Below are positions 1-64,000 of a stretch of 64,000 nucleotides of DNA, in pieces (the stretch's first letter is position 1; every line of letters starts with the position of its first letter). The stretch lies in NCBI GenBank assembly GCA_028697145.1, contig JAQVFR010000001.1, forward strand, positions 1-64,000. Reading direction: 5' to 3'. The translations under genes and the position numbers were made by a program. The DNA is from Actinomycetota bacterium (GTDB lineage Bacteria > Actinomycetota > Geothermincolia > Geothermincolales > RBG-13-55-18). A model generated the notes under the pieces. The model was given only the letters and a program-made list of their open reading frames with translations, had not been told where the DNA came from and ran no database searches.

Positions 1-55
1 GCAATGGTTCTGTCACTGCCGGGGTCTATTATCAGTTTACGTTCTCCTTGGGTGA

Positions 56-82
56 GGGGACGGGGCCACCGGCCCCGTCCCC
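56..82. other. Strong GC hairpin upstream of polA
   Basis: The two arms at 56-67 and 71-82 are perfectly complementary (12 bp) around a 3-nt loop (ACC). No T-run follows on either strand, so it is not a classical intrinsic terminator. It may be the 3' end of the gene that lies left of the window, or a leader structure of polA. Confidence 0.5.
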
Positions 83-133
83 GATCCTCACGCTCGCCGG
101 GGCGTAAATCCGCGCAATACCAGGGGGGTGGAG

Positions 134-2824
134 TTGACGGAATCCAGAAGATGGGTACTCATAGACGGGCACAGCCTGGCTTACCGGGCCTTTTACGCCC
201 TGCCCCCGGACATGGCAACCTCGTCGGGCCAGCTCACCAACGCCGTTTACGGTTTCACCTCCATGCTCATAAAGGTGCTGGAGGAACTGCGGCCGCAGGG
301 CGTCATGGTAGCCTTCGACAAGGGAAGACCGCGTTTCCGCACCGAGAGGTTCGCCGGGTACAAGGCGCACCGCAAACCCATGCCCGATGAGCTGCGGGAG
401 CAGCTGGACATCATCCACGGCGTGCTCCAGTCCCTGAACATTCCCGCCCTCGAGATGGAGGGTTTCGAGGCGGACGACGTGCTGGCCACTATCACGGGTG
501 TGTTGCCGCCGGACTCCGAGGTTTTCATCGTGACCTCCGACCGCGATGCGCTGCAACTGGTTGACGAGCGCGTCAAGGTGGTCAGCAACCGCAAGGGCAT
601 AACGGACATAGTCATCTACGACGAGCAGGGGGTGAAGGAGAAGTACGGCGTGGAGCCGCGGCAGATCGTTGATTACCTTGCGCTCAAGGGCGACGCGTCC
701 GACAACATCCCCGGGGTCCCCGGCATCGGCGAGAAGACGGCAGCGTCTCTGCTGGGCGAGTACGGAAGCCTGGACAAGGTGTACGAGAACATAGGAAAGA
801 TGAAGGCGGGAAAGGCCAGGAGGGCGCTGGAGGAACACCGCGAAAGCGCCATTATGAGCCGCGAGCTGGCCACCATGCGGCGCGACGTGCCCCTGGAGGG
901 GGAGGAGGCCGGGGGATGGGAGTTCAAGCCCTGGGACGATGAGAGCGTGCGCCACATGTTCGATTCCCTGGAGTTCCGCAAGCTCTACGAGAGACTCCAG
1001 GGCCTCAAGGCGCAGCTATTCCCGGGCCTGGGCGGGGAAGACGTCGCGAGGGAAGAGCCCCGGAACGCGGAGCGCAGGGACATCGATGACGAGAGGGGCC
1101 TGCGCGAGGTGCTCGAGGTCTGCAGGGAGAGGGGAGAGCTCGCGCTCTTCGCGCGCATCTCGGGGGAGGGTTACACGCGCGGCAGCATGGAGTCCGCCAG
1201 CGTGGCATGTGGCGGCATGGTGTACCGTTTCGACCTGGATGACGAGGGGGTCAGGGCGCTTTTCGGCGCTTTCCTGGGGGAGATCACGAACGCGCCGGGG
1301 TGGCGGATCGCGAGCTACCGCGGCAAGGACGTGATGGTACAGTGCGCCAGGCTGTACTCGTCCTATCCCCGCTTCGATTTCGACGTAGAGCTGGCCTCCT
1401 ACCTGGTGGATCCCTCTGGCTCAAAACATGACCTGGAGAGTTCCGCCCTGAGGTACCTCGACCTCCAGCTGGCGCCGTGCCCCGCGGGACAGCTCGACCT
1501 CCTGCAGGAGGAGGAGGCCGCGGCTGACCAGGATGCGCGCTGCGCCGACGCCGTGGAAAGGATGGTGGAGCCCATGCAGGCCGACCTCAACCTGAGGGGC
1601 CTGCGCGACCTCTACGAAGAGGTGGAGATGCCCCTGCAGGAGGTGCTGGCGGAGATGGAGATAAGGGGCATACGCCTGGACACGGGGATGCTGGCTGCCA
1701 TGCGCGACGAACTGGAGGACGAGCTGGCCGGCCTGGAGGAGCAGGCCTGCGAGCTGGCGGGGGAGAGGTTCAACCTGAATTCGCCACAGCAGCTGTCGCG
1801 CATCCTCTTCGAGGTGCTGGAACTGACGCCACTGAAGCGCACCAAGACGGGCTTCGCTACCGACATAAACGTCCTCAACGCGCTCGCCGAAGTCCATCCC
1901 ATTGCGGACGTGCTCGTGCGCTACCGGGAGCTCTCCAAGCTGCTCAACACCTACGTCGTCGCGCTGCCCAGGATGGTGGACGCCGTCACGGGCAGGCTGC
2001 ACGCCTGTTTCAACCAGGCGGTCACCGCCACCGGGCGCCTGTCGTCCAGCAACCCCAACCTGCAGAACATCCCGGTGCGCACGGCCTTGGGAAAGACCAT
2101 ACGTAAGGCCTTTTTGCCCACGTCCGCTGACGGGCTGATCCTGTCGGCGGATTACTCGCAGATAGAGCTGAGGGTAATGGCCCACCTATCGGGCGACGAG
2201 AACCTGAGGCGCGCCTTCGCGGAGGACCGCGACATCCACGCCTCCACCGCATCCGAGGTCTTCGACGTGCCCTTCGAGGCGGTCACCCCGGAGCAGCGTC
2301 GCAAGGCCAAGGCCATCAACTTCGGCATCATCTACGGCATCAGCCCCTTCGGACTGGCCGCCCAACTGGGCATCGACCAGGAGGAGGCGGAGAGATACAT
2401 CACCGAGTACTTCAGGGAGTTCCCCGGCGTGAGGGCCTACCTCGACCGCCAGGTGGAGGAGGCCGCGAGGACGGGCTGCGTCATCACCATCCTGGGCCGC
2501 CGGCGAGAGATACCCGAGCTGGCGGTGGGCAACGTGCGCCTGCGCCGCCTGGGCGAGCGCCTGGCCTTCAATACCCCGATCCAGGGCAGCGCCGCGGATA
2601 TAATCAAAGTCGCCATGTTGCGCATCCACCGCCGCCTGAGGGAAGTGGATTTGATATCCCGCATGATCCTGCAGGTCCACGACGAGCTGGTCTTCGACGT
2701 GGAGAGGGGGGAGGAGCCGGAGGTGCGGGAGATAGTGCGGCGCGAGATGGAGTCCGCCTGCGACCTCGACGTCCCCCTCAAGGTGGACATGGGGGTGGGG
2801 CCTTCCTGGTACGATGTGAAATAA
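134..2824 (+). CDS. polA: DNA polymerase I
   Basis: DNA polymerase I for Okazaki-fragment processing and repair synthesis. The 5'-3' exonuclease (FEN-like) domain takes up about residues 5-295. A 3'-5' exonuclease-like region follows at about 310-490, and the polymerase fills the C-terminal 400 residues. All three polymerase motifs are intact: A (DYSQIELR, near residue 675), B (KAKAINFGIIYG) and C (QVHDELVFD). The exonuclease-like region lacks the FDxE acidic motif expected near its start (ALFARISGE there), so proofreading is probably lost, as in Thermus and Bacillus enzymes. Length (about 896 aa) is normal. The GTG at 128 lies inside the AGGGGGG ribosome-binding site at 122-128, so the TTG at 134 is the better start. 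In Mycobacterium polA also precedes rpsA, coaE and uvrB; here a minus-strand operon lies between. Confidence 0.97.
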   Translation: MTESRRWVLIDGHSLAYRAFYALPPDMATSSGQLTNAVYGFTSMLIKVLEELRPQGVMVAFDKGRPRFRTERFAGYKAHRKPMPDELREQLDIIHGVLQSLNIPALEMEGFEADDVLATITGVLPPDSEVFIVTSDRDALQLVDERVKVVSNRKGITDIVIYDEQGVKEKYGVEPRQIVDYLALKGDASDNIPGVPGIGEKTAASLLGEYGSLDKVYENIGKMKAGKARRALEEHRESAIMSRELATMRRDVPLEGEEAGGWEFKPWDDESVRHMFDSLEFRKLYERLQGLKAQLFPGLGGEDVAREEPRNAERRDIDDERGLREVLEVCRERGELALFARISGEGYTRGSMESASVACGGMVYRFDLDDEGVRALFGAFLGEITNAPGWRIASYRGKDVMVQCARLYSSYPRFDFDVELASYLVDPSGSKHDLESSALRYLDLQLAPCPAGQLDLLQEEEAAADQDARCADAVERMVEPMQADLNLRGLRDLYEEVEMPLQEVLAEMEIRGIRLDTGMLAAMRDELEDELAGLEEQACELAGERFNLNSPQQLSRILFEVLELTPLKRTKTGFATDINVLNALAEVHPIADVLVRYRELSKLLNTYVVALPRMVDAVTGRLHACFNQAVTATGRLSSSNPNLQNIPVRTALGKTIRKAFLPTSADGLILSADYSQIELRVMAHLSGDENLRRAFAEDRDIHASTASEVFDVPFEAVTPEQRRKAKAINFGIIYGISPFGLAAQLGIDQEEAERYITEYFREFPGVRAYLDRQVEEAARTGCVITILGRRREIPELAVGNVRLRRLGERLAFNTPIQGSAADIIKVAMLRIHRRLREVDLISRMILQVHDELVFDVERGEEPEVREIVRREMESACDLDVPLKVDMGVGPSWYDVK

Positions 2825-2896
2825 CGCGCAAAATAGCGGGATGCAGGGCATGTGTCGTCTCGAGCCAGCATGTAGACCCGGAGGACTGATAGGGGC

Positions 2897-2935
2897 AAAA
2901 AAGAGGAGCCGGGCCCGGTCGCGGGCCCGGCTCCA
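2897..2935 (-). terminator. Intrinsic terminator of the thiolase/DUF35 operon
   Basis: The 12-bp perfect stem has arms at 2906-2917 and 2924-2935 with a 6-nt loop. On the minus strand it is followed by a T-run (complement of the A-rich stretch 2898-2903), directly downstream of the stop at 2946. On the + strand the hairpin has no T-run, but it could still help end polA transcripts. Confidence 0.85.
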
Positions 2936-2945
2936 ATGTCGGTTG

Positions 2946-3422
2946 TTACTCCTCCAGGGGGACGCAGTGGGCCAGGTCGGTAAGGCCGCCGGCGACCTCC
3001 TCCGGCCACTTCAGCTTCACCCGCATGCCCACGTGGACCTTCTCGGGTTCGATTCCCTCGAGCATGGTCACGGTCTTGGTGTCGGAGCCGTCGAAGACGA
3101 CACCCGCGAAGATCTGCGGGGTGCCTGATACCTCGTCATCGGCTATGCCTTCGTAGGCCCAGGCCCCCGTGAAGGTATAGGTGGTCACGGTGGCGGTGTC
3201 CTTTATCTCCACCCACTCATCGGGGATGGACAGGCACAGGCAATAGGGCTTGGGAAGGAAATAGACCCGCCCGCATCCGGGACACTTGTTGGCCATCAGC
3301 TTTCTCTCGTTCTTCATCGCCTCGAACGTCTTGCGGATGAGAGCGATGCTCTCGAACTTCCATTCCCAGGAGGCCAGGTTCCAGCTCCCCTCTATGGCGA
3401 TGGTCTCGTTCTTGTACTCCAT
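2946..3422 (-). CDS. DUF35 OB-fold / zinc-ribbon protein (acyl-CoA thiolase partner), copy 1
   Basis: A 158-aa protein of the DUF35 family, which are small subunits partnering thiolase-like enzymes. An N-terminal helix leads into a rubredoxin-like zinc ribbon (CPGCGRVYFLP, then CLC) and an OB fold that in characterised relatives helps bind acyl-CoA. The second zinc knuckle is C-x-C rather than C-x2-C, so metal binding may be altered. The ATG at 3422 follows a GAGGAGG site; the in-frame extension upstream to 3512 overlaps the previous gene and lacks a ribosome-binding site. It is the last gene of a four-gene minus-strand operon, 4 nt after the thiolase gene. The substrate is unknown. Confidence 0.9.
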   Translation of the reverse strand: MEYKNETIAIEGSWNLASWEWKFESIALIRKTFEAMKNERKLMANKCPGCGRVYFLPKPYCLCLSIPDEWVEIKDTATVTTYTFTGAWAYEGIADDEVSGTPQIFAGVVFDGSDTKTVTMLEGIEPEKVHVGMRVKLKWPEEVAGGLTDLAHCVPLEE

Positions 3423-3426
3423 GGCG

Positions 3427-4656
3427 CTACCTCCTCGGGGTGTCGGAGAGGACGGCGACCACGTTGAGGTTGACCGCCCCGCCCCAGCCGTGAGCCACGG
3501 CTTTATGGACATCCTTCTTGACCTGACGCTCGCCGCATTTGCCCATGATCTGCAGGGCGCACTCGGCGACGCGCTCCATGGCCGAGGCCCCGATGGCGTT
3601 GGTCGAGATGACCCCGCCGGACGGGCAGACCGGCAGCTCGCCGTCGAGGTTCATGGAGCCCGAGTCCAGGATGGACGGCGCCTCGCCCTCGTCGCACAGG
3701 AGCAGTCTCTCGTAGAACATGAGCAATTGATGTGCGAAGGGGGAGTATGGCTCCGCCAGGTCGATCTCGTTGCGCGGGTCCTTGATGCCCGCGATCTCGT
3801 AGGCGCGAGCGGCCGCGATCTTGCAGCTCTCCTGCTCGCAGGGATCCACGTTGGTGGTGCCTGACCCCGAGATGCCCACCAGGGCCGCCTCGTCCGAGGC
3901 GGAGGCGCACGAGAGCACGTAGGCCGGCTTGTCGGTCAGCTTCCGTGCTTTTTCGCCCGTGGTGAAGAGCATGGCGCAGGCCCCGTCGGTGGCCGGACAC
4001 ACATGCCCGAAACGGATGGGGTACTGCAGCAGGGTGGTCTTGGCCACTTCCTCCGGCGTGAGGCCGGGCTGCTTGAGGTGCGAATAGGGATTGAGCGCGG
4101 CGTTGTTGCGGCACAGGGCCGATACCTTGTCCAGGTGGTGGGTGGTGCACCCGCTGCTCTTCATGTAGCTCGACGCCTGGTAGACGGCAACGCCCACCGC
4201 GCCTCCTCCGAAGGAGGCGATGAATCCGGGGTCCACCCCCAGCTGCAGCTGGGCCGCCGCGTCGGCCAGGGCCACGGTGTTGAGCCCCATGGTCGAGTTG
4301 CCGTCGGACTGCTTCTCGAAGGCGATGCACATCACCGTATCGAATAAGCCCGAGCCCACCAGGTAGTAGCCTCCGTGAGCTACCGATCCCCCAGTGGTGC
4401 CTCCGGTAGTAATGCGGAGAAGGGGCTTGTTGTAGGCACCCCAGTGCCCGGCGCCCCATTCCTCCGGCAGGTTAACGCCCTCGAAGGCCGGCATGTTGCC
4501 GGTGGCGAAGGCGTCAACGTCCTTGGGTTTGAGGCCCGCGTCCTCGTAGCAGGCGCTTACAGCTTCCCACACCAGCTCGGCGATGTTGACGTCACGCCGC
4601 TTGCTCACGTGCTTGGAGAGGCCGACTCCCACCACCGCTACCTCGTTCTTCGCCAT
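3427..4656 (-). CDS. Thiolase-like protein (SCP-x / acetyl-CoA acetyltransferase family), copy 1
   Basis: A 409-aa member of the thiolase superfamily, SCP-x/archaeal type. Where catalytic thiolases carry the nucleophilic Cys (CASGS-like motif) this protein reads TTGGSVAH, so Cys is replaced by Thr. The C-terminal GHPxGA motif reads STNAIGAS and the last loop is HGWGG. Established relatives without this Cys, such as Ltp2 working with a DUF35 partner, are retro-aldolases in steroid side-chain breakdown. I infer C-C bond formation or cleavage on an acyl-CoA, but classic thiolysis is doubtful. The ATG at 4656 follows GGGAGGTGAG; the GTG at 4665 lies inside that site. Only 1 nt separates it from the stop of the upstream thiolase gene, indicating translational coupling. 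Confidence 0.9.
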   Translation of the reverse strand: MAKNEVAVVGVGLSKHVSKRRDVNIAELVWEAVSACYEDAGLKPKDVDAFATGNMPAFEGVNLPEEWGAGHWGAYNKPLLRITTGGTTGGSVAHGGYYLVGSGLFDTVMCIAFEKQSDGNSTMGLNTVALADAAAQLQLGVDPGFIASFGGGAVGVAVYQASSYMKSSGCTTHHLDKVSALCRNNAALNPYSHLKQPGLTPEEVAKTTLLQYPIRFGHVCPATDGACAMLFTTGEKARKLTDKPAYVLSCASASDEAALVGISGSGTTNVDPCEQESCKIAAARAYEIAGIKDPRNEIDLAEPYSPFAHQLLMFYERLLLCDEGEAPSILDSGSMNLDGELPVCPSGGVISTNAIGASAMERVAECALQIMGKCGERQVKKDVHKAVAHGWGGAVNLNVVAVLSDTPRR

Positions 4657-4657
4657 C

Positions 4658-5800
4658 TCACTCACCTCCCAGCACGTAGACGATGTTCTCCTGGGCGCAT
4701 ATCCCCGTCTGCCCGTGGGCTACCGCGGTCTTCACGCCCTTGACCTGGTGTCTGCCGGCATCGCCACGTATCTGCATGGCCGCTTCGATTATGCGCGCCA
4801 GGCCCGTGGCGTATTCGGCGTTGGCTCCCAGAGCGCCTCCCGACGCGTTCACGGGGAGCTTGCCGTCCAGCCTGGTCGCACCGGAGTCGAAGAAAACGCC
4901 TCCCTGCAAGGGCTCGCAGAAGCCGAGGGCCTCATATGCCATGAGCTCCTCGTGGGCGAAGCACTCGTGCACCTCGGCCAGGTCGATCTGGGAAGCGGGG
5001 TCCTCGATGCCCGCCTGCCGGTAGCAGGCATCGGCTGCCAGCTTGAGCGATCCCATGCTGTCGAGGGAACGTTCCGTCACGTACGAGTCGTGCGAGAACC
5101 CGACTCCCTTGATCCAGACCGGCTTCTCCACCTTGGCCGCAGCCTTCGCGGAAGCCATGACGACCGCGCACGCGCCGTCACACCGTGGTGCGGTCATGAG
5201 CTCGGTGATGGGGGAGTAGAGGGGACGCGAGGCAAGTACCTTCTTGGCGTCCGCCCCCTTGAGCGAGCGAAGAGCAAAGGGGTTGAGGGCCGCGTTATCC
5301 AGGTTTTTCGCGGCCACGGCAGCTATCTGCTCCGCGCTTACACCCGCAGCGGCCATGTATGCCGAAGCCTGAAGGGCTGCCGCCGACACCTCGTTGAGCA
5401 GCCAGCGCTGGCGGTCGAAGGTGGGGTCGAGCATCATGATGCCCGGCAGGATGCCTCCGTATACCGATGCCTGGCTTTCCCCCACGACCAGGGCTATGTC
5501 GTGGTCGCCGCTGAGGATGCGCGTGAGGGCATAGAGCACCCCGAATGTCCCGTCCATCTCCACCTTGGACTCGTTCTTGTGCCAGGAACCTGCCGGCTCC
5601 ACCAGCCTCATGTTGGAGATGGTGCGTCCGTCGTTGTAGTCGTTGTTGGCGGTGATCACGGTGTCCAGGTCCTCGCGCTTCAGGCCCGCGGCCTCGATCG
5701 CGGCCCTGGTGGCTTTGAGTACCATCACTTCCCGTGACATGTTGTTATCCGCTTCGTATGGCAACTGTGCGTAGGCGATGATGGCTACTTCTTTATCCAT
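4658..5800 (-). CDS. Thiolase-like protein, copy 2
   Basis: A 380-aa thiolase-fold protein, paralogous to but strongly diverged from its downstream neighbour. The usual Cys position is again not Cys (region MDGTFGVLYAL). The NASGG segment is kept, while the GHP motif is GANAEYATG and the final loop is HGQTG. Two such subunits with two DUF35 subunits suggest a hetero-oligomer in which both thiolase-fold chains may have specialised roles. ATG 5800 has an AAGGAGG site 8 nt upstream. It sits 12 nt downstream of the first DUF35 gene. The likely substrate is a CoA thioester, perhaps a lipid or steroid fragment. Function is inferred from fold and partner only. Confidence 0.88.
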   Translation of the reverse strand: MDKEVAIIAYAQLPYEADNNMSREVMVLKATRAAIEAAGLKREDLDTVITANNDYNDGRTISNMRLVEPAGSWHKNESKVEMDGTFGVLYALTRILSGDHDIALVVGESQASVYGGILPGIMMLDPTFDRQRWLLNEVSAAALQASAYMAAAGVSAEQIAAVAAKNLDNAALNPFALRSLKGADAKKVLASRPLYSPITELMTAPRCDGACAVVMASAKAAAKVEKPVWIKGVGFSHDSYVTERSLDSMGSLKLAADACYRQAGIEDPASQIDLAEVHECFAHEELMAYEALGFCEPLQGGVFFDSGATRLDGKLPVNASGGALGANAEYATGLARIIEAAMQIRGDAGRHQVKGVKTAVAHGQTGICAQENIVYVLGGE

Positions 5801-5812
5801 GATATCGCCTCC

Positions 5813-6274
5813 TTATCCTACTGCCTTGTAGGACGCCAGCAGATCCAGCACGTTCTCCGCGCCGGTGTCGATAACGGCCTCGACCTTCGTCCCCACCGCG
5901 GCCTCCTTGCCCTCGAGCCGGGCGGCGATGCAGGTGTCGGCCCCGTCGTGCTTGACCATGGCGATTATCTCCGGGGCGTCCAGGTCGACCAGGTCGCCGT
6001 TCTCGGCCACCTTTACCGAGGCGGTGGTGCATGCCTGCACCGTTGCGGTGGAGGGCAGCTCCACCCACTCCTCCGCCTTGACGAAACAGCGCTCGCATAT
6101 CATGCGCGGAGGCAGGGAGACGCGACCACATGCGGGGCACTTCGACCCCATGATCTTGCCCTCCCTGAGGCCATCATAGAAGACCTCCATCCAGTTCCCG
6201 ACCGACCAGTTGAAAACCGGGTTGAGCGGGATGGATGCCCTGGGAACAGGGTCTTTCGCAGCTTTCGCTCCCAT
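5813..6274 (-). CDS. DUF35 OB-fold / zinc-ribbon protein, copy 2
   Basis: A 153-aa DUF35 protein and first gene of the minus-strand operon. The zinc ribbon is complete here (CPACGRVSLPP, then CERC) and is followed by the OB fold. The start at ATG 6274 is preceded by AGGAAGGGAG; the longer frame to 6361 has no support. It probably pairs with the thiolase-like protein encoded just downstream, forming a DUF35-thiolase unit mirrored by the second pair. Confidence 0.9.
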   Translation of the reverse strand: MGAKAAKDPVPRASIPLNPVFNWSVGNWMEVFYDGLREGKIMGSKCPACGRVSLPPRMICERCFVKAEEWVELPSTATVQACTTASVKVAENGDLVDLDAPEIIAMVKHDGADTCIAARLEGKEAAVGTKVEAVIDTGAENVLDLLASYKAVG

Positions 6275-6530
6275 CGAATCACTCCCTTCCTGAATAGGTG
6301 AAACCCCTCCGTTAAGACTCGTTAAACGCCGGATCATTTTGTCCGGAGAGACCGGTCGCAAGTCCTCGATAGACCACCCCTCGATTCATCGCGTTCTCGT
6401 CCGCAGGGGGCGGATTCCCCCAATAGAGTATCGTGTAAAAACCCGTCCCCGTCCACCATATTTTAACCGCTTTCAATGGCTGAAGACTTAATAAGCGAGA
6501 GATAAAATACCCGCGTTGAACAGCTTCGTT

Positions 6531-6689
6531 ATGCCGCGTATAACCAGATGGGCCATGGTTTACTGGAGACTGGAGGAGAGGACCGTCCGCGCCCGCGATG
6601 CCCTTGGCCTACTCTCGCTCCGGGGATACGGAGCTTTCGTGCTGCCCGGGCTCCGCGGGCTCGGTCGCGGATACCCGCGGGTCCCTTGA
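6531..6689 (+). CDS. Possible small basic protein (52 aa), unsupported by homology
   Basis: An open frame starting at ATG 6531 and ending at TGA 6687-6689 encodes a 52-aa basic peptide beginning MPRITRWAMVYWRLEERTV. GC at third codon positions is moderately high, as in neighbouring genes, and a -10-like TAAAAT lies about 25 nt upstream. There is no good ribosome-binding site, so this may be chance. It could alternatively be untranslated leader of rpsA. Confidence 0.2.
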   Translation: MPRITRWAMVYWRLEERTVRARDALGLLSLRGYGAFVLPGLRGLGRGYPRVP

Positions 6690-6705
6690 ACAGCGCACGG
6701 AAACA

Positions 6706-6736
6706 TGGTGCATTATGCGGAAAGAAATGCTAAAAT
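6706..6736 (+). promoter_or_regulatory. Candidate promoter of rpsA
   Basis: An extended -10 element (TGCTAAAAT, ending at 6736) lies about 70 nt upstream of the rpsA start. The -35 (TGGTGC-like near 6706) is weak, so the extended -10 is the main support. Confidence 0.45.
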
Positions 6737-6809
6737 ATACGGGCTGTGTGCCTGAACCTTTAGACGGGAGGGGACGTGGCAAATAAACATCATTGGAGGA
6801 ACGGAACGA

Positions 6810-8375
6810 ATGCTGGACCAAACGGAACGAGAGTACGACGCTGTCAACCCCGCTGAGATCCCCGAACTGACCGCCCCACTGACCAACTTCGACTACTCCG
6901 AAGACGAAGTCCCCAACTACGACAAGACCATCAAGATCTTCTCGGAAGGCGACATCATCGCGGGTACCGTGGTCAAGGTGGACAAGGACGAGGTTCTCCT
7001 GGACATCGGATACAAATCCGAAGGGGTGATCCCGGCACGGGAGCTGTCCATACGCTACGGCGTGAAGACCGAGGAAGTGGTGAAGGTAGGGGACGAGATC
7101 GACGCCCTTGTCCTGCAGAAAGAGGACAAGGAGGGGAGGCTCATCCTCTCCAAGAAGCGGGCCATGTACGAGCGCTCGTGGAACCAGCTCGAGAAGGGCA
7201 TGATCGAGAACGAGCCCATCGAGGGCGAGGTCATCGAGGTGGTCAAGGGAGGCCTTATATTGGATATAGGCCTGCGCGGGTTCCTGCCCGCCTCCCTCAT
7301 CGACGTGCACCGCGTAAAGGAGCTGCATTCCTTCCTGGGAGGCAGGCTCACCTGCAAGATCATCGAGATGGACCGCAACCGCAATAACGTGGTCCTCTCC
7401 CGCCGCGCCTTCCTGGAGGAGACCGCCTCGGAGCGGCGCAAGATACTCCTGGACAACCTGGAGAAGGGCATGCGCGTGAGCGGCAAGGTCTCCAGTATCG
7501 TGTCCTTCGGCGCCTTCGTGAACCTCGGAGGGATCGACGGCCTCATCCACATCTCGGAGCTTTCCTGGTGCCACGTGGAGAAGCCAAGCGAGGTCCTCTC
7601 CGTGGGCGACGAGGTCGATGTGGAGATACTCGAGGTGGACAAGGAGAGGGAGCGCATATCCCTCAGCCTCAAGGCCTGCCAGGCCGATCCATGGGAGCAG
7701 CTCTCCCGGGACGTGCAGGTGGGCGAGGTCATCAACGGTACCGTCACCAAGCTCGTGCCCTTCGGTGCTTTCGTGCAGGTAAGGCCGGGGATCGAGGGCC
7801 TTATCCACATCTCAGAGCTGTCACGCCGCCACGTGGAGCAACCCGACGAGGTGGTGTCGGTCAGCCAGGAGATCGAGGTCAAGGTCATCGACATCGACAT
7901 CGACCGCAGGCGAATCAGCCTCAGTCTCAAGCAGCTCATGGGAGAGTACGAGGAGGAAGAGGACTACTACGAGCGGCCCGGGGAAGCGGCGGAGACCGAC
8001 GCACCGGCCGTGGAGGAAGCGGAGGAAGAGACCGCCGAGGCCGCCCCGGAAGCCGTCGAGGAGGCCGTTGCGGAGACTATGGCGGAGACTGTGGCGGAGG
8101 CGGTCGAGGAGGAGATCGTCGAGGAGATAGTCGAGGACATCGAGGAGGCCACCGGTGAGCCCGTTCCCGACGAGGTCGTATCCGAGACCACCGAAGCGGT
8201 CGAGGAAGCGGTCGAGGAGGAGTTGACCGAGGCCCTCGAGGAAGCTGTCGAGGAAGCCGTAGAAGCAGAACCTGCCGTAGTCGAGGAAGCGGCTGAGCCC
8301 GAGGAAGAAGAGGAAGACCTCCCCGAGGGCAGCCTCGAGTCCATAATCAGGGACATGAAGAAAGAGAAGAAATAG
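6810..8375 (+). CDS. rpsA: 30S ribosomal protein S1
   Basis: Ribosomal protein S1, which binds mRNA on the 30S subunit and assists initiation. Four S1 RNA-binding domains run in tandem over about residues 40-375, the last two best conserved (SFGAFVNLGGIDGLIHIS and PFGAFVQVRPGIEGLIHIS), followed by a tail. Actinobacterial S1 usually has four repeats, matching this copy. The tail from about residue 380 to 515 is almost entirely Glu, Ala and Val with many EEA/VEE repeats, ending in a short basic tip (MKKEKK). GGAGG at 6795-6799 precedes ATG 6810. An intrinsic terminator follows directly, so rpsA appears to be transcribed alone. Confidence 0.97.
   Translation: MLDQTEREYDAVNPAEIPELTAPLTNFDYSEDEVPNYDKTIKIFSEGDIIAGTVVKVDKDEVLLDIGYKSEGVIPARELSIRYGVKTEEVVKVGDEIDALVLQKEDKEGRLILSKKRAMYERSWNQLEKGMIENEPIEGEVIEVVKGGLILDIGLRGFLPASLIDVHRVKELHSFLGGRLTCKIIEMDRNRNNVVLSRRAFLEETASERRKILLDNLEKGMRVSGKVSSIVSFGAFVNLGGIDGLIHISELSWCHVEKPSEVLSVGDEVDVEILEVDKERERISLSLKACQADPWEQLSRDVQVGEVINGTVTKLVPFGAFVQVRPGIEGLIHISELSRRHVEQPDEVVSVSQEIEVKVIDIDIDRRRISLSLKQLMGEYEEEEDYYERPGEAAETDAPAVEEAEEETAEAAPEAVEEAVAETMAETVAEAVEEEIVEEIVEDIEEATGEPVPDEVVSETTEAVEEAVEEELTEALEEAVEEAVEAEPAVVEEAAEPEEEEEDLPEGSLESIIRDMKKEKK
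8005..8320 (+). repeat. Low-complexity GAGGAG/GTCGAGGAAGC repeat in rpsA
   Basis: Degenerate in-frame tandem repeats coding for Val-Glu-Glu-Ala units in the acidic tail of S1. The DNA is purine-rich on the coding strand and may vary in length between strains by slippage in multiples of three. Confidence 0.7.
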
Positions 8376-8401
8376 CGCTTTTCAGCGGCACGACCAATAC
8401 A

Positions 8402-8428
8402 GAGGGGCATCTCCGGATGCCTCTTTTT
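8402..8428 (+). terminator. Intrinsic terminator after rpsA
   Basis: Stem GGCATC (8406-8411) / GATGCC (8416-8421) with a TCCG loop, extended outward by further pairs, then a T-run at 8424-8428. Confidence 0.88.
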
Positions 8429-8495
8429 CGTGGTATAAACTCTTTAGGCTGCGTATAAGGCACCGGACCGGATCAAGCGACGGGAGGTGGACGCG

Positions 8496-9113
8496 ATGTT
8501 CGTGATTGCCCTCACAGGGGGTATAGCCAGCGGCAAGAGCACGGTGTGCGACCTGCTCGCCGAGAAAGGCGCCTATATCCTTTGCAGCGACCTTCTGGCG
8601 CGCGAAGTGGTGCGCAAAGGCGAGCCGGCATGGCGGGATATCGTGGACCACTTCGGCGAGGGGGTCCTCGACGAGGAGGGAGAGATAGACCGCGCCAGGT
8701 TGGCCGAGATCGTCTTCTCGGACCCCGGCGAGAGGTCTTTCCTCAACTCCGTCACCCACCCCCGCATCTTCCAGTTGATGTTCGACCGGCTGCGGATCAG
8801 GGACGAAGAAAGCGGGGGCGAGGGGGTGGCGGTACTGGACATCCCGCTGCTGGTTGACGTGAAAGCGGCGGGCATGTTTGACTTCACCCTGGTGGTGGAT
8901 GCCTCGCCCGAGGCGCAGCTCGAGCGCATCACCAGGGACCGTGGCAGCTCGCGCGAGGAGGCCCTCTCCCGCATCGAGGCGCAGGTGCCCCGGGCAGAGA
9001 GGCTTGCCCACGCGGACCACGTAATCCGCAACGAGGGGAGCCTGGAAGACCTCCGGCGAGAGGTGGACGAGGCCTGGGAGGCGATCATGCGGCTAGCGGC
9101 CGAAAAAAGGTGA
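8496..9113 (+). CDS. coaE: Dephospho-CoA kinase
   Basis: Catalyses the last step of coenzyme A synthesis, ATP-dependent phosphorylation of dephospho-CoA. The P-loop is GGIASGKST at the very N-terminus, followed by the CoaE lid and Asp-rich motifs; length (205 aa) is that of a single-domain enzyme, without the GrpB-like extension found in some mycobacteria. ATG 8496 follows GGGAGGTGG; the GTG at 8487 lies inside that site and was rejected. Follows rpsA as in Mycobacterium. Confidence 0.95.
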   Translation: MFVIALTGGIASGKSTVCDLLAEKGAYILCSDLLAREVVRKGEPAWRDIVDHFGEGVLDEEGEIDRARLAEIVFSDPGERSFLNSVTHPRIFQLMFDRLRIRDEESGGEGVAVLDIPLLVDVKAAGMFDFTLVVDASPEAQLERITRDRGSSREEALSRIEAQVPRAERLAHADHVIRNEGSLEDLRREVDEAWEAIMRLAAEKR

Positions 9114-9115
9114 GG

Positions 9116-9349
9116 CTATTCCCTCGCGCTGCGCTCCAGGGCCTTCAGCCTCAAGGCTTCCTCTATCTCGGAACTGAAGCGGTCATAGACCGGGCAGCCG
9201 TATTGCAGGCAGAACCTCAGTTCCTGCGAGCACCTGGGCTGGTCGATCTGCCAGCACTCAAGTCCGCGCCGGTACGCCTCGCACGCCAGGTACTGGCTGG
9301 CGGGGCATCCCCTGAGCTTGCGGCAGTGGTTCTGTGCGATGATCGTCAA
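9116..9349 (-). CDS. Small cysteine-rich protein of unknown function
   Basis: A 77-aa protein with seven cysteines, spaced in CRKLRGCP, LACEAY, LECWQ, PRCS, RFC and YGCPVY. Such clusters suggest a metal (Fe-S or zinc) site. The minus strand carries GATAAT (opposite 9375-9380) and GGAGG boxes just upstream of TTG 9349, giving a short leader. The open frame extends to an ATG at 9454, but that part is not Cys-rich and lies upstream of the apparent promoter. It converges with coaE, their stops 2 nt apart. No function can be assigned. Confidence 0.6.
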   Translation of the reverse strand: MTIIAQNHCRKLRGCPASQYLACEAYRRGLECWQIDQPRCSQELRFCLQYGCPVYDRFSSEIEEALRLKALERSARE

Positions 9350-9447
9350 CCTCCTCGAGCCTCCGCGTGCTATTATTATCTCAGGGCTCGTTGATGGGCC
9401 CTTTCTTGAGTTAATGATAACGACCGCGGGGAGGTTGAACAACCGCC

Positions 9448-10155
9448 ATGACACGTCGAGAGGTAGAGTTCGTATTCTTCGACGCCGGGGAGACGCTGGT
9501 ACACCCCATGCCCTCCTTTCCCGAGCTATTCCTCGGCGTATGCTCAGAATACGGCTTGGAGGTCGACCTGGGCGTCCTGCGCACCGCCACGCGCAGGATC
9601 ATGGCGGGTGTTGAGGACAGGCAGCGGCGCGGTTACACCTTCTCCAACGAGACCAGCAAATCGCGGCGTTTCTGGATGGATTTCTACGGCAGCCTGGTGC
9701 GCGAGATGGGTTACTCCCGCGAGGACGGTTCCCTGCCCCAGGCCCTTTACGACACCTTCTCCCGGCCATCAAACTACGGCGCCTACCACGACGCCCATGA
9801 CATCCTGCGCGAGCTGCGCGGGCGCGGCCTGAGGATGGGCCTCATCTCAAACTTCGAGCCATGGCTGGAGGACCTCCTGCGGGACCTGGAGATGCTCGAC
9901 TACCTGGAGGTGCTGGTCATCTCCGGCAAGGAGGGCTACGAGAAGCCCCACCCCAGGATATACGAGCTGGCGCTGGAGCGCGCGGGGGTCTCCCCGCGGC
10001 AGAGCCTGCACGTGGGCGATTCGCCCATCTCGGACTACGACGGCGCCCGCGAGGCCGGGATGAGGGCGGTCCTCCTCGACCGCTGGGGGCGTTTCCCCGA
10101 TTTCGCGGGCGAAGTGGTGAGGGACCTGCGGGAGCTGCCCGGGTTGCTGGACTGA
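9448..10155 (+). CDS. HAD-superfamily hydrolase (HDHD3-like phosphatase)
   Basis: A 235-aa haloacid-dehalogenase hydrolase, probably a small-molecule phosphatase. Motif I is FFDAGETL, where the second Asp of DxDxT is replaced by Gly as in the HDHD3-like subgroup. Motif II is ISNF, motif III is the EKPHPRIY lysine, and motif IV is HVGDSPISDYDGA. A helical cap sits between motifs I and II. The ribosome-binding GGGGAGG lies about 13 nt upstream, rather far. It is 17 nt upstream of uvrB, so cotranscription is likely. Substrate unknown. Confidence 0.88.
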   Translation: MTRREVEFVFFDAGETLVHPMPSFPELFLGVCSEYGLEVDLGVLRTATRRIMAGVEDRQRRGYTFSNETSKSRRFWMDFYGSLVREMGYSREDGSLPQALYDTFSRPSNYGAYHDAHDILRELRGRGLRMGLISNFEPWLEDLLRDLEMLDYLEVLVISGKEGYEKPHPRIYELALERAGVSPRQSLHVGDSPISDYDGAREAGMRAVLLDRWGRFPDFAGEVVRDLRELPGLLD

Positions 10156-10172
10156 GGTGAAACGGAGCACCT

Positions 10173-12171
10173 ATGGGTGAATTCACTATCAGCGAGGAGC
10201 TGAAACCGCGCGGGGACCAGCCGGCCGCCATCGCCGCACTCGCGGATGGCCTGCTCGCGGGGGAGAGCTACCAGACCCTCCTCGGCGTGACAGGCTCTGG
10301 CAAGACCTTTACCATGGCTCACGTCATCAACGAGGTTCGCCGGCCCGCCCTGGTCATCGCCCCCAACAAGACCCTGGCGGCGCAGCTCTGCAATGAGTTC
10401 CGCGAGCTCTTCCCGGACAACGCCGTCGAGTACTTCGTGAGCTACTACGATTACTATCAGCCCGAGGCCTACGTGCCGTCGTCGGATATCTATATAGAGA
10501 AGGACACCTCCATCAACGAGGACATCGACCGCCTGCGCCACCGCGCCACCTCGGCGCTGCTCTCGCGCGAGGACGTCATCGTTGTGGCCTCGGTGTCCTG
10601 CATATACGGCCTGGGCAGCCCGCAGGAATACCTGCGCCACGTGCTCCTGCTACAGAAGGGCAGGGAATACGAACTGCGCGAGGTGCTGCGGCAGCTGGTG
10701 GAGATGCAGTATGAACGCAACGAGTACGAGATCTCCCGCGGCCGCTTCCGCCTCAAGGGCGACACCCTGGAGATCTATCCCAGCTACGAGGAGAGGGTGG
10801 TGAGGGCGGAGTTCTATGGCGACGAGCTGGACCGCCTCACCGTCATCGACCCACTGAGCGGCGAGATCATCTCCCGCGAGGAACACCTGGCGGTGTATCC
10901 CGCCACCCATTACCTCACCAGCGCCGAGAACCTGGAGCGCGCGCTGGCCTCGATACGCGCCGAGCTCACCGACCGCCTGGCGGAGCTGGAGGGTCGGGGC
11001 AAGCTGCTGGAGGCGCAGCGGCTGCTGCAGCGCACCACCTACGACCTGGAGATGCTGCGCGAGATGGGCTACTGCTCCGGGGTGGAGAATTATTCCAGGC
11101 ACCTGGACGGCAGGGAGGCGGGGGAGCCGCCCCATACCCTGCTCGACTTCTTCCCCGACGACTACCTGGTGTTCATCGACGAGTCCCACATAACCATACC
11201 CCAGCTGCACGCCATGTACGAGGGGGACATGTCCCGCAAACGCACCCTGGTCGAATACGGGTTCCGCCTGCCCTCGGCCATGGACAACCGCCCCCTCAAG
11301 TTCGAGGAATTTATCCAGCGCGCAGGGCGCATGGTGTGCGTGAGCGCCACCCCGGGAGCGTGGGAGCTGGACGTCTCCAGCCGGGTGGTGGAGCAGATCA
11401 TCCGCCCCACCGGGCTGGTGGACCCGGAGCTGGTGGTGCGCCCCACCCAGGGACAGATCGACGACCTCATCGGGGAGATACGGGGCCGCACGGGCGCGGG
11501 GGAGAGGACGCTGGTCACCACACTCACCAAGCGCATGGCCGAGAACCTCACCGATTACCTGCTGGAGATGGGCCTGCGCGTGCGCTACCTGCACTCCGAG
11601 ATCGACACCCTGGACCGCGTGGAGATCATCCGCGACCTGCGCACCGGGGAGTTCGACGTGCTGGTGGGCATCAACCTGCTGCGCGAGGGCCTGGACCTGC
11701 CCGAGGTGTCGCTGGTTGCCATCCTGGACGCGGACAAGGAGGGCTTCCTGCGCAACGAGCGCTCGCTCATCCAGACCATCGGCAGGGCATCCCGCAACGT
11801 CAACGGGCAGGTGATCATGTACGCCTCGCAGGTGACAGACTCCATGCGCCGGGCCATCGAGGAGACCGAGCGCCGCCGCGGCATGCAGGTGGAGTTCAAC
11901 CGCGAGCACAACATCAACCCTCAAACCGTGCGCAAGCGGGTGAGCGATATAATGGACATGGTGCTCCTCCCCGACGAGAACGCCCCCTACAAGGTCAAGC
12001 GGCGCGAGCGGGAGGAGATGCCCGCAGGCGATATCGAGAGGCTAATCCTGGGCCTGGAGGACGAGATGCGCCTGGCCTCGGACGACCTGCGTTTCGAGTA
12101 CGCGGCCAGGCTGCGCGACGAGATAGCCGACCTCAGAAAGAGGCTGCGCCGCCTGGGCGCGGTGGAGGGAC

Positions 12172-12191
<20 letters not shown>
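10173..12191 (+). CDS. uvrB: UvrABC excinuclease subunit B
   Basis: Damage-verifying helicase-like subunit of nucleotide excision repair. Walker A is GVTGSGKT; the beta-hairpin that clamps DNA is visible ([20 protein letters not shown]); helicase motifs include DESH and the motif VI region [13 protein letters not shown] domain that binds UvrC is at the C-terminus. Length (672 aa) is standard. Its 3' end overlaps the uvrA start by 20 nt, so the two are translationally coupled. No SOS-box-like GAAC-N4-GTTC was seen upstream. Confidence 0.98.
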
Positions 12192-15006
<2,815 letters not shown>

Positions 15007-15012
15007 GTCGGC

Positions 15013-16920
15013 ATGAGCGGGGCCAGGAAAAAGGCGGCCGCCCTCCCGGACGCTCCCGGCGCCTACATCTTCCTGGACGAGCGAGGGAACATCATCTATG
15101 TGGGCAAGGCCGCCTCACTGCGCAAGCGGGTGCGCTCCTACTTCTTGTCCCGCGAGTCCGAGAACCCCCGCCTGGCCATGCTGAGGGAGAATATAGCCGA
15201 CGTCGATTTCATCGTGTGCGCGAACGAGGTGGAGGCTCTCATCCTCGAAGCCAACCTCATCAAGCGCCACCACCCCCCCTACAACATCCTGTTCCGCGAC
15301 GATAAGAGCTACCCCTACATGGTGGTGAGCGTAGGCGACCCCTTCCCCCGCGTGATGTTCCAGCGCGGCCAGAGGCGCAAGGGTGCGGTCTATTACGGCC
15401 CCTTCGCCCACGCGGGCGCGGTGCGCGAGACCATAGCCACCCTGCGCAAGGTCTTCCCCTTCCGCGCCTGCCGCGGGCGCGAGCCGGGTAAGAGCACCGG
15501 CTCGCCCTGCCTCGACTACCACATCAGGCTCTGCTCGGGGCCATGCGTGGGCGCGGTCTCCGAGGAGGATTACCGCGAGGTGATCGCCGGGGTGAGAAAG
15601 TTCATGGAAGGCGGGCATGAGGCCGTCCTCGCCGACCTGGAGGGGCGCATGCGCGAGGAAGCGGGACGCCAGGAATACGAGATGGCCGCACGCACCCGCG
15701 ACCGCATAGCCGCCCTGGGGCGGCTGCTGGAGAGGCAGCAGGCGTACACCCTCAAGGATGGCGACCAGGACGTCTTCGCGGCGCACGCCGGCGACCTCGA
15801 CGCCTGCGTGACCGTCTTTTACGTGCGCGGCGGCAAGATCCTCGGCAAACAGGATCTTTACACCACCCTGCCCTCCGGCCAGGACGAGGGCGAGGTGCTG
15901 GCAGCCTTCCTGCCGCAGTTCTATGCCGAGGCAGCCTACATACCCCGCGAGGTCATACTCTCGCACGATCCGGGGGAGGAAGAAGCGGGGGTGCTCGAGG
16001 AGTGGCTGGGCGGCAGGGCGGGAAGGAAGGTGAGGGTCCTGGTGCCGAAGAGGGGAGCCAAGCGCCGGCTGGTCGAGAAGGTCGCAGAGAACGCCCGCCT
16101 CTCCCTCGAGGTGCACCTGGCCCGGCAGGCCAGCGACCTGAACTGGATCTCGCGGGCGTCGAACGGCATCTACGAAAGCCTGGGCCTGCGGCGTATGCCC
16201 TACCGTATCGAGTGCTACGACATCTCCAACCTGGGGGCCGACGACGCGGTGGGATCGATGGTGGTCTACGAGGGCGGCGTCCCTGTGAGAAGGGACTTCC
16301 GCCGCTTCCGCATCAGGGGCGTGCGGGGGCAGAACGACGTGGCCATGATCGAGGAGGTGCTGGACCGCCGCCTGGCCAAGCTGACCGACACACCGGCGGC
16401 GGCCGAGAAGGGCGGCGGTGAGCCGGGAAAGGGGCCGAGGCTCGATTCCTTCCACAAGGTGCCGGATCTCGTCCTGGTGGACGGGGGAGGGGCGCAACTG
16501 GCGGCGGCATTGAAAGCCCTGCAGGGCAGGGGTTTCTGGGACATCGAGGCCGCCGCCCTGGCCAAGCGCATGGAGGAGATATATCTGCCCGGCAGGAAGG
16601 CGGCCGTGGTGCTGCCGCGAGACTCGGAGGCACTGCACCTGCTGCAGCGCATACGCGACGAGGCGCACCGCTATGCCCTGGAGTATCACCGCCAGCAGAG
16701 GGCGCTGCGCGCGCGGCGTTCCCTCCTCGACGATATCCATGGCGTCGGCCCGAAGCGCAAGGCGGCGCTGCTGCGCCACTACGGAAGCGTCGCGCGCATA
16801 GCCGACGCCCCACTCGAGGAGCTGCAGGCGCTTTCCTTCCTCGACCGGCGCACTGCGGGCAACGTGTTCGATACCCTGCACCCCGAGATCGCGCCGTCGC
16901 AGCCGGGGCCCGAGACCTGA
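15013..16920 (+). CDS. uvrC: UvrABC excinuclease subunit C
   Basis: Nuclease subunit that makes both incisions in excision repair. The N-terminal GIY-YIG domain (AYIFLDERGNIIYVGKA) makes the 3' cut; a cysteine cluster, UVR motif, RNase H-like endonuclease domain (ECYDISNLGADDAVGSM) and C-terminal helix-hairpin-helix (HGVGPKRKAALL) follow in the usual order. Length 635 aa. It is last of a contiguous uvrB-uvrA-uvrC run; in other actinobacteria I recall, the three genes are close but not contiguous. Confidence 0.97.
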   Translation: MSGARKKAAALPDAPGAYIFLDERGNIIYVGKAASLRKRVRSYFLSRESENPRLAMLRENIADVDFIVCANEVEALILEANLIKRHHPPYNILFRDDKSYPYMVVSVGDPFPRVMFQRGQRRKGAVYYGPFAHAGAVRETIATLRKVFPFRACRGREPGKSTGSPCLDYHIRLCSGPCVGAVSEEDYREVIAGVRKFMEGGHEAVLADLEGRMREEAGRQEYEMAARTRDRIAALGRLLERQQAYTLKDGDQDVFAAHAGDLDACVTVFYVRGGKILGKQDLYTTLPSGQDEGEVLAAFLPQFYAEAAYIPREVILSHDPGEEEAGVLEEWLGGRAGRKVRVLVPKRGAKRRLVEKVAENARLSLEVHLARQASDLNWISRASNGIYESLGLRRMPYRIECYDISNLGADDAVGSMVVYEGGVPVRRDFRRFRIRGVRGQNDVAMIEEVLDRRLAKLTDTPAAAEKGGGEPGKGPRLDSFHKVPDLVLVDGGGAQLAAALKALQGRGFWDIEAAALAKRMEEIYLPGRKAAVVLPRDSEALHLLQRIRDEAHRYALEYHRQQRALRARRSLLDDIHGVGPKRKAALLRHYGSVARIADAPLEELQALSFLDRRTAGNVFDTLHPEIAPSQPGPET

Positions 16921-17123
16921 TCCCTGCGCTTCCGTGTATAACGCTCTTTTCCCGCGCACTCCCGGATGCGACAATCAGGGAAACGGTTGCGGCGGCAGGG
17001 AAGCGGCTACTGGACCGCCTGTACCTGGAGGAGGTCATGGATAAAGAGATGCTGGCGGGATCTCTCCGGACCCAGGGCAGATATCGCCGCGAAAAGAAAC
17101 GTGAACATGGGAGGAGGGAAAGC

Positions 17124-17618
17124 ATGAGAGAACCAGCCTATTACCGCGTCGCTACACCCCTGGGAGAGATGCGCGTTTACGTGGCCGACGGCCGCCCGCT
17201 GTTCGTGACCCTGCCGGGACGCGGTGAGAGCGGTGAGGAGGCGAGAGCTCCCGCGCCGGCCGCCGTCGCCGAGCTGATCGCGGCGGTGAAGGCTTTCTTC
17301 CGCGGCGAGGAGGTATCGTCGCGCTATGCGAGCGAGCTCATCGCCTGCCTGGGGACGACGGTCTTCGAGCGCGCCGTCCTCGAGGAGGTGTCCCGCATAC
17401 CCCGGGGCGAGACCCGCTCCTACGGCGAGGTCGCGGAGCTTGCGGGCTATCCCCGGGCGGCGCGCGCCGTGGGCAACGTCATGCACGACAACCCCTACCC
17501 TATCGTGGTTCCCTGCCATCGCGTAATCAGAGGCGACGGCGGTATCGGCGGCTACGGGGGAGCGGAGGAGATCAAGGCCTGGCTGCTGCGCTTCGAGGGC
17601 TGCGAGCCCGGGGAGTGA
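17124..17618 (+). CDS. ogt: Methylated-DNA-[protein]-cysteine S-methyltransferase
   Basis: Suicide enzyme that removes alkyl groups from O6-alkylguanine onto its own Cys. The active-site motif VVPCHRVI and the winged-helix DNA-binding part (PRGETRSYGEVAELAGYP) are intact, with an RAVGN segment. ATG 17124 has a strong GGAGGAGGG site. An upstream in-frame ATG at 17037 also has a GGAGGAGG site just before it and would add a 29-residue basic leader, so two starts are possible. It lies between uvrC and rapZ, where most actinobacteria have nothing, grouping repair genes. Confidence 0.93.
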   Translation: MREPAYYRVATPLGEMRVYVADGRPLFVTLPGRGESGEEARAPAPAAVAELIAAVKAFFRGEEVSSRYASELIACLGTTVFERAVLEEVSRIPRGETRSYGEVAELAGYPRAARAVGNVMHDNPYPIVVPCHRVIRGDGGIGGYGGAEEIKAWLLRFEGCEPGE

Positions 17619-17745
17619 GGAGGGCTCGCCTCCGCACCGCGCTCACACGCAGGTGGCAAGGCGGCCAGCGGGATCCGCGGTCCGGCGCATTCAACCTAGG
17701 AGGCGGAGGCCGCGCCATCCGGGCGGGCGCTCGAGCCTGCATATT

Positions 17746-17774
17746 AAACGCGAAAAAGGGAAAGATTATATAAT
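17746..17774 (+). promoter_or_regulatory. Promoter candidate of rapZ-whiA
   Basis: A perfect TATAAT at 17769-17774 in an A-rich stretch that contrasts with the GC-rich surroundings, 37 nt upstream of the rapZ start. The -35 is poor (TTAAAC at 17744-17749 with long spacing). Confidence 0.5.
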
Positions 17775-17811
17775 CATCCCGTTAGAGCGGTTCGTCGGGA
17801 GGTGCCGCCGG

Positions 17812-18669
17812 ATGGAGATTACCATCATAACCGGACTGTCCGGGGCGGGAAAATCCGTCGCCATCAAGAGCATGGAAGACCTGGGATATTTTTGCGTGGA
17901 CAATCTCCCCCCCTCGCTGCTCCTGAAGATGGTGGAGCTCGGCTCGCAGAGCGACGCCTCCCTGGAGCACCTGGCCGTGGGCATCGACGTGCGGGGCGGC
18001 GAGTTCTTCGAAGACCTCAGCGACTCCCTGGACGAACTGGACCGCGGCGGCGTTCCCTACCGCATCATCTTCCTGGAAGCGGACGAAGAGACGCTCATCA
18101 ATCGTTTCAAGGAGACCCGCCGTTCGCATCCCATCCATTCCATGGGCGGCATCTCCGAGAGCATCTCCAGGGAGCGCGAGCTGCTGCAGGCCCTGCGGGG
18201 CAGGGCTGACATCGTCATCGACACCTCCAGGATCAATGTGCACCAGCTTCGGGAGCAGCTCATGAACCAGTACCGCTCCGAGGGAAAGGAGGTGCTCCTG
18301 GAGATCAGCCTTGTCTCCTTCGGGTATAAGTACGGCATTCCCCTGGACGCCGATATGGTCTTCGACGTGCGCTTCCTGCCCAATCCCTTCTGGGTTGACG
18401 AACTGCGCGAACTGGACGGGAGAGACGGACGCGTGAAGGATTACGTCATGTCCTCGCGGGAGGGCTTGGAGTTCCTGGACCGGGTGCACGAACTGATCCA
18501 GTTCCTGAAGGATAAGTTCTTCCGCGAGGGAAGGCGCTATATAACGTTGGCCATGGGCTGCACGGGAGGACAGCACCGCTCCGCTGTCCTGGTGGAGGAA
18601 CTGGCCTCCCGCCTCGTCTCCTCCGGCTGGACGGTCAACGTGCGCCACCGCGACATGCACCGAAGGTGA
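17812..18669 (+). CDS. rapZ: RNase adapter RapZ / YvcJ-type nucleotide-binding protein
   Basis: A 285-aa P-loop protein of the RapZ/YvcJ family, which in E. coli guides RNase E to GlmZ and in Gram-positives binds ATP/GTP with a less clear role. Walker A is TGLSGAGKS at the N-terminus; the conserved C-terminal segment TLAMGCTGGQHRSAVLVEEL is present. The start at ATG 17812 follows CGGGAGGTG; the 53-residue upstream frame is low-complexity and rejected. In other actinobacteria yvcK normally lies between rapZ and whiA; here whiA begins 4 nt after the stop, so yvcK is absent from this site. Confidence 0.96.
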   Translation: MEITIITGLSGAGKSVAIKSMEDLGYFCVDNLPPSLLLKMVELGSQSDASLEHLAVGIDVRGGEFFEDLSDSLDELDRGGVPYRIIFLEADEETLINRFKETRRSHPIHSMGGISESISRERELLQALRGRADIVIDTSRINVHQLREQLMNQYRSEGKEVLLEISLVSFGYKYGIPLDADMVFDVRFLPNPFWVDELRELDGRDGRVKDYVMSSREGLEFLDRVHELIQFLKDKFFREGRRYITLAMGCTGGQHRSAVLVEELASRLVSSGWTVNVRHRDMHRR

Positions 18670-18672
18670 GGA

Positions 18673-19605
18673 ATGGCTTTCACCACGGAGGTAAAGGACG
18701 AGCTGGCCCGCGTGACCCCCTCTCGCCGCTGCTGCCGCATGGCGGAACTCTCCGCCCTCTTCCACCTGGAGGGCGCCCTGCACCTCAGCGGGCCGCACCG
18801 CTTGAGCCTGCACACCGAGAGCGAGAACGCCGCGGTGGCCAGGAAGATGTTCTCGTACCTCAGGGAGATCTTCATCGTCTCCCCGGAGCTGCGGGTGGAG
18901 AAGGCTCCGCGCCTGAGGGGGCACAACTGCTACTGCCTTTATCTCGAGGGCGGCGAGCGCTCCACCCAGATCATCAACGAACTGGGACTGCTGGACGACT
19001 CCCTGCGCCCCGTCCTCGGCATTCCGGCGAGGATCACGCGGCGCTACTGTTGCGGCATTGCCTACCTGAGGGGGGCGTTCATGGGGGGAGGGTACGTCAG
19101 CCGCCCCGAACAGCCGGCCCACCTGGAGATCAACGTGCAGCACTCCGAGATGGCGGAGGGCCTGCGCGACCTCGCCTCCAGGTACGGCATCGAAATGAAT
19201 GTCGCCCGCAAGAAAAGCCTGTGCAGCGTGTACAGCAAGAGCCGCAGCGATCAGGCGGACCTCCTTGCCCTGTTGGGCGCCTACGACGCCGTGCTGCGCC
19301 TGCAGAGCGACGCCGTGGTGCGGGAGCTGCGGGAGAGGGTCAACCGGCGCGTGAACAGCGAGACGGCCAACCTCGAGCGTACCGTGAACGCCGCTCAGAG
19401 GCAGCTGCACGACATCCGCGTGGTCGCCGAGGGGCCAGGCCTTGCCGGCCTGCCCCCCGCCCTGCGCGAGATCGCGGAGATCCGCCTGAGCCACCCCGAG
19501 GCCAGCCTGCAGGAACTGGGAGAGTACCTGCAGCCTCCCCTGAGCAAGTCGGCCGTCTATCACCGCCTCCTGCGCATCCGCCGCATAGCCTCCGGAACGA
19601 GTTGA
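18673..19605 (+). CDS. whiA: Sporulation/cell-division regulator WhiA
   Basis: DNA-binding protein with a degenerate LAGLIDADG homing-endonuclease-like domain (roughly residues 1-200) and a C-terminal helix-turn-helix (about 220-305). In Streptomyces it works with WhiB to switch on sporulation septation genes; in Bacillus it affects division and chromosome segregation. Length 310 aa is typical. It is coupled to rapZ (AGGTGAGGA then ATG). It opens the classical whiA-gap-pgk-tpi-secG run. Confidence 0.97.
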   Translation: MAFTTEVKDELARVTPSRRCCRMAELSALFHLEGALHLSGPHRLSLHTESENAAVARKMFSYLREIFIVSPELRVEKAPRLRGHNCYCLYLEGGERSTQIINELGLLDDSLRPVLGIPARITRRYCCGIAYLRGAFMGGGYVSRPEQPAHLEINVQHSEMAEGLRDLASRYGIEMNVARKKSLCSVYSKSRSDQADLLALLGAYDAVLRLQSDAVVRELRERVNRRVNSETANLERTVNAAQRQLHDIRVVAEGPGLAGLPPALREIAEIRLSHPEASLQELGEYLQPPLSKSAVYHRLLRIRRIASGTS

Positions 19606-20715
<1,110 letters not shown>

Positions 20716-20727
20716 GCGGGAAAGGCC

Positions 20728-21918
20728 ATGGCGAAGAAGACCGTAAAGGACGTAGACGTCTCGGGCAAGAGGGTGCTGGTGCGGGTGGACTTCAACGTCC
20801 CCCTCGATGACGCCGGCGGCGTCGCTGACGACACCCGCATCGAGGCCTCCCTGCCGACACTGCGCTACCTCCTGGACCACGGCGCATCCCTCGTCATCAT
20901 GTCCCACCTGGGGAGGCCCAAGGGTAAGGTGGTCGAATCCATGCGCCTCACGCCTGTGGCCGCGCGCCTGGGAGAGCTGCTCGGAGTCGAGGTGCGCAAG
21001 ACCGGCGCGGTGGTGGGGGAGGAGGTTGAGAAGGCCTGCGCGGAGCTGAGGCCCGGCGAGGTGATCCTCCTGGAGAACCTGCGCTTCCAGCCGGGCGAGG
21101 AGGACAACGACCCCGATTTCGCCGCCGCCCTGGCGCGACTCGCCGACGTATACGTGAACGACGCCTTCGGAGCCGCCCACCGCGCCCATGCCTCTGTGAC
21201 CGGCGTGGCCGAGAGGTTACCGGCGGTGGCGGGGCTGCTAATGGAGAAGGAGGTGCGGGCGCTGCAGGGGCTTCTCACCGCCCCCGAGCGTCCCTTCGTA
21301 GCCGTGCTGGGCGGAAGCAAGATTTCCGACAAGCTCAAGGTCATCGGCAGGTTCCAGAACCTGGTGGACACCCTGCTCATCGGAGGCGGGATGTGCTTCA
21401 CCATCTTCAAGTCACAGGGCATGGAGATAGGAAAGTCGCTGTGCGAGGACGATCTCCTGGACGAGGTGGGGGAGTTCATGGCGCGCGGGAGCGAGGCGAA
21501 GGCCGAGATCATGCTCCCCATGGACCTGGTGGTCGCGTCCGACTTCAAGGAGGACGCGGACAGCCGCACCGTGGGCGCAGGCGACATACCAGCCGGGTGG
21601 ATGGGGCTGGACATCGGCCCGCGGACCATAGAGGCTTACGTCGAGGCCATCGCGGGGGCCAATACCATATTCTGGAACGGACCCATGGGTGTCTTCGAAT
21701 GGGAGGCTTTCTCGCGCGGCACGCGCGCGGTCGCCGAGGCCATGGCCTCTTCATCCGCGGTGAGCGTGGCCGGTGGAGGCGACACCATCGCCGCTATAGA
21801 GAAGTACGGGCTCGCGGAAGATTTCACCCACATCTCGACGGGCGGGGGCGCCTCCATGGAACTGCTCGAGGGCAGAGAACTGCCGGGGGTGGCGGCGCTC
21901 GAGGACGCGGAAGCATAA
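20728..21918 (+). CDS. pgk: Phosphoglycerate kinase
   Basis: Transfers phosphate from 1,3-bisphosphoglycerate to ADP. Two Rossmann-like domains are seen; the N-terminal signature RVLVRVDFNVPLD and the C-terminal nucleotide-binding GGGDTIAAIEKYG are intact. Length 396 aa. It starts 12 nt after gap and ends 12 nt before tpiA, so they form one operon. Confidence 0.98.
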   Translation: MAKKTVKDVDVSGKRVLVRVDFNVPLDDAGGVADDTRIEASLPTLRYLLDHGASLVIMSHLGRPKGKVVESMRLTPVAARLGELLGVEVRKTGAVVGEEVEKACAELRPGEVILLENLRFQPGEEDNDPDFAAALARLADVYVNDAFGAAHRAHASVTGVAERLPAVAGLLMEKEVRALQGLLTAPERPFVAVLGGSKISDKLKVIGRFQNLVDTLLIGGGMCFTIFKSQGMEIGKSLCEDDLLDEVGEFMARGSEAKAEIMLPMDLVVASDFKEDADSRTVGAGDIPAGWMGLDIGPRTIEAYVEAIAGANTIFWNGPMGVFEWEAFSRGTRAVAEAMASSSAVSVAGGGDTIAAIEKYGLAEDFTHISTGGGASMELLEGRELPGVAALEDAEA

Positions 21919-21930
21919 GGGGGTACTGAC

Positions 21931-22692
21931 ATGAGAAAGCCGCTCATAGCGGGCAACTGGAAGATGTACAAGAGCAACGCAGAGGCGGTGGAGCTGGTGC
22001 GCGAGCTCGCGCCCCTTGTCACCGGGTTGAAGGACGCGGAGGTGGCGGTGTGCCCTCCCTTCACCGCCCTGAGCGACGTCTCGCGCCTTCTCTCGGACCT
22101 CGGCGCGGAGATAAGCCTCGGAGCCCAGGACGTATATCCAGAGAAGGAGGGGGCCTTCACGGGCGAGATATCGCCCCTCATGCTCAAGGCCCTCGACGTC
22201 GCATACGTCATCGCCGGGCATTCCGAGAGGCGCGAGATCATCGGGGAGGATGACGAGTTCATAGCCGCCAAGCTGCGCGCGGTCCTGGACGCCGGCATGA
22301 CGCCCATCCTCTGCGTGGGCGAGACGCTGCAGGAGAGAGAAGCGGGCGGGGCCGCGGCCAAGGTAGAGGGTCAACTCGAGGCGTGCCTGAAAGGCGCTGA
22401 CGGGGGCGAGATTGCGGGGATGGTCATTGCCTATGAGCCCATCTGGGCCATCGGCACCGGCAAGACCGCTACCCCCGACGACGCCCAGGACATGTGCTCC
22501 TTCATCCGCCGCTGGATATCCGGAGCCTACGGAGAGGACGCCGCGGCAGCGGTGCGGGTACTATACGGCGGCAGCGTGAAGCCCGACAACGCGGCGGAGC
22601 TGATGGCCATGGAGGACGTGGACGGCGCGCTGGTGGGTGGCGCAAGCCTCAAAGCGGCGGACTTCGCCGCCATCGCCAACTTCGGGAGATAG
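21931..22692 (+). CDS. tpiA: Triosephosphate isomerase
   Basis: Interconverts dihydroxyacetone phosphate and glyceraldehyde 3-phosphate. The active-site Lys (GNWKMYKS), His (AGHSERR), Glu (YEPIWAIGTG) and the flexible loop 6 are all conserved. Length 253 aa is normal. It follows pgk in the operon, and secG lies 157 nt further on. Confidence 0.98.
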   Translation: MRKPLIAGNWKMYKSNAEAVELVRELAPLVTGLKDAEVAVCPPFTALSDVSRLLSDLGAEISLGAQDVYPEKEGAFTGEISPLMLKALDVAYVIAGHSERREIIGEDDEFIAAKLRAVLDAGMTPILCVGETLQEREAGGAAAKVEGQLEACLKGADGGEIAGMVIAYEPIWAIGTGKTATPDDAQDMCSFIRRWISGAYGEDAAAAVRVLYGGSVKPDNAAELMAMEDVDGALVGGASLKAADFAAIANFGR

Positions 22693-22849
22693 ATCGGGGA
22701 GCGACGCATAGCTGCTCGCGGCCAGGATCTGTCCCGGTCCCGCTTCCCGACACATGCGTCCATGGCCACGTATGCCACCAGGGCTTTACGTACCAACAAG
22801 GCAGCGCCATGTGATAGAATGTCTCCCTGTAAAAGGAGGTAATGACCTG

Positions 22850-23086
22850 ATGGACGTTCTCAAGTACATAATGCTGGCCTTTTTCTTCATATCCAGCGTC
22901 TCCATGGTCGTCTTCGTGCTGCTGCACTCCGGTAAGGGGGGCGGGATGTCCAGCCTGTTCGGGGGAGCCTCGATGGGGGGCGCGGCGGGGACGCAGATCG
23001 TGCAGAAAAACCTGGACCGCATGACCATAGCCAGCGCCGTGACCTTCGTCATCTCCACCCTCATCCTGATATTCATCTATAAGTAG
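22850..23086 (+). CDS. secG: Preprotein translocase subunit SecG
   Basis: A 78-aa membrane protein with two transmembrane helices (residues about 4-24 and 55-76) flanking the conserved GKGGGMSSLFGG loop. It belongs to the SecYEG channel. ATG 22850 lies about 10 nt after AAGGAGGT. A closer ATG at 22842 opens a two-codon frame that stops at once. The position after tpiA is conserved in actinobacteria. Confidence 0.95.
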   Translation: MDVLKYIMLAFFFISSVSMVVFVLLHSGKGGGMSSLFGGASMGGAAGTQIVQKNLDRMTIASAVTFVISTLILIFIYK

Positions 23087-23116
23087 GGACGGCGGGGATT
23101 CCCTTGCCGCTGTCCC
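23086..23116 (+). terminator. Hairpin at the secG 3' end, probable terminator without T-run
   Basis: A 10-bp stem (23086-23095 with 23107-23116, one GU pair) starts at the last base of the secG stop codon. No T-run follows, so efficiency is uncertain. Confidence 0.4.
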
Positions 23117-23239
23117 CACAGGAGCGCGGTTCAGACCTCCGTCACCGTCGGCGGTCGCACGGTGGCGGGGGCGGCTCGACAAGGCGCGGGACGGGGTGAA
23201 GATGGGGACCATCTGCCGGGTCATACCCGGCTTCCTCAA

Positions 23240-23268
23240 GGCATGATACCCTCACTGAAGTGTATAAT
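23240..23268 (+). promoter_or_regulatory. Promoter candidate of metK
   Basis: Perfect TATAAT at 23263-23268 in the GC-poor part of the secG-metK gap, 46 nt before the metK start. No good -35. The gap was checked by eye for a SAM-riboswitch core; none was recognised. Confidence 0.5.
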
Positions 23269-23314
23269 TATTCGCTGAAGAGCTGAAGAAGACGCAAAGA
23301 GGAAAGGAGTGGAA

Positions 23315-24511
23315 GTGTCCAGACGCCACCTGTTCACGTCGGAATCCGTCACCGAGGGACACCCGGACAAGATAGCGGATCAGATATCGGACGCCATACT
23401 GGACGAGGTGTATGCGGACGATCCCTTTGGCAGGGTAGCGGTGGAGACCCTCGTGACCACGGGTCTGGTGGTCGTAGCGGGCGAGATGACCACCTCCACC
23501 TACGTGGACATACCCAACACCGTCAGGAAGACCATTGAGCAGATCGGATACACCCGTGCCAAGTACGGTTTCGACTACGAGACCTGCGGGGTGATCGTTT
23601 CCATCGATCCGCAGTCTTCGGACATAGCCCAAGGCGTCGACCACGCCATGGAGGAGAGGCTGGGGGAGCTGGATGACGACATGCTGGATTCCCTGGGAGC
23701 GGGAGACCAGGGGATGATGTTCGGCTATGCCTGTAACGAGACGGATGAACTGATGCCCATGCCCATCCTCCTGGCCCACAAGCTCTGTCACCGCCTCTCC
23801 GAGGTGAGGAAGGCGGGGATACTCCCATACCTGAGGCCGGACGGCAAGAGCCAGGTGACGGTGGAATACGAGGACGGCAAGCCGGTTAGGATCGACACCG
23901 TCCTGCTCTCTTCGCAACACCGCCCCAATATAGACATCGAGGAGCTCATGAAGCCCGACCTCATCGAGCACGTCGTTCACCCCGTGCTGCCGCCTGAGAT
24001 GTGCGACCGCAGCCTGCGCGTGCTGGTGAACCCCACCGGCAAGTTCGTGACCGGAGGCCCCATGGGCGACACCGGCCTCACCGGGCGCAAGATCATCGTG
24101 GATACCTACGGCGGCACGGCAAGGCATGGCGGGGGATGCTTCTCGGGAAAGGACCCCACCAAGGTCGACCGCTCCGCGGCGTACGCGGCGCGTTACGTCG
24201 CCAAGAACGTGGTGGCGGCTGGGCTGGCGGACCGTTTCGAGGTGCAGCTTGCCTACGCCATCGGGGTGGCCCATCCCGTGTCCGTGATGATCGATGCCTT
24301 CGGGACCGAGAAGGTGGACCTGATAACCATCGAGGCCCTGATACGCGAACATTTCGACCTGAGGCCGGCGGCCATCATCCGCGACCTGAAGCTGCGACAG
24401 CCCATATACAAGAAAACGGCGGCATATGGCCATTTCGGGCGGCTCGACAAGGAATTCGCCTGGGAGCATACGGACAAGGCGGAGGCGCTGCGCAGCGAGG
24501 CCGGGCTGTAA
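23315..24511 (+). CDS. metK: S-adenosylmethionine synthetase
   Basis: Makes SAM from methionine and ATP. Conserved N-terminal [19 protein letters not shown], the ATP-binding [12 protein letters not shown], and the [16 protein letters not shown] segment are all present. The GTG at 23315 has AAAGGAG 5-6 nt upstream and gives a protein beginning like typical MetK ([10 protein letters not shown]); the GTG at 23309 overlaps that site. Length 398 aa is normal. Downstream def-fmt-rsmB probably continue the same transcript. Confidence 0.98.
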
Positions 24512-24575
24512 AAGGACGCTGGTGCTGATTGGTAACGAAAGCCGGCCGGCGGCGTATAGCCGGGAGGTGAGACGA

Positions 24576-25097
24576 ATGGCGGTACTGCCCATACGGACCT
24601 TCGCAGACCCGGTGCTGAGGGAAAGGTGCCGGGAGGTCGAGGATATCGGGTCCGACATCGAACAGTTAGTGCGGGATCTCTCCGATTCCCTGCCCCAGCC
24701 CGGCGGTGCGGGGCTTTCAGCCAACCAGATAGGTGTGGTGAAACGGGTCTTCGTCTTCGAACATGACGGGGAGATAAAGGAGTGCATCAACCCTCGCATC
24801 CTGTCCTCGTCCGAGGAGACCGAGGAAGACCTCGAGGGCTGTCTCAGCCTGCCCGGTGCCGCCATGCCCGTTCCGAGGCATCTGTCGCTTGAGCTCGAAT
24901 ACTCCGACCTTTCGGGAGAGGTCCACCGCGTACAGGCCGAAGGGTGGATCGCGCGCGTGTTCCAGCACGAGATCGACCACCTGGACGGAAAGCTCATCCT
25001 GGAGAGGACCGACCGCGAGAGCCGCGTCGAGGCCTTACGGATTCTGGAAGGAGAGATCCCTCCGCACGGGACGCGGCAAGGGCCGGCGCGGTTATGA
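24576..25097 (+). CDS. def: Peptide deformylase
   Basis: Removes formyl from the initiator Met of new proteins. The three metal-site motifs are GGAGLSANQIG (usual GxGxAAxQ, with Ser for one Ala), EGCLSLPG and QHEIDHLDG, giving the Cys and two His ligands. Length 173 aa. ATG 24576 follows GGGAGGTGAG; the longer frame runs inside metK and was rejected. Followed 21 nt later by fmt, the enzyme that adds the formyl group. Confidence 0.96.
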   Translation: MAVLPIRTFADPVLRERCREVEDIGSDIEQLVRDLSDSLPQPGGAGLSANQIGVVKRVFVFEHDGEIKECINPRILSSSEETEEDLEGCLSLPGAAMPVPRHLSLELEYSDLSGEVHRVQAEGWIARVFQHEIDHLDGKLILERTDRESRVEALRILEGEIPPHGTRQGPARL

Positions 25098-25118
25098 CCC
25101 GACTGGGGGGTGATGCTC

Positions 25119-26045
25119 TTGGCTACCGTCTTCCTGGGAAGCGGAGAGTTCTCCCGTGATCTCTTAACCGAGCTGCTGCGCTCCGGATACGGGATAACCT
25201 CCGTCATCACTCCCCAGGACCGTCCCGCCGGAAGGGGTCTCAAATTGCGCCCGACCGCGGTGAAGGCTCTTGCTGAAGCGGAGGGGCTCGAAGTCCTGCA
25301 GCCGTCCGGCCCGGCGGACTCCTCTTTCCTGGATGCCCTGCGTGGAACGCGGCCAGATGTGCTGCTGGTCGCCGATTACGGATACGTCCTCCCCGGCACC
25401 GTCCTGGGATTTCCGTCCAGAGGATGCGTCAACGTCCACCCCTCGCTGCTGCCGCGCTACCGCGGCGCAGCCCCCATACAGAGGGCTCTGATGGAAGGCG
25501 AGAGCGAGACCGGGGTCACCCTCATGCTGATGGACGAGGGCCTGGATACGGGGCCCGTCATCGCCAGCGAGAAAGTGGCTATAGAGGAGGAAGACGACGC
25601 CCTGACCCTGCGCGGCAAGCTGGCCCTCCTGGGCGCCCGCCTGGTCCTGGAGGAGCTTCCGGGCTTCCTGTCCGGAAAGACCGTCCCGCGACCCCAGGAG
25701 GAGGGTCATGCCACCTATGCCGATCCCATACGCAAAGAGGAGGCGGCAATCGACTGGACCCGTGACGCGATGACCATATTTAACCAGGTGCGCGCGCTGA
25801 GCCCTCGCCCCGGCGCCCACACGTGGCTGGAGGGAAAGCGGGTGAAGATACTCCGCGCCCGTCCACGGCAGGACGTCGCCGCCGCTCCGGGGAAGGTCGC
25901 CGCCGCCGCCGGGGACGCGCTCGTGGTGGGGGCGGGAGAGCAGGCGCTGCAGGTGTACGAGCTGCAGCCTGAAGGCCGCAAGGTGATGGGGGCGGGAGAG
26001 TTCATGCGCGGGTATCGCATCAGCGAGGGGGATCTCTTCGCATGA
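25119..26045 (+). CDS. fmt: Methionyl-tRNA formyltransferase
   Basis: Formylates Met-tRNAfMet with 10-formyl-tetrahydrofolate. The N-terminal Rossmann-like domain carries the catalytic Asn-His and signature (VNVHPSLLPRYRGAAPI) and the DTGPVI motif; an OB-type C-terminal domain follows. Upstream GTG 25110 and ATG 25113 are in frame but lie in or against the GGGGGGTGA site, so TTG 25119 with 8-nt spacing is preferred (308 aa). Choosing 25110 changes only three codons. Confidence 0.96.
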   Translation: MATVFLGSGEFSRDLLTELLRSGYGITSVITPQDRPAGRGLKLRPTAVKALAEAEGLEVLQPSGPADSSFLDALRGTRPDVLLVADYGYVLPGTVLGFPSRGCVNVHPSLLPRYRGAAPIQRALMEGESETGVTLMLMDEGLDTGPVIASEKVAIEEEDDALTLRGKLALLGARLVLEELPGFLSGKTVPRPQEEGHATYADPIRKEEAAIDWTRDAMTIFNQVRALSPRPGAHTWLEGKRVKILRARPRQDVAAAPGKVAAAAGDALVVGAGEQALQVYELQPEGRKVMGAGEFMRGYRISEGDLFA

Positions 26046-26101
26046 TGGGGCCGCGCAGAGCGGGCTTGCCGCGAATCCTGTGACGTGGAGGTCAAGAGGA
26101 A

Positions 26102-27388
26102 ATGGCAGATGCCAGGGAGGTCGCCTACGGCGTGACGCGCAGGGTGAACAGCGAGGCCGGATACCTCGGCCTCATACTGCGCTACGGAAAGGGCTGGAAC
26201 GACCTGGACTCAAGGGACCGCTCGCTGGTGACGGAAATGGCCTACGGCCTGCAGAGGCAGCGCAACAAGCTCGACTTCATCATAGCTGCGTTTTCGACGC
26301 GTCCCCTCAACGCGCTGGATCCAGAAGTGCTCGACCTCCTCAGGCTGGGGGTATACCAGCTCTCGGAGATGAGGATTCCCCGTCATGCCGCCGTCAACGA
26401 GACCGTAGGCCTCGCCAAGAGGCTGCTCGGGAAGGGGGCCGCGTCTTACGTCAACGCGGTAATGCGCGCCGCGAGTGACGGCCTCGAGGAACTGGAATGG
26501 CCCCCGCGAGAGGAACTACGGGTCTATCTCGCCACCTTGTACTCGCACCCGCTGTGGTTGGTGGATTACCTGCTGCGCATCATGGAGCCGGAGGAAGCCG
26601 AGAAGCTGTGCGGCGCGAACAACGTGCCGCCATCCCTGACCCTGCGCGCCAACACCGCCAGGACGGACGCGGCGGGCCTGCTGACGGAGATAGAGTCGCG
26701 CGGCGGCAGGGGAGACGTCTCCCCCTGCCTCCCCGAGGCCCTGACGATGGTGGCGCTCCCCTACGCCTCGCTGCTTAACCTGCTGGAAAGGGGAAGGTGC
26801 GTGGTGCAGGACATGAGCTCTATGCTGGTCAGCCATGCGCTGAACCCGGGCCCGCGCGACGTGGTCATCGACGCATGCGCGGCACCGGGAGGAAAGGCCA
26901 CGCACCTGGCGCAACTCGGCGGCAGGGACTGCCGCGTCATCGCCGTGGACAGCAACGAGAGCCGCCTCCGGGCCCTGCGCACAGCCGCCGGGCGTATCGG
27001 GCTAGCCAACATCGAAGCGGTGTCGGGCGACTCCACGCGGCTGGAAACGGTCGTGGAGGAGGATGCCGACGGAGTGCTGGTGGACGCCCCGTGCTCCGGG
27101 CTGGGCACGCTGCGCCGAAACCCCGAATTGAGGTGGCGCAGGCAGCCCGGCGACCTCGCCGCGCTGGCGCGGCTGCAGGAGGAGCTGCTCCTCGGATGCG
27201 CGCCGCGGGTGCGCGCCGGCGGGGCGCTGGTGTATTCCGTCTGCACCTTCACCATGGAGGAGACCACGGGAGTCGTGCAGCGCTTTCTTGCCGTTCGCGA
27301 TGATTTCCGTCTCGAGGGGCAGGTGCAGACCTGGCCCCACGTCCACGACATGGAGGGCATGTTCATAGCCCGTTTCGTAAGGAGTTGA
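26102..27388 (+). CDS. rsmB: 16S rRNA (cytosine-C5)-methyltransferase RsmB
   Basis: Methylates a cytosine of 16S rRNA (C967 in E. coli). It has an N-terminal NusB-like RNA-binding domain (about 1-140) and a SAM-dependent methyltransferase domain with APGGKATHL, the Cys-containing [15 protein letters not shown], and the catalytic YSVCTF. Length 428 aa. AGAGGA precedes ATG 26102. The def-fmt-rsmB order is widely conserved. Confidence 0.96.
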
Positions 27389-27399
27389 GCCGGAGGCCG

Positions 27400-27429
27400 G
27401 GGCCTGGGGGCCACTTGGCGCCCAGGCCC
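27400..27429 (+). terminator. Hairpin after rsmB, probable terminator without T-run
   Basis: A 9-bp GC stem (27400-27408 with 27421-27429, 12-nt loop) lies 12 nt after the rsmB stop. There is no T-run, so rho-dependent or weak termination is possible. Confidence 0.45.
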
Positions 27430-27508
27430 GACGCGCCACGACCCCTTTCCTCTCCGTCAGGGCGCTTGAAGCAAGACGACCAACTGGCCGTGTCGCTCTT
27501 CCACGGAG

Positions 27509-27537
27509 GTCATCTTGTCATACCGCAGAAATATAAT
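27509..27537 (+). promoter_or_regulatory. Promoter candidate of recA
   Basis: A TATAAT at 27532-27537 lies about 90 nt before recA in an AT-rich patch; a TTGTCA at 27515-27520 is too close to be its -35. No LexA box of the GAAC-N4-GTTC type was seen between 27389 and 27627. Confidence 0.45.
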
Positions 27538-27627
27538 AAGGGACGTGATGAACGGAATAGATATGCACGGACGGGATGGCGTCAAGCCCGCGTCATATCG
27601 TCAGCGTGGAAGTACAGGAGGAATAAG

Positions 27628-28671
27628 GTGGAGAAGCAGAAGGCTCTGGAGATGGCCCTGACGCAGATCGAACGCCAGTTCGGGAAGGGTTCGATCATGA
27701 AACTGGGGGAGGACAACCACAGGTTCCAGATAGCCGCCATACCGACGGGTGCCTTGTCGCTCGACCTGGCCCTGGGCATAGGCGGCGTGCCCAGGGGGAG
27801 GGTGGTGGAGATCTTCGGCCCGGAGTCGTCGGGAAAGACGACGCTGGCCCTGCACATCATCGCCGAGGCGCAAAAAAAAGGCGGGGTAGCCGCGTTCATC
27901 GATGCCGAACACGCGCTCGATCCCGGATACGCAAAAGCACTCGGCGTTGACGTCGATGAGCTGCTCATCTCCCAACCGGACACCGGAGAGCAGGCCCTCG
28001 AGATAGCGGAGATGCTGGTGCGGAGCGGGGCCCTCGACGTCGTGGTCATCGATTCCGTGGCCGCACTTGTGCCGCGCCTGGAGATCGAGGGTGAGATGGG
28101 TGACGCCCATGTGGGGCTGCAGGCGAGGCTGATGTCGCAAGCCCTGCGCAAGCTCGCGGGGACGATCAACAAGTCCAACACCACCGCCATCTTCATCAAC
28201 CAGTTGCGGGAGAAGATCGGCGTGATGTTCGGGAACCCAGAGACCACCCCCGGCGGAAAGGCGCTCAAGTTCTACGCTTCCGTGAGGCTTGACATCCGCA
28301 AGATAGACAGCATAAAGCAGGGCGCGGAGATAGTCGGCAACCAGGTGAGGGTTAAGGTGGTCAAGAACAAGATGGCCCCGCCCTTCAGAAAAGCCGAGTT
28401 CGATATCATGTACGGACACGGCATTTCGACCGAGGGGAACCTCCTGGACCTGGCGGTGGAGAACGGCCTGGTCAAGAAGAGCGGTGCCTGGTATACGCAC
28501 GGTGAGGACCAGCTCGGGCAGGGGAGGGAAAACGCCAAGCAGTATCTCATCGACAACCCGGAGCTCACGATCGGGCTCGACAAGGAGTTGAGGTCCATAT
28601 TGAGCCTGCCCCAGTCCGACGCTACGGCGCCCCCCGCGAGGGACCCCAAGGAGGATGGTGGCGATAAGTAA
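27628..28671 (+). CDS. recA: Recombinase RecA
   Basis: DNA strand-exchange ATPase and SOS co-protease. Walker [10 protein letters not shown], Walker B region [10 protein letters not shown], loop L2 ([18 protein letters not shown]) and the C-terminal domain are complete; no intein. GTG 27628 follows AGGAGG (27616-27621) at 6-nt spacing; the 81-codon upstream frame is rejected. Length 347 aa. The recX start overlaps its 3' end. Confidence 0.98.
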
Positions 28672-29185
28672 GGGGCGGGAGGGGGACAAGCCCGGAGAAG
28701 CCCGCAAGCGAGCCCTGCGCAGAGCCCTCCAGATGCTCTCCTATCGTTCGAGAAGCCGCCAGGAGATTGTGGCGGATCTCGCCGGCAGGGGATGCTCCAC
28801 GGAGATCGTGGAGGAGGTCGTCTCGGAACTCGAGGAGAAGGGGCTCATCGGCGACGCCGCTCTGGCCCAGGATATCGTGTCGGGAGGCCAGAGGGCGGGT
28901 AAGAGCCGCTCCAGGATATATGCCGTTCTACGCCGTAGGGGGATCTCCAGGGAAACGGCCGATGAAGCCCTGGAGGCGCATTTCGACCTCGACGAGGAAT
29001 GCGAGGCGGCAACACGTGAGATAAGGAAGATGCTACCCATAACGTCCGGGCCGCCAGGCGCGGAGGACCTGGAGCGTGCCGCGAGGAGGCTTTCCAGTCG
29101 AGGCTTTTCCGCGCCTGCGGTAGCCCGTGCTCTCAAGGAAACTGCGAGCGGAGCCGAGGCGCCGGGCGGATTCTCTTTTCCTTGA
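28655..29185 (+). CDS. recX: Regulatory protein RecX
   Basis: RecX binds RecA filaments and limits their extension. The protein is made of three-helix repeats; the YRSRSRQEI and [13 protein letters not shown] segments are typical. Length 176 aa. ATG 28655 abuts AAGGAGG, so GTG 28658 may be used instead; either way it overlaps recA by 14-17 nt and is coupled to it. Its stop codon lies inside the -35 box of the next transcription unit. Confidence 0.92.
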
Positions 29186-29210
29186 CACTGATAGTAAGCT
29201 CTCATAAAAT
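29182..29210 (+). promoter_or_regulatory. Near-consensus promoter inside the recX stop region
   Basis: TTGACA at 29182-29187, exactly 17 nt spacer, then TAAAAT at 29205-29210. This is the best sigma-70-type promoter in the window. Predicted start of transcription is about 29217, with no gene until 29415. Confidence 0.85.
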
Positions 29211-29216
29211 TAATGC

Positions 29217-29360
29217 AGGCTTGAGGTCATGGATTGATGTCCGAGCGTTTTTCGCTTTGTGGATATACCGTAATAAGCTGTTGGCGCACTGGATCTGACC
29301 TTACGGTACATCGAGATCATTAATCTAAACCTTATGCCGAGAATAAACTCGGCTTTTTTT
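29217..29360 (+). ncRNA. Candidate small RNA or transcription attenuator upstream of rny
   Basis: A non-coding stretch of about 144 nt sits between a near-consensus promoter and a strong intrinsic terminator, all upstream of rny. It can fold: a small hairpin at 29244-29256 (AGCG/CGCT), a 12-nt stem at 29262-29273 with 29301-29312 (one mismatch, 27-nt loop), and the terminator at 29336-29353. CCGAG at 29241-29245 repeats the terminator 5' arm, so it could compete for the 3' arm. It has lower GC than its surroundings and no open frame with a ribosome-binding site. No Rfam family was recognised. It could be an independent sRNA, or a leader controlling rny by premature termination. Confidence 0.65.
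29336..29360 (+). terminator. Intrinsic terminator between recX and rny
   Basis: Stem GCCGAG (29336-29341) / CTCGGC (29348-29353), 6-nt loop, then seven T (29354-29360). Confidence 0.93.
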
Positions 29361-29414
29361 GTTTGGGATTGTAAGTATAAACCTCTGGTTTAAATATAAG
29401 AAGGGAGGATGGCG

Positions 29415-30950
29415 ATGGTTATAGAGATCATTGTCGGCGTTGCCGCACTGGCCATCGGCCTGGTGGCTGGCTTCCTGGCAAGAAAGTATATGGCGGAGGC
29501 CAAGATATCCTCGGCCGAGGAAGAGGCGAAAAGGGTCCTGCAGGAAGCGGAGAAGGTTGCCGAGGGCAAGAAGCGTGAAGCTTTACTTGAGGCTAAAGAC
29601 GAGATCTTCTCCATGCGCAACGACGCCGAGCGGGATATCAAGAACCGCCGCAATGAACTGCAGCGTTTCGAGCGCAGGCTGTTGCAGCGCGAAGAGCAGA
29701 TGGACAACCGCGCGGACAATCTCGAAAAGAGGGAGAAGTCCCTCGGCGCCAAGGAGGCCGAGATCCAGGCCCTGCACGCGGAGGTCCAGAACGTGCTCTC
29801 CCAGGAAAAGGAGCGCTTGGAGAACATAGCTGGCCTCAACAAGGAGGAGGCGAAGCAGCTGCTCTTGCGCCAGGTGGAGGAGGAGACGAAGCGCGATGCG
29901 GCCCAGGTGATAAAGAAGATCGAGAGCCGCCTGCGCGACGAGGCGGACAAGAAGGCTAAACACATTATCGCCAACGCCATACAGAGATGCGCCTCCGACC
30001 ACGTTGCCGAGACCACGGTGTCGGTGGTCCCTCTTCCCAGCGACGAGATGAAGGGAAGGATCATCGGCAGGGAGGGGAGGAATATAAGGACCTTCGAGAC
30101 CCTGACCGGCATCAACCTCATCATCGACGATACTCCAGAGGCCGTTATCCTCTCCAGTTTCGACCCCGTGAGACGGGAAGTGGCCAGGCTCACCCTGGAT
30201 AGGCTGATAACGGACGGGCGCATACAGCCAGCCCGCATCGAGGAGATGTACGAGAAGGCCAAGGCCGAGGTCGATGCGGAGATAAAGGAAGTGGGGGAGC
30301 AGGCGGTGTTCGACGTCGGCCTCCACGGCATCAACCACGAGCTCATGAAGGTGCTGGGCCGGCTCAAGTACCGCACCAGTTACGGGCAGAACGTGCTCAA
30401 ACATTCCATCGAGGTGGCGCACCTCGCGGGTCTCATGGCGGCCGAGTTGGGAACGGACGTCAAGACCGCAAAGCGGGCCGGCCTCCTCCACGATATCGGC
30501 AAGGCCATCGACCACGAGGTGGAAGGATCCCATGCCGTGATCGGAGCGGAGCTCGCCAAGCGACTCAAGGAGGGAGAGGCGGTCATCCACGCCATAGCGG
30601 CGCATCACGAGGAGACCGATGCAAAGACCATAGAGGCGGTGCTCGTGCAGGCGGCCGACGCCATCAGCGCGGCCAGGCCGGGCGCGCGCCGCGAGACCCT
30701 GGAGAGCTACATCAAACGCCTGGAGAAACTGGAGACCATCGCCGATTCGTACGAGGGGGTAGATAGCTCGTACGCCCTTCAGGCCGGACGGGAGATAAGG
30801 GTGATGGTCAAATCGGACGTCATAGACGACCTGGGTTGCATCACCCTGTCACGGGAGATCGCCAGGCAGATCGAGGACGAGCTCGAATACCCGGGCCAGA
30901 TCAAGATTACCGTGGTCAGGGAGAAACGAGTCATCGATTACGCCAAGTAG
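29415..30950 (+). CDS. rny: Ribonuclease Y
   Basis: Membrane-anchored endoribonuclease that starts mRNA turnover. One N-terminal transmembrane helix (about residues 1-22), a long coiled coil (25-190), a KH RNA-binding domain ([17 protein letters not shown]) and an HD metal-dependent catalytic domain ([12 protein letters not shown]) follow in order. Length 511 aa. ATG 29415 has GGGAGG at 6-nt spacing; the ATG at 29409 touches that site. A promoter-terminator RNA unit directly upstream hints at regulated expression. RNase Y is found in only some actinobacteria. Confidence 0.97.
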
Positions 30951-30973
30951 GTCCTGTCGGGCACGCGAATACG

Positions 30974-31001
30974 GGGGGCGGGCCTTGCGTCCGCCCCCTT
31001 T
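30974..31001 (+). terminator. Terminator after rny
   Basis: An 8-bp GC stem GGGGGCGG (30974-30981) / CCGCCCCC (30991-30998) with a 9-nt loop, followed by TTTCTC. Confidence 0.7.
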
Positions 31002-31122
31002 CTCGTGTGCCGGTTAAGCTATAATTTTCTTGATCATACATGCCGCGTCCAGAAGCAGGGGGCGGGTCTGCCGGGACGTTGAGCGAAAGGGCGTTTACCC
31101 GAGGTGGGAAGGTGCGGCCACA

Positions 31123-32238
31123 TTGACCAGCGATACTGACAGAGGCGGAGAGGATCTCCTCGCGTTCGTGCGCAAGTTCGCCGACCACGACACCTTCAGC
31201 ATAGAGGAGGAACTCGGCGACGGTTACGTCCGCCTGAAGATCACCGAGGCGGAAAGGCGCCAGGCGCTGCAGGACATCCGCTGCGTCGAGGACGTCGTCA
31301 AGGAACTGGTCCGCAACGCCCGTGACGCGGGGGCCGCCAACGTGTACGTCACCTTCCAGAAGGAGAAGGGGCGCTGGCGGAACATAACCGTGCTGGACGA
31401 CGGCGTGGGCATCCCGGAATCCATGCACCGCAGGATCTTCGAGGCCAGGGTGACCTCCAAGGTCAGGGACGTGGTGCAGGATACCTTCGGCGTGCACGGC
31501 AGGGGCATGGCGCTCTTCTCCATCAAACAGGTAGCCGATGACATGCGCCTGGTGCGCTCGCAGGAAGGCCGCGGTACCATCATGCAGGCGCGCATCGACA
31601 CCGCCGGGCTCCCTGAGAAGAAGGACCAGTCATCCTTCCCGAGGCTCGAGGCAGACGAGGACGGGACGCCGCAGATCGCGGGCGGGCCGCGCAACGTGCC
31701 GCGCGTTCTCTCCGAGTTCGCCCTCGAGTCGCAGGGGCTGCAGGTGTTCATGGGCTCGAACGCCGAGATACTCGCCACGCTTTTTCACCATTCCGTGGAG
31801 ATGAGGAAGTCCTGGTCAGCAGGGGAGGAGGGTATGCGCAGGCCGTTCTGGTTCGAGCTGGGAAACATCAGGGAGGGCCGCATGCTGCACGGCTTCGCCT
31901 CGCAAGAGTTGGGGCTCAACGTGTCCGAGAGAAACGCCTTCCGTGTGCTGGAGCTGGAGATCGACCCCCTCATGAGCATCGGTGAGCTCCTGGGAGAGGT
32001 GGACGCGGTCCTGCCCGCGAAAAGGGCCGACCTGCACCGCAAGTCCCATGCTGACTGGAGCGACCACCTCGCCCGCCGCCTGAGCCAGGATGACCTCTCC
32101 AGCATATGCGCTTCGCTCCAGGCGGCTTTCGCGGAGATAGGTGAGAGGTATTACCTGCAGGCGGAGACCCCGGTGGTCAAGCGCCGCAGGAACCGCCTCA
32201 TAATCTCGCTGGGCCTGCACGAAAAGGAGGACACCTGA
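31123..32238 (+). CDS. GHKL-type ATPase, resembling topoisomerase VI-B / MutL ATP sites
   Basis: A protein of about 371 aa with a Bergerat ATP-binding fold: N box VVKELVRNARDAGA, G1 box DDGVGIP and G2 box FGVHGRGMALFSI. The E-x3-N-x2-DA N box and GRG loop resemble topo VI-B and MutL more than histidine kinases, and there is no HisKA or receiver domain. The C-terminal 200 residues are unrecognised. The start is unclear: TTG 31123 follows GGTGGGAAGGTG; an in-frame start at 31030 lacks one. It precedes spoVS by about 190 nt. The role is unknown. Confidence 0.8.
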   Translation: MTSDTDRGGEDLLAFVRKFADHDTFSIEEELGDGYVRLKITEAERRQALQDIRCVEDVVKELVRNARDAGAANVYVTFQKEKGRWRNITVLDDGVGIPESMHRRIFEARVTSKVRDVVQDTFGVHGRGMALFSIKQVADDMRLVRSQEGRGTIMQARIDTAGLPEKKDQSSFPRLEADEDGTPQIAGGPRNVPRVLSEFALESQGLQVFMGSNAEILATLFHHSVEMRKSWSAGEEGMRRPFWFELGNIREGRMLHGFASQELGLNVSERNAFRVLELEIDPLMSIGELLGEVDAVLPAKRADLHRKSHADWSDHLARRLSQDDLSSICASLQAAFAEIGERYYLQAETPVVKRRRNRLIISLGLHEKEDT

Positions 32239-32331
32239 GGGATTCGGCGACCGCCAGTGCATGTCCGGGGGCGAATGGACATGCCCACGGAGAGGCCGTG
32301 AACACGGCCCGATGACTCGCCGGGTGTACCT

Positions 32332-32360
32332 TTTACAATGATACGAAATAATATATTATT
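32332..32360 (+). promoter_or_regulatory. Promoter with overlapping palindrome upstream of spoVS
   Basis: TTTACA (32332-32337), 16-nt spacer, TATTAT (32354-32359). The -10 overlaps a perfect 14-bp palindrome AATAATATATTATT at 32347-32360, a possible operator. A GGCCGT/ACGGCC hairpin with a GAAC loop lies just upstream (32294-32309). Confidence 0.6.
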
Positions 32361-32423
32361 AGAGCTTACCCGGGGATGTCGGGTTTCGTTCCAGATAGAT
32401 GGCAAGGGGAGGAGCACTTAAAG

Positions 32424-32684
32424 ATGGAAGTACTCAAAGTCTCTTCGAAGTCCAACCCAAATTCCGTAGCGGGAGCGCTGGCGGGAGTTTTACGCGAGAC
32501 GGGAAGCGCGGAGATCCAGGTCATAGGGGCGGGTGCTTTAAACCAGGCGGTCAAGGCCATAGCCATCGCCAGGGGATTCGTTGCCCCCAGCGGTATCGAC
32601 CTGGTGTGCATACCCGCATTCACGGATATCATGATCGACGGAGAGGAAAGGACGGCCATAAAACTTTCCGTGGAATCGCGATAG
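32424..32684 (+). CDS. spoVS: Stage V sporulation protein S
   Basis: An 86-aa Alba-fold protein, member of the SpoVS family found in endospore formers and in many non-sporulating lineages. It begins MEVLKVSSKSNPNSVAGAL and keeps the conserved VIGAGALNQAVKAIAIARGF segment. ATG 32424 follows GGGGAGGAG. Family members bind nucleic acid and affect development in Bacillus; no other sporulation gene of the Bacillus type is in the window, so it does not prove sporulation. Confidence 0.95.
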   Translation: MEVLKVSSKSNPNSVAGALAGVLRETGSAEIQVIGAGALNQAVKAIAIARGFVAPSGIDLVCIPAFTDIMIDGEERTAIKLSVESR

Positions 32685-32754
32685 CTCCCGCGCTCGCCGG
32701 CAGCTGGAACGCCGGGGATGTCCCGGGTTCCCCCTTCTGGTTCAAGGAGTCAAC

Positions 32755-33162
32755 ATGAACGCGCTCAAGATCGTTTTGCTGGCGCTCGCCGCGATATCCG
32801 TGCCCCTTCTGACCTTCTTTCTCATCCGCCTCGTGCTCAAGATAAGCAGAGGCGTTGATCACCTGAACCGCACCCTCGACGACGCGCGTCCCCAGCTCAA
32901 CGTACTCCTATCCAACCTCAACCAGTCGGTGGAGGACATAAACGGCGAGCTGGAGAAGGTGACCACGATGACCGGGGAAGCCCAGGAGATGCTGGAAACC
33001 ACGGAGATGAGCCTGCGCGCGGTCGAATCCGCTCTGAGCTCGCCCGCAGCCCGCGTGGGGGGCATGATCGCCGGTTTCGCCACGACCACCGTGCTCTTCA
33101 GGGGCATCGCCCGCAGGATGGTCCACCGCAAGGGGAGATCTCCGGGGAGGAGAGGAAAATAG
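32755..33162 (+). CDS. DUF948-like membrane-anchored coiled-coil protein
   Basis: A 135-aa protein with one N-terminal transmembrane helix (residues 4-27), a helical coiled-coil region (30-95) and a basic C-terminus. This layout matches DUF948 proteins of Firmicutes and actinobacteria, of unknown function. AAGGAG precedes ATG 32755. Its TAG stop overlaps the apparent ATA start of the next gene. Confidence 0.75.
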   Translation: MNALKIVLLALAAISVPLLTFFLIRLVLKISRGVDHLNRTLDDARPQLNVLLSNLNQSVEDINGELEKVTTMTGEAQEMLETTEMSLRAVESALSSPAARVGGMIAGFATTTVLFRGIARRMVHRKGRSPGRRGK

Positions 33163-33935
33163 CAGATATAATACTCTCCACGGCATCGCTGTTCAACTTC
33201 GACCTGAGCGAGGTCTTCCGGCTGGTGCGCGAGTCAGGCTTCGAGGGCGTCGAGCTCATGGTCACCAAGCGCGAGGACACGCAGTCCACCCCGCATCTCC
33301 GGAGACTGACCAACGACTTCGGTATCGCGGTGAGAAGCATCCACGCTCCCTTCCTCTTCGCGGCGAAGAAGGTGTGGGGAGACCCGCGCCGGAAGATAGA
33401 CGTCTCCGTGGCCATGGCCCGCGACCTGGGGGCTGACTTGGTGGTGGTGCACCTTCCCTATTTCTGGCAGTGGGGATATGCGCGGTGGGCGAGCGAATGT
33501 CTCGATTCACACGCCATGGGCAGCGGGATCACCGTCGCCATGGAGAACGCGATGCTGGTCAACCTGCACAGGCCCATCAACCTCAGCCTCTTCAACTCCC
33601 TGGAGGAGATGAAGCGCTTCGAAAACCTGGTCTTCGACACCAGCCATTACGCCATCGCTGGTATCGACATCTTCACGGCCTGGGACGAGTTGGGCGACCG
33701 CGTGCGCCACATACATCTTTCCAATAATTACCTCAAGGGGATCGATGACCACGCGCTCCCGTTCGAGGGACGCCTCCCGCTGGACCGCTTCCTTCGCCGG
33801 CTGTACCGCGACGGCTTTGACGGCAAGATAACGCTCGAACTCGGTCCAGGTCCCCTGGAGGCGCGGCTCGGAAAGGAACGCATCGTCCGCAACCTCCGGC
33901 GCAGCAGGGAATTCTGCGAGGAATATTTCGCCTGA
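33159..33935 (+). CDS. Sugar-phosphate isomerase/endonuclease-IV-like TIM-barrel protein (apparent AUA start)
   Basis: A xylose-isomerase/endonuclease-IV type TIM-barrel protein; substrate unknown. Known-type starts in frame begin only at GTG 33225, but the 22 codons before it (33159-33224) read as a good first beta strand and helix (ADIILSTASLFNFDLSEVFR), which the fold needs. No ATG, GTG or TTG lies in that stretch. The codon at 33159-33161 is ATA, 8 nt after GGGGAGG and overlapping the TAG of the previous gene (ATAG). I infer an AUA start, or a sequence error or variant from ATG. Metal-site residues include the Glu of AMENAM and the His of HIHLS. Confidence 0.75.
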   Translation: MADIILSTASLFNFDLSEVFRLVRESGFEGVELMVTKREDTQSTPHLRRLTNDFGIAVRSIHAPFLFAAKKVWGDPRRKIDVSVAMARDLGADLVVVHLPYFWQWGYARWASECLDSHAMGSGITVAMENAMLVNLHRPINLSLFNSLEEMKRFENLVFDTSHYAIAGIDIFTAWDELGDRVRHIHLSNNYLKGIDDHALPFEGRLPLDRFLRRLYRDGFDGKITLELGPGPLEARLGKERIVRNLRRSREFCEEYFA

Positions 33936-33985
33936 AGGTGCGAGCGGTCCATCAGGCGTCCATGCCCGGCGTCCAGCCGCTCTAC

Positions 33986-34013
33986 TTGAACGCGACCCCT
34001 CTTCATCTACAAT
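33986..34013 (+). promoter_or_regulatory. Promoter of miaB giving a probable leaderless mRNA
   Basis: TTGAAC (33986-33991), 16-nt spacer, TACAAT (34008-34013). Transcription would start about 34020, that is, at or next to the A of the miaB ATG (34021), and no ribosome-binding site is visible. Confidence 0.7.
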
Positions 34014-34020
34014 AGAGACC

Positions 34021-35331
34021 ATGGATAAGAGATACGCCCTGTTGACCTTCGGATGCCAGATGAACCTGCACGACGCCGATTTCATCCGCGGGGCTCTTGA
34101 TGCGGCGGGATGGAGGGAGAGCGCCCTGGAGGAGGCTGACGCGGCGGTCCTCCTTACCTGCTGCGTGCGCCAGAGCGCCGAGAACAGGCTCTACGGCCGC
34201 CTCGCCTCCCTCAAGCCCCTTAAAGAGGGGAGCGGACTGCTCATCGCCGTCGGAGGCTGCATGGCGCAGAAGGAAGGCGTAAACCTCATGCGCCGCGCGC
34301 CCCATGTCGACGTGGTCTTCGGGACGCATCAGTACCCCGATATAGCCGCCCTGCTCTCGCGCGGCACGAGCGGAAGGGTATGCGCGACGGCGATGGGCGG
34401 CCTCTCACTCTCCGGCCAGCCGAGAAAGCGCCGCGAGGACTTCAGGGCGTGGGTCACCATCACCAGCGGATGCGACAATTTCTGCTCGTACTGCATCGTC
34501 CCGTACGTGCGCGGGCGAGAGGAGAGCCGCACCATGGAGGAGGTCGTGGAGGAGACGGGTGAACTGGTGCGGCAGGGCGTGAGGGAAGTCAACCTCCTGG
34601 GCCAGAACGTAAACTCCTTCCGGCGCAAGGAGGAGGGGAGAAGCCGCTTCGCCGACCTCCTGCGCCTGCTCGGGCGCTGCTGTCCCGAGGCCTGGATAAG
34701 GTTCGTCACCTCGCATCCCCGCGACTTCGACACGGATATCATGCTGGCCGTGACGGAGACGGCCAACGTCTGCGAATACGTCCATCTCCCGCTGCAGTCG
34801 GGCTCGGACCGCGTGCTGGGGGCCATGAACCGCGGTTATGACAGGCAGGGATATCTGGAAAAGATCCGGGAATTGCGGCGTATCGTGCCGGACGTGACCT
34901 TGAGCACCGATCTCATCGTGGGTTTCCCGGGCGAGACGGAGGAAGACTTCGAGGCCACCCTGGAGATGGTCGAGCTCTGCCGCTTCGACTCGGCCTTCAC
35001 TTTCGTCTATAACCCCCGCGAGGGAACGGCGGCCGCCAGGCGGCCGGACGACGTCCCCCGCCGCGTGAAGGGGGAAAGGCTGCGGCGCCTGGCGGAGGCC
35101 ACGCGCGTGCTCACCGCGGCCAGCCTGAGCGGCGAGGTGGGATCGGAGCGGACCGTGATGGTGTACGGCGCCAGCCGCAAGGACCCCGCCCGCTGGTCAG
35201 CACGCACGCGCGGCAACAAGCTGGTCCATTTCCAGCGCGGTGACGATGACCTGACCGGGAGGATCGCGCGCGTGCGCATCGTCTCCGCCGGAAGCTGGAG
35301 CCTGCATGGCGAGCTGCTGGAGGTGATCTGA
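34021..35331 (+). CDS. miaB: tRNA-2-methylthio-N6-dimethylallyladenosine synthase MiaB
   Basis: Radical-SAM enzyme that adds a methylthio group to i6A37 of tRNAs. The N-terminal UPF0004 domain has three Cys for the auxiliary cluster (TFGCQMN, LLTCCVR, GGCMAQKEG); the radical-SAM motif is CDNFCSYC; a TRAM RNA-binding domain closes the protein. Length 436 aa. Its substrate-making partner MiaA is encoded downstream (36868-37863). The likely leaderless mRNA was inferred from the promoter position. Confidence 0.97.
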   Translation: MDKRYALLTFGCQMNLHDADFIRGALDAAGWRESALEEADAAVLLTCCVRQSAENRLYGRLASLKPLKEGSGLLIAVGGCMAQKEGVNLMRRAPHVDVVFGTHQYPDIAALLSRGTSGRVCATAMGGLSLSGQPRKRREDFRAWVTITSGCDNFCSYCIVPYVRGREESRTMEEVVEETGELVRQGVREVNLLGQNVNSFRRKEEGRSRFADLLRLLGRCCPEAWIRFVTSHPRDFDTDIMLAVTETANVCEYVHLPLQSGSDRVLGAMNRGYDRQGYLEKIRELRRIVPDVTLSTDLIVGFPGETEEDFEATLEMVELCRFDSAFTFVYNPREGTAAARRPDDVPRRVKGERLRRLAEATRVLTAASLSGEVGSERTVMVYGASRKDPARWSARTRGNKLVHFQRGDDDLTGRIARVRIVSAGSWSLHGELLEVI

Positions 35332-35453
35332 CCCCGCCCCTCCGCGAGCGGGACGCGTTTTTATTTTGCGCGACAGGGGTATGTTATAAACGGTATTGTA
35401 GGCCGCGCTGGCTCGGGGACGGCGCCGGGGACGGGACAAACGGGGGTGATAGC

Positions 35454-36278
35454 TTGGATGGAGGCATAATCGGAGGTTGCGTGGTCCCCCATCCGCCGCT
35501 GCTCATCCCGGACATCGGCGGTAAAGACCGCGAGTCCGTGCGCTCCACCTCTGCCGCCATGGACGAATTGAGCCGCAGGATCGCCGAGCTTGACCCTGAG
35601 GTGCTGCTGATGATCTCGCCGCACACCCCTCCGTACAGGGACTCATTCACCATCAAGACGGCACCCATGCTCGAGGGCAGCTTCGCGTCCTTCGGGAAGC
35701 CGAACGTGCGCATCTCCAAGCAGAACGATATCGGCCTGGTGGAGGAGATAGCGAAAAAGGCGGAGGTCGAAGGCGTGCCGCTGATACCATCACGGGCAAC
35801 CTCCACGCGGTGGTCAGGAACGGGGGAGGAGCTCGACCACGGGCTGCTCGTGCCCCTCTACTATCTTGACCAGGCCCTGGAGAGCCCCGTCGTCTGTTTT
35901 TCCATCTCCGGTCTGCCCTACCGTGATCACTTCCGGCTGGGAGAGGTGGCGCGTGATGCATGCGAGGAGCTGGGCCGCAGGGCGTTCTTCGTCGCCAGCG
36001 GCGACCTCTCGCACCGGCTCATCAAGGGAGCGCCCGCAGGATACAGCCAGCGCGCCAAGGAGTTCGACCGCCGCATCGTCGATATCGCCACGGCCGGTGA
36101 CTTCGATTCCCTGTACGATATTCCCGAGGAACTCGTGGAGACCGCGGGGGAGTGCGGCTTCCGCTCTATCCACACCCTCTGGGGCGCCCTGAAGAACGGC
36201 ACCCTCGCGAACACCGTGCTCTCCTACGAGGGCCCCTTCGGGGTTGGTTACATGGTGTCCCTGCACGTCAGGGGATGA
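35454..36278 (+). CDS. MEMO / class III extradiol dioxygenase-like protein
   Basis: A 274-aa protein of the LigB/MEMO superfamily. Candidate metal-binding His residues occur in VVPHPPLLIPD, SPHTPPY and SGDLSHRL. TTG 35454 follows GGGGGTGAT; the ATG 4 nt later is out of frame. It lies 18 nt upstream of an AMMECR1 gene. MEMO, AMMECR1 and a radical-SAM protein form the AmmeMemoRadiSam system of unknown function; the radical-SAM member is not adjacent here. The position between miaB and miaA matches my memory of Mycobacterium Rv2728c. Confidence 0.88.
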   Translation: MDGGIIGGCVVPHPPLLIPDIGGKDRESVRSTSAAMDELSRRIAELDPEVLLMISPHTPPYRDSFTIKTAPMLEGSFASFGKPNVRISKQNDIGLVEEIAKKAEVEGVPLIPSRATSTRWSGTGEELDHGLLVPLYYLDQALESPVVCFSISGLPYRDHFRLGEVARDACEELGRRAFFVASGDLSHRLIKGAPAGYSQRAKEFDRRIVDIATAGDFDSLYDIPEELVETAGECGFRSIHTLWGALKNGTLANTVLSYEGPFGVGYMVSLHVRG

Positions 36279-36296
36279 TGAACGGGAGGTCAGCCC

Positions 36297-36836
36297 ATGC
36301 CCGAGAAAGACAGCGACGGCAAGACGAGCAACCACGTGAGGCTGGCAAGGGCCGCCATCGAGGCCTGGGTGCGAGAGCGCAGGAGGATGTCTCCTGCGGA
36401 GATCGGGGAAGAAAGAGGGGGGCTCTCGGGGAAGAGCGCCGCCTTCGTGTGCCTCAAGAAAGGAGGGGAGCTGCGGGGATGCATCGGCACCTTTCAGCCT
36501 GCGTGCGATACCCTGGCCGAAGAGATTGCCACCAACGCGGTGAGCGCCGCATGCAGGGATCCGCGCTTTCCGCCCGTCGCGGAGCACGAGCTCGACTCGC
36601 TCGACATCAGCGTCGACGTCCTGGGCGAGCCAGAGCCGGTCAAAGACGCCTCCCAGCTCGACCCGAAGATATACGGGGTCATAGTCAGGAGGGGGAACAG
36701 GACAGGGCTTCTCCTCCCCGACCTGGAAGGGGTGGATACGGTCGAGCAGCAACTCGAGATCGCCCGCAACAAGGCCGGCATCAGCCCCCATGAACCCATA
36801 CAGCTCTACCGTTTTACCGTTGACAGATTTCACTGA
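36297..36836 (+). CDS. AMMECR1 domain protein
   Basis: A 179-aa AMMECR1-family protein with the highly conserved LRGCIGTF motif and the [12 protein letters not shown] segment, which in all domains of life mark this family. Function is unknown. It is coupled to the MEMO gene upstream. Its 3' end would overlap miaA if miaA started at ATG 36790. Confidence 0.93.
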
Positions 36837-36867
36837 ACCGCACGCCGGAAAAAGCCCGGGGCGCCCG

Positions 36868-37863
36868 ATGGTCGCCGCCATTCTCGGCCCGACCGCAACG
36901 GGCAAAAGCCGCATAGCGCTCGAGATCGCTCCCTCCCTCGGTGCCGAGATAGTCTCCGTAGACTCCATGCAGGTATACAGCGGCATGGATATCGGCACCG
37001 CCAAGCCGGATCCCGGCGCCAGGCGCCTCGTGCCCCACCATATGCTGGACGTGGTCGACGCGGCGACCGACTTCTCGGTGGCGCAGTTCCAGCGGCAGGC
37101 CCGCAAGGCCGTCGAGGATATCCTGTCGCGCGGGAGGATAGCCCTGCTGGTCGGAGGCACCGGCTTGTACTTCGAGGCGGTGGTGAACGAGGTGGTGTTT
37201 CCGCCGGGATCGGGGGATGACGACCTGCGCAAGAGGCTGCAGCGCGAATTCGAGACGGACCAGCATGCCTTCAAGGAGCGCCTGGCGCGCGTCGACCCCG
37301 CTTTCGCCGCCGGGGAGGGTTACGCCAACCCGCGGCGGGTGGTGCGCGCCATGGAGGTGTACGAGCGCACGGGCATGCCCTTTTCCGTCTTCCAGGACAG
37401 GCGGGAGGCGCAAGCGCCCCACTATCATCATTGCGGCGTGGTCCTGGACGCACCCCGCCAGGCGCTCTATCGCGCCATCGAGAAGCGCGTGGACGAGATG
37501 TTCGAATCCGGCCTGGTACATGAAGTGCGAGAGCTGGCGCAAGGGAGCGGGCTCTCGCGCACCGCACGCCAGGGGCTGGGATACAAGGAGGTGCTGGCGT
37601 ACCTTGACAGCGGGATATCCCTCGAGGACACTATCAATAACATCAAGCGGCGGTCCCGCAATTACGCCAAACGCCAGCTGACCTGGTTCAGGCGCATACC
37701 GGGCCTGTGCTGGATGGAGCTGGACGAGGATGACCTGTCAGGGCCTTCGCCGCGCATCGTCGGAGAGATCCGTGATTACCTGCGGGGAGAGCTTCGAGAC
37801 GGCGGCCGCGCGGGGCGACAAGGTCTCGGCACGCCGCCTGGCGGGAGCGGGAGGATGATTTAG
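36868..37863 (+). CDS. miaA: tRNA dimethylallyltransferase
   Basis: Transfers a dimethylallyl group to A37 of tRNAs reading UNN codons, making the substrate of MiaB. The P-loop ILGPTATGKS is at the N-terminus, followed by VDSMQVY and DIGTAKP. Two in-frame starts exist: 36790, overlapping the previous gene by 47 nt, and 36868, which places the P-loop near residue 10 as in most MiaA. Neither has a strong ribosome-binding site. From 36868 the length is 331 aa. Confidence 0.95.
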   Translation: MVAAILGPTATGKSRIALEIAPSLGAEIVSVDSMQVYSGMDIGTAKPDPGARRLVPHHMLDVVDAATDFSVAQFQRQARKAVEDILSRGRIALLVGGTGLYFEAVVNEVVFPPGSGDDDLRKRLQREFETDQHAFKERLARVDPAFAAGEGYANPRRVVRAMEVYERTGMPFSVFQDRREAQAPHYHHCGVVLDAPRQALYRAIEKRVDEMFESGLVHEVRELAQGSGLSRTARQGLGYKEVLAYLDSGISLEDTINNIKRRSRNYAKRQLTWFRRIPGLCWMELDEDDLSGPSPRIVGEIRDYLRGELRDGGRAGRQGLGTPPGGSGRMI

Positions 37864-37927
37864 CCGCCCACGGCGTGTGCAGAAGGCGTTGGCGGCGGCT
37901 GGACGGATGGAACGGTAAAAGGTCGGG

Positions 37928-38791
37928 ATGGAGTTCTTCAAGTATCAGGGAACGGGAAACGATTTCGTCATCTTGGACGGCGCCGAAAGCGGCCCCTTCC
38001 TCTCGGCGAGGGAAATAGAGGCCCTGTGTGAAAGACATACCGGGGTCGGGGCCGACGGCGTCATCTTCGCCTGCGCGCCCACCAGCGGCGCCGACGCCGC
38101 CATGCGCATCTTCAACGCCGACGGCAGCGAGGCGGAGATGTGCGGAAACGGCATACGCTGCCTGGCCAGATATCTCTACGAAAGGCTAGGTCTGGCCAGG
38201 GAGGAGATGCTTATAGAGACGCTCGCTGGAATAAAGGCTTTGAGCCTTTCCGTCGGGGATGAAGGCGTGGACGGGGTGGAGGTGGACATGGGCCTACCCG
38301 AATTGTCCGCGCCCGGACTCCCTGCGCCCGACGACCCCGCGCGGCCAGGGGAGGTTGCCGTCACCATGGAGGGCGGGGAAGAACTGCGGGCGTTCTGTCT
38401 TTCAATGGGCAACCCACACTGCGTGCTCTTCGTCGAAGACGCGGCGAAAGCTCCCGTGCCGCTGGTCGGGCCCTCCCTGGAGAAGCACGCCATCTTTCCC
38501 GGACGCACCAACGTCGAGTTCGCGCAAATAGACGGAACACACCGCATTATCCTGCGTGTTTGGGAGCGCGGGGTAGGTGAGACGCTGGCCTGCGGCACGG
38601 GAGCTTGCGCGGCCGCGGTCGCGGCGATACATCTCGGCAGCTGCGAGAGCCCCGTCGAGGTCCGCCTGCCCGGCGGAGCGTTGGGCATCCGCATCGACGC
38701 AAGCGGGCACGTGCACATGGCAGGGCCTGCCGTGGAGGTATTCCGCGGGGAGATCTCCGGCGCATGGGCGGCGGAGACAAGGCCCCGGTGA
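37928..38791 (+). CDS. dapF: Diaminopimelate epimerase
   Basis: Epimerises LL- to meso-diaminopimelate for lysine and peptidoglycan. Both catalytic Cys are present (MCGNGIRC and ACGTGACA), as is the N-terminal KYQGTGNDF. Length 287 aa. The next gene encodes the aminotransferase that makes its substrate. Confidence 0.97.
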   Translation: MEFFKYQGTGNDFVILDGAESGPFLSAREIEALCERHTGVGADGVIFACAPTSGADAAMRIFNADGSEAEMCGNGIRCLARYLYERLGLAREEMLIETLAGIKALSLSVGDEGVDGVEVDMGLPELSAPGLPAPDDPARPGEVAVTMEGGEELRAFCLSMGNPHCVLFVEDAAKAPVPLVGPSLEKHAIFPGRTNVEFAQIDGTHRIILRVWERGVGETLACGTGACAAAVAAIHLGSCESPVEVRLPGGALGIRIDASGHVHMAGPAVEVFRGEISGAWAAETRPR

Positions 38792-38816
38792 GAGACGGAC
38801 CATGGAGGTATGACCC

Positions 38817-39977
38817 TTGAAGTTATCGCAACGCGTCGTCGGCCTGCCGCCATATCTTTTCGCGGAGATAGACCGCCGCGTGGAGGAGAAGAGGCGCCAG
38901 GGAGTGGATGTCATAAACTTCGGCGTGGGAGACCCCGACCTGCCCACCCCGTCCCACATCGTCGAGGCCCTGTGCGAGGAGGCGGCCAGGCCGGAGCACC
39001 ACCGCTATCCCTCATACCGGGGCATGCCCCGCTTCAGGGAGGCCGCCGCGTCCTGGGTCTCTCGCCGCTTCGGCGTATCGCTTGACCCGGAAACCGAGAC
39101 GCTTGCGCTAATCGGCTCAAAGGAGGGCATAGCGCATTTTCCCCTGGCCCTCCTGGACCCCGGCGACGTGGCCCTGGTGCCGGACCCCGCGTATCCCGTC
39201 TACCGCAGTTCCACGCTGTTCTGCGGCGGCGTGCCGGTCGAGCTTCCACTGCATGAAGGCAACGATTTTCTGCCCGACCTCGCTTCCGTTCCGGAGGAGG
39301 TCTGGCGCAAAGCCAGGCTCCTCTTCCTCAATTATCCCAACAATCCCACGGCGGCAGTCGCGGACCTCGCGTTCTTCGAGGAACTGGTGCACTACGCGCG
39401 CGCCCACGACGTGATCCTGGCCCACGACCTCGCCTATTCCGAGATAACCTTCGACGGATACGTCGCGCCTTCTCTCCTCGAGGTACCGGGGGCGCGGGAG
39501 CGCACGGTCGAATTCCACTCCCTCTCCAAGACCTACAACATGACCGGGTGGCGCGTCGGTTTCGCGGTAGGTGGCGCCGAGGTCATCGCGGCCTTCGCTA
39601 AGGTGAAGGAGAACATAGATTCCGGTGTCTTCAACGCCGTGCAGCTGGCCGCGGTAGCCGCGCTGGAGGGGCCACAGGACTGCGTGCTGGACAACCGCGA
39701 GGTCTACCGGCGCCGGCGCGACGCCCTCCTGGAGGGACTGCGGTCCATTGGCTGGGAGGTGGAGGTCCCAAGCGCCACCCTCTACGTGTGGATGAAGGTT
39801 CCGCACGGCTATGACTCGCGTGAATTCACCAGGCACCTCCTGGAGAAAGCCGAGATAGCGGTAGCCCCGGGTTCCGCATACGGTGCACGCGGAGAGGGAT
39901 ACGTGAGGTTCTCGCTCACCCTGCCCGACGAGCGCCTGCGGGAGGGCGTGGACAGGCTGAAGAAGGCCTTCTCCTGA
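38817..39977 (+). CDS. dapL: LL-diaminopimelate aminotransferase-like PLP enzyme
   Basis: A 386-aa class I/II aminotransferase. PLP Lys is in SLSKTYNMTGWRVGF; the NYPNNPT motif and Arg of the C-terminal substrate site (YVRFSLT) are present. The YP-Y/R substrate-binding region and its place next to dapF point to tetrahydrodipicolinate to LL-DAP conversion, bypassing succinylated or acetylated intermediates. TTG 38817 follows ATGGAGG at 8-nt spacing. Alternatives: another amino-acid aminotransferase; confidence in the specific substrate is moderate. Confidence 0.88.
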   Translation: MKLSQRVVGLPPYLFAEIDRRVEEKRRQGVDVINFGVGDPDLPTPSHIVEALCEEAARPEHHRYPSYRGMPRFREAAASWVSRRFGVSLDPETETLALIGSKEGIAHFPLALLDPGDVALVPDPAYPVYRSSTLFCGGVPVELPLHEGNDFLPDLASVPEEVWRKARLLFLNYPNNPTAAVADLAFFEELVHYARAHDVILAHDLAYSEITFDGYVAPSLLEVPGARERTVEFHSLSKTYNMTGWRVGFAVGGAEVIAAFAKVKENIDSGVFNAVQLAAVAALEGPQDCVLDNREVYRRRRDALLEGLRSIGWEVEVPSATLYVWMKVPHGYDSREFTRHLLEKAEIAVAPGSAYGARGEGYVRFSLTLPDERLREGVDRLKKAFS

Positions 39978-40058
39978 CGCGGGGCGCGGGCGCGGAAGAA
40001 GCGGGGAGGGCTGCGCCTCACACCGCATCCCAAGGACATCCGAGTATGGTGGTATGGC

Positions 40059-41372
40059 ATGGAAGCGAGTGAAGGAAAGGGCCGGGGGGCGATCTCTCGG
40101 GACAGGGAAAGGGCGGTGCTGGTCAGCCTGCGCTGGGGGGAAACGGGCCAGGCGGAGGCGGAGGAGAGCCTGCTCGAACTGCGCTCGCTGGCGGAGACGG
40201 CCGGCGCGGAGGTCGTGGCTACCCTGCTGCAGGCGCGCGCGCGCCCCGACGCCGCCACCTTCCTGGGCAGGGGAAAACTCGACGAGCTCGCGTCCCTGGT
40301 ATCATCCTCCGGGGCGGACCTGGTGATATTCGACCAGGAGCTGACCCCTTCCCAACAACGCAACCTGGAGAGAGAGCTGGGCGTGAAGGTGCTGGACCGC
40401 ACCGCCCTCATCCTCGACATATTCGCGCTGCACGCCCACTCCAAGGAGGGCAAGGCACAGGTGGAGATGGCACAACTCCGTTACCGCCTCACGCACCTGA
40501 CGGGAAGGGGCGTGGAGCTGAGCCGCCTGGGGGGAGGCATCGGGACCAGGGGTCCTGGCGAGACCAAGCTCGAGGTCGACAGGCGCCGTATAAAGACGCG
40601 CATAAGAACCCTCGACAGGGAACTCAAGGACCTGTCGCGGGTAAGAAGGGTCAAGCGCAAGCGGCGCGAACGGCAGGCGGTATCCACCTTCGCCCTCGTC
40701 GGCTACACCAACGCGGGCAAGTCATCCCTGCTCAACTACCTTACCGGAGCGGGGGTCACGGTGGAGGATCAGCTCTTCTCAACCCTCGATCCCATCACCA
40801 GGCGCGTCGGGCTGGCCGGCAGGCGGCGGGCGGTGGTCACCGATACCGTCGGCTTCATCGATCACCTGCCCCACCAGTTGGTCGAGGCCTTCAAATCGAC
40901 CCTGGAGGAGGTGGGAGAGGCTGGGGTCCTGCTGCACGTGATCGACGCCTCGTCGCCGAACGTGGGACGAAAGATGCGCGCGGTAGACGAAGTCCTCGAT
41001 GAGTTGGGGGCCAGTGATATCCCCACCATATACGTATTGAACAAGAGCGACCTGCTGCGTGAGGAGGACAGGCGCCGCCTGGAGAGGCTGGTCCCCGGGG
41101 GTGTCTTCACGTCGACGCTGAACGGAGAGGGCATGGACGACCTCCTGGAGAGGATGGCCGAGATGGATGGGTCGTCCCGGGTGGTGCGCGCCACCGTACC
41201 GCACAGCGAGGGGGAACTGCTAGCCCTCGTGTACAGGAGCGGACGGGTGCTGGAGATGCAGTCGGACGAAGCGGGCTACCATATCGTGGCCGAGATACCC
41301 GCGGAGGCGCTGCACCGCATGCAACCCTTCATAGACGATGCGCCACCCGGCGGGAAGCCGCGCGAGGAATAG
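40059..41372 (+). CDS. hflX: Ribosome-associated GTPase HflX
   Basis: A GTPase that splits stalled or heat-damaged ribosomes. The HflX N-terminal domain (FLGRGKLDEL, LTPSQQRNLE) is followed by the Gly-rich linker GGGIGTRGPGETKLE and a G domain with G1 GYTNAGKSS, G3 DTVGF and G4 NKSD. Length 437 aa. It closes a translation-related run miaB..miaA..hflX, as in Mycobacterium; hfq, which separates miaA and hflX in Proteobacteria, is absent. Confidence 0.96.
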   Translation: MEASEGKGRGAISRDRERAVLVSLRWGETGQAEAEESLLELRSLAETAGAEVVATLLQARARPDAATFLGRGKLDELASLVSSSGADLVIFDQELTPSQQRNLERELGVKVLDRTALILDIFALHAHSKEGKAQVEMAQLRYRLTHLTGRGVELSRLGGGIGTRGPGETKLEVDRRRIKTRIRTLDRELKDLSRVRRVKRKRRERQAVSTFALVGYTNAGKSSLLNYLTGAGVTVEDQLFSTLDPITRRVGLAGRRRAVVTDTVGFIDHLPHQLVEAFKSTLEEVGEAGVLLHVIDASSPNVGRKMRAVDEVLDELGASDIPTIYVLNKSDLLREEDRRRLERLVPGGVFTSTLNGEGMDDLLERMAEMDGSSRVVRATVPHSEGELLALVYRSGRVLEMQSDEAGYHIVAEIPAEALHRMQPFIDDAPPGGKPREE

Positions 41373-41391
41373 GGGAGGGGAGTATCGCCGT

Positions 41392-41431
41392 ACCGCGCCG
41401 CCCTCCGGCGCACCGTGCGAGGAGGCGCGGT
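41392..41431 (+). other. Stable hairpin after hflX, possible terminator
   Basis: Perfect 8-bp arms ACCGCGCC (41392-41399) and GGCGCGGT (41424-41431) enclose further inverted segments (CGCA/TGCG). No T-run follows. Confidence 0.5.
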
Positions 41432-41435
41432 GAGT

Positions 41436-41464
41436 TTGAACACCGGCAGGTGTTACTATTATCT
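41436..41464 (+). promoter_or_regulatory. Promoter candidate of the GGDEF gene
   Basis: TTGAAC at 41436-41441 and TTATCT at 41459-41464 (17-nt spacer) or TATTAT at 41457-41462 (15-nt spacer), just after the hflX hairpin. Confidence 0.55.
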
Positions 41465-41528
41465 AATGAGCCCGCCGGGCCACGGTAAGGCGGGCCTGGG
41501 GGCGACGGAAACAGGAGCGCGCAAGCAT

Positions 41529-43700
41529 ATGGGAATGCCATCTTCGTTGGGGGCATCCAGCCGGGGCTTCAAGGGGGAGACGCAGGGGCCGGAGCGCGGC
41601 TCATCCGAAATATACGATCCGCGCCTGCGAGAGTTCGTCTTCCGCGTGATCTTCGCGGCGCTGCTGATCGCCCTGGTGCAGTTGGACCACCTCGACGTCT
41701 TCCTGGGGGGCGAGATCGACTTCTTCTCCCTCTACATCCTCGCCGGCGCGTTCCTTGCCTACGCGGTCATCGCCTATTTCTTCCATGACATCTTCAGCCT
41801 GAGGGGGCCGCACGCCTGGGCAGTGAGCATCATCGACGTCTTCAGCCTCTGCGCCGCGGTGTACTTCTGCGGGGGCATCGAGAGCTACACCTTCCTCTTC
41901 CTGGGAACCATCCCCCTCATCGGGGGCATGTATCGCGGCTACAAGGGGGCAAGCTACGCCTGCGCCCTCTGCCTCATCGGCTTCACCGCCATCGTCGTCC
42001 TCGACCGCCAGCAGCCCCCCGGATACAACGTCGCCCAAGCCGTTGCCATCCGCTACGCTTATATAATCGCCGCCACCGTCGTGAACATACTCGTCGTGGA
42101 CCTCATGCTCAAGGACCGCAACCGGCTGAAGATCTTCTACGAGATAAGCCGGAGCTCCAGCAAGAGCCCGGCGCTCTACAACGTGCTCAAGGAGATAACC
42201 CAGCGCATGGCCGAGTTCATGAGAGCGGAGGTGGCGCTGGTTTTCCTCTACAACGAGGAGTCCGGCACACTCGATGCCCAGCAGCCCTCACTGGGGCTGG
42301 ATTTCATGAGCACGGCCAGGCTCAGACTGCAGGCCGATACGCCCGGGGTCCTGTCCAGTTGTTTCCGCAACGACAAGCCTCTCCTGGTGACGCGCCGCCT
42401 TTCACGGGAGGTGGAGATCTCTCCCTTCGCCCCGGGCTACAACGTGTTCGACATGTTGGCCAGCCCGCTCGTGGCGCGCGGCAGGACCATCGGCCTCATC
42501 GTGATGGCGAACAAGCTCAACCGCCGGGGCTTCAACAAGCACGACCTCGCGCTGACAGAGCTCATAGCCCCCCATATCTCCGTTTTCCTCGATAACGCGC
42601 TTCTCTACCGGCGCAGCGAGGAGAAGGTGGCGCAGCTGACCAGCCTCATCAGGGTGATCGATGCCATCAACACCGTCTCCAGTCTCGACCAGCTGTACAA
42701 CCTCGCCATGGACGTGATCCGCGGCCTCTTCGCCGTGGAGAAGGCGCTGATAAACATCATCGACTACCGCGTTGAGCTCATGGAGACGGTGCGCAGCTTC
42801 GGTTACAGCGAGGAGTATATCACGCGCCATCTCAGCCACCCCTTCGAGGCGATAAACGAATGCTATGTGATGCGCCATGACGAGACCTTCCTGTGCACGG
42901 ACGTGGCGTCCGACCTCCGCTGCCCGAACATGCTCGTGGACCCGGAGTCCCATTCCGTGCTGTGCGTGCCCATCCGTTCCGGGAAGAACGTCTACGGCAT
43001 ACTGCACATGGCCAGCCGCTACCAGAACGCCTTCGACGAGGAGGACGCCGCGCTCGCCAATGCCATCGGGGAGCAGATCGGCATGGTGGTGGAGAGCGCG
43101 AGGCTCTTCGAGGAGATCAACCGCCTCGCCATCACCGACGACATGACCGGCCTGTATAACATCAGGTATCTCAGAAGGGTGCTGGGCGAGGAGGTCAAGA
43201 GGTCGATCCGCTACAACCGCCCGCTTTCCTTCATCATGCTGGATATAGACTTCTTCAAGATATACAACGACAAACACGGTCATCCCCGCGGAGACGAGGT
43301 GTTGCGCATACTAGCGGGCCTGCTGCAGCAGAACACCCGCGACGTCGACACCGTGTTCCGCTACGGGGGAGAGGAGTTCTCGGTGATCATCCCGGAGGTC
43401 GGCAAGCAAGAGGCATACGCGATGGCGGAACGTATACGGCGCGTGGTGCAGGAGCACCTTTTCCCGTACGAGGAGGATCAACCCGGGGGCAACCTGACCG
43501 TGAGCATCGGGGTTGCAAGCCTCCCGGACGACGCCCAGGAGGGGGAGGAGCTCGTGGATAAGGCGGACCGCGCCCTTTACCGGGCCAAGCAGAGCGGGCG
43601 CAACCGCGTCAGCCTCTATGATCCGTCCGAAGACAGCATATCCCTGCCCATGCGTTCCCACGCCCCCCTGCGCCAGCCTCCGCCTCCGCCCGACGGCTAG
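41529..43700 (+). CDS. Membrane diguanylate cyclase with two GAF domains
   Basis: A 723-aa sensor protein. About six transmembrane helices (roughly 41640-42110) form an N-terminal membrane sensor; two GAF-like domains follow; the C-terminal GGDEF domain has the active GGEEF motif. A RxxD inhibitory site (RDVD) lies exactly five residues before it, so the cyclase should be active and feedback-inhibited by c-di-GMP. A Pro-rich tail ends the protein. The start is uncertain: ATG 41466 is next to the promoter, ATG 41529 has GGAG about 12 nt upstream. A c-di-GMP effector candidate lies about 6 kb downstream (49548-49856). Signal unknown. Confidence 0.92.
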   Translation: MGMPSSLGASSRGFKGETQGPERGSSEIYDPRLREFVFRVIFAALLIALVQLDHLDVFLGGEIDFFSLYILAGAFLAYAVIAYFFHDIFSLRGPHAWAVSIIDVFSLCAAVYFCGGIESYTFLFLGTIPLIGGMYRGYKGASYACALCLIGFTAIVVLDRQQPPGYNVAQAVAIRYAYIIAATVVNILVVDLMLKDRNRLKIFYEISRSSSKSPALYNVLKEITQRMAEFMRAEVALVFLYNEESGTLDAQQPSLGLDFMSTARLRLQADTPGVLSSCFRNDKPLLVTRRLSREVEISPFAPGYNVFDMLASPLVARGRTIGLIVMANKLNRRGFNKHDLALTELIAPHISVFLDNALLYRRSEEKVAQLTSLIRVIDAINTVSSLDQLYNLAMDVIRGLFAVEKALINIIDYRVELMETVRSFGYSEEYITRHLSHPFEAINECYVMRHDETFLCTDVASDLRCPNMLVDPESHSVLCVPIRSGKNVYGILHMASRYQNAFDEEDAALANAIGEQIGMVVESARLFEEINRLAITDDMTGLYNIRYLRRVLGEEVKRSIRYNRPLSFIMLDIDFFKIYNDKHGHPRGDEVLRILAGLLQQNTRDVDTVFRYGGEEFSVIIPEVGKQEAYAMAERIRRVVQEHLFPYEEDQPGGNLTVSIGVASLPDDAQEGEELVDKADRALYRAKQSGRNRVSLYDPSEDSISLPMRSHAPLRQPPPPPDG

Positions 43701-43730
43701 GACCGCCGGGGTCGAGAACGCTTACCCGAG

Positions 43731-43768
43731 GGCAGCGCAAGCAAGGAAGATGGCCTCCTTGCGCTGCC
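43731..43768 (+). terminator. Hairpin after the GGDEF gene
   Basis: An 11-bp perfect stem (43731-43741 with 43758-43768). The GCAAGGA/TCCTTGC segments inside (43741-43747 with 43756-43762) allow a second, mutually exclusive fold. No T-run. Confidence 0.45.
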
Positions 43769-43773
43769 GCGCG

Positions 43774-43802
43774 TTGCAATCGCCACTTGTGGCCTATAAA
43801 AT
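43774..43802 (+). promoter_or_regulatory. Promoter of tRNA-Pro
   Basis: TTGCAA (43774-43779), 17-nt spacer, TAAAAT (43797-43802), ending 25 nt before the tRNA. Confidence 0.65.
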
Positions 43803-43826
43803 GTTAGACCTGGAGAAATTGAGTCT

Positions 43827-43904
43827 CGGGATGTGGCGCAGCTTGGTTAGCGCGCTTGACTGGGGGTCAAGAGGTCGCCGGTTCAAATCCGGCCATCCCG
43901 ACCA
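43827..43904 (+). tRNA. tRNA-Pro (anticodon GGG)
   Basis: Full cloverleaf: acceptor stem CGGGATG (43827-43833) with CATCCCG (43894-43900), anticodon stem CTTGA/TCAAG, loop CTGGGGG giving anticodon GGG at 43862-43864, T arm GCCGGTTCAAATCCGGC, discriminator A, and an encoded CCA (43902-43904). It reads CCC and CCU. It has its own promoter and terminator. Confidence 0.97.
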
Positions 43905-43912
43905 GGCGAAAT

Positions 43913-43943
43913 GGGCGGGACGATTCAACCGCCCTTTTCCTTT
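43913..43943 (+). terminator. Intrinsic terminator of tRNA-Pro
   Basis: Stem GGGCGG (43913-43918) / CCGCCC (43929-43934), then TTTTCCTTT. Confidence 0.85.
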
Positions 43944-44043
43944 ATGACCCTCTGCGGGACGGCGCGGGAAGCATCTCGCTCCAGGCCTCCCGCGTCTGCT
44001 CGAGGGTCCCCTTGGCCGTCGCGCGCGAAGGAGGTTGGGATAT

Positions 44044-44652
44044 ATGATCAGGAAGAACATCGCGAATTTCTTCACCTGCCTGCGTATAATCCTCATCCCC
44101 GTTATCCTGTGGCTTATCTCCATCATGTCCAGGCAGGTGTCCGACTCCGCCCATTACTGGGCCCTGGGCGTGTTCCTCTTCGCCGCCTCCACCGATTTCA
44201 TCGACGGCCAGATTGCGCGGCGCACCAACACCATCTCCGAGTTCGGCAAGCTCGTGGACCCCTTCGCCGACCGACTGCTTGTCATCTCCGTCCTCGTGGC
44301 CCTGATGTGGAGGGGCTTCCTGCCCATATGGATGGGGGCCCTCATCGTGAGCAGGGACGTGCTCATGCTCATCGGTGCCCCGATAGTGGGGATAAACGAC
44401 AGGGAGGTGCGAGAAAAGTTGGCCGTCCACTGGACGGGCAAGGCGGCTACCGCCATGCTTTTCGTGTCCATCTGCCTGTTCATCACGTGGAACGTGCCCG
44501 AGCCCGTGGGGGGAGGCGGCTTCTTCACCCGCGTGAATCCCGCCGGTTTCGTGATCTTCTGCGCGGGCATCGTCTTCTCCTACGTCAGCGGTTACATCTA
44601 TTTGCGGCGGGGTATAAAGTTGTTAGGCGCCGCGAAAACGTCCGCTGGCTAA
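44044..44652 (+). CDS. pgsA: CDP-alcohol phosphatidyltransferase (PgsA-like)
   Basis: An integral membrane enzyme of about 202 aa in phospholipid synthesis. The family signature is complete: DGQIARRTNTISEFGKLVD followed by PFADR. Several hydrophobic helices surround it. It most likely makes phosphatidylglycerol phosphate from CDP-diacylglycerol and glycerol 3-phosphate, though other alcohol acceptors cannot be excluded. ATG 44044 has AAGGAGG at 9-nt spacing; the TTG at 44035 abuts that site. Confidence 0.9.
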   Translation: MIRKNIANFFTCLRIILIPVILWLISIMSRQVSDSAHYWALGVFLFAASTDFIDGQIARRTNTISEFGKLVDPFADRLLVISVLVALMWRGFLPIWMGALIVSRDVLMLIGAPIVGINDREVREKLAVHWTGKAATAMLFVSICLFITWNVPEPVGGGGFFTRVNPAGFVIFCAGIVFSYVSGYIYLRRGIKLLGAAKTSAG

Positions 44653-44741
44653 CGCCGCTTACGCTCTCCGCGCGAAGGGCCCGCTGGCGGCGACTCTTGA
44701 AGTGTATCTGGAAAGTTAGTCATAGACATGGAGGTGACGAT

Positions 44742-45422
44742 ATGGCCTCTCGCTACACCGCGGAAAGGGACCTCTCGCAGGCCGTAAAGATAAGCTGGCT
44801 CGGCCACGCCATGTTCCTGCTGGAGGACGGGGTGCGGCGCCTGGTGACCGATCCCTACAACGATTACGTCGGATACCCTCTGCCGGACGTGACGGCAGAC
44901 ATCGTGCTCGTAAGCCACGATCATGCCGACCATTCCAATATCGACCTGGTGAAGGGAGAGCCGGTGGTGGTGCGCGATGCGGCTCCCCGCGAGGTGGCCG
45001 GGGTGAAGGTCTCCGGGGTATCGACTCATCACGACTCCAAGGGCGGAACCGAGCGCGGCCCCAATATCGCGTTTCGCTGGGAGATGCAGGGCTTGACTTT
45101 CGTGCACCTCGGCGACCTGGGCCACCGGCTGGACGACGAGGCGGCCAGGGCGCTGGCAGGCACGCATATCCTCTTCGTGCCGGTAGGGGGGTTCTTCACC
45201 CTGGAGCCGCCGGATGCTGCGAGCGTGGTCAGAGCCCTCGACCCGCGCATCGCCATTCCGATGCACTACCGCAACGCTGCCTGCTCCTTTCCCATAGAGA
45301 CCGAGGAGCCTTTCGCGGCCCACTTCGACGCCGTGGAGCGAACGGGCAGATCTCCCGTCTATGTCTCCGAGGACAACCTTCCTCCGCACAGCGTGGTCCT
45401 GATAATGGACTACCTGACTTGA
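44742..45422 (+). CDS. UPF0173-type metallo-beta-lactamase-fold hydrolase
   Basis: A 226-aa MBL-fold metal-dependent hydrolase. Metal ligands appear in SHDHADHSN (HxHxDH), the HLGDLGH segment and the C-terminal PMHYRN. N-terminal ISWLGHAMFLLE is typical of UPF0173. Substrate unknown. GGAGGTGACG precedes ATG 44742. The frame is open upstream to 43911 only because it shadows pgsA; that part is not coding. Confidence 0.9.
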   Translation: MASRYTAERDLSQAVKISWLGHAMFLLEDGVRRLVTDPYNDYVGYPLPDVTADIVLVSHDHADHSNIDLVKGEPVVVRDAAPREVAGVKVSGVSTHHDSKGGTERGPNIAFRWEMQGLTFVHLGDLGHRLDDEAARALAGTHILFVPVGGFFTLEPPDAASVVRALDPRIAIPMHYRNAACSFPIETEEPFAAHFDAVERTGRSPVYVSEDNLPPHSVVLIMDYLT

Positions 45423-45444
45423 GTGAATGTATGGAGGTAATGTC

Positions 45445-47943
45445 ATGAAAGCCGTGATCATGGCGGGTGGCCAGGGCACCCGCCTGCGCCCACTCACCAG
45501 CAACCAGCCCAAGCCGATGCTGCCGGTGGTGAACCGTCCCATGATGGAACACATCGTGAACCTTCTCACTCGCTGTTCCTTTGATGAGATGATCGTCACC
45601 CTGCAGTTCCTTCCCACGCTCATCAGCAACTATTTCGGAGACGGCGGTGAATGGGGCGCCTCCATGCATTATTCCACCGAATTCGTTCCCCTCGGGACGG
45701 CGGGAAGCGTGAAGAACGCCTCCGGACTGCTGCAGGACACCTTCCTGGTGATAAGCGGGGACGCGCTCACCGACATCGACCTTACCGGGGTGGTGGATTA
45801 CCACCGCCGCAACAAGGCCATGGCCACACTTACGCTCATCCGCGTAGATAACCCCCTGGAGTTCGGCATTGTGGTCACGGACGCCGATGGACGCATTGAG
45901 AGGTTCCTCGAGAAGCCAAACTGGGGGCAGGTATTCAGCGATACCATCAACACGGGCATCTACGTGCTCGAACCCGAGGTCCTGGACTTCATCCCCGACG
46001 GACGCTCCTTCGATTTCTCCAAGGACCTCTTCCCCCTCCTGCTCGAAAAGGGCTATCCGCTCTACGGATACGTTGCCGAGGGGTACTGGTGCGATATAGG
46101 CAATTTCGAGCAATACATCGCCGCCCACAAGGACATCCTGGAACGCAAGGTGCGCATAGATCCGCCGGGCTTCCGCATGTCCGAGAACGTGTGGGTAGGG
46201 GAGGGAGTGGACATCGCGGGCGACGCAGAGATACGGGGTCCGGTGGTGCTCGGAGACCACTGCAGGATCGAGAGGGGTGCCGTGATCCGCGAATACACCG
46301 TCCTCGGCCATAACGTCATCGTCAAACAGGATTCCTTCGTACACCGCGCCCTCGTATACGACAATTCCTATATCGGCGCCAACTGCCATCTCAGGGGTTG
46401 CGTGGTGGGGAAGAACTGCGATCTCAAGGGCAACGTCCGCCTCGAGGAGGGGGTCGTGGTCGGGGACGAGTGCCTCATCGGCGAGAACGTGATGGTCAAC
46501 CATGACGTCAAGATATATCCCTTTAAGACGGTAGAAACCGGGGCCACCGTTAACACCAGCATCATCTGGGAATCGAAGGGCCTGCGCACCCTTTTCGGCA
46601 AGAAGGCGATATCCGGCATCATGAACATCGACATCACACCGGAACAGGCCCTGAGGATCGCCCTGGCCTACGGCTCAAGCCTGCCCCTGGGTTCCACCGT
46701 CGTGACGACGCGCGACGCTTCCCGGGCGGCCCGTACCATCAAAAGAGCCGTGATCACGGGCTTGAACGCGTCCGGCGTGAACGTTGCCGACCTCGAGGTG
46801 TCTCCCTCCCCGGTGAACCGTTTCGCCATTAGCGTGGAGAGAGCGGTGGGGGGGATAGACGTGCGCATCTCCACCTTCGACCCCCAGTCCATAGAGATCA
46901 GGTTTTTCGACGAGCGGGGTATAGATATATCCGAGGCGAAACAGCGCGACATCGAGAAGGTCTTCTACCAGGCGAACTTCAGGAGGGCCTTCATGGGAGA
47001 GATCGGGGCCATCGTGTTCCCGCCCCGCGTGCTGGAAATGTATACTAACTCTCTGCTCAACCAGCTCGACCTGGAGAGGCTTAACCTCAAACGCTTCCGC
47101 GTCGTGGTAGATTACGCTTTCGGGAGCGTCAGCATCATCCTGCCGCAGGTACTGGGGAAGATGGGCTGCGACGTCCTCGGGCTGAACAGCTTCGTGGATG
47201 AAAAGAAGGTGACCCTCGACCAGGAGGAGCTGAACGCGGCCCTCAAGAATCTCTCGCAGCTGGTAAGGACTTCCGAGGCTGAGCTCGGGGTGCTCATGGA
47301 CAACGCGGGGGAGAGGCTGTACCTCCTGGATGACCTGGGGCGCCAGTTACACCCCCAGACCGCCCTCTTGCTCTTCGTGAAACTGTTATGCGAGTCGGGG
47401 CGCAAGGGAAGGATCGCCGTACCTGTAAGCATCACCTCGCGGGTAGAGGAGATCGCCCAAAGCTACGGCAACGAGGTCATACGCACCAAGGTCAGCCGCA
47501 GCGATCTCATGAGGACTTCACTGGACGGAGAAGTGATCTTCGCTGGTGCGGGGAGCGGGGGTTTCATCTTTCCCTCCTTCCTCCCCATATATGACGCCAT
47601 GGCCAGCACGGCCATCCTCATGGACAGCCTGAGCCAGGCCGGCGGTCGCCTCTCCGGGCTGGTGGACGAGCTTCCCCCCGTCCATCTCTTATCCGAGGAG
47701 ATCCCCGCCTCCTGGGAGCAGAAGGGGCTCATCATGCGCCGACTCGTGGAGGAGACTAACGAAGGCCGCCTGGAGCTTATCGACGGGGTGAAGGTCTTCC
47801 TGGACGAGCGCACCTGGATACTCGTCCTGCCCGATCCCGACGTGCCATCGATGCACCTGATATGCGAATCCGATGACGACACCCGGGCCGCCCTCGTGAT
47901 CGGTGAGTTCACCAAGAAGATAATGGATATCGTCGGCGGCTGA
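45445..47943 (+). CDS. Mannose-1-phosphate guanylyltransferase fused to a degenerate phosphomannomutase domain
   Basis: An 832-aa fusion. Residues 1-235: nucleotidyltransferase with MAGGQGTRLRPLTSNQPKPM, making an NDP-sugar (GDP-mannose most likely). About 250-370: left-handed beta-helix repeats. About 385-825: phosphohexomutase fold. The mutase part lacks the phosphoserine motif (TxSHNP is ISTFDP) and the metal loop (DGDxDR is DNAGER), so it should not act as a mutase and may be regulatory or structural. Similar pseudo-mutase fusions occur in other bacteria. ATG 45445 follows TGGAGG; upstream ATG 45427 lacks a site. It starts 22 nt after the MBL gene. Confidence 0.88.
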   Translation: MKAVIMAGGQGTRLRPLTSNQPKPMLPVVNRPMMEHIVNLLTRCSFDEMIVTLQFLPTLISNYFGDGGEWGASMHYSTEFVPLGTAGSVKNASGLLQDTFLVISGDALTDIDLTGVVDYHRRNKAMATLTLIRVDNPLEFGIVVTDADGRIERFLEKPNWGQVFSDTINTGIYVLEPEVLDFIPDGRSFDFSKDLFPLLLEKGYPLYGYVAEGYWCDIGNFEQYIAAHKDILERKVRIDPPGFRMSENVWVGEGVDIAGDAEIRGPVVLGDHCRIERGAVIREYTVLGHNVIVKQDSFVHRALVYDNSYIGANCHLRGCVVGKNCDLKGNVRLEEGVVVGDECLIGENVMVNHDVKIYPFKTVETGATVNTSIIWESKGLRTLFGKKAISGIMNIDITPEQALRIALAYGSSLPLGSTVVTTRDASRAARTIKRAVITGLNASGVNVADLEVSPSPVNRFAISVERAVGGIDVRISTFDPQSIEIRFFDERGIDISEAKQRDIEKVFYQANFRRAFMGEIGAIVFPPRVLEMYTNSLLNQLDLERLNLKRFRVVVDYAFGSVSIILPQVLGKMGCDVLGLNSFVDEKKVTLDQEELNAALKNLSQLVRTSEAELGVLMDNAGERLYLLDDLGRQLHPQTALLLFVKLLCESGRKGRIAVPVSITSRVEEIAQSYGNEVIRTKVSRSDLMRTSLDGEVIFAGAGSGGFIFPSFLPIYDAMASTAILMDSLSQAGGRLSGLVDELPPVHLLSEEIPASWEQKGLIMRRLVEETNEGRLELIDGVKVFLDERTWILVLPDPDVPSMHLICESDDDTRAALVIGEFTKKIMDIVGG

Positions 47944-48039
47944 CCATAGCGCCACCGTGTGATGCCGGGTTTCATTGCGAGCGCAGCCGGCAGCGGCTAT
48001 CCTCAATGATAAGGCTCGGTTATGTGACGGAGGGTTATG

Positions 48040-48579
48040 ATGGATATGGACGTGAGGTTCGAGGCGGAGAGCGCGCTGCTCGTCATCGATATGCTGAACG
48101 ACTTCATCGAGGATGGAGGGTCGCTGGTGGTTCCGGGCGCCAGGAGGATCGTACCTCGCCTGGCACGGATCCTTGCAGGCGCCAGGGAGCAGGGGATCCC
48201 GGTGATCTACATCACCGACAGCCACCGCGAGGACGATCACGAGTTCCGCTACTGGCCGGCACATGCCGTCTCGGACACCTGGGGGGGGGAGGTCATAGAC
48301 GCCCTCAAGCCGGCTCCGGGTGAGTATATCATCCCCAAGCGCAGGTACAGCGCGTTCTTCGGCACGGACCTCGACACCTACCTGCGCGAGATGGAGGTGA
48401 GAAGGATCTACCTGACGGGGGTCCTTACCAATATCTGCGTATATGCCACCGCCCTCGACGCGGCGATGAGGAATTACGGCGTGAGCGTCTTCAGGGACGC
48501 CGTGGCCTCGCTGAGCGAGGAGACCGACCGTTTCATCTTCCAGCAGCTCGAAGACGTGGTCCACGCGGAGCTGCTTTAA
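48040..48579 (+). CDS. Isochorismatase-family cysteine hydrolase
   Basis: A protein of about 179 aa of the nicotinamidase/isochorismatase-like family. Catalytic triad: Asp in VIDMLNDF, Lys in PKRRYSAF, Cys in TNICVYATA. ATGs at 48037, 48040 and 48046 are all in frame; 48040 has the better distance to GGAGGG. Substrate unknown; nicotinamide or another amide are both plausible. lipM begins 11 nt downstream. Confidence 0.9.
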   Translation: MDMDVRFEAESALLVIDMLNDFIEDGGSLVVPGARRIVPRLARILAGAREQGIPVIYITDSHREDDHEFRYWPAHAVSDTWGGEVIDALKPAPGEYIIPKRRYSAFFGTDLDTYLREMEVRRIYLTGVLTNICVYATALDAAMRNYGVSVFRDAVASLSEETDRFIFQQLEDVVHAELL

Positions 48580-48590
48580 GCGGGGCCGAC

Positions 48591-49442
48591 TTGGACAAAG
48601 CCGTGCATACCCGCGATCAAATCCCCTGGCGCCTGTTGGCCTCGCCGCCCGCGGGGGGTGCCAGCCACATGGCCCTGGACCAGACCCTGCTGGAGGCCGC
48701 CTGCGAGGAGGATTTCGTCCCCACCCTCCGCTTCTACAGGTGGTCGCCCCCGGCGCTTTCCATCGGACGCTTCCAGCCCATCGACGACGTAGACCTGGAT
48801 TCCTGCGCCGCCGAGGGCATCGAGGTTACGCGGCGTCCCACCGGAGGAAAGAGCATCCTCCACCTCGACGACTTCACCTACAGCATCGTCATGCCGCGGG
48901 GTTTTCCGCTGCCCGACGGCGTCGTCGAAGCATACCGCCTCATCAGCGAGGGCATATTGCTCGCCCTGGAGCGCCTCGGCCTCGACGCCGTCATCCGGCC
49001 GGGAGGGGGGGAGGACTACCGCCGGACCGGGGGCGCCTGTTTCGCCGCGAGCACCCAGGCTGACCTGGAGTGCGGCGGCCGCAAGCTCTGCGGCAGCGCC
49101 CAGGTGCGCCGCGGGGGCGCCCTGCTCCAGCATGGATCGATATTACTCAAAGACCAATCCGGCCTGCTTTTCAGGCTGCTGCGCTTCACCGGCGAGGAAG
49201 AGCGGGACAGGCACCTCGACGCATACAGGCGGCGCTGCATGTCTCTCGACGAGACCGCACGCGAGTACGGATGGCAGCATGTAGCCGACTGCTTTATCGA
49301 GGGTTTCAGGGAATACTTCGGCGTCGAGATAGCCGGGGGGGAGCTTTCGCCCCGTGAAAGGGCGCGCTGGAACGACCTGAGCAGGGCGTACTCGTCCAAA
49401 CGCTGGCTCAGAAACGCCGAATCGATGGCTCTCCCGCGCTGA
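48591..49442 (+). CDS. lipM: Lipoate/octanoate transferase (LipM-like, BPL/LPL family)
   Basis: A 283-aa member of the biotin/lipoate ligase fold. It has the RRPTGGKSILH motif, a Cys in GGACFAAST where LipM has its acyl-carrying Cys, and the Lys of GGRKLCGSAQ. These favour an octanoyl transferase (LipM) over an ATP-using lipoate ligase. TTG 48591 is used with a weak site (GCGGGG). Alternatives: LplA-like ligase. Confidence 0.85.
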   Translation: MDKAVHTRDQIPWRLLASPPAGGASHMALDQTLLEAACEEDFVPTLRFYRWSPPALSIGRFQPIDDVDLDSCAAEGIEVTRRPTGGKSILHLDDFTYSIVMPRGFPLPDGVVEAYRLISEGILLALERLGLDAVIRPGGGEDYRRTGGACFAASTQADLECGGRKLCGSAQVRRGGALLQHGSILLKDQSGLLFRLLRFTGEEERDRHLDAYRRRCMSLDETAREYGWQHVADCFIEGFREYFGVEIAGGELSPRERARWNDLSRAYSSKRWLRNAESMALPR

Positions 49443-49479
49443 GCGCGCGGGCGGGTGTCACGCCGGCGCGATTTGATGC

Positions 49480-49508
49480 TTAATGGGGGGAGTATTTTCT
49501 GATAGAAT
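49480..49508 (+). promoter_or_regulatory. Promoter candidate of the rsiG-like gene
   Basis: TTAATG (49480-49485), 17-nt spacer, TAGAAT (49503-49508) preceded by TGA (extended -10). Confidence 0.5.
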
Positions 49509-49547
49509 CAAGGTTGACTAGGGCGATGACCACAAGGAGGATCGCGG

Positions 49548-49856
49548 ATGAACGGCGAGAACGGAAAGACCAGGGAAGTCCCTCCACATGAGGTTTACAT
49601 CGACTACAGCAACAAGGACGACGAGGAGCTGCGCCGCATCCTGGAGGAGCTCCTGAAGGAGGAGAGAAAGATCTCCTACCAGCGCAGGGTGCTGCACGGA
49701 AAGATAGACATCCTCCGCGCCGAACTGGTGAGGAGGAAAAAGAGCGGCCTCAGGGAAGGAAAGACGTTGATCAGCGACGCGGACATTGACAGGCTGAGCG
49801 AGATCCTCGCCAGCGAGGCCCTCGGCATGCCCCGCAACGACCCCACCACCGATTGA
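49548..49856 (+). CDS. rsiG: RsiG-like anti-sigma factor with c-di-GMP-binding motif
   Basis: A 102-aa helical protein. Residues around 38-55 read EERKISYQRRVLHGKIDILR, fitting E-x3-S-x2-R-x3-(Q)-x3-D, the motif by which Streptomyces RsiG binds c-di-GMP; His stands where Q is usual. RsiG sequesters sigma WhiG when c-di-GMP is high. Streptomyces RsiG has two motif helices; this one has one, as described for the homodimeric Rubrobacter protein, a possible ancestral form. AAGGAGG precedes ATG 49548. No sigma factor gene is in the window. Family membership is recalled from motif and length, not searched. Confidence 0.8.
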   Translation: MNGENGKTREVPPHEVYIDYSNKDDEELRRILEELLKEERKISYQRRVLHGKIDILRAELVRRKKSGLREGKTLISDADIDRLSEILASEALGMPRNDPTTD

Positions 49857-49865
49857 TTGCCGTAA

Positions 49866-49920
49866 CCCTAAATGTAAGCTTCTTCTTTAAAATTTATGCG
49901 CTGCAATATATTATTTAGGG
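49866..49920 (+). promoter_or_regulatory. Promoter flanked by an 8-bp inverted repeat, upstream of the FHA gene
   Basis: TTTAAA (49886-49891), 17-nt spacer, TATTAT (49909-49914) in an AT-rich island. CCCTAAAT (49866-49873) and ATTTAGGG (49913-49920) are exact inverted repeats flanking the promoter, the right one overlapping the -10. Confidence 0.55.
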
Positions 49921-50010
49921 AGAGCGCTACGCGACATGGGCGACGATGAGGATTGCCGGGGGTCGAAAACCGAACCCGCACGCGAGTACCGTTGGAAGGA
50001 GGCATGTGCC

Positions 50011-50487
50011 GTGTTCTGTACCAAGTGCGGACATTATAATCCGGAGGGCAGTGTATTCTGCTCCCGCTGCGGAGCCCACTTCGAGCCGGGAGAGGCGCAG
50101 GGCGAAGAGACCACGCTGGGGCTTCCTGCCGTGGAAGCGGAGGTCGAGGACGAAGTCGAGATAGCGCTGCCCACGGAACCCCTGGAGGAAGGGAGCGCCA
50201 TGCTGATGGTCAGGAAGGGCCCCGACGCGGGCATGCGCTTCGTGGTCAATCGCGACATCATCGTCATAGGGCGGCACCCGGAGAGCGACATCTTCCTCGA
50301 CGACATCACGGTGTCACGCCGGCACGCCGAGATCCGCCGCGAGGTGTCCGGCTTCACCCTCCTCGATACCGGTTCGCTCAACGGCACCTATCTCAACCGC
50401 GAGCGCATCGAGGTATCCTCTCTCAGCAATGGCGACGAGATACAGATCGGCAAGTTCCGGCTTCTCTTCCTCGCAGCGGCGGGATAG
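50011..50487 (+). CDS. garA: Zinc-ribbon FHA-domain protein (GarA-like)
   Basis: A 158-aa protein. N-terminal zinc ribbon CTKCGHYN...CSRCG, then an acidic linker with EETTLGLPA (resembling the phosphorylated ETTS motif of GarA), then an FHA domain (GRHPESDIFLDD, SRRHAEI, LDTGSLNGTYLN). In mycobacteria GarA is phosphorylated by Ser/Thr kinases and switches 2-oxoglutarate metabolism; its FHA then binds its own phospho-Thr. The extra zinc ribbon differs from GarA. GTG 50011 has AAGGAGG at 8-nt spacing; the upstream frame to 49936 is rejected. The next gene is ftsR, as in Mycobacterium. Confidence 0.88.
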   Translation: MFCTKCGHYNPEGSVFCSRCGAHFEPGEAQGEETTLGLPAVEAEVEDEVEIALPTEPLEEGSAMLMVRKGPDAGMRFVVNRDIIVIGRHPESDIFLDDITVSRRHAEIRREVSGFTLLDTGSLNGTYLNRERIEVSSLSNGDEIQIGKFRLLFLAAAG

Positions 50488-50501
50488 CGAGAGGGGCACA
50501 C

Positions 50502-51233
50502 ATGGAAGAGCAAAAAGACAGGATGAGCATCGGAGAACTCCTGAAATCCCTCAAGGAGGAATTCCCCGACCTGACCATATCCAAGGTCAGGTTTCTGGAG
50601 AGCGAGGGCCTCATAGAGCCCGAGAGGACGCCATCGGGGTATCGCAAGTTCAGCCAGGCCGACGCCCAGCGCCTGAGGTTCATCCTCAAGCTCCAGCGGG
50701 AAAAGTACTTGCCCCTCAAGGTGATCAGGGAGAAGATCGGCGAGCTGGAGAGCGGAAAGATGCGCGCCGGAGACCTGGTGCCGGGCATGCTCGGCTCCCT
50801 GGAGGTGGGGGAGGATCTCGTGGCGTACGACGACTCCACCCTGCTGCGCGCCGATGTCCAGCAGGTGCTGGGCATCGATCCCTCCTTCGCCGAGACCCTG
50901 GAGGAATTCGGGCTGATCCGCTCCCACGACGGCGACGAGGGCCCATATTTCGATAAGGAAGACGTAAAGATCCTCCGCATCGCCAGGGAGTTCTCCCGTT
51001 ACGGCCTCGAGCCGCGCCATATGCGCATGTACGAAAACCTCACCGATCGCGAGGCGTTATCCTTCGAGCAGATCATAGCGCCCACCCTCAAGTCCAAGGA
51101 CCCGGAGGTCAGGCGCAAAGCCCTGGACAACCTGCTGCAACTGGTCAATCTCTCGCGCGAACTTAAAGACCTCCTGCTCAAAAACAGGGTCAAGGAGTAT
51201 TTCCTCAAGTCCAATCAACCTGTCCCGTTCTGA
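50502..51233 (+). CDS. ftsR: MerR-family regulator FtsR-like
   Basis: A 243-aa MerR-type DNA-binding protein. The N-terminal winged helix (MSIGELLKSLKEEFPDLTISK...) recognises DNA; it lacks the C-terminal effector and Cys motifs of metal sensors. It resembles the actinobacterial regulator of ftsZ (FtsR; Rv1828 next to garA). It starts 15 nt after garA, so they form one operon. A role in cell-division control is inferred from synteny. Confidence 0.88.
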   Translation: MEEQKDRMSIGELLKSLKEEFPDLTISKVRFLESEGLIEPERTPSGYRKFSQADAQRLRFILKLQREKYLPLKVIREKIGELESGKMRAGDLVPGMLGSLEVGEDLVAYDDSTLLRADVQQVLGIDPSFAETLEEFGLIRSHDGDEGPYFDKEDVKILRIAREFSRYGLEPRHMRMYENLTDREALSFEQIIAPTLKSKDPEVRRKALDNLLQLVNLSRELKDLLLKNRVKEYFLKSNQPVPF

Positions 51234-51243
51234 CGGGTCCGGA

Positions 51244-53058
51244 ATGCCCTCGGGGGTATCAGTGCTCTTCTTCTCCGACCTTCAGGAACGCAAAGTCGTC
51301 GATGCCGCCGGACGCGCGGCCGGAAAGCTGCACGATATCGGCATGGGACTCTCGGGAGGCCTCCCGCAGACCGAGTTCATGGTCATATCCCGCACGCGGC
51401 GAGGGCGCAGAGAGATGGTGGCCGTGCCCTGGGAGTGGGTATCGGAGCTGCGTCCGAACGAGGTGCGCCTGGATCATGAACGCGAGGAGATATGGAAGAG
51501 CGAATACCCCCAGTCTGGACTTCTGCTCGGCCGCAACCTGCTCGACCGCCAGATCGTAGACCTGCACGGCAACAAGGTGGTAAGGGTCAACGATCTCCGC
51601 TTGGCCGAGTTCGATTCGGCCCTGCGCCTTACCGGAGTCGACGTCAGCCAGCAGGCGCTGCTGAGGCGGCTGGGTCTCGAGAAGTCCCTCGGGAGACTGC
51701 TGCGCCTGCTGCGCAGGAGCCTGCCCGAGAAGACCATCCCCTGGAACTTCGTGGCCCCCCTGGAGGTGCAGCGCTCTGACCTCAAGCTCACCGTCACCGC
51801 ATCCCAACTTAGCGAACTCCACCCCACGGACATCGCCGACATCATCGAGCAGATGGAGCCCCAGCACCGCGAGAGGATCCTCGATATCCTGGGCACCTTC
51901 ACGGCCGCAGAATCGCTCTCTGAGATCGAGCCGGGCAAACAGGCGGACGTGATCGAGGACCTGTCGGAGACGCGGGTGTCAAACCTGCTGGAGGCGATGC
52001 CCCCGGACGAGGCCACCGATATACTTGCCCTGCTGCCCAGGGACAAGGCCGAGCGACTCCTGAACATCATGGGGGTACGGGAGGCCGGCATCATAAGGGA
52101 ACTGCTCGGATACGAGGAGGACACGGCGGGCGGCCGCATGACGCCGGAATTCCTCTCCGTCCCCAGTTCCTACACCGCCAGGGAAACCATGCGATACCTG
52201 AGGGAGAACGCCCCTGGCGCGGAAACCCTGTATTACGTCTACGTGGAGGACAACGAGGGCCGCCTGAAGGGGGTTGTATCGTTGAGAGACCTGCTGAGGT
52301 CGCCGCAGGAAGAGGCGGTGGAGGAGTTCATGCACCGCGACGTTATCTCCGCAAACGTCGCGGAGGACCAGGAGTCGGTCGCCGACACCATGAGCCGTTA
52401 CAATTTCCTGGCCCTTCCCGTGGTCGACGACGACAACATCATCAAGGGCATAATCACCGTGGACGACATGATAGATGTCCTGCGCGAGGAGGCCATAGAG
52501 GACCTCTCCCACCTGGGAGGGCTGGAGCTGCAGGAGCCGGGAGCGGCTCCGTCACTGCGTACCAGGCTGCCCTCCATACTCATCACCCTCCTGGGAGGAC
52601 TGGCGGCAGCCCTCCTGGTATCCGCGTTCGAGCAGCGCCTTATCCCCTACATATCCCTGGTCTTCTTCATCCCCCTGGTGCTCAGGGCGTCACAGGATAT
52701 CGGCATCGTCTCTCAGGCCGTCGTGCTGGAGGAGATCGGCGGAAAGGAGCCGGGCGCAAGGGAGATAGCGCGGCTGGTGTGGAAGGAGATGCGGGTCGTC
52801 CTCCTCATCTCCCTCGGGCTCGCCGTTCTGGTCGGCGTGGTGGCGGCACTGTGGGAAGACTACGCGCGCTTTGGCCTTACCGTCGCTCTCACGCTCTTCA
52901 CTACGGTCGTACTGGGGACGGCCGTGGGGATATGCATTCCGCTCATCTCCAGGCGGGTCAAGGGCGAGCTGCGCTACACCCAGGCGCGCTTCTCCTCGCT
53001 CATCATCGCCATCGCTTCCCTGTCTATCTACCTCGGCATGGCCACGGCGCTTCTCTGA
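51244..53058 (+). CDS. mgtE: MgtE-family transporter-like protein with diverged pore
   Basis: A 604-aa protein. A PRC-barrel-like region (about 1-150), an MgtE N-domain (160-280, helical), a tandem CBS pair (290-410) and five C-terminal transmembrane helices (about 435-600) form the usual MgtE layout. The conserved pore segment that in typical MgtE reads like MGGN-GxQ is RASQDIGIVSQ here, and the last helix (IAIASLSIYLG) lacks the Asp that binds Mg2+ in Thermus MgtE. Transport may therefore be lost or changed. It begins 11 nt after ftsR. Confidence 0.85.
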   Translation: MPSGVSVLFFSDLQERKVVDAAGRAAGKLHDIGMGLSGGLPQTEFMVISRTRRGRREMVAVPWEWVSELRPNEVRLDHEREEIWKSEYPQSGLLLGRNLLDRQIVDLHGNKVVRVNDLRLAEFDSALRLTGVDVSQQALLRRLGLEKSLGRLLRLLRRSLPEKTIPWNFVAPLEVQRSDLKLTVTASQLSELHPTDIADIIEQMEPQHRERILDILGTFTAAESLSEIEPGKQADVIEDLSETRVSNLLEAMPPDEATDILALLPRDKAERLLNIMGVREAGIIRELLGYEEDTAGGRMTPEFLSVPSSYTARETMRYLRENAPGAETLYYVYVEDNEGRLKGVVSLRDLLRSPQEEAVEEFMHRDVISANVAEDQESVADTMSRYNFLALPVVDDDNIIKGIITVDDMIDVLREEAIEDLSHLGGLELQEPGAAPSLRTRLPSILITLLGGLAAALLVSAFEQRLIPYISLVFFIPLVLRASQDIGIVSQAVVLEEIGGKEPGAREIARLVWKEMRVVLLISLGLAVLVGVVAALWEDYARFGLTVALTLFTTVVLGTAVGICIPLISRRVKGELRYTQARFSSLIIAIASLSIYLGMATALL

Positions 53059-53083
53059 GACCCGTCGCCAAAGGACATCCCTG

Positions 53084-53113
53084 GTGACCGCGCACCGCAC
53101 CATCTGCTAAACT
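53084..53113 (+). promoter_or_regulatory. Promoter of dacA, probably near-leaderless
   Basis: GTGACC (53084-53089), 18-nt spacer, TAAACT (53108-53113) with extended -10 TGC. The start of transcription falls at about 53120, at the ATG (53122), and no ribosome-binding site is seen. Confidence 0.55.
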
Positions 53114-53121
53114 CCATTGAG

Positions 53122-54531
53122 ATGAACGAGATAGACCGATCCGGAAAGCAGCATGAAACACCGCCGCGCCGGGTGCTCACGGACGAGGAGCGGCGCGCCC
53201 TCGTCGAGAAGAGGATCAGGGAGCTGCGCAGGAGCAAGCGCCGGGAGCAGCGCAGGAAAAACAAGTCCCGGCGAACGGCAATAACCGCCCTCGTAGCGCT
53301 CTTGCTCCTGCTCTTCATCGCTTCGGGCATCTACAACCTCGCAACCAGCGGGGAGGATGAGGTCTACCGGGCCAGCGAGCTCTCCCCCTCCAACCTGACG
53401 GACCTGGAGGAGCTCGTGATGGCCAGGGACGAGGTATCCATGCCCGCGGTATCCGCAGCGGCGGCCATCCTGGTGGATGCGGCGACCGGTGACGTGCTAT
53501 ACGAGGTCAACGCCGACACGTCGCTGCCCATGGCGTCCACCACCAAGGTGATGACGGCGCTGGTTACCATGGAGAACTCATCCATGGACGAGAACGTGAC
53601 CGTCAGCGAGTACGCCAGCTCCATCGGAGAATCGTCCGCCTGGCTGGACGCCGGGGAGGTGCTGACGGTCGAACAGCTCCTGTACGCGCTGATGCTGCAG
53701 TCCGGCAACGACGCCTCGGTGGCCCTCGCCGAGCACGTCGCCGGCAGCGAGAACGCGTTCGTGGAGATGATGAACGCCAGGGCGCGTGAGCTCGGGCTCG
53801 GAAACACATGCTTCGCCAACCCCCACGGCCTGGACGAGCAGGGACACTATACCTCGGCACGGGACCTGGCGGAGATAGCGTCCATGGCCATGGCCATGGA
53901 CGTGTTCCGGGAGATCGTGGCCGCGCAAACCTACGAGATCCCCTGGCCTGGTCACCCCTACCCACGCGTTATGGAGAACCACAACAAGCTCCTCAAGCTG
54001 TATCCAGCCGCCACGGGGATCAAGACCGGGTATACGGCCAACGCGGGAAAATGCCTCGTCGCTTCATCCCGGAAGGACGGGCGGGAACTCATCACCGTCA
54101 TACTCGATGGCGGAGAGAGTTACTGGGACCAGACCATATCCCTCATGGAGTACGGTTTCAATAATTTCGCTCTGGTGGAGTTCGCGTACGCGGGCCAGCC
54201 GGTCGCCCGCGTGGAGGTGGGGGACTTTCCGCGCCGCGAGGTGAATGCCGTAGGGTCCGAGGACCTGGTGTTCACGGTGCGCAGGGACCGCCTCGCCAGT
54301 TATGGAAACGCCACTATCAACTGCCTCATGTGGGTACCTTATCCGGTGAACGCCGGACAGGAACTGGGGTACATGGTTGTTGCGGAGGGGACGCTGCACG
54401 AGTCGAGGGAACCGCTGGTCAGCGACGCCGGGCGCAGCAGACCGAATTTTCTGACGAGGTCGATCTCCTTCGTCGGTTCCGTCTTCGGCCTGTGGTGGAA
54501 AGGCGTGAAATGGGCCATACCGGGCATCTAG
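53122..54531 (+). CDS. dacA: D-alanyl-D-alanine carboxypeptidase (DacA-like, PBP5 family)
   Basis: A 469-aa penicillin-binding protein of the S11 family, which trims peptidoglycan pentapeptides. A basic cytoplasmic stretch (residues 1-52) precedes one membrane helix (about 53-72). Catalytic motifs are SxxK (MASTTKVMTA), SxN (SGND) and KTG (GIKTGYT). The C-terminal region is unusual in length, ending with a hydrophobic segment. The promoter suggests a leaderless mRNA. Confidence 0.93.
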   Translation: MNEIDRSGKQHETPPRRVLTDEERRALVEKRIRELRRSKRREQRRKNKSRRTAITALVALLLLLFIASGIYNLATSGEDEVYRASELSPSNLTDLEELVMARDEVSMPAVSAAAAILVDAATGDVLYEVNADTSLPMASTTKVMTALVTMENSSMDENVTVSEYASSIGESSAWLDAGEVLTVEQLLYALMLQSGNDASVALAEHVAGSENAFVEMMNARARELGLGNTCFANPHGLDEQGHYTSARDLAEIASMAMAMDVFREIVAAQTYEIPWPGHPYPRVMENHNKLLKLYPAATGIKTGYTANAGKCLVASSRKDGRELITVILDGGESYWDQTISLMEYGFNNFALVEFAYAGQPVARVEVGDFPRREVNAVGSEDLVFTVRRDRLASYGNATINCLMWVPYPVNAGQELGYMVVAEGTLHESREPLVSDAGRSRPNFLTRSISFVGSVFGLWWKGVKWAIPGI

Positions 54532-54562
54532 GCACTTACGAGGTGGGGAGGTGTGAGTCGGG

Positions 54563-55114
54563 TTGTACCCCGAACGTTTCGAGAGGACGGTGTTCACGGA
54601 GGAGGAGATAGCGCGCAGGGTATGGGAGCTGGGAGCGTGCATTACCGCTGACCTCGGCGGGGAATCCGGTGGAACCGTCACGCTTGTCGGTATGCTCAAG
54701 GGAAGCTTTATCTTCCTGGCCGACCTTATCCGCGCCATCGACCTCGACCTCCGCGTTGATTTCATGGCCATATCCAGTTATCAGCAAGCCGGCGCGTCAT
54801 CGTCCGGGGTGCGCATCGTGAAGGACCTCTCCGAGAGCGTCTACGGCCGGGACGTGCTCATCGTCGAGGACATAATCGACACCGGGCTCACGCTGAGCTA
54901 CATACTGCGCAACTTGAGGGAGCGTGGTCCCCGCCAGATCAGGGTATGCACCCTGCTGGACCGCAAGGCAAGGCGCATCGCGCCGCTGCATATTGACTAC
55001 AGCGGTTTCGAGGTGGGGGAGGAGTACCTGGTAGGATATGGGTTGGACCACCTTCAAAGATGGAGGAACCTGCGCTATATCTGTTCCATCTCGGGAGACG
55101 TCCCGGGAAGCTGA
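54563..55114 (+). CDS. hpt: Hypoxanthine phosphoribosyltransferase
   Basis: A 183-aa purine-salvage enzyme converting hypoxanthine and guanine with PRPP into IMP and GMP. The PRPP motif is VLIVEDIIDTGLTL; KGSFIFLADL and RVDFMAISSY are also conserved. TTG 54563 is the only supported start, 11 nt after GGGGAGG; the in-frame GTG upstream is followed at once by a stop. Confidence 0.94.
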   Translation: MYPERFERTVFTEEEIARRVWELGACITADLGGESGGTVTLVGMLKGSFIFLADLIRAIDLDLRVDFMAISSYQQAGASSSGVRIVKDLSESVYGRDVLIVEDIIDTGLTLSYILRNLRERGPRQIRVCTLLDRKARRIAPLHIDYSGFEVGEEYLVGYGLDHLQRWRNLRYICSISGDVPGS

Positions 55115-55187
55115 CCGCGAGAGCAAGCGTGCCGGCCCGCCCCCGTGAACTTGAGTCGCGCCTCGGGTAAAATAGAATCGAGGCTGA

Positions 55188-55214
55188 TTGACAGACTAGA
55201 GAGGGTGCTATACT
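55188..55214 (+). promoter_or_regulatory. Promoter of the bifunctional nuclease gene
   Basis: TTGACA (55188-55193) and TATACT (55209-55214) preceded by TGC (extended -10); spacer 15 nt, compensated by the extended element. Confidence 0.65.
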
Positions 55215-55240
55215 TTAGGCCTTGAAAACGGAAGGGCGTG

Positions 55241-55717
55241 ATGGCAATGGTCGAGCTGACACTGATAGGCGTCAGAGTGGAGCTTCCCGCAAATCAGCCT
55301 ATTGTGCTGCTCAAGGAGAAGACGGGTGACCGCTTCCTCCCCATCTGGATCGGAGCGTTCGAGGCCACCGCTATAGCCTTCGCTCTCCAGGGCATAGAGA
55401 CTGCGCGCCCCATGACCCACGACCTCATGAAGAACATCATGGACCAGCTCGGCATAACCATGAAGAAAGTAGTCATATGCGATCTGCGCGAGGGCACCTT
55501 CTTCGCCGACATCACCATGGATTACGAGGGAAAGCCGTACAAGATCGACGCCAGGCCGAGCGACGCCATCGCGCTCGCCGTGCGCACCGGCGTCTCGATA
55601 TACTCCGACGAGCATGTCCTCAACGAGGCCAGCGTCTTCATACAGACGGAGGACGAGGACGAGATCGAGCGGTTCCGTGATTTCCTCAAGGACGCCAAGC
55701 CGGAGGATTTCATGTAG
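55241..55717 (+). CDS. Bifunctional nuclease (DUF151 family)
   Basis: A 158-aa DUF151 protein. Conserved segments VLLKEKTGDRFLPIWIGAFEA, split by a few residues, and RPSDAIALAVRTG are characteristic. Plant and mycobacterial relatives (Rv1829, near garA) have been described as bifunctional nucleases. ATGs at 55241 and 55247 are possible; GAAGGG lies upstream. It lies about 4 kb from garA-ftsR, with four genes in between. Confidence 0.9.
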   Translation: MAMVELTLIGVRVELPANQPIVLLKEKTGDRFLPIWIGAFEATAIAFALQGIETARPMTHDLMKNIMDQLGITMKKVVICDLREGTFFADITMDYEGKPYKIDARPSDAIALAVRTGVSIYSDEHVLNEASVFIQTEDEDEIERFRDFLKDAKPEDFM

Positions 55718-55724
55718 CAGACCC

Positions 55725-55756
55725 GCTCCGCCTTCTTGCGAAGGCGGAGCCGTTTT
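55725..55756 (+). terminator. Intrinsic terminator after DUF151 gene
   Basis: An 11-bp stem (55725-55735 with 55740-55750), TTGC loop, followed by CGTTTTC. Confidence 0.87.
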
Positions 55757-55854
55757 CTCCAACCCCGCCACAGCCTGGATTATAGATACCCGCGGGCAAG
55801 TACGATACTATTCTTGATGACGAACGCGATACGATATACAGGAAGGCCGGTCGG

Positions 55855-56907
55855 TTGCTAGTTAGGCTTAAAGCGCTGGAAAAGGCTGCCCTGCTGCTGC
55901 TTTCGATAATCACCATGGGCGTGGCCGGCTACATGATCATCGAGGGCGCCAGCTTCATCGACTCGCTGTACATGGTCATCATCACCATCACGACCATAGG
56001 CTACGGCGAGGTGTTCCCGCTGGGAACCGGGGGAGAGGTGTTCACCCTCTTCCTGATCATCTCCGGCGTGGGCACCGTAGGCTACACCCTGGTCAGTGCG
56101 GTAGAATTCATGATAGAGAACAGCATCACCGGCTTGATGGGAAGGAGGAAGATGCGTAAGGATATCGAGTCCATGATCGGACACTATATATTGTGCGGTT
56201 ACGGCAGGGTGGGGCAGCACATCGCCCACGACCTCAAGGACGCCGGAACGGATTTCGTGATCATCGAGCGCGACGCGGCCGCGGCGGAGAGGGCGAGCGA
56301 ACTGGGGTTCCTGGTGATCAAGGACGACGCCACCAACGACGAGACCCTCAAGCAGGCCGGAATAGAAAACGCCAGGGGCCTTGTCTCCGCTCTGTCCAGC
56401 GACGCGGAGAACCTCTACATCACGCTTACCGCCAGGGAACTCTGCCCGCACCTCTTCATCGTCAGCCGTTGCGACACGGAGGAATCGGAACCCAAGCTGA
56501 GGCGCGCGGGCGCGGACCGCGTCATCTCGCCGCACTCCATAGGCGGCCGCCGCATGGCCGCCATGCTCCTGAAGCCCACGGTCTGGGATTACCTGGATCT
56601 GGTGACACGCGGGCAATACATAGAGTTCAACATCGAGAACCTGGAATGGCGCATCGACGACGTGGAGGTCCAGCCCAACTCGTACCTCGATGGGAAATCG
56701 ATAGACGAGGCGAAGATCTACTCCATTTCCGGGGCGCTGGTGCTGGCAGTCAAAAAGCGGGGGCTGGGTTTCAACACCAAGCCCGCCAAGGATACCCGCC
56801 TCGACCCGGGAGATTATATCGTCGCCATCGGCACCGTGGAGCAACTGGCAAAACTCGAGGAAATCGCGACGTCCAAGGCATGGTCTCAGGGCGGACGTTA
56901 TACTTGA
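55855..56907 (+). CDS. Potassium channel with RCK (TrkA) domains
   Basis: A 350-aa two-helix K+ channel. Helices at about residues 8-30 and 60-85 flank the pore loop with selectivity filter TIGYGE. The cytoplasmic RCK-N domain has the Rossmann motif CGYGRVG with an acidic residue at the end of strand 2 (VIIERD), suggesting NAD(H) or nucleotide binding, followed by an RCK-C domain (roughly 265-345). TTG 55855 with AGGAAGG upstream. Likely a ligand-gated K+ channel or efflux valve. Confidence 0.92.
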   Translation: MLVRLKALEKAALLLLSIITMGVAGYMIIEGASFIDSLYMVIITITTIGYGEVFPLGTGGEVFTLFLIISGVGTVGYTLVSAVEFMIENSITGLMGRRKMRKDIESMIGHYILCGYGRVGQHIAHDLKDAGTDFVIIERDAAAAERASELGFLVIKDDATNDETLKQAGIENARGLVSALSSDAENLYITLTARELCPHLFIVSRCDTEESEPKLRRAGADRVISPHSIGGRRMAAMLLKPTVWDYLDLVTRGQYIEFNIENLEWRIDDVEVQPNSYLDGKSIDEAKIYSISGALVLAVKKRGLGFNTKPAKDTRLDPGDYIVAIGTVEQLAKLEEIATSKAWSQGGRYT

Positions 56908-57086
56908 GCCGCGTGTCTCACCCTTAACCCCACGTATATATCCCCAGGAAACGGGCGGCACGCATGCACGCACCGTCCCTTGCCGCCGGAACGATGCGCT
57001 TTCCATGGGGACGGGAAGCGGAAGCGTGGATTTTGTTATTATTATGAGCAAGACGCAAGCCAGACGGAGAAGAACGGTGATCTGAC

Positions 57087-58109
57087 ATGATACCCAGGGA
57101 ACGGGGCAGATGCGCGATGGCCATCGCGTTCATCCTTTTTTTCATCATCGCCATCATCCCGGCCCGCGCCGCAGCGCAGGGAGACATGGACTCCTTCTCG
57201 GGGGAGGCCGACCGCCTCGCTTACGAGATCCTGGAGTTGAGAGCCCGGCTGAGGACGGCTGAAGCCGAACGCTCCACCCTCCTCGATGAACTGTCGAAGC
57301 TTGACGCCGCTATCTCGGCCTCGGAGGCGGAGATAGACGAGCTGGCCGTGGAACTAGAGGAATGCAGGGAGGCTTACGGGATGTCCCTGCGCTCGATGTA
57401 CAAACGCGGCGACGTCAGCGAACTCGAGGTCATCCTGGGAGCGCGGGAGATCGAGGAGGTGTGGGAGGACACGGCCTATTTCGACCGCATCCTGAAGTCT
57501 GAGGTGGATTCCCTCGGGCTCCTCGAGGAGAAGATAACCGAGCTGGACATGAAGAGACGCGAGCTCAGGGACCGGCGCGCGAAACGCGAACGCATGGCCG
57601 AGTCACTGGACACCGAGTCCATGGAGAGGAGGATCGCCGAGCTGCAGGACCGCTTGAGCGAGGTGGATGCCGGCATCCGCGCCATGAACGGCGGCGGGCC
57701 GGCACGGCGCCAGCCTGCTACGCAGGCGCCCGAGCAGGGATGGGCCGTACCCGCGCCGGGTGAACTTCTGCAGCGGGTACCCGCCATGCCTCCACTTTCG
57801 GATTTCGATCGTTCCGGGATCGTGTATGCCGGCTATACCACCAGCTACGGAGAGGACTTTCACGGCAACTCCACCGCCAGCGGGGTCACTTACAACATGT
57901 ACGACTTTACCTGCGCCCACCGCACGCTGCCCTTTGGAACCTGGCTTCTGGTCACCTTCAGAGGCAATCAGACCATCGTCCAGGTCAACGACCGCGGACC
58001 CTTCGTTCCCGGGCGCGTACTGGACCTGTCCTTCGGGTCGGCGCAGAGCATCGGCCTCGACGGCGTGCAGTGGACGGAGTTCGAGATCCTGGTCCCGAGG
58101 GGTGGTTGA
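57087..58109 (+). CDS. Secreted coiled-coil protein with RlpA-like domain
   Basis: A 340-aa protein. Signal peptide (residues 11-31, ending near ARAAAQG), long coiled-coil (40-200) like CwlO/NlpC-anchoring factors, Pro/Gln-rich linker (200-240), and a C-terminal RlpA-like double-psi beta-barrel (GEDFHGNSTASGVTYNMYD, HRTLPFGT, VNDRGPFVPGRVLDLS). RlpA cleaves naked peptidoglycan glycan strands. The coiled-coil plus RlpA architecture suggests a septal or wall-remodelling enzyme. Confidence 0.9.
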   Translation: MIPRERGRCAMAIAFILFFIIAIIPARAAAQGDMDSFSGEADRLAYEILELRARLRTAEAERSTLLDELSKLDAAISASEAEIDELAVELEECREAYGMSLRSMYKRGDVSELEVILGAREIEEVWEDTAYFDRILKSEVDSLGLLEEKITELDMKRRELRDRRAKRERMAESLDTESMERRIAELQDRLSEVDAGIRAMNGGGPARRQPATQAPEQGWAVPAPGELLQRVPAMPPLSDFDRSGIVYAGYTTSYGEDFHGNSTASGVTYNMYDFTCAHRTLPFGTWLLVTFRGNQTIVQVNDRGPFVPGRVLDLSFGSAQSIGLDGVQWTEFEILVPRGG

Positions 58110-58151
58110 TCCCCGGTGAAGACAGGCAGGCCTTGACGTCAGGAGACGGTC

Positions 58152-58526
58152 GTGCGACCTATGGCGGAGATGGAGCGCAAGCGCTGGGACGAAGTGCGTT
58201 TCGCCCACCGCAGCGAGCAGGAATTCGCGCGGCTACTGGATTTCTATGATATCAGGTGGTCGTATGAGCCGGTGAGCTTCGATATCGAATGGGACAAGAA
58301 GGGAGCCCCCGTCTCCAAGTTCACGCCCGATTTCTACCTTCCCGAGTACGACCTCTACATCGAGATAACGACCATGAACCAGAAACTGGTAACCAGAAAG
58401 AACCGCAAGATACGTCGCCTGGCCGAGCTCTATCCCGAGGTAAAATGCAAGATATTCTACCGTAAAGACTACCAGCACCTGCTCTTCAAGTACGACATCA
58501 ACCTCGACGAGCGTCCCGTATCATAA
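58152..58526 (+). CDS. Small PD-(D/E)xK-like nuclease-fold candidate
   Basis: A 124-aa protein of unknown function. Central segment KFTPDFYLPEYDLYIEITT resembles the PD...ExK core of restriction-like nucleases, but the residue expected to be Lys is Thr (EITT), so activity is uncertain. AGGAG at 58140-58144 precedes GTG 58152. Its last 6 nt overlap the convergent regulator gene. I recall similar short proteins in other actinobacteria but no assigned role. Confidence 0.7.
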   Translation: MRPMAEMERKRWDEVRFAHRSEQEFARLLDFYDIRWSYEPVSFDIEWDKKGAPVSKFTPDFYLPEYDLYIEITTMNQKLVTRKNRKIRRLAELYPEVKCKIFYRKDYQHLLFKYDINLDERPVS

Positions 58527-59210
58527 AGGGGGCTCCAGGAAGAAGACGCATCTTTTGCCGGCGCTCTCCAGGCGGAAGGCGCCGGCCAGGCTCAAGAAGC
58601 CCTCCTCCAGGCACCTGTGTATCTCGCACACCATCTCGGGATAGCGGTGGGAGAAATCCCCGAACGGGCAGTTGCTGAAGGAGGCCTCGAAGCGACCGTC
58701 CTCGAGGGGCCTCACGGTCGCCTTGTGTCCCCTCCTCATTATCTCCTCGCGCCATGCCTCTGCTACGCTCCCAAGGCCGGCTCCGCGGTGCAGATGGGCC
58801 AGGGGAGAGGAGCTCGCCATGGCCTCCTCGCGGCCGATTTCGTAGGCCTCATACCCCAGGCGCCCCGAGAGGTCTCCCTTGCGCTCCGATACCGCCCTTG
58901 CCATGACCTCGGCGAGCAGCTTGTACCAGCGTGGTGGCAGGTTGAGGTCCCAGTCCTCACCGCTGGCATCGTAGAGGTTGGCCGGACGTCCGCCATGCTC
59001 GCCGCGACGGCGAACGACCCTGAGCAAGCCCCCCTTGACCAGCTTGTCCAGGTGCATCCTGGCCGCATTGGCATGCAGACCGAAATAATCCGCCACCTCC
59101 CGTACAGAAAGAGGTGAGTCCGCGTAGATAACGTGCTCCATGATCTCCCGGCGCGTCGGATCCGCCAGGGCCACCGAAATGCGCGCGATATGGTCGCTGT
59201 ATGTCTTCAT
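58521..59210 (-). CDS. ArsR-type transcriptional regulator with Cys-containing C-terminal domain
   Basis: A 229-aa regulator. N-terminal winged helix (LADPTRREIMEHV...SVREVADYFGLHANAARMHL split by a few residues) binds DNA. The C-terminal domain has SNCPFGDFSHRYPEMVCE then HRCLEEG: three Cys and two His, spaced as in metal or Fe-S sensing regulators such as SufR-like proteins. It is divergently transcribed from the zinc-ribbon gene (59303) across an AT-rich palindromic region that likely holds its operators. Ligand unknown. Confidence 0.88.
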   Translation of the reverse strand: MKTYSDHIARISVALADPTRREIMEHVIYADSPLSVREVADYFGLHANAARMHLDKLVKGGLLRVVRRRGEHGGRPANLYDASGEDWDLNLPPRWYKLLAEVMARAVSERKGDLSGRLGYEAYEIGREEAMASSSPLAHLHRGAGLGSVAEAWREEIMRRGHKATVRPLEDGRFEASFSNCPFGDFSHRYPEMVCEIHRCLEEGFLSLAGAFRLESAGKRCVFFLEPPL

Positions 59211-59230
59211 GTGCCTTCCCGAAATCGCAC

Positions 59231-59287
59231 TTGACTTTTGTTATCATAACATATTATATAAATATAGTTAATATAGTATATACTATA
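59231..59287. promoter_or_regulatory. Divergent promoter region with two palindromic operators
   Basis: In a strikingly AT-rich island: + strand promoter TTGACT (59231-59236), 17-nt spacer, TTATAT (59254-59259); minus-strand TATAAT (complement of ATTATA at 59253-59258). Two perfect palindromes: GTTATCATAAC (59240-59250) and TATAGTATATACTATA (59272-59287). The first lies in the + promoter spacer and near the minus-strand start; the second sits just downstream of the + start. They probably are sites for the adjacent ArsR-type protein. Confidence 0.65.
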
Positions 59288-59302
59288 AAAAAGGGGGCGA
59301 AA

Positions 59303-59599
59303 ATGGTACGTGTAAAATCCCGCTGTGGCAACTGCGGAGAGGTCGCACTTTCCCTCGAAGACATCCTTCTCGTCGAGCACGGGGACGGAGACGGCACCTT
59401 TTATACCTTCATCTGCTGCACCTGCGGGGGGGCGCAGGCTTATCCAGCTGACAGCCGCTTTATCGATTTCATGCGCATGAACGGCACGAAGCCCATCGTT
59501 CTTGCCCACCCCATAGAGAGGAAGCAGGCGGAGGATGCCCCGCCGATCTGCTGGGACGATCTTCTCGACCTCCACCTCCTCCTTCAGGAGGATTCCTGA
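59303..59599 (+). CDS. Zinc-ribbon small protein of unknown function
   Basis: A 98-aa protein with CGNCG and CCTCGG clusters forming a likely zinc ribbon, and a last Cys in PPICW. ATG 59303 follows GGGGGCG. It is divergent from the Cys-containing regulator and probably under its control. The longer frame to 59201 runs through the promoter and was rejected. No function assigned. Confidence 0.85.
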   Translation: MVRVKSRCGNCGEVALSLEDILLVEHGDGDGTFYTFICCTCGGAQAYPADSRFIDFMRMNGTKPIVLAHPIERKQAEDAPPICWDDLLDLHLLLQEDS

Positions 59600-59691
59600 G
59601 CTATCTCATGCGCTTACCGTAAAAAACGCTGGTCTCATCCGGCGTTTATGCTTAAACTACAGATAGAGGCGGAGACTAAGGAGGTGAGACC

Positions 59692-59898
59692 ATGGCTATA
59701 ACCAAGGATATGACCATTCAGGAGGTCGTAGAGAATAATCCCGAGACCATCAGGGTTTTCCTGGAGCACGGCCTTCATTGCATCGGATGCGCCGTTGCCC
59801 GTTTCGAGAATATCGAGCAGGGAGCAATGGCCCACGGCATAGACGTCCAAGCCCTGATAAAGGACCTGAACGAGAAGGCCGGAGACAACGGCCAGTAG
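59692..59898 (+). CDS. DUF1858-domain protein
   Basis: A 68-aa DUF1858 protein, a domain found with hybrid-cluster and ScdA-like redox proteins. CIGC lies in LEHGLHCIGCAVARFE, and MTIQEVVENNPETIRVF is typical. AAGGAGGTGAGACC precedes ATG 59692. Its function is unknown; presence with the Cys-regulator cluster suggests redox or metal stress. Confidence 0.92.
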   Translation: MAITKDMTIQEVVENNPETIRVFLEHGLHCIGCAVARFENIEQGAMAHGIDVQALIKDLNEKAGDNGQ

Positions 59899-59924
59899 GC
59901 TCGGCTCCGGGTCGGGACACGATA

Positions 59925-59948
59925 AAAGACCGCGCCCGCGGTCTTTTT
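59925..59948 (+). terminator. Intrinsic terminator after DUF1858 gene
   Basis: Stem AAAGACCGC / GCGGTCTTT (59925-59933 with 59938-59946), loop GCCC, T-run to 59948. Confidence 0.92.
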
Positions 59949-60064
59949 GTTGCGCGAGGACGCCTTGCGCCATCGATCTCCTCCCGTAAACATGCCAACC
60001 GGCACGAAAGCCACGGTTCAATGCGGAGCGTCCGGATGCCGAACCTTACAGCAGAGGTGATGCA

Positions 60065-60826
60065 ATGCGTATGGAGTTATGTGTCGGAGCCGGGATTCGC
60101 AGCAGGGAGTTCAAGCTCATCAGCCACCGCGGGGGGAAGGGATTCGGGCCCGAGAACACCCTGCGTTCCCTTGCCGCTGCCCTTGACTTCGGGGTGGAGA
60201 TGATAGAGACCGACGTACGCATGTCCGCCGACGGAGTTCCCGTGATCCAGCACAGCCCCTTCATCGGCCTGAGGCTGCTCTCGCGCATGGGACTGGAGGA
60301 GATACGGGAGAGGGCCCCGGACATACCCACCTTGCGCGATTACCTGGAGCTGGGAGGAGACCGTTGCGAGATGAACCTGGAGGTCAAGAAGTGTGACGCC
60401 GCCGCCCTCGCCGCTACTATAGAGGCCGCCGGGCCGCGTTGCGACGTCCTGGTAAGCTCCTTCGACGCGGATTTCCTCGATGAGTTCAACGCCCTGGGGA
60501 CCGGCATCGAGCTGGGGCTGGTCAGCCAGTACGAGCTGCTGGTGGAGCGCCTGTTCAAGGAGGCCGAGCGATGCGGCGCGGCCACGCTGCTGCCGGTGAG
60601 TTACGCCGTAAAGGACGCGCTGGTGGAGACGGCGCACGCCGCCGGGTTCAGGGTGATCACCTGGACGGTGAACTCCACCGAGCAGCTCCGGGACATGGTC
60701 GCGGCCGGGGTCGACGGAGTAATCACCGACTCCTACCCCGATCTCGTGTCTTTCCTGGAGGCGGGATTGTCGGAACGGGGCGCGGAGAGTCCAGCGACGC
60801 CGCAAGGGGTGCCAGGCGGCCGCTGA
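60065..60826 (+). CDS. Glycerophosphodiester phosphodiesterase
   Basis: A 253-aa TIM-barrel GDPD enzyme hydrolysing glycerophosphodiesters from phospholipid turnover. Catalytic HRGGKGFGPENT and ETDVRMSADGVPVIQH (HR...ExD...H) are present; the residue after the last His is Ser rather than Asp. No signal peptide, so cytoplasmic. GAGGTGATG precedes ATG 60065. Confidence 0.93.
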   Translation: MRMELCVGAGIRSREFKLISHRGGKGFGPENTLRSLAAALDFGVEMIETDVRMSADGVPVIQHSPFIGLRLLSRMGLEEIRERAPDIPTLRDYLELGGDRCEMNLEVKKCDAAALAATIEAAGPRCDVLVSSFDADFLDEFNALGTGIELGLVSQYELLVERLFKEAERCGAATLLPVSYAVKDALVETAHAAGFRVITWTVNSTEQLRDMVAAGVDGVITDSYPDLVSFLEAGLSERGAESPATPQGVPGGR

Positions 60827-61381
60827 GTAGGAGGCGGAGGTCATTCGCCCCGCATGAGCCGAAGCATCCTGATACCCGTAATTGGAAGCAGCTGACCTGA
60901 GTGGCCAGCTGCTTTCCGGGTGGGGCGTTGGACTTTAAAAAAGTCCTATACATATTATCGGATAAAATACATCCTGCTGATATCGACCTTTGGGATTAGA
61001 TAACCAGGACTTTTAGACGATTTCCTTCTATTTGGTAGTACTGCTTGGGGTATCGGCAGGCAGGAGAGCGACCTGGAGGAGAGGGCGGGGGGATGGACGT
61101 GACGCCATCCAGACCCGTGTGCGGGGTGGGCTAAACATGTGGAAAACCCCCGCCGACATGGGTTATTATTACTTTGCCGCCATCGGCATGACCGGGCCCC
61201 GCGGGCTTGGGGTCCGTGGCGGCAGGGCAGGGTAGAGGGCATGACTGCGCAGCATATACCACAGACGCCGCATCTCGCAGGGTCCCGTATTTCGGGTGTC
61301 CGTGGCCGGCGGAGAAGCTCCCGCCGAGGCGGATGCCGTTGATCGAGTCGGCAAGCGGATCCTTTGAGGGAGGGGGAGACC
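60827..61381. other. Intergenic region between GDPD and acyl-CoA ligase genes
   Basis: About 555 nt without a supported gene. Contains a hairpin at 60884-60917 (GGAAGCAGCTG/CAGCTGCTTTCC arms), an inverted repeat GGACTTT-AAA-AAAGTCC at 60930-60946 within a possible promoter (TATTAT at 60953-60958), and a GC-rich stretch with the CCGGGCCCCGCGGG segment near 61192. Short frames here lack ribosome-binding sites. No RNA family recognised. Confidence 0.55.
60884..60917 (+). terminator. Hairpin downstream of GDPD, probable terminator
   Basis: Arms GGAAGCAGCTG (60884-60894) and CAGCTGCTTTCC (60906-60917), about 58 nt after the stop. No continuous T-run. Confidence 0.5.
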
Positions 61382-63103
61382 ATGGAAAAGAACTTCAAGA
61401 GCTGGCCCAAGGGTGTTTTCAGGAACTTGGCTTACCCGGAGGTGCCTATCCAGCAGATCGTCCGCTCCGCGGCCTTACAGTGGCCGTGGCGTAACGCCAT
61501 CATCTTCGGCGGCATGGAGATCACCTTCCAGGAACTGGACGTCCTGTCGGACCGCTTCGCCACCGCCCTGGCAGCCATGGGGGTGAAGAAAGGTGACCGG
61601 GTGGGCATCCACCTTCCCAACAGCCCCCAGTTCGCCATCGCCTATTTCGGCCTGCTCAAGGCGGGAGCGATCTTCGTGCCCATGAGCCCGCTGCTGGCGG
61701 AGCGGGAGATAGAATTCGAGCTCAACGACGCGGAAGTGGAGACCTTCATAGGGCTGGACATGCTCTTCGGGGTGCCCCAGCAGGTCATCCCCAACTCGCC
61801 GGTGAAGAGGACCATCATCGTCAGCCTCGCCGACTGCTACCCAGCCGTCTCCGCGCCCGCCAAGATGCTGCAGAAACAGCCGCCGCCGCAGGGGACCATC
61901 GACTTCGCGTCCCTGCTGGCGGAGTATCCCGCGGAGCCCCCCGAGATCAAGTTCGACGTGAGGGAGGACCTGGCCCATATAGCCTACACCGGCGGCACTA
62001 CGGGGACCCCGAAAGGGGTGATGATCACACATTATAACGGGGTGGTGAACTGCTGCCAGTTCGCGTACTGGTTCGGCGGGGGAGACGTTGACTACCAGGA
62101 CGGCAAGTTCATGGTAAGGCGCGAGGAGGGGGACCGGCCCGAGGACCATCCGGTCGGCCAGGGGACGGAGATATCCCTCATCGTGGTGCCGTGGTTCCAT
62201 GCCATGGGCGTCATCGGCTATCTCTCCATGCAGCTCCTGGGGGGCAACACCCTGGTGGTCTTCCCGCGCTTCGACCCCACAGAGTACCTGCAGGCGATAC
62301 CGAAGTACCGCGCCACCGTCTTCGGGGGAGCCCCGCAGCTCTTCGTGCCCCTGGTGGAGAACCCCCTCTTCGAGGAGACGGACCTCTCTGAGATCCGCAT
62401 GGTGGCCTCCGGCGCCGCCCCCATCCCGCACCACCTGCTCGAGACCCTCACGGAGAAGATACCGGGGGTCATCTGCGAGGCCTACGGCCTCTCGGAGTGC
62501 ACCATGGGCTGCTGCGCCAACCCGCCCACCCGCGACGGTTTCAGGCTCGGCTCTGTAGGGCTCCCCATGCAGGACACCGAGATCCGGATTATGGAATCCG
62601 AAAAAGGTGAAGAGGAGATGCCGGCGGGGGAGATAGGGGAGATATGCGTCAAGGGGCCACAGGTGATGAAGGGGTACTGGAACAAGCCCGAGGAGACGGC
62701 CGAGGTGCTGCGCGGCGGCTGGCTCTACACCGGGGATATCGGCAAGTACGACGAGGACGGTTACATATATATCGTCGACCGTAAGAAGGACATGCTCATC
62801 TACAAGGGCTACAACGTGTATCCGCGTGACCTCGAGGAGGTCGTCAACGCGCATCCCGCGGTAGCGCAGTCGGCGGTGGTAGGTAAGTATGACGAGCGCG
62901 CCGGCGACATCCCCGTCGCCTTCGTAGAGCTCAAGCCCGGCGCCCAGGCAAGCGAGGATGAACTCCTGGAATACGCCAACTCCAAGCTCGCCGCGTACAA
63001 GAAGATAAGGCTGATCCGGGTAGTGGAGGCGCTCCCGGCCAGCGGCGCCGGCAAGATCCTCAGGCGCGAGCTGCGCGACCAGGCCCAGGATTTCGAGATC
63101 TGA
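61382..63103 (+). CDS. Acyl-CoA ligase / fatty-acid-CoA synthetase
   Basis: A 573-aa ANL-superfamily enzyme that adenylates a carboxylic acid and transfers it to CoA. Motifs: P-loop YTGGTTGTPKGVM, A5 YGLSECT, A7 YTGDIGKYDEDGYIY, A8 DRKKDMLIYKGYNVYPRDLE and catalytic Lys in GAGKILRREL. GGAGGGGGAG precedes ATG 61382. Substrate is unknown; medium- or long-chain acids are plausible. It might feed acyl-CoA to pathways such as the thiolase/DUF35 operon, but they are 55 kb apart. Confidence 0.94.
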   Translation: MEKNFKSWPKGVFRNLAYPEVPIQQIVRSAALQWPWRNAIIFGGMEITFQELDVLSDRFATALAAMGVKKGDRVGIHLPNSPQFAIAYFGLLKAGAIFVPMSPLLAEREIEFELNDAEVETFIGLDMLFGVPQQVIPNSPVKRTIIVSLADCYPAVSAPAKMLQKQPPPQGTIDFASLLAEYPAEPPEIKFDVREDLAHIAYTGGTTGTPKGVMITHYNGVVNCCQFAYWFGGGDVDYQDGKFMVRREEGDRPEDHPVGQGTEISLIVVPWFHAMGVIGYLSMQLLGGNTLVVFPRFDPTEYLQAIPKYRATVFGGAPQLFVPLVENPLFEETDLSEIRMVASGAAPIPHHLLETLTEKIPGVICEAYGLSECTMGCCANPPTRDGFRLGSVGLPMQDTEIRIMESEKGEEEMPAGEIGEICVKGPQVMKGYWNKPEETAEVLRGGWLYTGDIGKYDEDGYIYIVDRKKDMLIYKGYNVYPRDLEEVVNAHPAVAQSAVVGKYDERAGDIPVAFVELKPGAQASEDELLEYANSKLAAYKKIRLIRVVEALPASGAGKILRRELRDQAQDFEI

Positions 63104-63129
63104 CCTCTTGGCCTCCAGTATGCACTCGG

Positions 63130-63157
63130 AAGGGCCCGCCACGGCGCGGGCCCTTTT
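63130..63157 (+). terminator. Intrinsic terminator after acyl-CoA ligase gene
   Basis: Stem AAGGGCCCGC (63130-63139) / GCGGGCCCTT (63146-63155), loop CACGGC, then TTTTC. Confidence 0.92.
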
Positions 63158-63449
63158 CATGCCGGGGGAGCATGCCGGGGAGGGAACGCGGGGTGACCGC
63201 TCCGGGGGTATGGAGAACGACATATAAACTTTACATAAGATACATTATCGGCGGTATTATCACCAGGAGTCACATCTCCCTGCCACCTTTTCGCCCGCGT
63301 ATGCAGGGCTCCTCCGCCCACATCCTCGCTCGTCCGGCTAGATTTGAGCACCCCGAGGTTATCCGCGAGGTTCTCACCGCGTAAATGACTCCGGCGCCAG
63401 CGCGATAAACGTACGTGTACTCGCTGTATGAATATAAATGCTGGCGGTT

Positions 63450-63477
63450 TTGCATACCGAGGAGTAAGCAATATAAT
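63450..63477 (+). promoter_or_regulatory. Promoter of the partial gene at 63550
   Basis: TTGCAT (63450-63455), 16-nt spacer, TATAAT (63472-63477). Confidence 0.7.
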
Positions 63478-63549
63478 CTACTAGAGCCAGTTTGTTATAT
63501 TCTAGTTATCCGGCATGCACGCGCCAGCGAATGAACGGAGGGTCTCACC

Positions 63550-64000
63550 ATGGCCAGGCTGAGGATGTGCAAGCACTGCGGCGTTCCTCTGGGATTCTCC
63601 AGGGAGAACAGTTGGGGGTCCGACGGGAGCATCACCCAGACCAGCAACCCGGACCACAGGGTGATCTTCTACGAGGCGGAGGGCATGAACCGCCTCCTGG
63701 ACAACATCGCGGGGCTGCTGGGGGTGCCCATCGACCATATAGTCATCGAGGGCAAGCGCAAATCCACCTACAACTATCTCCAGGGCATGTTCTCGGGGAT
63801 AAAGCTGGCGGTGGTCAAGGCCTTCCTGCGCCGCAGGGTCTACGAGACCATATCGGCCCGCGGCGGCCTGCTGGGTTACGGGCATTACGAACTCGTCGAT
63901 TTCAAGCCGGGCCGGTACATCGAGGTCAAGGGCAGCAACGTCTACTCCCTCACCCTGTTCAGCGCCGACATGGCCGCCGTCTTCAACCTGGTCGAGGGAC
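63550..64000 (+). CDS. Partial protein of unknown function, cut by window end
   Basis: An open frame from ATG 63550 (after GGAGGG) runs without a stop to the window end: at least 150 aa. N-terminus has CKHCG (a possible half zinc site), then a mixed alpha/beta region (HRVIFYEAEGMNRLLDNIAG, GVPIDHIVIEGKR). Codon usage fits the genome. I do not recognise the family; the C-terminal part is not visible. A minus-strand frame over the same bases is only its shadow. Confidence 0.85.
   Translation, partial: MARLRMCKHCGVPLGFSRENSWGSDGSITQTSNPDHRVIFYEAEGMNRLLDNIAGLLGVPIDHIVIEGKRKSTYNYLQGMFSGIKLAVVKAFLRRRVYETISARGGLLGYGHYELVDFKPGRYIEVKGSNVYSLTLFSADMAAVFNLVEG

What the first reader, a model, noticed from the sequence alone, without database searches (positions are those of the whole stretch)
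49548..49856. Single-motif RsiG-like c-di-GMP anti-sigma candidate near a diguanylate cyclase
The 102-aa protein has E-x3-S-x2-R-x3-H-x3-D, nearly the RsiG c-di-GMP motif (Q replaced by H), in a single helix. A single motif helix suggests the homodimer seen in Rubrobacter RsiG. A membrane GGDEF protein with an I-site is 6 kb upstream. Together they suggest a c-di-GMP to sigma-factor switch in a deep actinobacterial lineage.
Basis: partly seen in the sequence, partly recalled or inferred. Interest (0 to 1): 0.75.

Follow-up and report, generated by a model that had tools for sequence, protein, structure and literature searches.

The report
Single-motif RsiG anti-sigma in Geothermincolia
The small gene encodes an ancient kind of RsiG, a protein that, when loaded with the signal molecule c-di-GMP, should grip and silence the sigma factor WhiG; the same genome has a matching WhiG whose likely targets include its type IV pilus genes, so the find extends a known switch to deep actinobacterial lineages where it had not been reported.

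Summary
The 102-aa ORF (49548-49856 +) matches Pfam RsiG far above the curated cut-off. Its best solved-structure relatives are the RsiG chains of Streptomyces and Rubrobacter. The motif is E39-S43-R46-H50-D54. Histidine is not an exception: all 78 close relatives with an intact motif carry it, and a published His variant binds c-di-GMP.

The genome encodes one clear WhiG. It keeps the three sigma2 residues that touch c-di-GMP, and T and R of the Rubrobacter sigma4 contacts. RsiG and WhiG co-occur across 296 genomes (194 both, 6 RsiG only, 17 WhiG only, 79 neither). WhiG-type promoters are enriched in the family. One precedes a pilB-pilT-pilC operon in 11 of 12 orthologous loci. No flagellar FlhA was found.

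Beyond the 2021 description: distribution reaches Geothermincolia, environmental Coriobacteriia, Aquicultor and Subteraquimicrobium; single-motif rsiG almost always precedes an odhI/garA-like FHA gene and ftsR (93 of 95 loci; twin-motif 0 of 15); two Thermoleophilia carry an independent tandem RsiG.

The nearby diguanylate cyclase is linked only in the closest relatives. This is a new member of a known kind; biochemistry is untested.

The parts
49548..49856 (+). rsiG: single-motif RsiG-family c-di-GMP-dependent anti-sigma factor, 102 aa
   Evidence: PF22802 62.6 bits; PDB RsiG 6pfj/7lq4/7lq2, E about 1e-8
49534..49540 (+). ribosome-binding site AAGGAGG, 7 nt before the ATG
   Evidence: sequence
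49662..49709 (+). c-di-GMP-binding motif E39-x3-S43-x2-R46-x3-H50-x3-D54
   Evidence: E, S, R and D invariant in 35 aligned relatives, H in at least 90%; contact roles from PMC8325347
49620..49757 (+). [quoted passage not shown]
   Evidence: AlphaFold, block pLDDT 95-97 over residues 21-60; dimer inferred from Rubrobacter RsiG
49776..49820 (+). predicted C-terminal helix, residues 77-91 (ADIDRLSEILASEAL region), expected to bind WhiG; preceded by Gly67 and Gly71
   Evidence: AlphaFold; L83, I86, L87 nearly invariant and G71 invariant
49936..50487 (+). FHA-domain protein with zinc ribbon, OdhI/GarA-like; conserved right-hand neighbour
   Evidence: PF00498; OdhI model 161.6 bits, below its cut-off of 200; synteny
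50502..51233 (+). ftsR, MerR-type regulator; second conserved neighbour
   Evidence: NF050798 220.6 bits over a cut-off of 150; synteny
41415..43700 (+). membrane GAF-GAF-GGDEF diguanylate cyclase with GGEEF site and RDVD I-site; a possible but not demonstrated signal source
   Evidence: PF00990 163 bits; linkage only in the closest relatives

Best explanation
The gene encodes a single-motif RsiG. Two copies pair head to tail through their long helices. Each copy supplies one E-S-R-H-D motif, so the pair holds a dimer of c-di-GMP. In that armed form it sequesters the WhiG-type sigma factor encoded at G000:C12 by wrapping sigma2 and sigma4 with its N- and C-terminal extensions. High c-di-GMP therefore keeps the WhiG regulon off and a fall in c-di-GMP releases it. 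The regulon probably includes the type IV pilus operon and a membrane sensor kinase with a response regulator, as type IV pili are regulated in Rubrobacter. Shown here: family membership, an intact motif, a partner WhiG with conserved contact residues, phylum-wide co-occurrence, and WhiG-type promoters conserved before the pilus and kinase operons. Inferred: dimerisation, c-di-GMP binding, WhiG binding and the direction of control.
For: Profile and PDB matches to RsiG. E39, S43, R46, D54, R57 and G71 invariant in 35 relatives. One WhiG at 294 bits, 325 bits to S. venezuelae WhiG against 172 to a FliA. Its K48, G52 and R53 match the c-di-GMP contacts of sigma2, and T-L-R-E in sigma4 matches T237/R239/E240 of Rubrobacter (contacts from PMC8325347). 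RsiG with WhiG in 194 of 296 genomes, RsiG alone 6, WhiG alone 17, neither 79; Fisher p 4e-47, not corrected for kinship. Exact TAAA-N14-16-GCCGATAA sites: 29 against 2 in the reversed control over 12 genomes of the family. Exact sites precede orthologous sensor-kinase genes in three genomes of two families. T[ACT]AA-N14-16-GNCGATA precedes the pilus operon in 11 of 12 orthologous loci against 3 of 445 background windows. No FlhA in the genome. AlphaFold gives the long helix plus C-terminal helix.
Against: No biochemistry. Rr WhiG K243, a sigma4 contact, is E here. The N-terminal side lacks the glycine-rich hinge reported for single-motif RsiGs (C-terminal G67 and G71 are present). The homodimer could not be modelled, and the monomer fold search gave no significant match. 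The pilus promoter is a variant of the consensus. WhiG also occurs without RsiG in other families of the same class. The 12 pilus loci are related, so they are not independent.
Confidence: 0.85

Rival explanations
1. It is an RsiG descendant that keeps the fold but binds another partner, for example one of the other sigma-70-family factors of the genome, or no longer needs c-di-GMP.
For: The genome has further sigma factors that match the FliA/WhiG model below its cut-off. The K243 equivalent in WhiG sigma4 is E.
Against: All five motif residues are retained. Co-occurrence with WhiG is near-complete. The sigma2 contact residues are conserved.
Confidence: 0.08
2. Its main output runs through its conserved neighbours: rsiG, the OdhI/GarA-like FHA protein and FtsR form one unit that ties c-di-GMP to central metabolism and cell division, and WhiG control is secondary.
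For: rsiG is followed by the FHA gene and ftsR in 78 of 80 nearest loci and 15 of 15 further single-motif loci, across classes.
Against: The odhI/garA-ftsR cluster exists without a constant upstream gene in other Actinobacteria (PMC6683498). A 79-nt gap separates rsiG from the FHA gene in the window. Stable neighbourhood can reflect slow rearrangement.
Confidence: 0.06
3. Chance motif in an unrelated short coiled-coil protein.
For: The motif is short and the protein is rich in charged residues; 40 of 200,000 shuffles reproduce it.
Against: Curated profile match, PDB matches, conserved C-terminal helix and conserved neighbourhood.
Confidence: 0.01

Closest known systems
Single-motif RsiG of Rubrobacter radiotolerans (PDB 7lq2, 7lq3, 7lq4; PMC8325347)
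   Same: One E-S-R-[Q/H]-D motif on one long helix, C-terminal WhiG-binding helix, small size, WhiG partner, pilus operon behind a WhiG-type promoter; the same rsiG-FHA-ftsR neighbourhood occurs in loci with Rubrobacter-like RsiG (L147, L151, L160).
   Different: H instead of Q; longer linker between coiled coil and C-terminal helix; WhiG sigma4 K243 is E; another class, Geothermincolia.
RsiG of Conexibacter woesei (Thermoleophilia; PMC8325347)
   Same: Single motif with H, published Kd for c-di-GMP 25 uM alone and 1.7 uM with WhiG.
   Different: Different class; no structure.
Twin-motif RsiG of Streptomyces venezuelae (PDB 6pfj, 6pfv)
   Same: Homologous motif helix and C-terminal helix, WhiG partner.
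   Different: Two motifs in one monomer; gene not next to the FHA gene and ftsR in 15 twin-motif loci; WhiG position 239 is A, not R or K; controls sporulation.

Membership tests
RsiG | Sequence match to the RsiG profile | tested here: met
   PF22802 62.6 bits, cut-off 27
RsiG | E(X)3S(X)2R(X)3[Q/H](X)3D motif on a long helix | tested here: met
   E39 S43 R46 H50 D54 inside predicted helix 25-70
RsiG | Partner WhiG encoded in the same genome | tested here: met
   TIGR02479 294.2 bits at G000:C12:4409-5086
RsiG | Partner WhiG keeps the residues that contact c-di-GMP | tested here: met
   K48, G52, R53 in sigma2; T and R in sigma4; K243 replaced by E
RsiG | Antiparallel coiled coil carrying two motifs (homodimer when single-motif) | tested here: inconclusive
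   Monomer helix predicted, no dimer modelling available; a natural tandem relative (L077) resembles 6pfv, Foldseek prob 1.00 but E 0.014
RsiG | Glycine-rich hinges on both sides of the coiled coil (single-motif forms) | tested here: inconclusive
   C-terminal G67 and G71 present, N-terminal hinge glycines absent (sequence)
RsiG | Binds c-di-GMP and, so armed, WhiG | not testable with these tools
   needs purified proteins
WhiG (partner sigma factor) | FliA/WhiG family, closer to WhiG than to flagellar FliA | tested here: met
   325 bits to S. venezuelae WhiG against 172 to FliA; no FlhA in the genome
WhiG (partner sigma factor) | Flagellar-type promoters (TAAA-N15-GCCGATAA) before plausible targets | tested here: met
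   29 exact sites against 2 control in the family; conserved before kinase and pilus operons

The most novel reading that the evidence does not exclude
The ancestral actinobacterial switch sat in a fixed unit rsiG-odhI/garA-ftsR, so that c-di-GMP, 2-oxoglutarate metabolism and cell division shared one locus. The Streptomyces-type twin-motif RsiG left that unit. A second, independent tandem duplication to two motifs arose in place in some Thermoleophilia, so the homodimer-to-monomer step happened at least twice.
Probability: 0.25. Interest if true: 0.6.

Novelty: new member of a known kind. Interest (0 to 1): 0.45.

Why it matters
RsiG-WhiG was described in 2021 as the only known sigma/anti-sigma pair controlled by c-di-GMP, and its single-motif form was known from five proteins of two classes. 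Finding it in Geothermincolia and several other deep lineages, with a matched WhiG and a pilus regulon, supports the view that the single-motif switch is ancestral and that surface structures were an early target. The conserved neighbourhood and the independent tandem RsiG give testable material on how a symmetric homodimer becomes a monomer.

Tried and rejected
NCBIfam has no RsiG model that matches. The pattern TCAAG-N14-GYCGATA, taken from the pilus promoter, is not clearly enriched genome-wide: its 23 hits over 20 genomes are mostly unrelated places, so it is not proposed as a general consensus. WhiG sigma4 position 239 first looked like a marker of motif number: R or K in 39 of 39 single-motif genomes, A in 12 of 12 Streptomyces-type twin-motif genomes. 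The tandem Thermoleophilia keep R, as do RsiG-free relatives, so it follows lineage rather than motif number. Fold search with the monomer model was uninformative, as expected for one helix. The exact promoter before folC (C46:55650) lies near the end of an upstream ORF and was not pursued. Two alignment calls failed on coordinates, and a Pfam call on the tandem proteins failed for the same reason.

Full report
What was checked. The ORF 49548-49856 is present, has a good ribosome-binding site and encodes 102 residues with E39, S43, R46, H50 and D54. Pfam assigns it to RsiG (PF22802) at 62.6 bits against a cut-off of 27. The best solved-structure relatives are RsiG of S. venezuelae and R. radiotolerans, at E about 1e-8. 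The motif is the only one in six frames of the window.

Histidine at the Q/H position. The 2021 paper reports that Q is frequently H in the first motif of twin-motif RsiGs, and that the single-motif RsiG of Conexibacter woesei has H and still binds c-di-GMP (PMC8325347). Q appears in loci whose RsiG resembles that of Rubrobacter (L147, L160).

Lineage. The nearest relatives (71-77% identity) are Candidatus Solincola and other unnamed Actinomycetota MAGs, followed by environmental Coriobacteriia, Aquicultor, Subteraquimicrobium and Thermoleophilia. A tree groups the window with the five nearest, including Geothermincolaceae, with 98/92 support. The published survey found single-motif RsiG only in Rubrobacteria and Thermoleophilia. 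No other paper in the held library mentions the single-motif form, but most subscription journals are not in that library.

Partner. The genome has one sigma factor above the FliA/WhiG cut-off, at G000:C12. It lies between a xerC-like recombinase gene and an rpsB-like gene (read from the ORFs). It scores 325 bits to S. venezuelae WhiG and 172 to a FliA. Residues that contact c-di-GMP in the Rubrobacter complex are K53, G57 and R58 of sigma2, and T237, R239 and K243 of sigma4. The equivalents here are K, G, R, T, R and E. The genome has no FlhA, so a flagellar role is unlikely.

Co-occurrence. In the same 296 genomes of the phylum, PF22802 is found in 200 and a FliA/WhiG match at E up to 1e-50 in 211. 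Comparing the lists by hand gives 194 with both, 6 with RsiG only, 17 with WhiG only and 79 with neither (Fisher p 4e-47). The p value ignores kinship. Ten sampled genomes of the same class, in other families, have WhiG without RsiG, so WhiG can occur without its anti-sigma.

Targets. The flagellar/WhiG consensus TAAA-N14-16-GCCGATAA occurs exactly 29 times in 12 genomes of the family, against 2 for the reversed pattern. Exact sites precede orthologous membrane GAF-PAS histidine kinases in the window's genome, in another genome of its genus and in a genome of another family of the order. In the window's genome a response-regulator gene follows. Exact sites also precede a B-box-like zinc-finger gene in four genera and a chain-length-determinant-like gene in two genomes of the genus (the last two descriptions are read from the sequences). 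The type IV pilus operon on C23 runs from three Roadblock genes through a DUF4388 gene, a Ras-like GTPase gene, pilB and pilT to pilC, pilM, pilN, pilO and pilin-like genes (named from sequence). A T[ACT]AA-N14-16-GNCGATA site lies 120-235 nt upstream of its first gene in 11 of 12 orthologous loci, while 3 of 445 background windows hold one. The window's genome has two such sites in tandem. Outside the sites much of the upstream DNA is diverged. In R. radiotolerans the same kind of promoter drives pilus genes.

Neighbourhood. rsiG is followed by an FHA gene (OdhI/GarA-like, below the OdhI cut-off) and ftsR in 78 of the 80 nearest loci and in 15 of 15 further single-motif loci. None of 15 twin-motif loci, Streptomyces-type included, show it within about 1.5 kb. 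The odhI/garA-ftsR pair is known to be conserved in Actinobacteria, and the region upstream of it was described as variable (PMC6683498). That rsiG is its usual upstream neighbour in single-motif lineages appears not to have been reported, within the papers I could search. The diguanylate cyclase is linked in L016-L019 only. In L020 the flank ends before its expected place.

Structure. AlphaFold with 35 sequences gives one long helix, residues 25-70, and a C-terminal helix, residues 77-91. This matches the anatomy of Rubrobacter RsiG, but a monomer cannot test the dimer. Two Thermoleophilia (L077, L087) carry an ORF with two complete RsiG copies, the two halves 55% identical over 71 residues, at the ancestral locus. 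A model of L077 finds S. venezuelae RsiG as its first match (probability 1.00, E 0.014, TM about 0.4-0.5). That is indirect support for the paired-helix arrangement. Both halves fall among Thermoleophilia in the tree, though with weak support.

Verdict. This is a single-motif RsiG with a matching WhiG in a lineage where the switch had not been described: a new member of a known kind. Confidence is about 0.98 that it is an RsiG homologue, 0.85 that it works as a c-di-GMP-armed homodimeric anti-sigma of the C12 WhiG, and about 0.6 that type IV pili are a principal target. These are my estimates. Dimerisation, ligand binding and direction of control are inferred from the characterised relatives.

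Noticed in passing
L077:7689-8306 and L087:7710-8306 (Thermoleophilia): Tandem RsiG: two full copies, each with its own motif and C-terminal helix, in one ORF at the rsiG-FHA-ftsR locus; looks like a duplication independent of the Streptomyces-type twin-motif RsiG.
   Followed up: partly
G111 (f45) and G062 (f35): Six and five RsiG-profile matches in one genome, which suggests an expanded RsiG family in these lineages.
   Followed up: no
Whole-genome sample, WhiG sigma4 position equivalent to Rr 239: R or K in all 39 single-motif genomes examined, A in all 12 Streptomyces-type twin-motif genomes; the tandem Thermoleophilia keep R.
   Followed up: yes
L133:2397-4079 - (G000:C23): PilB of the pilus operon carries an MshEN domain, a domain known to bind c-di-GMP in other ATPases, so the pilus may be under c-di-GMP control at two levels.
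   Followed up: no
49936-50487: The OdhI/GarA-like FHA protein has an N-terminal zinc ribbon and an ETT sequence reminiscent of the GarA/OdhI phosphorylation site.
   Followed up: no
L124:114-1874 (G000:C49): GAF-SpoIIE phosphatase with a C-terminal anti-sigma-type ATPase domain, next to an anti-anti-sigma-like (STAS-like) ORF, close to the WhiG-type promoter of the sensor kinase; possible second partner-switching system.
   Followed up: no
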